Shown here: piece by piece, positions 1-36,070 of the stretch | How positions within the stretch are numbered: the first letter of the stretch is position 1 | Layout: the number at the start of each line of letters is the position of its first letter | Assembly (NCBI GenBank): GCA_944392465.1 | Contig: CALXWR010000010.1 | Location: forward strand, 1 to 36,070 | Origin: an uncultured Clostridia bacterium | Lineage (GTDB): Bacteria; Bacillota; Clostridia; TANB77; CAG-508 | Reading direction: 5' to 3' | DNA: 36,070 nt | Translations under genes and position numbers: made by a program | Notes under the pieces: generated by a model | Seen by the model: only the letters and a program-made list of their open reading frames with translations | Databases searched by the model: none | Told to the model about the DNA's origin: nothing

Positions 1-96
1 TATAATAACAAATATTAAAATAGATATTCCAATCGTTTTACCGTAAAAAAGAATAGATTGAAATATTGCAAGTATTAAACTTCCTACAATTTCCAT
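1..96 (-). CDS. N-terminus of a membrane protein, cut by the window edge
   Basis: An open frame of 32 codons begins with ATG at 96 and runs off the left edge. The start is supported by an AGGGAGA ribosome binding site at about 106-112. The visible peptide begins MEIVGSLILAIFQ and is almost wholly hydrophobic with one short charged turn (YGK), so it probably opens with two membrane segments. Too little is visible to name a family. Confidence 0.6.
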   Translation of the reverse strand, partial: MEIVGSLILAIFQSILFYGKTIGISILIFVII

Positions 97-182
97 AATT
101 TTAAATCTCCCTTAATCATTTCCAATTATGTTAACGAGAAACACCATAGGGTACAGTCACCTTTGGCATATTTTTTCTCATT

Positions 183-1067
183 CTAATCTATACTAGTAAG
201 TTCATATTCTCTTGAGCCAAACCCCAATTCAGCAGAAGCTTCTATAGTATGAATTCCATGTTGTCTTTCTACTCTTGCTACAAAGTGATCTCTTCCCGGA
301 TCATCTGAATTATATATTAAATCAATACAAGCTTGATCTATAGCAATGGGATCAGTACTTGCTAATATTCCTATATCTTTCATACAAGGATCTTCAGCTA
401 CAGCACAACAATCACAATCGACAGATAAGTTACACATTACATTTATAAATACAATATTTTTTCCAAAATGTTTAACTACACTTGAAGCAGCATCTGCCAT
501 AGATTCTAGGAATTTATCTTGTTCTGGTAAATTATCCCATATAGCAAATTGATCTTTAGATTGACCTGCAGAATGAATCCATGATTTTCCTTCTGATGAG
601 GCACATCCTATAGATAATTGTTTTAATGCTCCTCCATATCCTCCCATTGGATGTCCTTTAAAATGTGATAAAATAAGCATTGAATCATATTTTTCTATGT
701 CTTTTCCAACATAATTTTCTTTTAGAATTTTACCATTAGGTATTTGTAATACTAAATCTGGTCCCTCAGCATCCATAATTTCTACATCGAAATATTTATT
801 CCATCCATGTTCTTCCATTAATTTCTTATGCTTTTCTGTTGAATTTCTTGCTCCATTATATGCAGTATTACATTCAACAACTGTTCCATTTACTTTTTCT
901 ACAATTGCCTTTACAAATTCTGGTCTAATATAGTTTTGATTTCCTTGTTCTCCTGAATGTAATTTAACTGCTACTTTTCCAGGTAAATTAACTCCTAATG
1001 TTTCATACATTTTCACAACACTCTCTGGTGTTATTTCTTTTGTAAAATAAACTTTTGATTTTTCCAT
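183..1067 (-). CDS. DUF362 domain-containing protein
   Basis: This 294-residue protein matches what I recall of the DUF362 family: an N-terminal VAVKLHSGE segment, a central SHFKGHPMGGYGGALK segment with glycines and histidine, and a C-terminal STDPIAIDQACIDLIY segment. DUF362 proteins are often linked to iron-sulfur chemistry, but no reaction is established. A cysteine-dense stretch around residues 210-230 (MCNLSVDCDCC, then DPCM) could bind metal. There is no signal peptide or membrane segment, so it should be cytoplasmic. ATG at 1067 follows an AAAGGA site. It is the last complete gene in this direction, separated from the wall-protein genes upstream by a terminator and with its own probable promoter. 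The family call is firm; the role is unknown. Confidence 0.8.
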   Translation of the reverse strand: MEKSKVYFTKEITPESVVKMYETLGVNLPGKVAVKLHSGEQGNQNYIRPEFVKAIVEKVNGTVVECNTAYNGARNSTEKHKKLMEEHGWNKYFDVEIMDAEGPDLVLQIPNGKILKENYVGKDIEKYDSMLILSHFKGHPMGGYGGALKQLSIGCASSEGKSWIHSAGQSKDQFAIWDNLPEQDKFLESMADAASSVVKHFGKNIVFINVMCNLSVDCDCCAVAEDPCMKDIGILASTDPIAIDQACIDLIYNSDDPGRDHFVARVERQHGIHTIEASAELGFGSREYELTSID

Positions 1068-1110
1068 TACACATTTTCCTTTCTTTATATATTTTTTATT
1101 ATATCATTAA

Positions 1111-1139
1111 TTAAATAATTATGAACAAAGCTATGTCAA
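1111..1139 (-). promoter_or_regulatory. Probable promoter of the DUF362 gene
   Basis: A perfect -35 TTGACA (1134-1139, minus strand) is followed after 16-18 nt by AT-rich candidates for the -10 (TATTTA or TTTAAT at 1110-1117). A second possible -10, TATAAT, lies closer to the gene with a weaker -35. It lies between the upstream terminator and the DUF362 start. Confidence 0.5.
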
Positions 1140-1182
1140 TATCTTTTATAATTTTATTTGTTATATAATTTTATCACAAAAA

Positions 1183-1217
1183 ATCAAGGTAAGAATTATA
1201 TTTTTTCTTACCTTGAT
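1183..1217 (-). terminator. Intrinsic terminator after the 1312-3480 gene
   Basis: A perfect 13-bp inverted repeat (ATCAAGGTAAGAA at 1183-1195 with its complement at 1205-1217) around a 9-nt loop is followed on the minus strand by TTTTTGTG. It ends transcription of the wall-protein gene that stops at 1312. Confidence 0.85.
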
Positions 1218-1287
1218 AATTTTATACTATTAAAAACATTATATCCTAATTATTATATAGATTTATATATCTAAGATTTACAGTTTA

Positions 1288-1300
1288 AGCCTGTCCCCGA
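1288..1300. repeat. Solitary REP-like fragment (GGGGACAGGC core)
   Basis: The sequence AGCCTGTCCCCGA contains the same core as the repeats at 28.6, 28.9, 34.6 and 34.9 kb. It sits 11 bases beyond the stop codon of the 1312-3480 gene, the same position relative to a gene end as the other copies. Only the core is left. Confidence 0.6.
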
Positions 1301-1311
1301 TTGTAAATTAA

Positions 1312-3480
1312 TTAATGTGGTATTTCGCATTTACTTGTATCATCATATGGCGAACCAACTCCTATAAAGTCATGGAATGCATTTTGATCTGTATTAAAGT
1401 CACCTATACAAACTCCATGTGCTTCATCAGCTGCATGTATCATTAATCCGTCATGATAGTAAATTGAAACGTGTCTGCTTCCATATGTAGAATGATTTTC
1501 TATATTTGCTGGGTCACCCCAGAATATTATATCTCCTGGCTTAGCTTGTGATATGTCTGTTTTTATTCCATTTTTATTTTTAATATATATATATTGCCAA
1601 CTCATATCTTGATCATCTATAGCTGTTCCCTGTCTAAATCTTATTCCTGTAGCATTTGTAATGCTCCAAGCTGTTAAACCATCACACACAAATCCTGTTG
1701 GTGCACTAAATAATTTATAATCACAACCCACACGTGATAGTGCAAGTAATAATGTACGTTGACGTTGATCTCCTTGTAAATTTGTTGGCACTGGAGCATT
1801 TTTTCCATGTCCTTCTGGTAAATCATCAAATGTTGGAACATGCCATGTAGCTCTACCTTCACTGTCAAAATCATATATTGCACCATATTGTGATGGGTCT
1901 GTCATTGTTGGGTCAACTCTTGTACAATTTTTAATGATTTGCCCTGTTGTTGGATCCGCACAATACATTGCTCCATTCATACTAAACCATCCAGTTACAA
2001 ATGTTGTTGTATTAAGTTTCCATAATTGTGCATCTGAATCATTTCCATCATATTGTTGTACATTTGCTCCATTATCTTTAGAAGCATTTGCAACATCAAG
2101 GTATTTTCCTGAATTTGCATTTCTCAATTTTATATAACCTTCATCCATTACTTCCGGCCACCATCTTTGACATGTAGCTCCATTATTTTCCCATTGACGT
2201 ATATTCGCTCCGTTATCTTTACTGCCATTTTCTACATCAAGAGCTAATCCATACATTGTAGTAATTAAATAACCAGAATCTGTATATGTAATTTTGAATT
2301 TTTGATTGTTTTGATTGTTAGCTTCCCACATATGTATATTTGTTCCCCAGTCAGAACCAGAGTTATCTAAGTCTAATCTTTTACCCAAAGCTGAGTCAAT
2401 TTCATACCATCCATCTTGTATTAATTCTTCTCCATTTATTATATATCTTTGTGAAGATTGGTCATTATTCTTCTCCCATACTTGAATTTTAGTTCCGTTC
2501 TCTGTTGAACCCCAATCCATATCTAAATATAATCCACTTTCTTTATTCTTTAATGTTATGCCATTATTCCATTCAACCATCCAAGTATTACTATCTTTTG
2601 CAGGTGTACTACTATCTCCTGATTGTATTACTACCGCCCCATTTTCATCTCCTTTTTCTGTCAACCATCCTCCTGAAGATACGGTTCTAATTCTAATTTC
2701 ATTTGTTCCTTCTTTGTGTATTTCAAAACGTTGAGCTAAAGAATTATTAACTTCATATAATTGAAGTGCTAAATTATTTTTTGATGAATTATTTGGTACA
2801 TCTAAAGCCACTTTATAATCTGTTGCCTTTTTTATTGAAACTATTCCTTCATTTACCAAATCGGTTTTTTCTAGTTTAAAATGTTGTGCTTTGCTATCAA
2901 TGTGATCCCATTGTTGTATATTAGTTCCATCTTTATAAATACCGCCATTTATATCTAAAGCTTTTCCAGAACATTTAGCTATAAAACTGTATGTTTCATC
3001 TTTGTTTTTTATTATTTTAAATCTTTGAGCATCTGTTCCGTTATCATCCCATTGACGTATATTTGCACTATTTTCTTTTGAACCATCTTTAACATCCAAA
3101 GGTAATGCAGAAAATACACTTGATATTTTATAATATCCATCTCCTTGATAAGAAAAATAGAATTTTTGGTTCGCTTCCCCTGTTCTAGACCAAAGTTGAA
3201 GATTTCTACCCTTATCTAATGAACTATTATCAATATCTAATACATAATTTTCATTTACTGCAGAAGGAATTATATATGCTCCATCCTTAACAATTTTATC
3301 TTCATCTGTAGGTTCAGCCTCATTCTCATTTTCTTCGCCACCCACTATAGTCGAAATTAAGCCGCCATGCAAATCAAACGATATTTTTCTTGCATAAGAT
3401 ATATTTGTGTTTATAATAAAGATAAATATTATAAGTAATATACATAAAATAAATAGTTTATTATGTATTATTTTACTCAT
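1312..3480 (-). CDS. Secreted ricin-domain protein with C-terminal NlpC/P60-like peptidase
   Basis: This 722-residue protein starts with a hydrophobic signal or anchor segment (about residues 8-28), then a motif shared with its two neighbours (ARKISFDLHGGLI). Residues about 85-500 form repeated QxW-type units (for example NLQLWSRTGEANQKF, NIRQWDDNGTDAQRF) typical of RICIN beta-trefoil lectin domains, probably two trefoils. A linker with GWFSMNGAMYCADPTTG leads to a C-terminal NlpC/P60-like fold with Cys599 (GFVCDGLTAWS), His670 (RHVSIYY) and His682 (MIHAAD) in catalytic order. The expected role is sugar binding in or on the wall plus cleavage of peptidoglycan stem peptides. ATG at 3480 follows AAAAGGAGGG. 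It is the last of three tandem paralogues. The peptidase assignment is by motif, not alignment, and substrate is unknown. Confidence 0.82.
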   Translation of the reverse strand: MSKIIHNKLFILCILLIIFIFIINTNISYARKISFDLHGGLISTIVGGEENENEAEPTDEDKIVKDGAYIIPSAVNENYVLDIDNSSLDKGRNLQLWSRTGEANQKFYFSYQGDGYYKISSVFSALPLDVKDGSKENSANIRQWDDNGTDAQRFKIIKNKDETYSFIAKCSGKALDINGGIYKDGTNIQQWDHIDSKAQHFKLEKTDLVNEGIVSIKKATDYKVALDVPNNSSKNNLALQLYEVNNSLAQRFEIHKEGTNEIRIRTVSSGGWLTEKGDENGAVVIQSGDSSTPAKDSNTWMVEWNNGITLKNKESGLYLDMDWGSTENGTKIQVWEKNNDQSSQRYIINGEELIQDGWYEIDSALGKRLDLDNSGSDWGTNIHMWEANNQNNQKFKITYTDSGYLITTMYGLALDVENGSKDNGANIRQWENNGATCQRWWPEVMDEGYIKLRNANSGKYLDVANASKDNGANVQQYDGNDSDAQLWKLNTTTFVTGWFSMNGAMYCADPTTGQIIKNCTRVDPTMTDPSQYGAIYDFDSEGRATWHVPTFDDLPEGHGKNAPVPTNLQGDQRQRTLLLALSRVGCDYKLFSAPTGFVCDGLTAWSITNATGIRFRQGTAIDDQDMSWQYIYIKNKNGIKTDISQAKPGDIIFWGDPANIENHSTYGSRHVSIYYHDGLMIHAADEAHGVCIGDFNTDQNAFHDFIGVGSPYDDTSKCEIPH

Positions 3481-3556
3481 TTTTACCCTCCTTTTATTAA
3501 AATTTTGTTATTTATCTTTTTTATGCTAATGTCAATTTATATAATCCCTACATTAT

Positions 3557-3585
3557 ATTTTGCCATATTTTAACACTATTTTCAA
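3557..3585 (-). promoter_or_regulatory. Decayed copy of the paralogue promoter
   Basis: The region aligns with the promoters of the two upstream paralogues: TTGAAA (3580-3585), a 17-nt spacer ending ATATGG, and CAAAAT (3557-3562) where they have TATAAT. A shifted TATAAT lies five bases further down (3552-3557) but would have a 22-nt spacer from TTGAAA. Use of either element is inference. Confidence 0.45.
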
Positions 3586-3595
3586 ATTTTATATC

Positions 3596-5890
3596 TTAAT
3601 TAGGTATCTGAACTCTTGATGTTTCTGCTTCATATGGAGAACCTCCACCTAAGAATTTATTCCATAAGTAATAGTCACTTACTTTCATAAAGCAAACACC
3701 ACCTGGTGATACAGTCGAAGTAGAATTAATCATTATACCATTACCATAATAAATTCCTGCATGATATGCTGGTCCATTATAATCTAATTGTCCTGGTCCA
3801 TATGTCAATTGAGGATTACCAAAGAATACTAAGTCTCCTGGTTTAAAATCGTTTATATTAGTTTTTATTCCATTACGATTTTTTATTTTATCCCATTGCC
3901 AACTGGCATCTTGTAAATCTTCTCTAGAACCTGGTCCTGTATAAAACCAATCTCCTAATGCTGTTGTATAAGACCATGCTGTTAAACCATCACATACAAA
4001 TCCTGTTGGGGCATTTCCACTTTGATATGGACATCCTAATCTAGAAAGTGCCATTTGAAGTACACGCTGTCTACGATCACCCAATAGGTTAGTTGGTACT
4101 GGTGCATTTGGTCCAGTTCCTCCAGGTAAATCTGCTTGTGTTGGTAAATGCCATGTTGCACGTCCTTCTGAGTCAAAATCATATATTGCTCCATATTGTG
4201 CAGGATCTTGCATCATTGGATCTACTCTTGTTGTATTTTTTACAAGTTCTCCTGTTTTTGGATCATAACAATACCACTGTCCATTATTTTCAACCCAACC
4301 TGCAGCCATTTTTGTTGGTATCAATTTCCACTTTTGAGCATCACTACCATCTTCTTGACCTTGATTAACTACAGCTCCTGGCTCACTATTAAACAAATGT
4401 ACATTAAGCATTAACTTTGAATTTATATTTCTAAATGTTAAATATCCACCATCTATTATAACTGGTTCCCATCTTTCTGATGTTGTTCCAGCATCTATTT
4501 GCATATGTACTATTGCTGCATTGTCTTTTGAACCACCTTGTACATCTATTACATAACCTGTTGATGGAGCTAGGATTTTATATCCATTTCCCTCAAATGA
4601 TATTTTAAATATCTGATCAGCTTTTCCAGATTTCGTTGCTGTTTGAAGTGGTGTTCCTACTGCAACATCAGGGAATGCTAACATTGTTCCATATGCTGAT
4701 TGTATATTATAATATCCTGTTGGAATTAAATCTATAGGTCTTACTATAAATCTTTGTTTCAAGTCATCTGTTCTTGCATTTACTTCAATTTTTGCATCAT
4801 CTACATAATCACCATTTATGGTTAAGGCTAAGCCACTCTCTTTATTTATAAATATAATTCCTTTATCATACTCTACTTTCCAAGTATCACTATCTGTTGG
4901 CTTCGTTTTGCTATTTCCTGATTGAATAACACTTGCTCCTTTTTTATTTTCACTTTCTTTTAAATATCCCCCAGATGCCGCTGTACGTATTCTGACTTCA
5001 TTCTTTCCAACTCTCTCTAATTGGAAACGTTGTGCAAGTGTAGGTGAATCAGTCCATAAATGCACTGGTGTTCCCTCTTCAGGCGAACAATTTGTCACAT
5101 CTAAATGTTTAGTTGTATCACCTCTAGACCTTATAATTACTATTCCATGATTTAGACCTTCATTGAAAAGTTCTGTTTCTTCTAATATAAATTTTTGTGC
5201 ATTAGTATTATTACAATCATATTGTCGTATTACAGTTCCTGCTTCTATTACACCATTTGCTATATCTATGGCTTTTTCTGAACATTTTGCTATAAAAGTA
5301 TATGTTTCATCTTCATTTTTAATTATTTTCCATCTTTGTGCATCTGTACCATTGTCATCATATTGTTGTATTGCTGCTCCTGTTTCTGTTGAAGCATTTT
5401 TTACTTCTATAGTTTTTGTAGAACTTACATTTTCTATCTGATAATAGCCATCTTCTATATACTTTATATAAAATTTCTGATTTGTATCACCATTTCTAGT
5501 ATTTAATTCTACTGTTCCACCATTATCTAGACTTCCTTGTTTTACAGAAAGTACATAATTTGTATCTTGTGAATAAGCAATATAATATATTCCATCTTTA
5601 ACTAGATTATTATTTTGGCTTTCCTCATCATCTGGTCTTTCCTCATCGTTTGGTTTTTCTTCATCGTTTGGCCTTTCTTCGTCGTCTGGTTTTTCTTCGT
5701 CGTCTGGTTTTTCTTCATTATTTGTATCTTCATCATCCTCTTCATTTCCTATCAATGTAGTAATCAAACCATCATGTAAACTAAACGATATTTTCCTTGC
5801 ATAGGATATATTTGTATTTATTACGAAAGAAAATATTATAAGTAATACAATAAATATAAATATTTTACTATGTATTATTTTACTTATCAT
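3596..5890 (-). CDS. Secreted ricin-domain protein with acidic linker and NlpC/P60-like peptidase
   Basis: This 764-residue paralogue of the 1312-3480 product has the same N-terminal hydrophobic segment and the motif ARKISFSLHDGLI. Between this and the lectin region lies an acidic proline-rich linker (about residues 55-95) built of six-residue units such as EEKPDD and EERPND. RICIN-type QxW repeats follow (about 100-520), then the shared GWVENNGQWYCYDPKTG segment and an NlpC/P60-like domain with Cys633 (GFVCDGLTAWS), His710 (AYHAGIYYG) and Asn721 in the third position where the neighbour has His. Asn at that place is tolerated in the family. ATG at 5890 follows GGAGGAAAAGAAG. It has a strong promoter of its own and no clear terminator before the next gene, so readthrough into 1312-3480 is possible. 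Confidence 0.82.
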   Translation of the reverse strand: MISKIIHSKIFIFIVLLIIFSFVINTNISYARKISFSLHDGLITTLIGNEEDDEDTNNEEKPDDEEKPDDEERPNDEEKPNDEERPDDEESQNNNLVKDGIYYIAYSQDTNYVLSVKQGSLDNGGTVELNTRNGDTNQKFYIKYIEDGYYQIENVSSTKTIEVKNASTETGAAIQQYDDNGTDAQRWKIIKNEDETYTFIAKCSEKAIDIANGVIEAGTVIRQYDCNNTNAQKFILEETELFNEGLNHGIVIIRSRGDTTKHLDVTNCSPEEGTPVHLWTDSPTLAQRFQLERVGKNEVRIRTAASGGYLKESENKKGASVIQSGNSKTKPTDSDTWKVEYDKGIIFINKESGLALTINGDYVDDAKIEVNARTDDLKQRFIVRPIDLIPTGYYNIQSAYGTMLAFPDVAVGTPLQTATKSGKADQIFKISFEGNGYKILAPSTGYVIDVQGGSKDNAAIVHMQIDAGTTSERWEPVIIDGGYLTFRNINSKLMLNVHLFNSEPGAVVNQGQEDGSDAQKWKLIPTKMAAGWVENNGQWYCYDPKTGELVKNTTRVDPMMQDPAQYGAIYDFDSEGRATWHLPTQADLPGGTGPNAPVPTNLLGDRRQRVLQMALSRLGCPYQSGNAPTGFVCDGLTAWSYTTALGDWFYTGPGSREDLQDASWQWDKIKNRNGIKTNINDFKPGDLVFFGNPQLTYGPGQLDYNGPAYHAGIYYGNGIMINSTSTVSPGGVCFMKVSDYYLWNKFLGGGSPYEAETSRVQIPN
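5622..5716 (-). repeat. 18-bp in-frame tandem repeats encoding an acidic linker
   Basis: Five consecutive 18-bp units encode EEKPDD/EERPND-type hexapeptides between the signal segment and the lectin region of the 3596-5890 protein. The two neighbours carry shorter acidic linkers at the same place (PEDNDEEE-like and ENENEAEPTDEDK), so length here varies between paralogues. Confidence 0.85.
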
Positions 5891-5947
5891 CTTCTTTTCC
5901 TCCTTTTTTTATCCTCTAATAATTTAATTACATAACCCTTAACCTAT

Positions 5948-5976
5948 ATTATACCATATTTTTCTATATTTTTCAA
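5948..5976 (-). promoter_or_regulatory. Promoter of the 3596-5890 gene
   Basis: TTGAAA (5971-5976) and TATAAT (5948-5953) are exactly 17 nt apart, with TATGG just before the -10 giving a Gram-positive extended -10. A 26-bp block at 5931-5956, covering the -10 and the probable transcription start, is identical to 8245-8270 upstream of the next paralogue. Confidence 0.85.
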
Positions 5977-6065
5977 TTTGCAGGTCCTTTTAAACCAAGT
6001 ATATATGACTTAGTTTTTTATATGTATAAAGCAAAGAACCAATTGTATAATCCCTATAGATAAAT

Positions 6066-6100
6066 AAAAGATGGGAAGTTTTCATTCCTTCCCATCTTTT
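6066..6100 (-). terminator. Intrinsic terminator after the YkuD-domain gene
   Basis: A perfect 13-bp inverted repeat (AAAAGATGGGAAG at 6066-6078, complement at 6088-6100) lies just below the stop codon at 6111. T-runs on both sides would let it work in either direction. Confidence 0.88.
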
Positions 6101-6110
6101 TCTTTATTTA

Positions 6111-8171
6111 TTATTGCCAAATATGTACTCTTGATCCAATTGCTACTGTATCATATAAATATTTTGCATTTGCATCAGTTAGTCTTGGACATCCATGAGA
6201 ACTGTATGATTGTCCTGCAAGTTCATAATGATTATGTATTCCTTGAGAATAATCTGAACCATCTGGTCTTGTGTAATCTATATAACTTACAAACCATAAA
6301 TCTCCGCTTCTGTTAGGTATCTTTCTTGTTACTGTCCAATTAGTTTCTGTTTTTCCATTTTGATCTCCTAAGCCAGTATGGCTTAATCCATTACTTCCTA
6401 AGTAACCCATTGTTGCATTAAAGCATGCATCTACATACCACTTACCATTTACTCTATTTAATAATGTTAATCTAAATGCTCTTACATCTATTGCTATAAA
6501 CCAATCTGTATCACTTCCTACTCTATCTGCCCTATCTATTACTGTAGCTAAATATGCTTTATCTGTTGCATAATCGCCCCATGCTCTTGAGAATTCATCA
6601 AATGTTGCTGGAGTTAATTTCCATTGTTGTGGATCTCCATTATCTTGTTTTCCTTGATTTACTACTGCTCCTGGTTCTTTATTGGCAAGATGTACATTAA
6701 GCATCATGCCAGAATTTACATTTTTAATGCCTATATATCCACCATCTAATAATTCAACTGTCCATCTTTGTGACATTGTTCCTGCATCTATTTCCATTTG
6801 TACTGTAGCTGCATTTAGCTTTGAACCACTTTGTACATCTAATATCCATCCACTTGCAGGTGATGAAATTTTATAACCACTTTCTGTTATATGAAACTCG
6901 AATACTTGCCTTGCTGTTCCAGTTGCATTTGCTGTTTGTAATGGAGTTCCTTGATTATAGTCTTTCATATTTAGCATTGTTCCATATTTTGATTGTATTG
7001 TAAAATATCCATCAGGTACTATATATTCGGTATTTATCAATAACCTTTGTGCATCTACATTACTTCTTTCTTTTACTTTTATTGCAGTTCCATTAGCATT
7101 CATATCTCCATCTATAGTTAAAGCCATACCGCTTTCTTTGTTTATTAATATTATTCCATTATCCCATTCCACTTTCCAAGTATCACTATTAGTAGCTTTA
7201 GTTTTGCTATTTCCAGATTGTACTACATTATTATTACTTTCTTTTAGCCAACCTCCAGATGCCGCTGTACGTATTCTTACTTCATTTTCTCCTACCCTAT
7301 GCATTTCAAATCTTTGTGCTAATGTTGGTGCTTTTTTCCATAAATGTAATTTATTTCCTTCTTCTGGCGAACAATTTATAACATCTAGTTGCATTGTTGG
7401 ATTTGCTGCAGACTTAATTGAAATAATTCCATTATTTACCTTGTCATTAATTAATTCTGTTTTCTCTAATTTGAATTTTTGTGCATCTGTTTCATTTACT
7501 TCATATTGTCTTATTGCATTACCATTTTCATATACTCCATTTGCAATATCTATTGCCATTCCAGAACATTTTGCAATAAAAGTATATGTTTCATCATCAT
7601 TTTTTATTATTTTAAATCTCTGTGCATCTGTATCATTGTTTTCATATTGTTGTATATTTGCAAGAGATTCTGTTGAGGCTACTTCTACATCAATTACTTT
7701 AGCTGAATTTACACTTGCTATTTTATAATATCCATCGCCTTCATATGTTATATAAAATTTTTGATTTGGCGCATCTGTTTTTTGCCATATATGTAATTTT
7801 GCCCCATTATCTGTTGAAGGACCAGATACATCGAAAACATATTTCTCATTTCCTGCACATACTATCGTATATGCTCCATTTTCTATGATTTGTTCTTTAT
7901 TAGTTGTATCATTATTATTTTCCTCATCTGTTGGAGGTATTTCTTCTTCGTCATTGTCTTCTGGTTTATCATCATTTTCAGGATCGTTATTTTCCGGAGG
8001 ATAATCATTTTCTTGATTATCGTCCTCTCCTTCTAGTAAAGTCCCAATCAAACCATCATGTAAACCAAATGATATTTTTCTTGCAAAGGATATGTTTGTA
8101 TTTAACATAAAAACAAATACAATCATTAATACTATAAATACTATAAATTTTTTATGAAGTATTTTAGTCAT
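6111..8171 (-). CDS. Secreted ricin-domain protein with C-terminal YkuD L,D-transpeptidase
   Basis: This 686-residue third paralogue shares the hydrophobic N-terminus, the ARKISFGLHDGLIGTLL motif, an acidic linker and the RICIN QxW repeat region (about residues 95-540) with its two neighbours. Instead of NlpC/P60 it ends in a YkuD-type L,D-transpeptidase domain (about 550-686) with the catalytic signature SSHGCPR, Cys661 as nucleophile and His659, preceded by HNHYELAG. L,D-transpeptidases form 3-3 peptidoglycan cross-links or attach proteins to stem peptides. ATG at 8171 follows AAGGAGTGAG. It has its own promoter and terminator, so it is probably monocistronic. The enzyme call is firm; what the lectin region binds is unknown. 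Confidence 0.87.
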   Translation of the reverse strand: MTKILHKKFIVFIVLMIVFVFMLNTNISFARKISFGLHDGLIGTLLEGEDDNQENDYPPENNDPENDDKPEDNDEEEIPPTDEENNNDTTNKEQIIENGAYTIVCAGNEKYVFDVSGPSTDNGAKLHIWQKTDAPNQKFYITYEGDGYYKIASVNSAKVIDVEVASTESLANIQQYENNDTDAQRFKIIKNDDETYTFIAKCSGMAIDIANGVYENGNAIRQYEVNETDAQKFKLEKTELINDKVNNGIISIKSAANPTMQLDVINCSPEEGNKLHLWKKAPTLAQRFEMHRVGENEVRIRTAASGGWLKESNNNVVQSGNSKTKATNSDTWKVEWDNGIILINKESGMALTIDGDMNANGTAIKVKERSNVDAQRLLINTEYIVPDGYFTIQSKYGTMLNMKDYNQGTPLQTANATGTARQVFEFHITESGYKISSPASGWILDVQSGSKLNAATVQMEIDAGTMSQRWTVELLDGGYIGIKNVNSGMMLNVHLANKEPGAVVNQGKQDNGDPQQWKLTPATFDEFSRAWGDYATDKAYLATVIDRADRVGSDTDWFIAIDVRAFRLTLLNRVNGKWYVDACFNATMGYLGSNGLSHTGLGDQNGKTETNWTVTRKIPNRSGDLWFVSYIDYTRPDGSDYSQGIHNHYELAGQSYSSHGCPRLTDANAKYLYDTVAIGSRVHIWQ

Positions 8172-8261
8172 TTTTTCTCACTCCTTTATTTTTATCTCTA
8201 TTTAGTTTATTTTTATAAGTTATATACAAAAATATATTATATTTCATAACCCTTAACCTAT

Positions 8262-8290
8262 ATTATACCACTTATTTTAATATTTTTCAA
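8262..8290 (-). promoter_or_regulatory. Promoter of the YkuD-domain gene
   Basis: TTGAAA (8285-8290), 17-nt spacer and TATAAT (8262-8267). The block 8245-8270 is identical over 26 bp to the promoter region of the neighbouring paralogue, while the spacers beyond it have diverged. The leader to the ATG is about 85 nt. Confidence 0.85.
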
Positions 8291-8321
8291 ACACTTAGGC
8301 ATAGAACAAATTACATAAAAA

Positions 8322-8355
8322 AAGCAAGACAAAAATCTAAATCTTTATCTTGCTT
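8322..8355 (-). terminator. Intrinsic terminator after the Ig-repeat surface protein gene
   Basis: In the minus-strand transcript AAGCAAGA pairs with UCUUGCUU and the stem continues through AAAGAU/AUUUUU to a UUAG loop, about 15 bp in all, followed by a run of seven U. It lies 29 bases below the stop codon at 8384. Confidence 0.87.
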
Positions 8356-8383
8356 AATTTTTTAATAATAATGAATATTATTA

Positions 8384-10774
8384 TTACTTTTTCTTCATAT
8401 CTCTTGTATAATCATATTTTCTAAATTTAATATAAAATACAATACTTAATACAACTAATACTGCAACAAAAGTAATAATTGAAATTACTCCTGCTTGAGG
8501 TAATTTATTAGGTGATATTGTTTGGTCACTATTTGGATTTTTTCCATCTGGAGAAACTTGATTTATATCAACATTATTTCCTGATAAATCTGGAATATCA
8601 ATCGTTGCTTCTGTTATATTTCCTGCCAAATCTTTTACATCTATTACATCTACCATTTCTTCTGTATATGTTTTTGTTAAAGTCAATGCATCTGCTGAAA
8701 GATTCCATCCTTCTACTGGTTGTAGTTGTTCATTTGATGTTATTGTTACTGTGACCTGATTACCACTAGTTTGATAGTTTATGTCAAGCGTAGGTGGCTC
8801 TTTATCTATATTGTTTATAACAATGTTCTGTTCTATTACATTTCCTGCTAAATCAGATACCTTAACTGTTTCGTTTGCATTTAAAGTGTATGTCTTACTT
8901 ATTGTAAGTTTATCACTTGTTATTTCCCAACCTTCTGGTTGTTGTAATTGTTCATTAGATTTTATTGTTGCAACAACACTTTGATTTGTAAGTTCTGTTG
9001 TGCTGTATGAAACCTCTAAAATAGGAGCTACCTTATCTATATTTTGAATATTTATATTTACTGTTGTAGAATTTCCTTCTGTATCAGAAACAGTTACAGT
9101 TTCTTGAGTATTTTCTGTATAAGTTTTTGCTACAGTTTTCGGATTTGTTATTATACTCCATCCTTCTGGTACTACTAGCTCTCTATCTGCAGTTATAAAA
9201 GCTGTAACGTCCTTATTTGTTGGATTAGTTTCTGAATATTGAACTGTACACTTAAAAGTTCCTTCATTAATGTTATTTATTGAAATACTAACTTCTGTTG
9301 AATTTGATGCTATATCATTTACAATTACATTTTCTGTAGTATTTTGATTATAAACTTTTGTCAAAACTTTTCTATCTTCTGATAATTCCCAACCTTCAAT
9401 TGGTTGTACTTCTTCATCAGCTGTTAATGTTACTGTTACACTTTGTGCTGGGGTTTCTGCAGGAGGATTATAAGTTACAGTTACATTAGGTGCTTGTTTA
9501 TCTATATTGTTAATAACAATTTCTTGCTCTATTGTTTCACTATTTTCACTTGTTATAGTAACTGTTTCTGTTGTGTTCTCTGTATAAGTTTTTTGTATAG
9601 ATTTCTTATCTGCAGATAATGTCCATCCCTCTGGCTCTGTAATATTTCTATTTGCTGTAATAGTTACTATTACATTGTCTTTAGTAGGTTCAGTATTACT
9701 ATATTCAACTGTTACATCAAACTCTCCATAAGCTACATTTGTTAACGCTGGTGCTTTAAATACTGTTGCTTGATCTACATATGCAATAACATTAGCTACA
9801 TGAGTACTTGAAAATTTTTGTCCATTTATTTCAGTATTATTTCCTACCATAAAATAATCGGATGTATCTTCTGTACCGTTATCTAGACTTACATCTACAG
9901 CATACCATTTTTGCATATCTTCTTGATATACTGCAACCCACTGTTCATCTTGATTAGATACTTTACCTCTTATGGCTACTGCATTTATTCCTTTTTCTCT
10001 ACATAACAATACAAATAAGTTTGATTGCCCTTCACTATTTGCCTTATTATTCATTAATGCACCATAAGCAGTTCTAGATATAGCTTCATCCGAAGAAGTT
10101 TGTCCTTGTACATTAGTACATATATAATCATGTACAGCTTTAGCTATATCATATATATTGTCTCCAGTTATAGTCGCTACAACTTCAGATAATTTAGAAT
10201 TGAATTGTTCTTTTTGGCTACTTTCTTGAACTTCACTTATTGTTAATAATGCTTGTTCTAATTTCATAACTTTATTTTGTTCATCAATTTCAGCTATAAC
10301 TTCTCCATCTATTCCTGAATATTGAATCCAGTAATATTGTGGATTATCCAAAATAAATGCACAAAAAGCATCATAAATATATGGTTTAACTTGTTCATTA
10401 TATATTGCTTGTAAAGTTTCATCATCGGTTGATTCAACTTGTATAGTATAATTTGTAGCTATATCAATTTGCCCAGTAGTATTAACATTTTCTAGTAATC
10501 CTTTATAAATATCTTTTGATATTTGATTTGTCATTTGATTAAAATAAAACAAGTTAGAATAATTCTCATCTACATTCCTTGCAACCATCAATCTGCTTCT
10601 ATCAACTTTATTATTTAAGTAAAATTGATCTGTTACTAATTGATCTGTTGACAAAATAAATTTAACTTTTCTTTGCTGTGGGTTTACAAAGGTAGCTTCT
10701 GAATAATTTATAAGCCCTAATAAATATGTCAATAAAAATATTAAAATAACAAAAACAATTCTTATTTTTTTCAT
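8384..10774 (-). CDS. Wall-anchored Ig-repeat protein with transglutaminase-like domain
   Basis: This 796-residue protein has a signal peptide (about residues 1-28), a transglutaminase-like region (about 175-310), five Ig-like repeats of about 82 residues (about 345-745) and a sorting signal: LPQAG, a hydrophobic stretch and the basic tail KFRKYDYTRDMKKK. Each repeat carries a GWxLS turn and a KTYTEN strand, as in bacterial Ig-like surface repeats. LPQAG differs from canonical LPXTG by Ala for Thr. In the transglutaminase-like part the usual Cys is Ser247 (NSEGQS) and the usual His is Glu277 (EQW), while Asp294 is kept, so it is probably not an active enzyme. The ATG has only a weak AAGAG site. 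Its likely role is adhesion or wall binding at the surface, attached by a sortase. Confidence 0.78.
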   Translation of the reverse strand: MKKIRIVFVILIFLLTYLLGLINYSEATFVNPQQRKVKFILSTDQLVTDQFYLNNKVDRSRLMVARNVDENYSNLFYFNQMTNQISKDIYKGLLENVNTTGQIDIATNYTIQVESTDDETLQAIYNEQVKPYIYDAFCAFILDNPQYYWIQYSGIDGEVIAEIDEQNKVMKLEQALLTISEVQESSQKEQFNSKLSEVVATITGDNIYDIAKAVHDYICTNVQGQTSSDEAISRTAYGALMNNKANSEGQSNLFVLLCREKGINAVAIRGKVSNQDEQWVAVYQEDMQKWYAVDVSLDNGTEDTSDYFMVGNNTEINGQKFSSTHVANVIAYVDQATVFKAPALTNVAYGEFDVTVEYSNTEPTKDNVIVTITANRNITEPEGWTLSADKKSIQKTYTENTTETVTITSENSETIEQEIVINNIDKQAPNVTVTYNPPAETPAQSVTVTLTADEEVQPIEGWELSEDRKVLTKVYNQNTTENVIVNDIASNSTEVSISINNINEGTFKCTVQYSETNPTNKDVTAFITADRELVVPEGWSIITNPKTVAKTYTENTQETVTVSDTEGNSTTVNINIQNIDKVAPILEVSYSTTELTNQSVVATIKSNEQLQQPEGWEITSDKLTISKTYTLNANETVKVSDLAGNVIEQNIVINNIDKEPPTLDINYQTSGNQVTVTITSNEQLQPVEGWNLSADALTLTKTYTEEMVDVIDVKDLAGNITEATIDIPDLSGNNVDINQVSPDGKNPNSDQTISPNKLPQAGVISIITFVAVLVVLSIVFYIKFRKYDYTRDMKKK

Positions 10775-10845
10775 ATTACTCTTTTATATGATAATCTATC
10801 ATATACCCCTTTCTTCTACTAGTTAAATTAAAATTTATATTTTAT

Positions 10846-10874
10846 ATAATACAATATAATTGGTCCTTTTACAA
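10846..10874 (-). promoter_or_regulatory. Probable promoter of the Ig-repeat surface protein
   Basis: TTGTAA (10869-10874), 17-nt spacer, TATTAT (10846-10851), upstream of the ATG at 10774. Confidence 0.55.
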
Positions 10875-10929
10875 CATATATTAAAATTTGTAATGAAAAT
10901 GTAAAATTTCTGTAATATTCTTACACTAT

Positions 10930-12102
10930 TTATTCATTTGGTAAATTCATTTTATTATTTAAAATATTTTTATATATCTCTTGCATTTTTGTGCTATTGA
11001 TATCTTCTCCAAAAAGCTGAGAGATTGTATTTAAAGATTCGTTAACAGCACTTTGCCCATTTTCATCAAACACTTCATATTGACCATTATTTTCAGTTGC
11101 AAATAAGTATTTCGAGCCATTACTACTATCTTCTTTGAAATTTCTCATCGTTATTTTGTCATATTGAATTGGAACAATAACATTTAAATTTCTGTCCATT
11201 ACACCTTTTTTGTTATTCAATGTGACTATTGCATATTTTTCAAATTCTTCCGAATCATCAAATATTCCACCACTTTTAAATTCTTGTATAACATTTCCAT
11301 ATAAATCCACTATTCCTATACTACCATTTACTTCATTTCCTCTTGTAACTGCAAAAGTATATGCATCAAAATTCACAATGGTCGCGTATTGACACTCTAT
11401 TAATGTTTTACCTTCTTTTGTTGCAATTCCATATCCGATTCCTTCTTTGTATGTCTTTAAATAATTTGTATAATCTATTTGTGCTTTATTATTAGCTTGT
11501 ACATCATAATAGCTATTATCCATCTCTTCTATATTAGAATATTCAGTTGGAATAATCATATTGTTATCAGAATCTATATAACCAACTTTTTGTGTTTTCA
11601 TGTCTGTTACTATTCCACCTTTAAATTTTACATATTCTATATTATTTACTATAAGTCCAGAACAATCGCTATTTATTTTTTGTACAAAAAATATTGAGTC
11701 TTCATTAAATATACTAATATCATTTGTTGGTTCTCCATTTTGTTTTGTTGTATCCGCTTCTATATTTACATTCATACTTAACTTTCTATCTTCTGTATAA
11801 CTTTTTGTATAAATTTTAGCAGATTTTATTTCTACTTTTTGTGGTTTATATGCTTCTTTACTCATTTTAAATAAAATATATTTTTGCCCACTATCTTCAA
11901 ACATATAATATTCATTATCTTCTATTATTTGTTTAACAAATTCCAAATCTTTTGTTCCATTATATTCATTAATTTGTGGCTTAATATTTCCAAAAACAAA
12001 ATAGAATATTATAGCAAGTGCAATCAATACTCCAAGTATAATTAAAAGGATCTTTCTTTTTTTTGTAATACCTATCTTACCTTCTATTTGGTTAAAATCC
12101 AT
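10930..12102 (-). CDS. WG-repeat protein with N-terminal membrane anchor
   Basis: This 390-residue protein has a short basic cytoplasmic start, one membrane segment (about residues 17-38, ILLIILGVLIALAIIFYFVFG) and an extracellular part. From about residue 165 onward there are four or so WG-type repeats (KVGYIDSDNN, GYGIATKEGK, GSIGIVDLYGN, KKGVMDRNLN), each followed by a beta-rich stretch containing IIP/VIPIQY. WG repeats are beta-rich modules without a single known function. The ATG at 12102 lacks a good ribosome binding site but begins one base beyond the stop of a 21-codon open frame, suggesting translational coupling. It lies downstream of the PBP gene with no terminator between, so the two are probably co-transcribed. 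Confidence 0.78.
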   Translation of the reverse strand: MDFNQIEGKIGITKKRKILLIILGVLIALAIIFYFVFGNIKPQINEYNGTKDLEFVKQIIEDNEYYMFEDSGQKYILFKMSKEAYKPQKVEIKSAKIYTKSYTEDRKLSMNVNIEADTTKQNGEPTNDISIFNEDSIFFVQKINSDCSGLIVNNIEYVKFKGGIVTDMKTQKVGYIDSDNNMIIPTEYSNIEEMDNSYYDVQANNKAQIDYTNYLKTYKEGIGYGIATKEGKTLIECQYATIVNFDAYTFAVTRGNEVNGSIGIVDLYGNVIQEFKSGGIFDDSEEFEKYAIVTLNNKKGVMDRNLNVIVPIQYDKITMRNFKEDSSNGSKYLFATENNGQYEVFDENGQSAVNESLNTISQLFGEDINSTKMQEIYKNILNNKMNLPNE

Positions 12103-12103
12103 A

Positions 12104-12169
12104 TTATTTCCGTTCGACTGTATTTATATTATCTTTTTTATTTTCAAAAAAATTATGATTCATCTTCAT
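12104..12169 (-). CDS. Possible 21-residue small ORF between PBP and WG-repeat genes
   Basis: An open frame encoding MKMNHNFFENKKDNINTVERK ends one base before the ATG of the WG-repeat gene. It follows AAGGAAG; the second Met (start at 12163) has the better spacing. The downstream gene has no convincing ribosome binding site of its own, so this frame may serve to bring ribosomes to it. The peptide is hydrophilic and resembles nothing I recognise. It could also be chance. Confidence 0.35.
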   Translation of the reverse strand: MKMNHNFFENKKDNINTVERK

Positions 12170-12229
12170 ATCTTCCTTTTTTAGTTTATCTTTCTCATTT
12201 TTCCTTTAATATTTTAAGATGATTTTGGG

Positions 12230-14857
12230 TTAATTTTCAAGTGTATGTAGTCCAGTGGTTGGAGAGGATGGTTCTGTAGAACCACCTCCTTCATTTGTAG
12301 AACTTCCTCCTTGTTCTTCTTCACTTTCTGTATCCTCCTCCGGAGGAATAACTGTAGTATCTCCACCTGTTGTATTATCCTCTGTTGTATCTTCAGTATC
12401 AGTTGGCTTCTCATCTACAACAGGCTCTTCTATTTCTGGTTCGTCTTCAATTATATTTTGTGGTTCGTCCACAATAGTATTTGTTTCATTTGTTTGTTCT
12501 TCATTAACATCTATTTGAGGATTTTCTTCCTCTTCATCATCTTTATTTTCCACTATTGTATCTTTAGTTTTGTCTGTTGGATCAAGCTCTAACTCTTCAT
12601 CATCATTTATAATAATTTCTGGTTCTTCAACATTTTCTTCATTATTATTTGATGAAACTTCACTTCCAGAATGTTCATTGCATGCATTTGGAGCTGTTCC
12701 CCATAGGAAGTATTCTTTATATGTATGTGGACATCCAGTTCTAGCTGACATTCCTGTTTCAGCACAAATAGTTTTGGTTGTTATCCAACTTGGCTGTATA
12801 AATCTTTCTCCTTGTAATCCATTATGTATATTTCTCATAACATTTGCCCATATAATTCCTGCCGGATTCTGGTTGTTATAACGTATTGATTCATTTTGGT
12901 CAAATCCATACCAAGTTACTGCAGTATAATATGGTGTAAACCCACAAAGCCATTTGTCAAAGTTATCATCTGTTGTACCAGTTTTTGCCGCAACATCCAT
13001 TCCAGATATTTTACAATATGTTGCAGTTCCATATGTTCCCTCAACTGGTTGTTTTAACAATTCTTTTAATATATAAGCAACTTGCTCAGAAAAAACATTT
13101 TTTGTATGTTGCTTAGCTTTAAGAATAGTCTTTCCTTTACTGCTTGTTACTGTAGTATAAAATGTTGGCTCAATATATACCCCGTCATTTGCAATCGTTG
13201 CATATGCACCAGCCATTTCCAATGGAGTAATACCATTTTGTAATCCTCCTAATGCTAATGCTAAGTTATTATCTTCATCAGTTAATGATGTAATTCCCAT
13301 ATCCTTCAAGTATGAAATAGCTCTACTTGGGCTAATTTCTTCCATCATTTCTACAAAAGGAATGTTTTGTGATGATTCTAATGCTCTTCTCACAGTTATA
13401 TTTCCCAAATATCCATCATTATTTGAAGGAGCATAATTACCACTAAATGTTGTTTTTTCGTCATTATATATTGATGAAGCTGTAATCTTTTTTCTATCAA
13501 TTCCTGGTACAAGAACAGCTATAGGTTTAATTGACGAACCTGTTTGTCTTTGGCTTTGTGTAGCTCTATTTAGTCCTCTAAATGTATCTTTCTCTCCAAG
13601 TCCACCTGCTACAGCTAGAACATTTCCTGTCTTATGATCCATTATAACCATGGCTGCCTGTGATGTACTTTCACCATCAGATGAGTATATTATATATTGA
13701 TTTTTATTAAATTCATATTCCACATCATCTTGTATGTCTGAATCTTGTGTACTATGAATTGTTGAACCTGATAAATATAAATAATTTTGTGCAAATTCTT
13801 CAGTTACACCTTTTTCTTCTGCCAAATCTGAAATTAATTGAGATATCAGTGCATCTGTATGATATGAATAAATTACACTACCTGTTTCAATTTCTCCTTT
13901 ATCGAAATTTAATCCTGAATTTACTTCTTCAACTGCTTCATCATATTCTGCCTCATTTATATATTCAAGCTCAAGCATTTTTTGAAGTACTGTAAGGGTT
14001 CTATTTGTAATAAGTTCGGAATTATCTTCGTCTCCAAATGGATTATATGAATTTGGCATATTATTAATTCCTGCAAGATAAGCACATTCTGCCAAAGATA
14101 AATCTTCTACATCTTTATCAAAATAGTAGTGTGCCCCCGCTTGAACACCATATATATTAGGCCCAACATATATGATATTTAAATACATTTCTAAAATCTC
14201 TTCTTTTGTAAAATAATTCTCAAGTAAATAAGCTTTCCACCATTCTTTAACCTTACGAGTTATAGAATCTGTTCTATCGCCTGTAAGGTTTTTAACCAAT
14301 TGTTGTGTAATTGTACTACCACCATATGAAGAGTTTCCAAAATGAATAATATATGAGCCTATTGCTGCAGCAGTTCTTTTTATATCAACACCATGATGTT
14401 TATAAAATCTCTCATCTTCAATTGATACATATGCATTTACTAAATTTTCTGGTATATCATTATAATCTACCGCAATTTTCTTTTGCTCATTTCCAAGTTC
14501 TGCAATAGTATTTCCAGCTGTATCTACTACTATAGAATGTTTATTATTAAACATTGCTTCTGAGAGTTCTTTCCAATTGTTAGCTGAAACTCCAAGAGCT
14601 ACTCCTAAAACAATTAATCCAATAATTATTAAAAAAATTAATATTTTTTTTATTATTCTTCCAGACTTACCTTTTTTTCTTTTCTTTTTATTATCTATTT
14701 CACTATTTATTTCATCACGTTGTCTTCCATGTTTACTGTTTACTCTTCTTTGCCTTTCTTCTTCTCTTTCACGTCTTTCTTTTTCCTGTTTCATTTTTAA
14801 CACAGATTTAGGAATTTCATCTTCTTCCATTCTTCTTGCTCTTCTATTTCTCGGCAC
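12230..14857 (-). CDS. Class A penicillin-binding protein (glycosyltransferase/transpeptidase)
   Basis: This 875-residue bifunctional peptidoglycan synthase has a basic cytoplasmic N-terminus (RRARR, KKKRKKGKSGR), a membrane segment (about residues 69-92), a GT51 glycosyltransferase domain with catalytic Glu147 in SIEDERFYKHHG and the GGSTITQQLVKN motif (179-190), and a transpeptidase domain with SxxK (Ser441, Lys444), SQN (496-498) and KTGT (625-628). It polymerises lipid II and cross-links the strands. A tail of about 145 residues rich in Glu, Asp, Thr, Ser and Pro follows and carries no sorting signal. The start is GTG with AAGGAAG eight bases before it; an ATG nine codons in is the alternative. 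Length without the tail is usual for PBP1-type proteins. Confidence 0.93.
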   Translation of the reverse strand: MPRNRRARRMEEDEIPKSVLKMKQEKERREREEERQRRVNSKHGRQRDEINSEIDNKKKRKKGKSGRIIKKILIFLIIIGLIVLGVALGVSANNWKELSEAMFNNKHSIVVDTAGNTIAELGNEQKKIAVDYNDIPENLVNAYVSIEDERFYKHHGVDIKRTAAAIGSYIIHFGNSSYGGSTITQQLVKNLTGDRTDSITRKVKEWWKAYLLENYFTKEEILEMYLNIIYVGPNIYGVQAGAHYYFDKDVEDLSLAECAYLAGINNMPNSYNPFGDEDNSELITNRTLTVLQKMLELEYINEAEYDEAVEEVNSGLNFDKGEIETGSVIYSYHTDALISQLISDLAEEKGVTEEFAQNYLYLSGSTIHSTQDSDIQDDVEYEFNKNQYIIYSSDGESTSQAAMVIMDHKTGNVLAVAGGLGEKDTFRGLNRATQSQRQTGSSIKPIAVLVPGIDRKKITASSIYNDEKTTFSGNYAPSNNDGYLGNITVRRALESSQNIPFVEMMEEISPSRAISYLKDMGITSLTDEDNNLALALGGLQNGITPLEMAGAYATIANDGVYIEPTFYTTVTSSKGKTILKAKQHTKNVFSEQVAYILKELLKQPVEGTYGTATYCKISGMDVAAKTGTTDDNFDKWLCGFTPYYTAVTWYGFDQNESIRYNNQNPAGIIWANVMRNIHNGLQGERFIQPSWITTKTICAETGMSARTGCPHTYKEYFLWGTAPNACNEHSGSEVSSNNNEENVEEPEIIINDDEELELDPTDKTKDTIVENKDDEEEENPQIDVNEEQTNETNTIVDEPQNIIEDEPEIEEPVVDEKPTDTEDTTEDNTTGGDTTVIPPEEDTESEEEQGGSSTNEGGGSTEPSSPTTGLHTLEN

Positions 14858-14928
14858 TCAATCACTTCCTTCACTTTGTTTTCTTGTGCTTAAAAGTAAT
14901 AATTAATCTTTTATAATAAAGTATATAT

Positions 14929-14957
14929 ATTTTATATCTAATGCTAAATTTTATCAA
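14929..14957 (-). promoter_or_regulatory. Probable promoter of the PBP gene
   Basis: TTGATA (14952-14957), 17-nt spacer, TAAAAT (14929-14934), lying between the terminator of the upstream gene and the GTG start at 14857. Confidence 0.6.
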
Positions 14958-14991
14958 TAGCATTTTTTAGTTTTCAAAAGGTAATAGCATT

Positions 14992-15021
14992 AAAAAGAGC
15001 TTACATTTTTGTAAGCTTTTA
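14992..15021 (-). terminator. Intrinsic terminator after the jelly-roll protein gene
   Basis: GUAAGCU and AGCUUAC pair around a six-base loop (14998-15004 with 15011-15017), extended by A-U pairs, and the transcript continues CUUUUUAAU. The stop codon of the gene is at 15025. Confidence 0.85.
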
Positions 15022-15024
15022 AAA

Positions 15025-15558
15025 TTATGAAATTTTTTCAATATCAATCCTAGCATTTGGATATGTTATATCTTCTAAAGATAACCCTCCAAGTTGAAGT
15101 ATATCATTTGCACTAAGATTTAAAATAACTGTACTAGTTAGAGTATATCTGTTATTAATTATATCTTCTGAAAGTACTGCACCTTCATTTAAAGTACTAT
15201 TTAAAGGAATTCCATTAACTAGTATTACACTATTAAAGTTAAACCTTTCATTTCCTTGGTTAACACCTGTTAGTTGATATGATATTTGATATATTCCATT
15301 TTCATTAATTATAATTTCATTTGAACCATTCGTATGTGATAATGCATTACCTACTGTAATCTCATTTGTTCCAAAATTAACAATAATGTTTCCTTCTCCC
15401 GTGTTATCTCCACTTGTTGCAATAGATACTAAAATGTTTTTATTATCCACTGGGTTTGCAATAACTATAAATATGACTAATGCAATAATTAAAAATATTA
15501 AAGCAAATAATGATATGTTTTTTATTATTTCGCATATATTATCCTTGTTACAGTTCAT
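15025..15558 (-). CDS. Membrane-anchored BclA/TNF-like jelly-roll protein
   Basis: This 177-residue protein has one N-terminal membrane segment (about residues 17-36) and an extracellular beta-rich domain. The pattern ENGIYQISYQLTG, then VILVNGIPLNST, then TLTSTVILNLSANDILQLGG resembles the C-terminal domain of BclA-type exosporium glycoproteins, which adopt a TNF/C1q-like trimeric jelly-roll. Unlike BclA there is no collagen-like Gly-X-X stalk. ATG at 15558 follows AGGAGGGA. It lies 75 bases below the DUF6873 gene and is closed by its own terminator. The fold call is by recalled pattern; the function is unknown, possibly a trimeric surface protein. Confidence 0.55.
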   Translation of the reverse strand: MNCNKDNICEIIKNISLFALIFLIIALVIFIVIANPVDNKNILVSIATSGDNTGEGNIIVNFGTNEITVGNALSHTNGSNEIIINENGIYQISYQLTGVNQGNERFNFNSVILVNGIPLNSTLNEGAVLSEDIINNRYTLTSTVILNLSANDILQLGGLSLEDITYPNARIDIEKIS

Positions 15559-15632
15559 AAAAATCCCTCCTATAGATATAGTATGAATTTTTATGATTTA
15601 TGTTATTTTAGTCTTTATATCTGCCTTTTTAT

Positions 15633-16295
15633 TTAGTAGATTATACCCCCACCATAATCATATACATCTAGTCCGCTAAAATCCACAAGTTCTATATTAT
15701 TTTCTTTTAAATAATCCTTAATCTTATTTGAATTTTCTAATTTATCTATATCTCCAAATAAAATAAATTTATTATCAAAAGAAATACTAGCACCACCAAT
15801 AAAGCCTCTCATATATGATAAACTTCCATTTCTTTTAAGAAGCCTTATATTGTTTTCTTGTATATATAAGTTTTCTATATTATTCTCAGCTAAGGCATTT
15901 GATATCTTCTTATCAGTTGTTATGCAACAATTATCATTAATTTTAGCTATAGAACATTTAACATATCCTTGTTTTACCATCACATCTGGCTTAATACTTT
16001 TATCTGTATACCTGCTTCCTATTATTTTGCTATCAATTTCGCACACGTTATAGGGTACATCATTTGGGTAATCTTTTTTCACAGTTTTATTGCCTATTAT
16101 AAAACTTGGATCAATATATTTGGCATTGGGAGCACAAATAATTTTGTTGTGTATTTTAGCATAAAATATATCACTATGACCAGATATTTCTTCATATACA
16201 TCTTCTGATAAAGGAAGTTTTATAATATTAAAATAATTTAATAAATACTCATATTCAACATCTCGTATTCTAGAATCTATAATTAAATTTTTCAT
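15633..16295 (-). CDS. DUF6873 family protein (GME-like fold)
   Basis: This 220-residue cytoplasmic protein shows the pattern I associate with DUF6873, a group related in fold to guanidine-modifying enzymes: VKQGYVKCSIAKI (about 110-122), CCITTDKKISNAL, MRGFIGGASISFDNK (about 162-176) and a C-terminal LFGDIDKL...DVYDYGGGIIY. Catalytic residues cannot be picked out with confidence. The start at 16295 has AAAGGAAATAACT upstream. It lies just below the alarmone synthetase gene, after that gene's terminator. The family identity is a recollection from motif order. Confidence 0.5.
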   Translation of the reverse strand: MKNLIIDSRIRDVEYEYLLNYFNIIKLPLSEDVYEEISGHSDIFYAKIHNKIICAPNAKYIDPSFIIGNKTVKKDYPNDVPYNVCEIDSKIIGSRYTDKSIKPDVMVKQGYVKCSIAKINDNCCITTDKKISNALAENNIENLYIQENNIRLLKRNGSLSYMRGFIGGASISFDNKFILFGDIDKLENSNKIKDYLKENNIELVDFSGLDVYDYGGGIIY

Positions 16296-16331
16296 AGTTA
16301 TTTCCTTTCTATTGAAATTACCTATTACATA

Positions 16332-16360
16332 AAAAGATAGATGTCTTGCATCTATCTTTT
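16332..16360 (-). terminator. Intrinsic terminator after the alarmone synthetase gene
   Basis: A perfect 12-bp stem (AAAAGATAGATG at 16332-16343, complement 16349-16360) around a five-base loop abuts the stop codon at 16362. The transcript continues UUUUUAUGUAA. Confidence 0.85.
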
Positions 16361-16361
16361 C

Positions 16362-17045
16362 TTACAAGCTTGCATTTTCACTAAGCAAAGCAGTAGTTGA
16401 AGCTGTATATACAGTAGTGTATTCTGTTGTAATTTCTCTTACTATTTGCTTTTCCTCTTCCATTAAATTTCTTCCCAAATGAGACATTCTTTTATCAAGT
16501 TTCTGTGCCATTTTTGCACAATCTCTTAACTCTTTTTTCACTGCTTTTGGCATTTGTTTATCATATTTATAATTTATTTTATGCTCCAAACTTGCCCAAA
16601 AATCCATTGCCATTGTTCTTATTTGTATCTCTACTTTTACATCAATTGTTCCTATAGATAGACTTACAGGGACAGAAACTATTAAATGATAACTTGAATA
16701 CCCGTTAGGCTTAGGATTTGTAACATAATCCTTCTTTTTTAAAACTGTAACACCTTGCATATTCTCTATCATATCAGCTATTTTAAAAATGTCTGGTATA
16801 AAAGAACATATTACACGTATTCCAGCAATATCATTAATTGATTTTACTATATTTTCATGCGTTTGTTCTAATCCTTTTTTCTTAAGTTTATTACTTATAC
16901 TCTGTTTACTTTTTATTCTGCTACTTACATGTTCTATTGGATTATATTTATGTAATGTTTTAAATTCTTCTTTTATTGTATCAATTTTTGTTTCTAATTG
17001 TTTTAGTGCTGCTGTATACACAAGTGTAAGTCTCTTATATTCCAT
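16362..17045 (-). CDS. Small alarmone synthetase (RelA/SpoT-like GTP pyrophosphokinase)
   Basis: This 227-residue single-domain (p)ppGpp synthetase matches the RelQ/RelP class: SRIKSKQSISNKLKKKG (substrate-binding basic region), INDIAGIRVICSF (metal-binding Asp), NPKPNGYSSYHLIV (guanine-stacking Tyr) and VEIQIRTMAMDFWASLEHKINYKY. No hydrolase, TGS or ACT domain is present, so it only makes alarmone, from ATP and GTP or GDP. The ATG at 17045 lacks a convincing ribosome binding site, and the frame stays open for 15 further codons (peptide AIGDLVVKEYKLQED) with an AGGAG inside, so the true start may lie upstream at a non-ATG codon. Confidence 0.88.
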   Translation of the reverse strand: MEYKRLTLVYTAALKQLETKIDTIKEEFKTLHKYNPIEHVSSRIKSKQSISNKLKKKGLEQTHENIVKSINDIAGIRVICSFIPDIFKIADMIENMQGVTVLKKKDYVTNPKPNGYSSYHLIVSVPVSLSIGTIDVKVEIQIRTMAMDFWASLEHKINYKYDKQMPKAVKKELRDCAKMAQKLDKRMSHLGRNLMEEEKQIVREITTEYTTVYTASTTALLSENASL

Positions 17046-17209
17046 ATCTTCTTGCAGTTTATATTCTTTAACTACTAAATCTCCTATGGCTAATCAACTC
17101 CCTTCGTATATATTTATACACTACTTTTATGTCCATTATGTGTAAATTTATAGATATTTTAATGTATCATCAAATTAATATTTTCTTAATTTAAAACATA
17201 TTTTTTAAG

Positions 17210-18412
17210 CTAATCTTCTGTTACAAATTTTTGAATTAGCTGTTTTTCTTCTAATTTCTTATTCGTGTTTTCCATTAATATTGCATATATTACAGAAAGG
17301 ATAGGAAGACCTACTATCATTCCAATTATTCCAAACAAGCTACCACCTATTGTAATTGCAACTAATACCCACATACTTGGTAAACCAATATTCTTTCCTA
17401 CAATATGTGGATATATTAAATTTCCTTCTATTTGTTGAAGTACAATTATAAAAACTATAAATATTATTGCTTTAATTGGATCTACAGCAACTATTAATAT
17501 AGCTCCAATGAAGCCCCCAATAAAAGCTCCAACGATTGGTATAAAAGCTGTTAGTGCAGTTAATGCTCCAATTGGTCCTGCATATGGTATTTGTAATATT
17601 AACATTCCAACTGCACATAAAACTCCCAATATAACAGCTTCTTTTGCTTGCCCTGTCAAAAAGTTTCTAAAACAGTCTCGTGCAAGTCTGCTAACTTTTA
17701 ATACATAATCAGCATTTTCTTTATTAAGCCTAGCATAAATAAATTTTTTTGCTTGTATTTTTAATTCTTCTTTGTTGGCTAAAATATAAACTGCAAACAC
17801 TATTGCTATAAAGAAATTAACTATATTGCTAATCAAACTAGATACCTGATTTATTGTTACACTTAAAACATCTTTCGAAATATTCATTATTCCATCTCTT
17901 AGTGCTACAGTATCAATATGAATATTTTGAATATAACTATTTATTTGTGGATATTGTTCTGTAATACTAATACCAAAATTCTTTAAATTTTCTAAATAAC
18001 TTGGGATATTTTTAATTAAATTGCTTATTACATCAATAAATTGAGGAATTATTAATACCATAATAATTGCTATAACTGCAATAATTGTTAAAATTGATAA
18101 TAGTATAGAAAAAGTTCTTTTTGCACCCTTCTTCTTTTTATTTTTAGCATTTCTTTTACTTTCTTTTACTTTATTAACTTTACTTGTATTACCTCTTGCA
18201 TTTCCATTTTTAAACACTTTATTCTCATAAAAAGTCATAAAAATATTTAAAATAAACGCTATAGCTAATCCCCATATGAATGGAGATACAATTCCAATAA
18301 ATACAGCAAACATATTCCATAGCGGTTGTATATTTATTAGTGCTACTAAGAGTAGAATGGCTACAACAACAATTTTCATTATTTGCTTTGTATTTTCCTT
18401 ATCTAATTTCAT
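17210..18412 (-). CDS. AI-2E family transporter (UPF0118/PerM-like)
   Basis: This roughly 400-residue integral membrane protein has about eight membrane segments with the family's hallmark C-terminal region (TAFIPIVGAFIGGFIGAILI and IEGNLIYPHIVGKNIGLPSMWVL). Members were first tied to autoinducer-2 export, though others have been linked to sodium or other exports, so the substrate is open. A lysine-rich insertion (about residues 75-105, KVKESKRNAKNKKKKGAKR) lies between the second and third segments. I place the start at the ATG at 18412, because AAGGAGGAAGGTA stands just before it; an ATG six codons upstream would lie ahead of that site. Confidence 0.85.
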   Translation of the reverse strand: MKLDKENTKQIMKIVVVAILLLVALINIQPLWNMFAVFIGIVSPFIWGLAIAFILNIFMTFYENKVFKNGNARGNTSKVNKVKESKRNAKNKKKKGAKRTFSILLSILTIIAVIAIIMVLIIPQFIDVISNLIKNIPSYLENLKNFGISITEQYPQINSYIQNIHIDTVALRDGIMNISKDVLSVTINQVSSLISNIVNFFIAIVFAVYILANKEELKIQAKKFIYARLNKENADYVLKVSRLARDCFRNFLTGQAKEAVILGVLCAVGMLILQIPYAGPIGALTALTAFIPIVGAFIGGFIGAILIVAVDPIKAIIFIVFIIVLQQIEGNLIYPHIVGKNIGLPSMWVLVAITIGGSLFGIIGMIVGLPILSVIYAILMENTNKKLEEKQLIQKFVTED

Positions 18413-18439
18413 TACCTTCCTCCTTTTCATGGCATCTGT

Positions 18440-18463
18440 GCCATTGGGGACACCCCCATTGGC
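18440..18463. repeat. Short REP-like hairpin between two membrane protein genes
   Basis: GCCATTGGGG and CCCCATTGGC form a 10-bp hairpin with one mismatch around ACAC. The left part matches CCATTGGGGACA at 28588-28599, so it belongs to the same repeat family. It begins three bases beyond the stop codon of the small membrane protein and ends just before the AI-2E transporter's ribosome binding site. Confidence 0.6.
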
Positions 18464-18466
18464 ATA

Positions 18467-18724
18467 TTATTTTTTACTTTTCAAACGTCTTCTTATTTTA
18501 TTAACTATTTTTATAAATAAAACTATCCCTATAACAATTATTATAAATCCACCAAGTAATGTGGATTGTAAAGTTACTACACCTGCCACAATAATACCTA
18601 CCATTATTACTATTAGAGCTAGAATTACTATAAGTCTAAACCATTTTGAATATGTTTTGTTTGGCATAAGTTCCGTACTTCCAGCTAATATTAAATCTAA
18701 TAACATGTCTATTAATCTATTCAT
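18467..18724 (-). CDS. Small membrane protein of unknown function
   Basis: This 85-residue protein has two membrane segments (about residues 29-48 and 55-73), an N-terminal amphipathic part (MNRLIDMLLDLILAGSTEL) and a strongly basic tail (KIRRRLKSKK). ATG at 18724 follows GAGGAGAAATAA, so translation is well supported. It lies between an alpha/beta hydrolase (34-base gap) and the AI-2E transporter, probably in one transcription unit. I recognise no family. Confidence 0.65.
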   Translation of the reverse strand: MNRLIDMLLDLILAGSTELMPNKTYSKWFRLIVILALIVIMVGIIVAGVVTLQSTLLGGFIIIVIGIVLFIKIVNKIRRRLKSKK

Positions 18725-18758
18725 TTATTTCTCCTCATATAATTCATTCATATAAAAT

Positions 18759-19412
18759 TTAAATATATTTTTTTAATATTTCATATATTTTTTCTGAGTG
18801 TACTATATAACTTCCGTGGTTTTCTTTCTCTATTATTTCTAACGTACAATTTGGTATATTATCTGCTATTAGTTTTGTATGCTTTTGTTTTATTAAATCT
18901 TTTCTTCCAGCTAATACAACTGTTGGGGTTTTAATTTTATTTAATTCTTCAAGTTTTATATCAGGTTCTTTTAGCATCATTTTTATTAATTTATCCTTTT
19001 TAAATATGCAGTAAAGTTTAGCCAAAACATATATATAGTCTTTTACTCCTTTTGGATTTATGTTTGCTCCACTAACTATTAATTTAGATAATAAGTTTGG
19101 CTCCTCTATAGCAATTAATAATCCTACAATTCCACCATCACTAAAGCCATATAGAATTGGCTTATTTATTTCTAATTTTTCAATAAATTCTATTATATCA
19201 TCCCTCATCAATTTATATGAAATTACTAAAGTATCCTCGCTCTTACCATGGCATCTACTATCTATTGCATATACTTTATAATTCTCTTTTAATTTATCTA
19301 TTAGTTTATCAAATATTTCGTGTGTTTCGCTATTTCCATGTAGTAATATTATTGGTTTTCCTTCTCCATAGACTTCATAATATAAATTTACACCATTTAC
19401 ATTAATATTCAT
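18759..19412 (-). CDS. Alpha/beta hydrolase
   Basis: This roughly 217-residue alpha/beta hydrolase has the oxyanion segment ILLHGNSETHE near the N-terminus, the nucleophile elbow GFSDGG (Ser about 90), a possible acid in VVLAGRKDLI and the catalytic His in ENHGSYIVHS. It has no signal peptide. Substrate cannot be inferred. I choose ATG at 19412, which gives the usual family start MNINVNGVNLYYEVYG; a TTG four codons upstream directly abuts AAAGGA and is less likely. Confidence 0.85.
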   Translation of the reverse strand: MNINVNGVNLYYEVYGEGKPIILLHGNSETHEIFDKLIDKLKENYKVYAIDSRCHGKSEDTLVISYKLMRDDIIEFIEKLEINKPILYGFSDGGIVGLLIAIEEPNLLSKLIVSGANINPKGVKDYIYVLAKLYCIFKKDKLIKMMLKEPDIKLEELNKIKTPTVVLAGRKDLIKQKHTKLIADNIPNCTLEIIEKENHGSYIVHSEKIYEILKKYI

Positions 19413-19450
19413 ACCCCATATCAATCCTTTCTTCAGTTTTTTATGTCATC

Positions 19451-20692
19451 TTAATTATTTTTATCCTTATATATTTTAATCATATCTTTTAATGACATTT
19501 TTGTCCCATAATTTAATATAGCATTTGAATAAATTTTTATTGCTACTTTGGCTATTATTAATATTGTTACTATTAAAATAGCTAGTGATAAAGCTACCTC
19601 TCCACCATTTGCTATTCCCATCATTACTCTAAATGGCATACAGAATGGTGACGATATAGGGAATATTGATGCAAATAAATTTAAATCACTTGTTGGATTC
19701 ATCATTGTAAAATAAGATAAATAAAATCCTATTACAGCTAATATCGCGACTGGTGTATTAGCTGATTGTATATCTTCTGGTTTTCCAACTGTTGAACCTG
19801 TAAGTGCATATAAAAGTGCATAGGTACTATAACCCAAAACAAAATATACAATTGTTATTATTGCTAAATATGGTGTCATCATCGACATATCTAATAATGA
19901 ATCTAATATTTCTGGTTCTAAGCATACTTTTGCTGATACTAGTGCAACTATAACAAATAAGCATACTTGTAATAACCCTACAATTCCTATGCCTATAGTT
20001 TTACCTAATACTATAGTTCTTGGAGATGTTGATGTTACTAGCGTTTCCATGATTTTAGAAGTTTTCTCTGTTGTAATAGAACTTGATACCTGATATGCAC
20101 AAAAATATATTGCATAAAACAGTACAATTGAAAGCATAAGCATTGCAAAAATATTTCCATTTACTTTTTGTTCCTCTGTTTGTTCAATACTATATTCAAA
20201 TTTAGGTGTTAAACTTTGCATTTGCTCATCAGTTAAATCAAGTTTTGATATCTGCAAATTTGTATAAACAGTATTAATTGCATTTATTAATTCTTTTGGC
20301 ATACTATTTACCATAGTCATATCTTTTACTATATATCTTAATTTATAATTTTTATTATTTTTTTCAACTAAAATTGCCTCATCTATTTCATCATTTTCGA
20401 TTTTTGCTTTAATATCATCATATCCTAAATTTTGCTCTGTAGAATTTACTTCATATCCCAAATTCATATTAGTAAGTTCATTTAATTTATTTTCAAATAA
20501 GTTTGTACTATCAACAACTAATAATCTGGTATTGCCACTACTAGAAGAATCATCTGAGAAAAGTTTTATTATATTTGGAATATTTAATCCTATTATGATT
20601 ATTAAAATAATTATTATCGTAGATACAACAAAAGATTTTCTCTTTATCATATCTTTAATTGTAAAAGCCATTACTGTTTTTAAATCTTTCAT
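19451..20692 (-). CDS. ABC transporter permease, ABC-2/NatB type
   Basis: This 413-residue permease has one N-terminal membrane segment (about 20-40), a large extracellular region (about 45-175) and five or six C-terminal segments. The segment TEKTSKIMETLVTSTSPRTIVLGKTIG is characteristic of the NatB-like ABC-2 group. It pairs with the ATPase encoded immediately upstream (its stop lies two bases before this ATG, and the ribosome binding site AAAGGTGGG lies inside the ATPase's last codons). NatAB-type exporters have been linked to sodium efflux, but relatives export other compounds. Confidence 0.88.
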   Translation of the reverse strand: MKDLKTVMAFTIKDMIKRKSFVVSTIIIILIIIIGLNIPNIIKLFSDDSSSSGNTRLLVVDSTNLFENKLNELTNMNLGYEVNSTEQNLGYDDIKAKIENDEIDEAILVEKNNKNYKLRYIVKDMTMVNSMPKELINAINTVYTNLQISKLDLTDEQMQSLTPKFEYSIEQTEEQKVNGNIFAMLMLSIVLFYAIYFCAYQVSSSITTEKTSKIMETLVTSTSPRTIVLGKTIGIGIVGLLQVCLFVIVALVSAKVCLEPEILDSLLDMSMMTPYLAIITIVYFVLGYSTYALLYALTGSTVGKPEDIQSANTPVAILAVIGFYLSYFTMMNPTSDLNLFASIFPISSPFCMPFRVMMGIANGGEVALSLAILIVTILIIAKVAIKIYSNAILNYGTKMSLKDMIKIYKDKNN

Positions 20693-20694
20693 TA

Positions 20695-21585
20695 CTATTC
20701 ACCCACCTTTTCTATAAAAATATCATTTAAGCTAGGTTTTTTAATTTCAAACTTGTTAACCAATATTTTATTCTCAATTAAAGCTTGTAATAATTGGTGA
20801 GCATCATCCTCAGAATCTATTTTTATTGAATATTCATTATTTTTTGAAAATTCAATATTCATTTTATATTCTTTAATATAGTTATCTATATTTTTATCAG
20901 TTACTATTTCTAATCTGTTAGCTTTATACCCCTCTTTAATTTCCTTAAGATTTCCTTTTAAAACGGTTTTTCCTTTATTTAAAATTAAAATATCTTTACA
21001 AAATTCTTCAATTGAAGCCATCTGATGGCTAGACATAATTATATATTTACCTTGATTTACTAACTCAATAATTACATTTTTTAAAATTTCTGTATTTACA
21101 GGATCTAGACCACTAAAAGGTTCATCAAGTACTATTAATTCTGGATTATGAATAATAGCTGTCATAAATTGAATTTTTTGCTGATTACCTTTTGATAATT
21201 TTTCTGCTGGCATTGGTAGATATTCATCTACCTTTAATACTTTTGCCCATTTATTTATTTCTTTGGTAGCATCTGCCTTATTCATTCCTTTTAAATTTGC
21301 AAAATACAATAATTGGTCTTGTATTTTTGTTTTAGGATAAACTCCTCTTTCTTCTGGCAAATAACCAAAGTTAACATTTTTTCTCTCAACCTGTTTATTA
21401 TTCCAAGTAATCTCTCCAGAGTCTTTTTTTATTATTCCTAGTAACATTCTTATTGTTGTAGTTTTTCCTGCTCCATTTGTTCCAAGTAATCCAAAAACTC
21501 CCGGCTCATTCACTTCAAAAGAAATGCCATCAACTGCTTGTTTTCCTATAAACTTTTTTGAAACATTTTCTAATTTTAGCCCCAT
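20695..21585 (-). CDS. ABC transporter ATP-binding protein, NatA type
   Basis: This 296-residue ATPase has Walker A GTNGAGKTTT (about residues 36-45), a Q-loop region with YLPEERGVYPKTK, the signature LSKGNQQKIQ, Walker B LIVLDEPFSGLDP and the switch His in MSSHQM. The C-terminal extension is typical of the DrrA/NatA group. ATG at 21585 follows AAAGGAG. It is translationally coupled to the permease and forms the energy-coupling half of that exporter. An AT-rich possible promoter lies around 21625-21655 but is weak. Confidence 0.92.
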   Translation of the reverse strand: MGLKLENVSKKFIGKQAVDGISFEVNEPGVFGLLGTNGAGKTTTIRMLLGIIKKDSGEITWNNKQVERKNVNFGYLPEERGVYPKTKIQDQLLYFANLKGMNKADATKEINKWAKVLKVDEYLPMPAEKLSKGNQQKIQFMTAIIHNPELIVLDEPFSGLDPVNTEILKNVIIELVNQGKYIIMSSHQMASIEEFCKDILILNKGKTVLKGNLKEIKEGYKANRLEIVTDKNIDNYIKEYKMNIEFSKNNEYSIKIDSEDDAHQLLQALIENKILVNKFEIKKPSLNDIFIEKVGE

Positions 21586-21699
21586 TATTAGCTCCTTTCA
21601 ATTTTATTTAATTTCTTCTATATATTACCATATGTTAAAAATAAAAGAAAGCATTTTATTAATATTTAAATAGTAATTAATAACTTTTTTTCACTTTAA

Positions 21700-21735
21700 A
21701 AGCTCCTAGGGTCGTTTTATCGACCCTAGGAGCTT
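21700..21735 (-). terminator. Perfect 15-bp hairpin terminator after the radical SAM gene
   Basis: AAGCTCCTAGGGTCG (21700-21714) and its exact complement (21721-21735) flank a six-base loop; the transcript continues UUUUAAAG. It is the most stable hairpin in the window and lies 33 bases below the stop codon at 21769. Its GC richness matches the atypical gene it follows more than the surrounding genome. Confidence 0.8.
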
Positions 21736-21768
21736 ACAGTACACTGTGTGGAATGTTTTTAGGAGTTT

Positions 21769-22731
21769 TTAAACCTTTTCACCACAAGCCCAGTCAGCGA
21801 ACATATCACCATTAGGCATTGCAGAGAAGTTATAGGTTCTCCTTCGTGCATGTTTCCACTCTTCTCGGAGTTGATCTTCAGGAATGAATTCCCTGAACGA
21901 GACTTTCATCTCTCTCGAAGAATTGATACTACCATGGAAGGTAGTGAGTTTGTAACCAGCACTAAAGATAATCGTGTCATCACAAACGAATCCTCCTTGC
22001 CGAAGTTCTTGCATCGCCTTATCCAAAAGGTCAGGTGCAGAGCTCAAGTTAACCCGTGCCGTATCAGGTGTTACTTCATCCTGGAAGTTGCTAAACAGAA
22101 CGTTTGCTATCCCAAGGCTTTCCGCCCATTTGATGTATTCAATCACATCTTCTATGGTGTTGATTCCACCTTTCTGACAGAGGCACGAGAGCTGAAGCTT
22201 GTCCTGTTTGATGGATTGGCATAAGCCTCTTAAGTCATCTGAGGTCAAGAGTTCTGTCCCATTTCTCGGGTGGAATATGCTCCGGTTTATCTCGTCATCA
22301 AAGTGATAACGAGAAAGAATAATAGTCTGGAACATCCTGCAAATGATGCAGTGGTAGTTAATCTCCTCTAGGAAGATGCTTCTCAGACCATTAGTTGCAA
22401 TCCCAAAATACGTGACATTACTGTCATCCCCCGGACCTTTCGATGGCTCCATAATGTTTTCGAAATGAATCTTTTTTAGCAAGTCAACAATCTTGCCAAT
22501 CTTGTAAAGAGGCTCACCTCCTCCGAAAACGATATGCCTGAACTGACCGAAATTCTGCAAAAGTGCTTCATCTAGCAGATAACGCTTGCCCTGCATTGCC
22601 TCTTCATTGAAGCACTTGTTTCGGCAACACTGGCAATTGCACTGGCAGTAGGCATCGTATGTTACATAGAGATGTTTCTGCTCCACTCTTCCGTCTGGAT
22701 ACCGATTAATTCTCCGAAAATCGTTCGACAT
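21769..22731 (-). CDS. Radical SAM protein of atypical base composition
   Basis: This roughly 320-residue radical SAM enzyme carries CQCNCQCC, which contains the CX3CX2C iron-sulfur motif (Cys29, 33 and 36 from this start), followed by the glycine motif FGGGEP and ISRYH-like strand LSRYHFDDEINRSIF. No full SPASM cluster is seen, although CLCQ and a C-terminal WACGEK supply extra cysteines. It should cleave S-adenosylmethionine to start a radical reaction; the substrate is unknown. The coding sequence is visibly richer in GC than every neighbour, and it has its own promoter and a strong terminator, which points to recent transfer as a single-gene unit. Start: ATG at 22731 with AAGGAGGG upstream; a TTG two codons earlier is also possible. 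Confidence 0.85.
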   Translation of the reverse strand: MSNDFRRINRYPDGRVEQKHLYVTYDAYCQCNCQCCRNKCFNEEAMQGKRYLLDEALLQNFGQFRHIVFGGGEPLYKIGKIVDLLKKIHFENIMEPSKGPGDDSNVTYFGIATNGLRSIFLEEINYHCIICRMFQTIILSRYHFDDEINRSIFHPRNGTELLTSDDLRGLCQSIKQDKLQLSCLCQKGGINTIEDVIEYIKWAESLGIANVLFSNFQDEVTPDTARVNLSSAPDLLDKAMQELRQGGFVCDDTIIFSAGYKLTTFHGSINSSREMKVSFREFIPEDQLREEWKHARRRTYNFSAMPNGDMFADWACGEKV

Positions 22732-22772
22732 AGTCAATGTCCCTCCTTAAAACAGGTTACGGTACAACTTAT

Positions 22773-22801
22773 ATTATACCATATTTTAGGCATTATGTAA
22801 A
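22773..22801 (-). promoter_or_regulatory. Promoter of the radical SAM gene
   Basis: TTTACA (22796-22801), 17-nt spacer ending TATGG, and TATAAT (22773-22778), an extended -10 of the form also seen before other genes here. It lies just beyond the stop of rdgB. Confidence 0.8.
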
Positions 22802-22805
22802 TTTG

Positions 22806-23366
22806 TTATATTTTAATCTGCTCCAATGCTCTCCTTCTGCTACTAATTTGATTTTTTTCATTCTCACTTAACTCTGCTAAAGTTCTACCATCTTCTAATT
22901 CAAATATTTCGTCAAACCCAAATCCATTGTTTCCTCTCTTTTCTTTCGAAATAAAACCTTCTAAAACACCTTTATATACATGATTTTCTCCATTTGGTTT
23001 TGCTACCGCAATACATGTAACTACCTCTGCTCTTCTATTATCTTTATTTTTCATTTTTTCTATTAAAAATGAATTTCGTTCTTCTTGTGTAGCATTTTTT
23101 CCAAGAAACCTAGCAGTTCTAACTCCAGGAAACCCATTTAAAACATCTATACATAATCCACTATCATCAGCTATGCAGATTTTATTAGTTAATTTGCAAA
23201 TTTCAGTCGCTTTTTTTAGTGCATTTCCTTCAAATGTATCTTTATCTTCTTCTATTTTAATTTTTAGATTTATATCTTTCAATGATATAATTTTATATTC
23301 CTTTAATATTTCTTGAATCTCGTTTACTTTTCCCTGATTATTACTAGCTAATATTATCTCTTTCAT
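22806..23366 (-). CDS. rdgB: XTP/dITP diphosphatase (HAM1/RdgB)
   Basis: This 186-residue house-cleaning nucleotidase hydrolyses dITP, XTP and ITP to the monophosphates, keeping deaminated purines out of DNA. Family marks are ILASNNQGKVNEIQEIL at the N-terminus, IADDSGLCIDVLNGFPGVRTARFLG in the middle, and NGFGFDEIFEL followed by LSENEKNQISSRRRAL at the C-terminus. I choose ATG at 23366, which gives the standard MKEIILASNN start and has AAAGGA upstream; a GTG twelve codons earlier lies ahead of that site. Length is normal. It follows the sortase gene, about 110 bases downstream across an imperfect hairpin. Confidence 0.93.
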   Translation of the reverse strand: MKEIILASNNQGKVNEIQEILKEYKIISLKDINLKIKIEEDKDTFEGNALKKATEICKLTNKICIADDSGLCIDVLNGFPGVRTARFLGKNATQEERNSFLIEKMKNKDNRRAEVVTCIAVAKPNGENHVYKGVLEGFISKEKRGNNGFGFDEIFELEDGRTLAELSENEKNQISSRRRALEQIKI

Positions 23367-23407
23367 TTTAAAACCATTCCTTTCATTCTTGAATTTTATC
23401 ACACATA

Positions 23408-23483
23408 AATAAGAGGTTGCAAGGTGAAGTAAAACTAATTATTATACTAATGATGCTTTACTTCCGCAAGACAATCTCTTATT
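23408..23483. repeat. Long imperfect inverted repeat between sortase and rdgB
   Basis: AATAAGAG (23408-23415) and CTCTTATT (23476-23483) close a hairpin of about 75 bases. Inside, TTGCAAG and GAAGTAAA on the left have imperfect partners CTTGC and TTTACTTC on the right. The right arm includes the sortase stop codon (23479-23481). It may act as a terminator, but the T-run is on the plus-strand side. Confidence 0.45.
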
Positions 23484-24288
23484 TTTCTCTTCCAATAACT
23501 GCAAATCTTCCATTTTCAACATGATAGGAACAAGTTGATAAAGTTATTAAATTATCGCCGTACTTTGCATTTACACCAGTTTCATAAAGAGAATTACTTT
23601 TCGCATCTTTTATAAATTCATTAAATTCTTCTTTATTTTTTGCATCAATAAATTGATAATATCTAAAAACATTTTTTTCAGATTCATAATATACTCTTGA
23701 CTTAAGAACTGCTAGTATTTCGTAGTTTGAATCTTTTTCTACAGTAGTAAATCTGATTATTGGATGTTTTTTATAGAAACCTTCATCTGAATATTTTAAC
23801 AAATCCTTAAACATTTCCCCAGTTATTAAATTATGTCCATATATTAATAAATTACTACTAGGTTTATCAAAATCATATCTATAGTCTACAAAAATTGAGC
23901 CTTTCTCTGTTTTTTTATTCTTATAATTATGTTCCATATAGTATTTATTATCACTACCTTGTAAAACAGGATAATTTATCTTCGTATCTTTAATTTCAAT
24001 CCACCCAACTATATTAGGGTTTTTCTCTTTTAATTTTTTTATTTTTGCTATTCTATTTTTACTTTCATTTTCGTTTGCTTTGTTCTCTTTAGTCTTTTCA
24101 CCTTTTTCATCAACTATGCTGTTATCAATTAAAATTTCATTTAATAAATTACTTTCTTCTTTTGCTTCATTTTTTATCCAAAAAATTTTCAAAATATATA
24201 TTAATGCAAAAGTAATTATCATGAAAAGGAATACATAAATAATACTTCTACATGAAATTACACTGTTTTCGCTAGTATTGTTTTTCAT
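23479..24288 (-). CDS. srtB: Class B sortase
   Basis: This 269-residue transpeptidase attaches surface proteins to the wall. It has an N-terminal membrane anchor (about residues 17-38), a charged stalk (40-85), then the class B core: NPNIVGWIEIKDTKINYPVLQG, IFVDYRYDF, catalytic His152 in YGHNLITGEMF, Cys253 in LSTCSY and Arg261 in GRFAVIGR. The helical stretch between GHN and the Cys (about 160-235) is typical of class B. The gene just upstream encodes a protein with a TPKTG sorting signal, its likely substrate; the LPQAG protein at 8384-10774 may be another. The ATG has only a weak ribosome binding site, and a terminator hairpin lies between the two genes, so sortase output should be lower than that of the substrate. 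Confidence 0.9.
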   Translation of the reverse strand: MKNNTSENSVISCRSIIYVFLFMIITFALIYILKIFWIKNEAKEESNLLNEILIDNSIVDEKGEKTKENKANENESKNRIAKIKKLKEKNPNIVGWIEIKDTKINYPVLQGSDNKYYMEHNYKNKKTEKGSIFVDYRYDFDKPSSNLLIYGHNLITGEMFKDLLKYSDEGFYKKHPIIRFTTVEKDSNYEILAVLKSRVYYESEKNVFRYYQFIDAKNKEEFNEFIKDAKSNSLYETGVNAKYGDNLITLSTCSYHVENGRFAVIGREK

Positions 24289-24307
24289 AAGCTTTATCTA
24301 TATTAAA

Positions 24308-24332
24308 AGAATAGACTTTATTAGTCTATTCT
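24308..24332 (-). terminator. Hairpin between substrate and sortase genes, stop codon in the loop
   Basis: AGAATAGAC (24308-24316) pairs with GTCTATTCT (24324-24332) around a seven-base loop that contains the stop codon of the upstream surface protein (24321-24323). The transcript continues UUUUAAUA. The hairpin can form fully only once the terminating ribosome has left. Confidence 0.7.
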
Positions 24333-25457
24333 ATCTCTTTTCTTCATAAATATAATAATTATTACTGCAAATATTATAGCAAGTACTGCAACTCCTAAAT
24401 AACTTTCTATACCAGTTTTAGGTGTCTCATCACTTTTATCTACATTTTCTTCTACATCAGAAATAATATTTTCTTGATTTTCACTTTCAACTTTTGCAAT
24501 TTTTACATATATTGTTGTATCAGAGTTTAGTTTAGTATTAAAATCGAATTTGTTTTTATATTCTTCGTCTGTAAAATAACCATCTATTTTATAACCATCA
24601 TCTAATTCTATATAAGATTCTAATAAATCACTTGTTACTTGTTTATCTTTATTAATAGTTATCCTTTTTGTATCTTCGCCAACTACCAATGAAATTATAA
24701 CATTTTCTTCATCTGCATTTGCTGTAACTTTTTCTGGTAATCCTGATTCCGAAATTACATTATTATTGTCATCAACTAGTACCACCTTATCACCTGCAAT
24801 TACCACTTTATTTGTTGTATTTTCTGTATTGTTTATTGTAAATTCAGTTAGATTTCCATTTTCTGCAGGTCTTACAACATTTTGATTAGATTCAGATGTT
24901 AATGTTCCATTCATAGTTAAAGTAGGATTATTAGTAGCTGATGCTCCTTTATCTATTTCTATTCCATTATTCTCACTAGTTCCATTATATCCTAAATGTA
25001 AATCTCTTATTTCTACATTTCCACCATTTACAAGCACTCCTCCATATTTAAATCCAGTTATTGAAACATCTTCTAATATAACTGTAGCACCATCATATGC
25101 TTGAACACCATATTTAGGACCATTATTTAAGTTAATATTTCTTAATGTAAGTTTTCCTTCAGCTAATTGCGCTGTAAACATTGTTTGATTTCCAGATGTA
25201 GATGTCCATTCAGTTGAACCCGAAATCGTATATCCATTTCCATCTATTATTAGTTCTTTCTGAATAACAATGGGTTTTGTTACTGTTATATTATTTTGAA
25301 TTGAAATTGTGTCACCACTATTCGCGCTAGCAATAACACTATTTAAAGATTCTTCATCATTAGCTGTTAATGTCGCTGCTTTACTTATATTAGGTACTGC
25401 AAACATTACCAATAAAAACAAAATAAATATAATTAATAATTTAATTTTACTTTTCAT
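24321..25457 (-). CDS. Wall-anchored beta-helix surface protein with TPKTG sorting signal
   Basis: This 378-residue protein has a signal peptide (about residues 1-27, ending SKA), a right-handed beta-helix region of pectate-lyase type (about 30-200: repeated short strands such as LTLRNINLNNG, VILEDVSITGF, VEIRDLHLGYNG), a mixed region to about 335, and a C-terminal sorting signal: TPKTG, hydrophobic segment, then KKRDRID. No catalytic residues of a lyase are evident, so binding or adhesion is more likely than catalysis. ATG at 25457 follows AAGGAGG. The adjacent class B sortase is its probable anchor enzyme. A structured leader with a terminator precedes it, which suggests control by transcription attenuation. 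Confidence 0.82.
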   Translation of the reverse strand: MKSKIKLLIIFILFLLVMFAVPNISKAATLTANDEESLNSVIASANSGDTISIQNNITVTKPIVIQKELIIDGNGYTISGSTEWTSTSGNQTMFTAQLAEGKLTLRNINLNNGPKYGVQAYDGATVILEDVSITGFKYGGVLVNGGNVEIRDLHLGYNGTSENNGIEIDKGASATNNPTLTMNGTLTSESNQNVVRPAENGNLTEFTINNTENTTNKVVIAGDKVVLVDDNNNVISESGLPEKVTANADEENVIISLVVGEDTKRITINKDKQVTSDLLESYIELDDGYKIDGYFTDEEYKNKFDFNTKLNSDTTIYVKIAKVESENQENIISDVEENVDKSDETPKTGIESYLGVAVLAIIFAVIIIIFMKKRDRID

Positions 25458-25597
25458 TTTAACCTCCTTTTCTTTTTTTATTTTCTCCGTTTTAATACTT
25501 TTTATTTATTAAATTTAGAAAATTGAATTAAAAATTTTTTTGAACAATTTACTTTTTGGTTTTGTTAATTTATATTTTAGACTATTAAGTAGGAATT

Positions 25598-25725
25598 ACT
25601 AAAAAGAACAAAACGACCAAGTCGACCTTTGTTCGTGCCGATTTAGTTTTCCGACTATACGGAGGAAATCCTAAAGGTAATGGCGACTATAGCTTTTTTG
25701 TGTAATTTCTCCAAAATTCCTATTA
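25598..25725 (-). ncRNA. Riboswitch-like structured leader of the surface protein gene (unassigned)
   Basis: On the minus strand this stretch contains a nested fold: UUUAG/CUAAA enclosing UUUCC/GGAAA with an 11-nt loop (within 25640-25676), inside a possible outer stem GUCG...ACC with GGU...CGAC (25684-25687 with 25621-25624). A terminator hairpin, GAACAAA with UUUGUUC plus an inner CGAC/GUCG stem (25606-25634), is followed by five U (25601-25605). The CGAC at 25621-25624 is needed for both the outer stem and the terminator, so the folds exclude each other, the hallmark of a transcription-attenuating switch. No known class fits: I find no c-di-GMP-I, c-di-GMP-II, purine, T-box or cobalamin signature. 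Most of the 350-base gap 25458-25807 is taken up by this element and the ppdK terminator. Confidence 0.5.
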
Positions 25726-25732
25726 CATAAAT

Positions 25733-25777
25733 AAAAAGGAATGAGTCCTGTAAAATACAGAAATCACTCCTTTTTAT
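25733..25777 (-). terminator. Intrinsic terminator after ppdK
   Basis: In the transcript AAAAGGAGUGA pairs with UCAUUCCUUUUU with a G-U wobble, and an inner hairpin CUGUA/UACAG sits at the tip, followed by UUUAUUUAUG. The ppdK stop codon is at 25808. Confidence 0.82.
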
Positions 25778-25807
25778 TTAAAATAATAATAACTCAATAT
25801 TAACTTA

Positions 25808-28429
25808 TTATCTTGGATATTTTATTGCTGCTTGTGCTGCTGCAAGACGTGCAATTGGTACTCTAAATGGTGAACATGATACATATGTTAATCCTATTTT
25901 ATGGCAATATTCAACTGTTGGAGGGTTTCCTCCATGCTCTCCACAAATTCCAAGCTCTATATCTGGTCTCGTTTGTTTTCCCAATTTTACAGCATGTTCA
26001 ACAAGCTGTCCTACACCTTCTTCATCTATTCTAGCAAATGGATCAAAGTCGTAAATATTTTTAGAATAATATTCATCCAAGAATTTTCCAGCATCATCTC
26101 GACTAAAACCAAATGTCATTTGTGTTAAATCATTTGTACCAAATGAGAAAAATTCAGCTTCTTTTGCTATTTTATCTGCAATTAATGTTGCTCTAGGTAT
26201 TTCTATCATGGTTCCAACCATATATTTTATATCCATGTTTTCTTGCTCTAACATTTCATCTGCTGTTTTTGTAATAATATTTTTAACATATACAAGCTCT
26301 TTATAGTCTCCAACAAGTGGTATCATTATTTCAGGTTTTACATCTATACCTTCTTTTTTTACATTTATTGCTGCTCCAATAATAGCTTTAGTTTGCATTA
26401 CACCAATTTCTGGATATGTTATATCTAATCTACAACCTCTATGTCCCATCATTGGGTTAAATTCATGTAATGATGTAACCACATCTTTTAATTCTTCAAA
26501 AGCCATATTCATATCTTTTGCAAGTTCTGCTATTTCCTCATCAGTATGTGGCAGAAACTCATGTAGAGGTGGGTCTAACAATCTAATTGTTACTGGAAGA
26601 CCTTTCATTTCTCTAAATAAACCTTCAAAATCCTCTCTTTGCATTGGAAGTATTTTATCTAATGCTCTTTCTCTCTGTTCTTTTGTTTTCGATACTATCA
26701 TTTCTCTTATTGCAGATATTCTTTCTGGAGCAAAAAACATATGCTCTGTTCTACATAAACCAATACCTTGAGCTCCAAACTCATATGCTTGTTTAGCATC
26801 CTTTGGTGTATCTGCATTTGTTCTAACTTCCATTTGTCTGTATCTATCAGCCCATTCCATAAATTTAGCGAAATTACCTGAAACTGTAGCAGTTACAGTC
26901 TCAATTTTTTCTCCATAAACATTTCCCGTAGTTCCATCTAAAGATATCCAATCTCCCTCGTGATAAGTACTTCCATTTACCGTAAATGTTCTAGCTTCTT
27001 CATTTACAGATATCTCTGAACATCCAGATACACAGCATGTACCCATTCCACGAGCAACAACGGCAGCATGTGATGTCATACCTCCTCTAACAGTAAGTAT
27101 TCCATGGCATACATGCATTCCATCTATATCTTCTGGAGATGTTTCAAGTCTTACTAGAATTAGATCTTTTTCTCCAGCTTCATGTTTTGTCAAGGCATCT
27201 TCAGCTGTAAATACAACTTTACCAGTAGCAGCACCTGGAGATGCAGCAAGTCCTTTTGCAATTGGTTTTGCTTGTTTTAATTTTTCCCCATCAAAATTAG
27301 GATGTAATAATTGATCTAATTGGTTAGGTTCAACTCTTAATACAGCTTCTTTTTCAGTTATCATTCCTTCATTAACTAAGTCAACTGCTATTTGAAGTGC
27401 AGCTGTAGCAGTTCTTTTACCATTTCTTGTTTGTAAAAAATATAGTTTACCATTCTCAATAGTAAATTCCATATCCTGCATGTCTTTATAATGCTTTTCA
27501 AGCTTATTTGCATACACTATAAAATCCTGATATGCCTCTAAATCTATATCCTTTAATGTTTCTATTGATTTAGGTGTACGAATACCAGCAACAACATCTT
27601 CACCTTGTGCATTCATTAAATATTCACCAAATATTTTGTTCTCTCCAGTTGCTGGATTACGAGAAAAAGCAACACCTGTACCGCAATCTTCTCCCATATT
27701 TCCAAAAACCATCTCTTGAACATTAACAGCCGTTCCCCAACTACTTGGTATATCGTTCAATCTTCTATAGGTTATAGCCCTCGGATTGTTCCAAGATCTA
27801 AAAACTGCTGTTACAGCTTCTATTAATTGCTCTTCTGGATTAGTAGGAAATTCAGAACCATGCTCTTTTAAATATATTCCTTTAAATATCTCTACTAATT
27901 CTTTTAAATCATTTGCATTTAATTCTGTATCTAATTCAACTCCTCTTTTTTGTTTCATTTCATCTATAGCATTCTCAAATAATGATTTTGGTATTTCCAT
28001 AACAACATCACTAAACATTTGAATAAATCTTCTATAACTATCATATGCGAATCTTTCATTCTTTTTAGCCATAGCTTCTACAACTTCTTTGTTCAAACCA
28101 AGATTTAAAATTGTATCCATCATTCCTGGCATTGAAGCTCTCGCACCAGAGCGAACTGAAACCAAAAGTGGATTATCAGGATTTCCGAATTGTTTATTAG
28201 TCATATTTTCTAACTCTCTCAAACTAGAAAAAATCTGTTGTTTAACCTGATCTGAAACATGTTCACCATTATCATAGTACTCTATACAAGCCTCTGTAGT
28301 AATTGTAAAACCTTGTGGAATAGGAAGTCCTAAATTAGTCATCTCAGCTAAGTTTGCACCTTTACCTCCAAGTAATTCACGCATTGATGCATTTCCCTCT
28401 TTAAATAGATATACATACTTTTTATCCAT
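25808..28429 (-). CDS. ppdK: Pyruvate, phosphate dikinase
   Basis: This 873-residue enzyme interconverts pyruvate, ATP and phosphate with phosphoenolpyruvate, AMP and pyrophosphate, and in anaerobic clostridia often works with pyrophosphate-based glycolysis. The ATP-grasp N-terminal domain begins VYLFKEGNASMRELLGGKGANLAEMTNLGLPIPQGF; the central swivelling domain has the phosphorylated His in GGMTSHAAVVARGMG; the C-terminal PEP/pyruvate barrel includes FFSFGTNDLTQMTFGFSRDD and the cysteine of ELGICGEHGG. Length is standard. I choose ATG at 28429 because GGGAGGAACAATT stands before it and it gives the normal MDKKYVYLF start; the frame stays open 17 codons further up. Confidence 0.96.
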   Translation of the reverse strand: MDKKYVYLFKEGNASMRELLGGKGANLAEMTNLGLPIPQGFTITTEACIEYYDNGEHVSDQVKQQIFSSLRELENMTNKQFGNPDNPLLVSVRSGARASMPGMMDTILNLGLNKEVVEAMAKKNERFAYDSYRRFIQMFSDVVMEIPKSLFENAIDEMKQKRGVELDTELNANDLKELVEIFKGIYLKEHGSEFPTNPEEQLIEAVTAVFRSWNNPRAITYRRLNDIPSSWGTAVNVQEMVFGNMGEDCGTGVAFSRNPATGENKIFGEYLMNAQGEDVVAGIRTPKSIETLKDIDLEAYQDFIVYANKLEKHYKDMQDMEFTIENGKLYFLQTRNGKRTATAALQIAVDLVNEGMITEKEAVLRVEPNQLDQLLHPNFDGEKLKQAKPIAKGLAASPGAATGKVVFTAEDALTKHEAGEKDLILVRLETSPEDIDGMHVCHGILTVRGGMTSHAAVVARGMGTCCVSGCSEISVNEEARTFTVNGSTYHEGDWISLDGTTGNVYGEKIETVTATVSGNFAKFMEWADRYRQMEVRTNADTPKDAKQAYEFGAQGIGLCRTEHMFFAPERISAIREMIVSKTKEQRERALDKILPMQREDFEGLFREMKGLPVTIRLLDPPLHEFLPHTDEEIAELAKDMNMAFEELKDVVTSLHEFNPMMGHRGCRLDITYPEIGVMQTKAIIGAAINVKKEGIDVKPEIMIPLVGDYKELVYVKNIITKTADEMLEQENMDIKYMVGTMIEIPRATLIADKIAKEAEFFSFGTNDLTQMTFGFSRDDAGKFLDEYYSKNIYDFDPFARIDEEGVGQLVEHAVKLGKQTRPDIELGICGEHGGNPPTVEYCHKIGLTYVSCSPFRVPIARLAAAQAAIKYPR

Positions 28430-28469
28430 AATTGTTCCTCCCATATTTATATCTTTTGCAATTAATATT

Positions 28470-28498
28470 ATTTTATACATAAATCAATATTAATACAA
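28470..28498 (-). promoter_or_regulatory. Probable promoter of ppdK
   Basis: TTGTAT (28493-28498), 17-nt spacer, TAAAAT (28470-28475), about 40 bases before the ATG. Confidence 0.6.
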
Positions 28499-28587
28499 TT
28501 ATTATATATATAAAAATTTAAAAAGTAAACAAATTTTTTTCAATTTTTTACAAAAAGGGACATGGTTGTTATGTAAATCATTTGCAC

Positions 28588-28683
28588 CATTGGGGACAGG
28601 CTCTTTTCTGCCATGTTTGTCAGTTTTGGGGACAGGCTCTTTTCTGCCATGTTTGTCAGTTTTGGGGACAAGCTTTTTTGGCA
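28588..28683. repeat. Three tandem 36-bp REP-like units (left half of a palindromic block)
   Basis: The core TGGGGACA starts at 28591, 28627 and 28663, exactly 36 bp apart, each followed by GGCTCTTTTCTGCCATG and TTTGTCA; the third unit is shortened and altered. The units adjoin without spacers. The set faces an inverted copy at 28926-28982. Open frames across it (PVPKTDKHGRKE-type repeats) are artefacts of the repeat. Confidence 0.85.
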
Positions 28684-28925
28684 CAGATTATTTAAATAAA
28701 AAATACTATATAATTTTGTCAAAATTTAATTAACATTTAGTTCAAGCTAATTTTAGAAGAATTTGTATTTGAAATTTTACTAGAGCACTCACTTGTCGTG
28801 AGAAATTCCTAGTAAAATTTTAAAACGACTTCTAACAAAAATCACTTTCACAAGTGCATGTTAATTTATTTTTCTAAAAATTATATAGTATTATTTTTTA
28901 GACAATTATTATTTTTTGGGCAGTA
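28684..28925. repeat. Imperfect palindrome core between the REP-like arms
   Basis: The stretch is AT-rich and non-coding and folds back on itself at several levels. AATACTATATAATTTT (about 28702-28717) meets its complement at about 28876-28891; AAATTTTACTAG (about 28772-28783) meets CTAGTAAAATTT at about 28809-28820; and CTCAC/GTGAG forms the central hairpin at about 28787-28802. With the outer repeats this makes one imperfect inverted structure of nearly 400 bp. I see no gene in it. Confidence 0.7.
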
Positions 28926-28982
28926 AGCCTGTCCCTAAAGATGACAAACGTGGCAGAAAAGAGCCTGTCCCCAAAACTGACA
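28926..28982. repeat. Inverted REP-like units (right half of the palindromic block)
   Basis: Two units with cores GCCTGTCCCT (28928) and GCCTGTCCCC (28963), 35 bp apart, are the reverse complement of the tandem units at 28588-28683. The last base of the block (28982) directly abuts the stop codon of the DUF1294 gene at 28983. Confidence 0.85.
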
Positions 28983-29267
28983 TTATTTTATGAAGTCATT
29001 GTATATCATAAAAACCAATATTATTTGTAAAATAAGAATTACTGGAAATCCTACCGAAAATCTTAGTTTCTTTGTTTTATGCCTAAATGTGTACATCCCT
29101 GCTATTGCTCCAATACTTCCACCAATTAGTGCTAGCACAAATAATGTTTGTTCTGGTATCCTCCATTTTCCATATTTTGCTTTTCTTTTATCTATATACA
29201 TTGCCAAAAATGCTATTATGTTTATTACTATTAAATAAATAATACAGTATTTTAAAAATTCGTTCAT
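28983..29267 (-). CDS. DUF1294 family membrane protein
   Basis: This 94-residue protein has three to four membrane segments and the DUF1294 pattern: an N-terminal hydrophobic helix ending AMYIDKRKAKYGKWRIPE, then LFVLALIGGSIGAIAGMYTFRHKTKKLRFSVGFP, then a final helix. The family's function is unknown. ATG at 29267 follows AAGGAAGG; an in-frame ATG 21 codons upstream has no comparable site. It is the last gene of the glyQS operon-like run, and a REP-like repeat begins right after its stop. Confidence 0.85.
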   Translation of the reverse strand: MNEFLKYCIIYLIVINIIAFLAMYIDKRKAKYGKWRIPEQTLFVLALIGGSIGAIAGMYTFRHKTKKLRFSVGFPVILILQIILVFMIYNDFIK

Positions 29268-29350
29268 TTTATTCCTTCCTTTTATGCAATTAAGGAACGG
29301 TCTTTCTTTGCAAAATAAGTCCGCCCCCATTGTAAAATATACAAAAATTA

Positions 29351-31009
29351 TTATTGTAATGGTTCTTTTTCTTCTTTATAAATTTTTAATTTTAAAAGAA
29401 CTTTATATATTTTTGTACCATATGGAATCATCATTATATCTTCTTTTGTTAATGCTTTTGTTAATAATATAAATAAACAATATGATATTGCTCCTAATAT
29501 TATTGATATTAGTGTACTTACTGTATTTCCGAAGAAAGTACTTAAAATATTGTATCCTATTAATACAATTATTCCCATTCCTAGTACAGATATTACTGGC
29601 TTTATTATATGTGTTTTTAATTTTATATTCATATTAACATTTGCATTTAAAACTCTGTAGCAAATTACAAATACTATAACTTGGTATATAAAAGAACTTA
29701 TAGATGCTCCATATATTCCTATCTTTGGATTACTTATTAATATCATGTTTAATATAAATTTAGTAATTGCTCCAAGTCCTGCCGCTATTGCCGGTACTTT
29801 TGATTTATTAACACCATAAAGTGCTCCTACCATTGTTTGAGAAAGTGCTGTTAATATCATAGAAATTGATGCTATCATCATTACTCCAGCCCCTTCTGAA
29901 GCTGTTGGATATATCATTTGTAATATTGGTTGTGCCAAGGTAATAAATCCTATTGCACATGGCAATATTATAATTAATGATGCAAAAAATGAAAACGATA
30001 ATCTTCTTGATGCTGTTACTCTATCTTTTTTAGCAAGTGCTTCTGATATTGCTGGTGTAAGTGCCGTTGAAAATGCTAAATTAATTGCTAAAGGAAAGCT
30101 TACTAAAGTATCTACTTTAGATAATATTCCTGTTGCACTCATTGCCGCTTGTTCTAATGCTTCTTTTGTCATATTGGCATTTTGAAGTGAAATTTGTATA
30201 CAATTACTTACTGTTGCTGTATCTATAACTCCACTTATTACTGATATTACTGAACTTATTGTTATAGGAATTGATATTCCAAGTATAGTTTTTAATAATT
30301 GCTTATCTGATTTCTTCTTTTCTGGCGATTCTATTGATTCTCTTGTATCTATCTTGTTTCCTTTATAATACATAATTAAGTACATAAATGTAATTACAAT
30401 TGCTAGTGTTGTAGAAAGATTTCCTGCTGCTGCCATTATATATGTTTCTTTTCCTATACATGCATATACAAATGTTATAGTTAAAACACAATTTAAAAAC
30501 TGCTCAAGTGTTTGAGATACACTTGTTGGTTTCATATCTTGCTGTCCCGTAAAATATCCTCTAAATACAGCTGACATTGCAACAAAGAGTATTGCAGGTG
30601 ATAATACTTTCATTACATATGCTACATCTGGTACATTTAAAATATTTGTTGCTATAAAATCTGCTCCTAAAAATAAACCTATTGATAGTATTAAGCCTAT
30701 AGTTGTAAAAAATTTAAATGCTATTTTAAATATTCTTTGAGCTCCATTGGTATCTCCTATTGCAATTCTTTCAGATACCAATTTTGATATTACACTTGGT
30801 ATTCCTATTGAAGAAAGTGTTAATAAAAGAGCATATATTTGATACCCAGCCGAATAATATCCGAGACCAGTATCGCCAAACCCTTCTATATTTGTAATAA
30901 TCAGCTTATATACAAACCCCAAAATTTTTATCAGTAACTGTGAGCATATAAGAATTACAACATTTTTCATAAAAGAGTTAGCTGTTTTTTTTATTTTTTT
31001 TCCTTTCAA
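29351..31009 (-). CDS. MurJ/SpoVB-like lipid-linked saccharide flippase
   Basis: This 552-residue protein has about fourteen membrane segments and belongs to the MOP superfamily group that includes MurJ/YtgP and SpoVB. Supporting segments are LIKILGFVYKLIITNIEGFGDTGLGYYSAGYQIYALLLTLSSIGIPSVISKLVSER at the N-terminus (here cited only as a region, residues about 23-78), MSAVFRGYFTGQQDMKPTSVSQTLEQ and VDTLVSFPLAINLAFSTALTPAISEA. Such proteins flip lipid II or other polyprenyl-linked sugars outward. The start is TTG at 31009 with GGAGAAG upstream. It lies 53 bases below the ATP-grasp gene, suggesting a shared envelope-glycan task. Which member of the group it is cannot be decided here. Confidence 0.83.
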   Translation of the reverse strand: MKGKKIKKTANSFMKNVVILICSQLLIKILGFVYKLIITNIEGFGDTGLGYYSAGYQIYALLLTLSSIGIPSVISKLVSERIAIGDTNGAQRIFKIAFKFFTTIGLILSIGLFLGADFIATNILNVPDVAYVMKVLSPAILFVAMSAVFRGYFTGQQDMKPTSVSQTLEQFLNCVLTITFVYACIGKETYIMAAAGNLSTTLAIVITFMYLIMYYKGNKIDTRESIESPEKKKSDKQLLKTILGISIPITISSVISVISGVIDTATVSNCIQISLQNANMTKEALEQAAMSATGILSKVDTLVSFPLAINLAFSTALTPAISEALAKKDRVTASRRLSFSFFASLIIILPCAIGFITLAQPILQMIYPTASEGAGVMMIASISMILTALSQTMVGALYGVNKSKVPAIAAGLGAITKFILNMILISNPKIGIYGASISSFIYQVIVFVICYRVLNANVNMNIKLKTHIIKPVISVLGMGIIVLIGYNILSTFFGNTVSTLISIILGAISYCLFILLTKALTKEDIMMIPYGTKIYKVLLKLKIYKEEKEPLQ

Positions 31010-31062
31010 AGTTAATCTTCTCCTATTTTTTTATAATTTATTTCGTTACTCTCTTATTCATT

Positions 31063-32058
31063 TTATATATTAAATTTAGGCATCATCCCTATTTTGTTAG
31101 GTGTATGCTCAGGAAGTTGATAAATATCATGTCCTGGAAACTCATTTCCTTCTACAAAAACTGGTCCGTCTGGTGTAAAACATACATCCCATCCTATATA
31201 CCCCATTTGCGGTACTACTTTTGCAGCATTCTTACACATTTCTATTGCTTTGTCCCAATCTGGAAATTTGAAACCTTTTATTTTAGTTCCTGTTTTAGGA
31301 TGTGTTTCATATAACTTTTTATTTTTATCTATTGCTTTATCCATAACTTCTCCTGTTAATTCATTTACAGGAGCAACCATCCCCCCACTATTAAAATTGT
31401 CTACAAATTTTCCATTTCCTATTCTAAAGTATGCACAAATCACATGTGGCACTCCATTTTTTAGTATTGTAACAACCCTAACAGTATTTATTGCATCAGG
31501 ATATATTTTACTTACTGCCGGATGTTGTTTTATTATCTCTTCTAGTTCATAGTTGTTATTTCCTTCTACTAATTTATTATAAACTTCGTCAAGAGATTTA
31601 TAATCATTAGTATTAATTTTTTCTATTCCATGTCCGCAACCACCATCAATTGGTTTTGCCATAAATGTGTTATGTTTTTCCATAAAGGCTATTACACTCT
31701 CTTTTGGAGAATCTTTTACACTTACCCAATCTCTTTTAATATAGTCTTTGAATACTTCATTAAACTCATTTTTGTTTTCAAATATATGAAAATATGCTTT
31801 ATCGTTATATTTACTTACTAGCGCATTATTCCTTCCTCTAGTTATATATGTATCACGTTGTTTAGCATTTAAATTGTACATTTCAAACAAATCATAGTCC
31901 ATATAACCTGCACCATATTTTAATGCACATCTTTGCATATCAAATAACAAATATATTCTAGATTTACCTGTTTTTTTATGTATTAATTTTATTTTTTCAA
32001 ACATTGCTTTCTTATCCATAGATTTTATTCTTTTTAAAACATACTTAATATTTCCCAA
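31063..32058 (-). CDS. Sugar-transfer-associated ATP-grasp protein
   Basis: This roughly 331-residue protein fits the ATP-grasp family found in exopolysaccharide and teichoic-type clusters. Evidence: YLLFDMQRCALKYGAGYMDY near the N-terminus, FMAKPIDGGCGHGIEKI (ATP-binding strand and glycine loop), INTVRVVTILKNG, GGMVAPVNELTGEV, and a C-terminal YIGWDVCFTPDGPVFVEGNEFPG with the acidic metal ligands. ATP-grasp enzymes join a carboxylate to an amine or thiol through an acyl phosphate. A TTG at 32058 is the best start, eight bases after GGAGG; a more upstream TTG would overlap that site. It sits between glyQS and the flippase on one probable transcript. Confidence 0.8.
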   Translation of the reverse strand: MGNIKYVLKRIKSMDKKAMFEKIKLIHKKTGKSRIYLLFDMQRCALKYGAGYMDYDLFEMYNLNAKQRDTYITRGRNNALVSKYNDKAYFHIFENKNEFNEVFKDYIKRDWVSVKDSPKESVIAFMEKHNTFMAKPIDGGCGHGIEKINTNDYKSLDEVYNKLVEGNNNYELEEIIKQHPAVSKIYPDAINTVRVVTILKNGVPHVICAYFRIGNGKFVDNFNSGGMVAPVNELTGEVMDKAIDKNKKLYETHPKTGTKIKGFKFPDWDKAIEMCKNAAKVVPQMGYIGWDVCFTPDGPVFVEGNEFPGHDIYQLPEHTPNKIGMMPKFNI

Positions 32059-32109
32059 TATTTTATCCTCCAAACTTTATCATGAGCAAATTCTTAATTT
32101 TGTAATAAT

Positions 32110-33495
32110 TTAAAATTCTAGTTTTTTTGCAAACCAAGTTTCAAGTTCATCTATTTTAACCCTTATCTGTTCCATTGTATCTCTATCTCTAATTGTTACC
32201 GCATTATCTTCCAATGTATCAAAATCTATTGTAACACAATAAGGTGTTCCAATTTCATCTTCTCTTCTATATCTTTTTCCAATACTTCCTGTCTCATCGT
32301 AATCACACATAAATTTCTTAGAAAGCATTTCATATACTTCTTCAGATTTTTCACTTAATTTTTTAGATAGCGGAAGTACAGCAACTTTATATGGTGCTAA
32401 AGCTGGATGCAAATGCAATACTGTTCTTACATCTCCGTCTGCTATTTCTTCTTCATCATAACTATTACATAAAAATGCTAAAGCAACTCTATCGCAACCA
32501 AGTGATGGTTCTATACAATATGGTACATATTTTTCATTTGTTTCTGTATCTAAATATGTCATGTCTTGTTTAGAATGTTCCATATGTTGTTTAAGGTCAT
32601 AATCTGTTCTATCTGCTATTCCCCATAATTCGCCCCAACCAAAAGGAAAAGCGAATTCAATATCTGTTGTCGCCGCACTATAAAATACTAGTTCTTCTGG
32701 AGAGTGGTCTCTTAATCTGATATTTTCCTTTTTCATTCCTAAAGATATTAACCAATTTTCACAAAAATCTTTCCAATATTTGTGCCATTCTAAGTCTGTA
32801 CCTGGCTTACAGAAAAATTCTAATTCCATTTGTTCGAATTCACGTGTTCTAAATGTAAAATTGCCAGGTGTAATTTCATTTCTAAAAGCTTTACCAATTT
32901 GTGCTATACCCATAGGTAGTTTTCTTCTTGTAGTACGTAAAACATTTTTAAAATTAACAAATATACCTTGTGCAGTTTCAGGTCTTAAAAATATTTCTGA
33001 CTTACTATCCTCTGTAACTCCCTGGAATGTTTTAAACATTAAATTAAATTTACGAATATCTGTAAAGTTCTCTTTTCCACAATTTGGGCATGGTATATGA
33101 TTTTCTTTTATGAAACTTATTAATTCTTCATCACTCATACCATCTGCAATCATATCTTTTCCATTTTCGTGAGCCCATTCTTCTATTAATTTGTCTGCTC
33201 TATGTCTTGTTTTACATTCTTTACAATCTATAAGTGGATCTGAAAATCCGCTTACATGTCCAGAAGCCACCCATGTTTCTGGGTTCATTAAAATAGCCGC
33301 ATCCAATCCAACATTATACTTAGACTCTTGAACAAATTTCTTCATCCAAGCCTTTTTTATATTATTTTTAAGTTCTATTCCTAATGGGCCATAATCCCAT
33401 GTATTTGCAAGACCTCCATATATTTCTGACCCTGGATAAACATATCCTCTATTTTTACATAAACTTACAATTTTGTCCATTGTTAGTTTTTCCAT
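32110..33495 (-). CDS. glyQS: Glycyl-tRNA synthetase, single-chain type
   Basis: This 461-residue class II synthetase charges tRNA-Gly. It begins [39 protein letters not shown] (residues 1-39, cited by position), has a [13 protein letters not shown] and [11 protein letters not shown] zinc-site-like insert, motif 2 [25 protein letters not shown], motif 3 [14 protein letters not shown] and a C-terminal anticodon-binding domain ([13 protein letters not shown] onward). Length is standard for the dimeric type. ATG at 33495 follows GGAGG. No T-box leader precedes it. It heads the run with the ATP-grasp, flippase and DUF1294 genes. Confidence 0.96.
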
Positions 33496-33578
33496 AATTC
33501 AAACCTCCATTTTAACTAACATAATATAACAAACTTTTTTCTTTATATTATCTTTTAATCTGCTTTTATACTTGTAAA

Positions 33579-33607
33579 ATTTTATCAATATATTAGCTAA
33601 AAGTCAA
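33579..33607 (-). promoter_or_regulatory. Promoter of glyQS
   Basis: TTGACT (33602-33607), 17-nt spacer, TAAAAT (33579-33584). The leader to the ATG is about 75 bases, too short for a T-box. It lies back to back with the promoter of the plus-strand gene. Confidence 0.75.
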
Positions 33608-33626
33608 GGCATTTAAGTGGTCTGAT

Positions 33627-33655
33627 TTGCTATTTTATGTAAAATATGGTACAAT
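33627..33655 (+). promoter_or_regulatory. Promoter of the plus-strand unknown gene
   Basis: TTGCTA (33627-33632), 17-nt spacer ending TATGG, TACAAT (33650-33655), an extended -10 like others in the window. Its position overlaps an ATG at 33646, which argues for the downstream start at 33682. Confidence 0.72.
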
Positions 33656-33681
33656 TAATAGTATTATTAGGAGATGATATT

Positions 33682-34359
33682 ATGGGAATTTTTGATAAAT
33701 TAAGAAAAAAAAATAATCAACCAACATCGCGCTCTGTTACTCCAAATCCAACTACTAAACCACCTTTTAATCTAATCATATCAGCAACAAAAGATGGTAG
33801 ATGTCAAATAGAATTTGAAGATCACAAAGCAAATGATTTAAAACAATTTTATGATACGACAAGATTAATAATCAATGGAAAACCAATCATAATAAAAGGA
33901 CACACACTATACGATTGTGATATATCTTGGTATGGCTCAACTGACGCAATATTATTAGGTCCTGAGGGAGAAAAATATGGACGTAGAAATCAATATGAAA
34001 ACATATTAGCAGAAATAGATATAAATCAAATACAAATAGATGGAAGATATTGTCAGTTTGTTATGAGGCAATTATTAAATAGAAAACGTGTTCTAAGATA
34101 TTTGGAAAAAGGTCTAAGAGAATCTCCAGATACTCCTTGTGGAAAATACATTGGTGGAGTTAGATACTTAGAAGAAGCAAAGCTAGACAAATTCTTTTCA
34201 TGTGATGTCGGATTAGCAGCACATTCTTTGCCAGAAATGGTAGCAAGAAGAGAAAAACATAAACAAGAACTAGAATCCCAAAAAGCAAGGCAAATTGCTG
34301 AAAATAGAGCAAAAATACAAGAATTACAAAACAAAATAAAAAATTTGTCTGAAAGATAA
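33682..34359 (+). CDS. Protein of unknown function, only plus-strand gene
   Basis: This roughly 225-residue protein I do not recognise. It starts MGIFDKLRKKNNQ, has a Pro/Thr/Ser-rich stretch (about residues 13-30), a middle mixed domain with repeated charged strands (ISATKDGRCQIEFED, IIIKGHTLYDCDISWYG, GPEGEKYGRRNQYENILAEID) and a C-terminal coiled-coil-like helix from about 190 (REKHKQELESQKARQIAENRAKIQELQNKIK, cited by position). There is no signal peptide or membrane segment, so it is cytoplasmic. ATG at 33682 follows TTAGGAGATG; an ATG at 33646 lies within the promoter. It stops six bases before the first DnaA box of the adjacent cluster, so a role connected with that locus is possible but unproved. 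Confidence 0.75.
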   Translation: MGIFDKLRKKNNQPTSRSVTPNPTTKPPFNLIISATKDGRCQIEFEDHKANDLKQFYDTTRLIINGKPIIIKGHTLYDCDISWYGSTDAILLGPEGEKYGRRNQYENILAEIDINQIQIDGRYCQFVMRQLLNRKRVLRYLEKGLRESPDTPCGKYIGGVRYLEEAKLDKFFSCDVGLAAHSLPEMVARREKHKQELESQKARQIAENRAKIQELQNKIKNLSER

Positions 34360-34364
34360 AACAG

Positions 34365-34544
34365 TTATCCACAGACAAATTTCTACCATTTTATAAATAT
34401 ATTTCCAATTTAAATTATATTATGACATTATGTTACATTATTATTGTTGTTGTTTAACAATCTATTATCCACATATGTGTGGATAATGTGGATAACTCTG
34501 TGAATAACTCAGAATAAAGGATTTCATTTTTAGTATTTTCCACA
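34365..34544. other. DnaA-box cluster: candidate origin of replication or DnaA-binding locus
   Basis: Five perfect DnaA boxes (TTATNCACA) lie in 143 bp: 34365-34373 (+), 34465-34473 (+), 34478-34486 (-), 34487-34495 (-) and 34499-34507 (-, TTATTCACA). A one-mismatch box TTTTCCACA lies at 34536-34544 (+). Four of them fall within 43 bp. Very AT-rich DNA separates box 1 from the rest (34375-34440), and a run of TTA/TTG trinucleotides (about 34438-34455) stands just before box 2, where a DnaA-trio-like unwinding element would be expected, though the match is only partial. This accounts for the left part of the non-coding gap 34360-34923. No dnaA or dnaN is in the window. Confidence 0.65.
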
Positions 34545-34616
34545 TTAATATTTGCAATTATTTATGGAAACTTATTTTTTGATTTATTTTGCAAACAATA
34601 AAGGTATTATGTCACT

Positions 34617-34660
34617 TTTGGGGACAGGCTCTTTTCTGCCAACTTTGTCATAAAAAGGGA
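34617..34660. repeat. REP-like unit, left arm
   Basis: TTTGGGGACAGGC, then TCTTTTCTGCCAACTTTGTCA and a second shortened core AAGGGACAG. It matches the 28.6-kb units closely and is the inverted partner of 34868-34923. Confidence 0.8.
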
Positions 34661-34686
34661 CAGACTATTATAGTCTGTCTCTTTTT
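34652..34686. terminator. Strong bidirectional terminator hairpin
   Basis: A 16-bp stem (34652-34667 with 34671-34686) with a single G-U wobble, a three-base loop, and A-run and T-run at its ends fits termination in both directions. It separates the plus-strand gene from the convergent polC. The left arm includes a shortened REP-like core. Confidence 0.8.
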
Positions 34687-34867
34687 ACTACATATAATAT
34701 TAAAATCATAAAAACATTCGGAAAATCTATATAAATAATCTAAAACGTAGCAAAATATTTTTTAAATATGGCAATAAGTCATTAGTTAATAATATATTTA
34801 CAAAATATAGTTAAGATATACCTAAATCATGTTCAATCATGTTCGAAACATAGTGAGAATAATAGAG

Positions 34868-34923
34868 ACCTGTCCCTATAGATGACAAAGTTGGCAGTAA
34901 AGAGCCTGTCCCCAAAGATGACA
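34868..34923. repeat. REP-like units, right arm, abutting the polC stop codon
   Basis: Cores CCTGTCCCTA (34869) and GCCTGTCCCC (34904) are 35 bp apart and read as the reverse complement of the arm at 34617-34660. The block ends TGACA at 34923, immediately before the polC stop codon (34924-34926), the same junction as at 28982/28983. The 180 bases between this and the terminator are AT-rich with nothing else I can identify. Confidence 0.82.
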
Positions 34924-36070
34924 TTAGCCAAATAAGCTTATTTGGTTGCTTTGGCTCATTCCTTTTAAACAACCCACTCTGTCTAAAAGTTCTATAACCG
35001 ACTTGCCTATTTTTGAACGTATTTTCATGTCATCTATTGACATGAATTTTCCGTCTTTTTTTGCTTCATCTATTCCTTCTGCTGCTACTGTTCCTAATCC
35101 TGGTATGCTGTTAAGTGGTGGTCGTATTCCCTCTTCCTCCACTATGAATTTTGTTGCGTGTGATTTATATAAGTCTATTGGTAAGAATTTTATTCCTCTT
35201 TCATACATTTCTAAAACCAATTCTAGTATTGCGTACATGTTTTTATCTTTTGTAGTTGCACTATTCCCTGCTAAATCTATTTCTTTCATTTTGTTTAATA
35301 CTTTTTCTTTTCCGTAGCACATTATGTCGCTATCAAATTCGTCGGCTCTTATTGTATAGTATGCCGCATAATACGCTTTTGGTTCGTGTACTTTATACCA
35401 TGCTATTCTGAATGCATTTGTTACATATGCTGCTGCGTGTGCTTTTGGGAACATGTATTTTATTTTTTCACATGATTTTATATACCATTCTGGTACATCA
35501 TGTTCTCTCATTAGTGCTACGAATTCAGCCCATTTTTCTGGATCTTTTAATGCCTTTCCCTTACGTACTGTTTCCATTATTTTAAATGCTTTGTTTGGTG
35601 GAAGTCCTTTTTTTATTAAATATATCATTATATCGTCACGACAACATATTGCCTCATTTAAGGTTACTGTCCCTTCATCTATTAATGCTTGTGCATTTCC
35701 AAGCCATACATCTGTACCATGTGATAATCCAGATATACGAATTAATTCATCAAATGTTGTAGGTTTAGTGTCAACAAGCATTCCTCTAACAAATTTTGTT
35801 CCAAATTCAGGTATTCCGGTAGCTTCCTACTTTACTTTTTATTTGTTCGGGTGTTACACCTAGGGCATCTGTTGAACTAAATATTGACATTGTTTCTTTA
35901 TCATCTAATGGCACTTTAGTTGGGTCTTTTCCTGTTATATCAAATAGCATTCTTATCATTGTTGGGTCATCATGTCCTAGAATATCTAACTTAAGTAGGT
36001 TTTGGTCAATTGAGTGATAGTCAAAATGTGTTGTAATTATATCTGAATTAGGATCATCTGCTGGATGTTG
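34924..36070 (-). CDS. polC: DNA polymerase III alpha subunit PolC, C-terminal part, frameshifted
   Basis: The frame from the right edge encodes [20 protein letters not shown] through [13 protein letters not shown], typical of the PolC palm/fingers region, then hits a TGA at 35807-35809. Removing one base near 35821 joins it smoothly to the downstream frame ([22 protein letters not shown]), which runs on through [33 protein letters not shown] and [11 protein letters not shown] to the end. The C-terminus has QISLF, the beta-clamp-binding motif of PolC. PolC is the replicative polymerase of low-GC Gram-positives and is essential there, so the break is more likely a sequencing or assembly error than a real lesion. 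Its 5' part lies outside the window. It points toward the DnaA-box cluster. Confidence 0.88.

Follow-up and report, generated by a model that had tools for sequence, protein, structure and literature searches.

The DnaA-box array beside polC

The stretch of DNA analysed (the window, 36,070 nucleotides) is the entire contig C10 of the draft genome of an uncultured Clostridia bacterium, which comprises 1.34 Mb in 63 contigs and is 96% complete. Near the right end of the window, a cluster of DnaA boxes lies between polC, which is directed toward it and whose 3′ end adjoins it, and an accessory gene that separates it from glyS. An exact search for TTATNCACA recovered five boxes, at 34365 (+), 34465 (+), 34478 (−), 34487 (−) and 34499 (−), with a total span of 143 bp (34365–34507); four of them fell within 43 bp, two abutted and one inverted pair was separated by a 4-bp gap. 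In these respects, as well as in the direction of polC and the lack of dnaA in the window, an earlier sequence-only reading of this DNA proved accurate. In 300 dinucleotide-preserving shuffles, never more than two such boxes fell within 143 bp, against the five seen; the total count in the whole window was ordinary (6 boxes for 3.3 expected, with 10 of 100 shuffles reaching 6). A sixth member of the conserved array, the near-match TTTTCCACA at 34536 (+), was absent from the list of that reading. The trinucleotide run that it had pointed out, ATTATTATTGTTGTTG, is present in the window, but conservation is limited to its ATTATTATT part. The spacer between boxes A and B measures 91 bp and is 82% AT. 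The features of the locus are as follows.

33682–34359, plus strand: accessory gene P0001, between glyS and the element and outside the element
34365–34612, no strand: the entire conserved non-coding element, about 248 bp long with 78% AT, bounded by the polC 3′ end and by glyS or an accessory gene; in the alignment of 27 congeners, conservation sets in at 34365 and drops beyond 34612
34365–34373, plus strand: DnaA box A, TTATCCACA; 100 bp to box B in 20 of 27 congeners and 110 bp in two more (G011, G013)
34427–34433, plus strand: left ATTATGT motif, part of CGACATTATGTTACATTATTATT; 24 of 27 congeners have it at −51 from the core, two others at −52 and −54
34465–34473, plus strand: DnaA box B, TTATCCACA, opposed to boxes C, D and E, with a 4-bp gap to C; 24 of 27 congeners have it with at most one mismatch
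34478–34507, minus strand: 30-bp core (C-D-E), the portion kept beyond the genus; mean column conservation 0.989 in 27 congeners
34478–34486, minus strand: DnaA box C, TTATCCACA, first of the core triple; at most one mismatch in 27 of 27 congeners, exact in 26
34487–34495, minus strand: DnaA box D, TTATCCACA, directly adjoining C at 9-bp spacing; no more than one mismatch in 27 of 27 congeners, exact in 26
34499–34507, minus strand: DnaA box E, TTATTCACA, 12 bp from D; in 27 of 27 congeners, always with one mismatch to TTATCCACA
34536–34544, plus strand: DnaA box F, spaced 37 bp from E, TTTTCCACA here and TTATCCACA in 16 congeners; no more than one mismatch in 26 of 27 congeners
34606–34612, plus strand: right ATTATGT motif; relative to the core, at +127 to +129 in 21 congeners, at +138 or +139 in five and at +115 in one
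34924–36070, minus strand: 3′ part of polC, the most consistent neighbour of the element; 97–92% protein identity to congener polC

The left ATTATGT motif is possibly a binding site of a second protein. P0001 was ruled out as a partner of the cluster, since most relatives lack it: it occurs in only 4 of 56 relatives, and at other loci in two of those four. Its product, whose C terminus is predicted to be helical, matched no Pfam family above the family cut-off. A 316-bp element (34609–34924) with 55-bp inverted ends (89% complementary) sits between the array and the stop codon of polC; it looks like a small inserted element because its sequence is not conserved among congeners. The polC reading frame is broken at about 35781–35863 (near 35.8 kb) in this assembly, and in most congeners polC is one open frame of about 1470 codons; the break is either an assembly error or a real frameshift.

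Conservation and distribution of the element

The polC gene was located in 28 of the 30 genomes of the genus, the window's genome included, and 27 genomes were assessed for the array, with G028, whose contig ends just past polC, left out. The array was present in all 27 of these congeners, between polC and, where readable, glyS, with the boxes at offsets of 0, 100, 113, 122, 134 and 171. Within the core, 25 of the 30 columns were invariant and mean column conservation reached about 99%; at four-fold degenerate sites of polC, pairwise identity was 64%, column conservation 0.77 and the share of invariant sites 4%. Judged from these alignments, the element is under strong purifying selection and its box geometry is fixed across the genus. 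The gaps from the element to polC and to the next gene are variable (about 0.2–1.1 kb), so that it is the element itself that is conserved and not its spacing to a gene. In some congeners, the spacing of box A (from 100 to 110) and the offset of the right motif (from 128 to 138–139) are shifted by 10–11 bp, about one helical turn, which suggests phasing, although merely two or three insertion events may lie behind these shifts. It should be noted that a mobile-element origin of the array was ruled out by its genus-wide conserved position.

A reading of the element as a structured non-coding RNA, with the box-like sequences incidental, could appeal to hairpin pairing between the inverted boxes; no pair with a compensatory change was found, however, the covariation term was positive, Rfam gave no match and conservation was centred on the exact DnaA boxes. 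This reading, which we regard as extremely improbable, was ruled out on account of the missing compensatory pairs and Rfam match.

The core pattern was also searched for, with two mismatches allowed, in 385 genomes of the order, the reversed pattern serving as a control. It was found in 237 of them, nearly all belonging to the window's own family and usually carrying it once per genome, and the reversed pattern had no match in the 385 genomes. The named relatives bearing the core are uncultured Clostridia, including Candidatus Merdicola. Among 30 sampled loci of the order, polC lay within 1.5 kb of the core at 15, and neither dnaA, dnaN, recF nor rnpA stood beside it at any; a few order-wide matches are oriC triples, as in G060 and G032, where they lie just beyond dnaA on the dnaA contig. 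Many family members keep the spacing of box F at 37–39 bp, most have TTATGT-like copies left of the core, and box B is shifted or lost in several genomes outside the genus. Class-wide, a core match was present in 80 of 391 genomes. None of 30 class-wide matching loci adjoined dnaA; most lay beside the gene of a hibernation-promoting factor (with pcrA), or between the genes of a solute-binding protein and a zinc-ribbon protein, and a further box was often found 30–31 bp away.

These neighbourhoods bear on the possibility that the element is a promoter region through which DnaA turns the gene on its left (glyS, lepA or another) down or up. In favour of it, DnaA is a known transcription factor, and the leftward direction of most flanking genes places the element upstream of a gene; a similar triple in other Clostridia also stands upstream of the ribosome-hibernation-factor gene or of an ABC binding protein. 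However, the neighbour opposite polC changes (glyS, a rhodanese-domain gene followed by lepA, and others) at a distance of 75–982 bp, which leaves no fixed position relative to a target start; in this window, an oppositely oriented gene stands between the element and glyS, and promoter-like matches (13) were not above those in shuffles (10.6 ± 3.7). Control of transcription at the element is therefore considered quite unlikely.

Position relative to the replication origin

In Bacillota, oriC usually lies beside dnaA and dnaN. In the window's genome, dnaA was found on another contig, C14, in a locus of classical order, parB/parA-rsmG-mnmG-mnmE-jag-yidC-rnpA / dnaA-dnaN-recF-gyrB (names read from ORFs), which has two or more box clusters of its own, and the GC skew rises from −0.26 to +0.22 across dnaA. 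The dnaA–dnaN gap contains GTTTCCACA-12-TTATCCACA-9-CTATCCACA, followed by TGACC and TAATACTACTACTACTAAA, and the same layout occurs in most congeners; in the oriC triple of the genus, same-strand boxes are spaced 12 and 9, with CTACTACTACTACTAAA trios within about 5 bp, after a short GC patch. The sequence TAATACTACTACTACTAAA resembles CACCTACTACTATTACTACTATGA, the DnaA-trio of Clostridioides difficile oriC2 (PMC7561715). In the dnaN–recF gap of C14 (L003, 12565–12687), a further group on the origin side consists of a palindrome, TTATCCACA-N4-TGTGGATAA, and a third box at a distance of 101 bp; it is reminiscent of the B–C pair of the polC array.

The main idea of the sequence-only reading was that the array is itself a replication origin, primary or secondary, and the 12/9 spacing of its triple, which is that of oriC, the AT-rich surroundings and the AT-rich trinucleotide stretch agree with it. 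Against it stands the dnaA locus, with rnpA, dnaN, recF, gyrB, its own box clusters, DnaA-trios and the skew switch. The polC element has polC and glyS as neighbours and no dnaA/dnaN neighbourhood; no GC-rich patch with DnaA-trios follows its triple, an opposed box and AT-rich DNA being found there, and an opposing box stands between the triple and the ATTATTATT part. The GC-skew profile, which that reading had named as a check, is negative throughout C10, with no sign change at the cluster. In the congener G018, the 124-kb contig that carries the array (C2) likewise has negative skew to the left and to the right of it, and the switch occurs at dnaA on a 249-kb contig (C1). The skew thus refutes the main-origin reading, and an origin of either kind at the array is highly improbable.

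The array and dnaA were on separate contigs in every genome compared. From the contig ends and the skew polarity, we infer that the array of G018 is at least about 129 kb from oriC, or at least about 267 kb if it is on the left arm; in an order-level relative that is not among the core-bearing genomes (G053), polC and dnaA are about 170 kb apart on one contig. The site lies off the replication origin, is linked to polC and is normally single per genome. In draft genomes, densely clustered DnaA boxes thus need not mark an origin, a pitfall for origin-prediction tools.

In the window's own genome, contig C1 (L005–L007) was observed to carry 22 TTATNCACA boxes in 43 kb, at about 47–90 kb, mostly within genes. 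In G018, this contig corresponds to DNA immediately to the left of oriC, and the matching stretch there has far fewer boxes; the box-rich stretch is possibly a species-specific titration zone proximal to oriC.

Comparison with known DnaA-binding sites and the proposed role

In E. coli, DnaA is controlled through special chromosomal sites, datA and DARS. The layout of DARS1 was measured as box(+) 14 box(−) 12 box(−); the DARS2 core was not recovered in the E. coli mutH–ygdR stretch with 14/12 spacing under the TTATCCACA consensus, so that the measured DARS yardstick is DARS1 alone. The DARS core is described as three boxes, with box I opposed to boxes II and III, and the head-to-head contact of I and II is regarded as its hallmark (PMC5742627). 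Like DARS1 and DARS2, the polC element is an intergenic cluster away from oriC whose sequence, spacing and chromosomal position are conserved within a clade, and it likewise has a head-to-tail box pair 12 bp apart adjoining an opposed box. It differs in the extra abutting box C, the opposed box B lying 13 bp from C and 22 bp, instead of 14, from D; the three-box core spaced 14 and 12 is thus lacking and, with box C interposed between B and D, the polC element falls outside the strict geometry of a DARS core. It also has no IHF/Fis pair and stands in another gene neighbourhood. DARS2 tolerates displacement of its Fis sites by 10 bp better than by 5 bp (PMC4245941). Perhaps the polC element functions as a DARS does, despite its different geometry. 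With datA it shares a non-origin location, several strong boxes and conserved spacing; the measured datA layout, however, is +67+162+12−, and datA needs IHF; a search of the window's genome for the HU/IHF family found only one gene, of HU type.

Among Bacillota, the polC array resembles the DnaA-box clusters of B. subtilis in being a box cluster outside oriC in a chromosome of this phylum. It differs from them as one dominant polC-linked site with a rigid family-wide core, against six clusters, and polC is not among the strongest DnaA-bound regions of B. subtilis in PMC4447404. The oriC unwinding region of Clostridia, in the dnaA–dnaN intergenic region, has the same kind of same-strand triple spaced 12 and 9, but there the triple is followed by CTACTACTACTACTAAA trios and the unwinding region, whereas the polC element has an opposed box at this place, 4 bp from the triple.

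Of the two possibilities raised by the sequence-only reading, the datA- or DARS-like regulatory one fits best, given the purifying selection, the fixed box geometry in the genus and the presence of the core across the family. The explanation that we prefer, with moderate confidence, is a conserved non-origin DnaA control site that would act through a specific DnaA nucleoprotein complex, as DARS and datA do; the array probably tunes the timing of the start of replication and is no origin itself. DnaA binding, complex formation and an effect on initiation at the array are what we infer from the arrangement of the boxes. As at the oriC triple, DnaA would load head-to-tail along C-D-E; the opposing box B, assisted by boxes A, F and the two ATTATGT sites, would then fold the DnaA-bound triple into a closed complex, predicted to be non-unwinding because the GC patch and the DnaA-trios, which unwind DNA at oriC, are missing. 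The closed complex may change the nucleotide state or the availability of DnaA, in the manner of DARS or datA, and may thereby set initiation timing; the copy number of the site would double as the fork passes through polC. Between an activating and an inactivating action, the presence of an opposed box next to a head-to-tail pair tips the balance slightly toward reactivation, as in DARS.

The second-ranked explanation, ahead of transcription control, is a simple titration site whose boxes only soak up free DnaA, as the clusters outside oriC do in B. subtilis. It agrees with the six strong-match boxes in 180 bp, with the finding that joint deletion of the six B. subtilis clusters leads to early initiation (PMC5295017), and with the array being the only dense TTATCCACA group outside the oriC bin in 344 kb of G018. 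However, titration has no need for a 30-bp core at 99% conservation or for fixed offsets, and genome G000 has many other boxes near oriC, so that six more would add little capacity. We regard pure titration as possible but doubtful; a specific complex is favoured over it because titration needs no fixed spacing. The control-site explanation is further consistent with the 12/9 spacing, identical to the spacing of the oriC triple of this genome and its genus, and with the spacing shifts of about one helical turn. Against this explanation count the single HU-type gene, as datA and DARS2 of E. coli need IHF and HU is no substitute (PMC5742627), the shift or loss of box B outside the genus, and the fact that conserved spacing could also serve cooperative titration. 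On the supporting side, YabA, the main negative DnaA regulator in B. subtilis, was not found in the window's genome, at the completeness given above.

According to reviews, no nucleotide-switch site is known in B. subtilis and its box clusters have modest effects only (PMC5295017, PMC13220808). As a rigid, single-copy module that is linked to polC and kept across a family of Clostridia, the array is a concrete candidate for a site of this type in Bacillota; the conservation of its spacing offers a direct handle for separating titration from DnaA remodelling. The kind of site is already known; no description of a polC-linked DnaA-box site of fixed geometry in Clostridia was found in the searchable literature.

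The 9/12 triple, accompanied by a further box at a distance of about 30 or 37 bp, is found again in other families, at fixed neighbourhoods different from this one, and on this ground a class-wide system of non-origin DnaA remodelling sites may be envisaged in Clostridia, as a Gram-positive counterpart of DARS and datA controlling the nucleotide state of DnaA. Such a system seems unlikely; if real, it would control this state in bacteria where no such regulator is known. In other Clostridia (loci L126–L132 and L138–L142), the box triple upstream of the hibernation factor gene mostly adjoins a palindrome like ACAAAACANNTGTTTTGTG.
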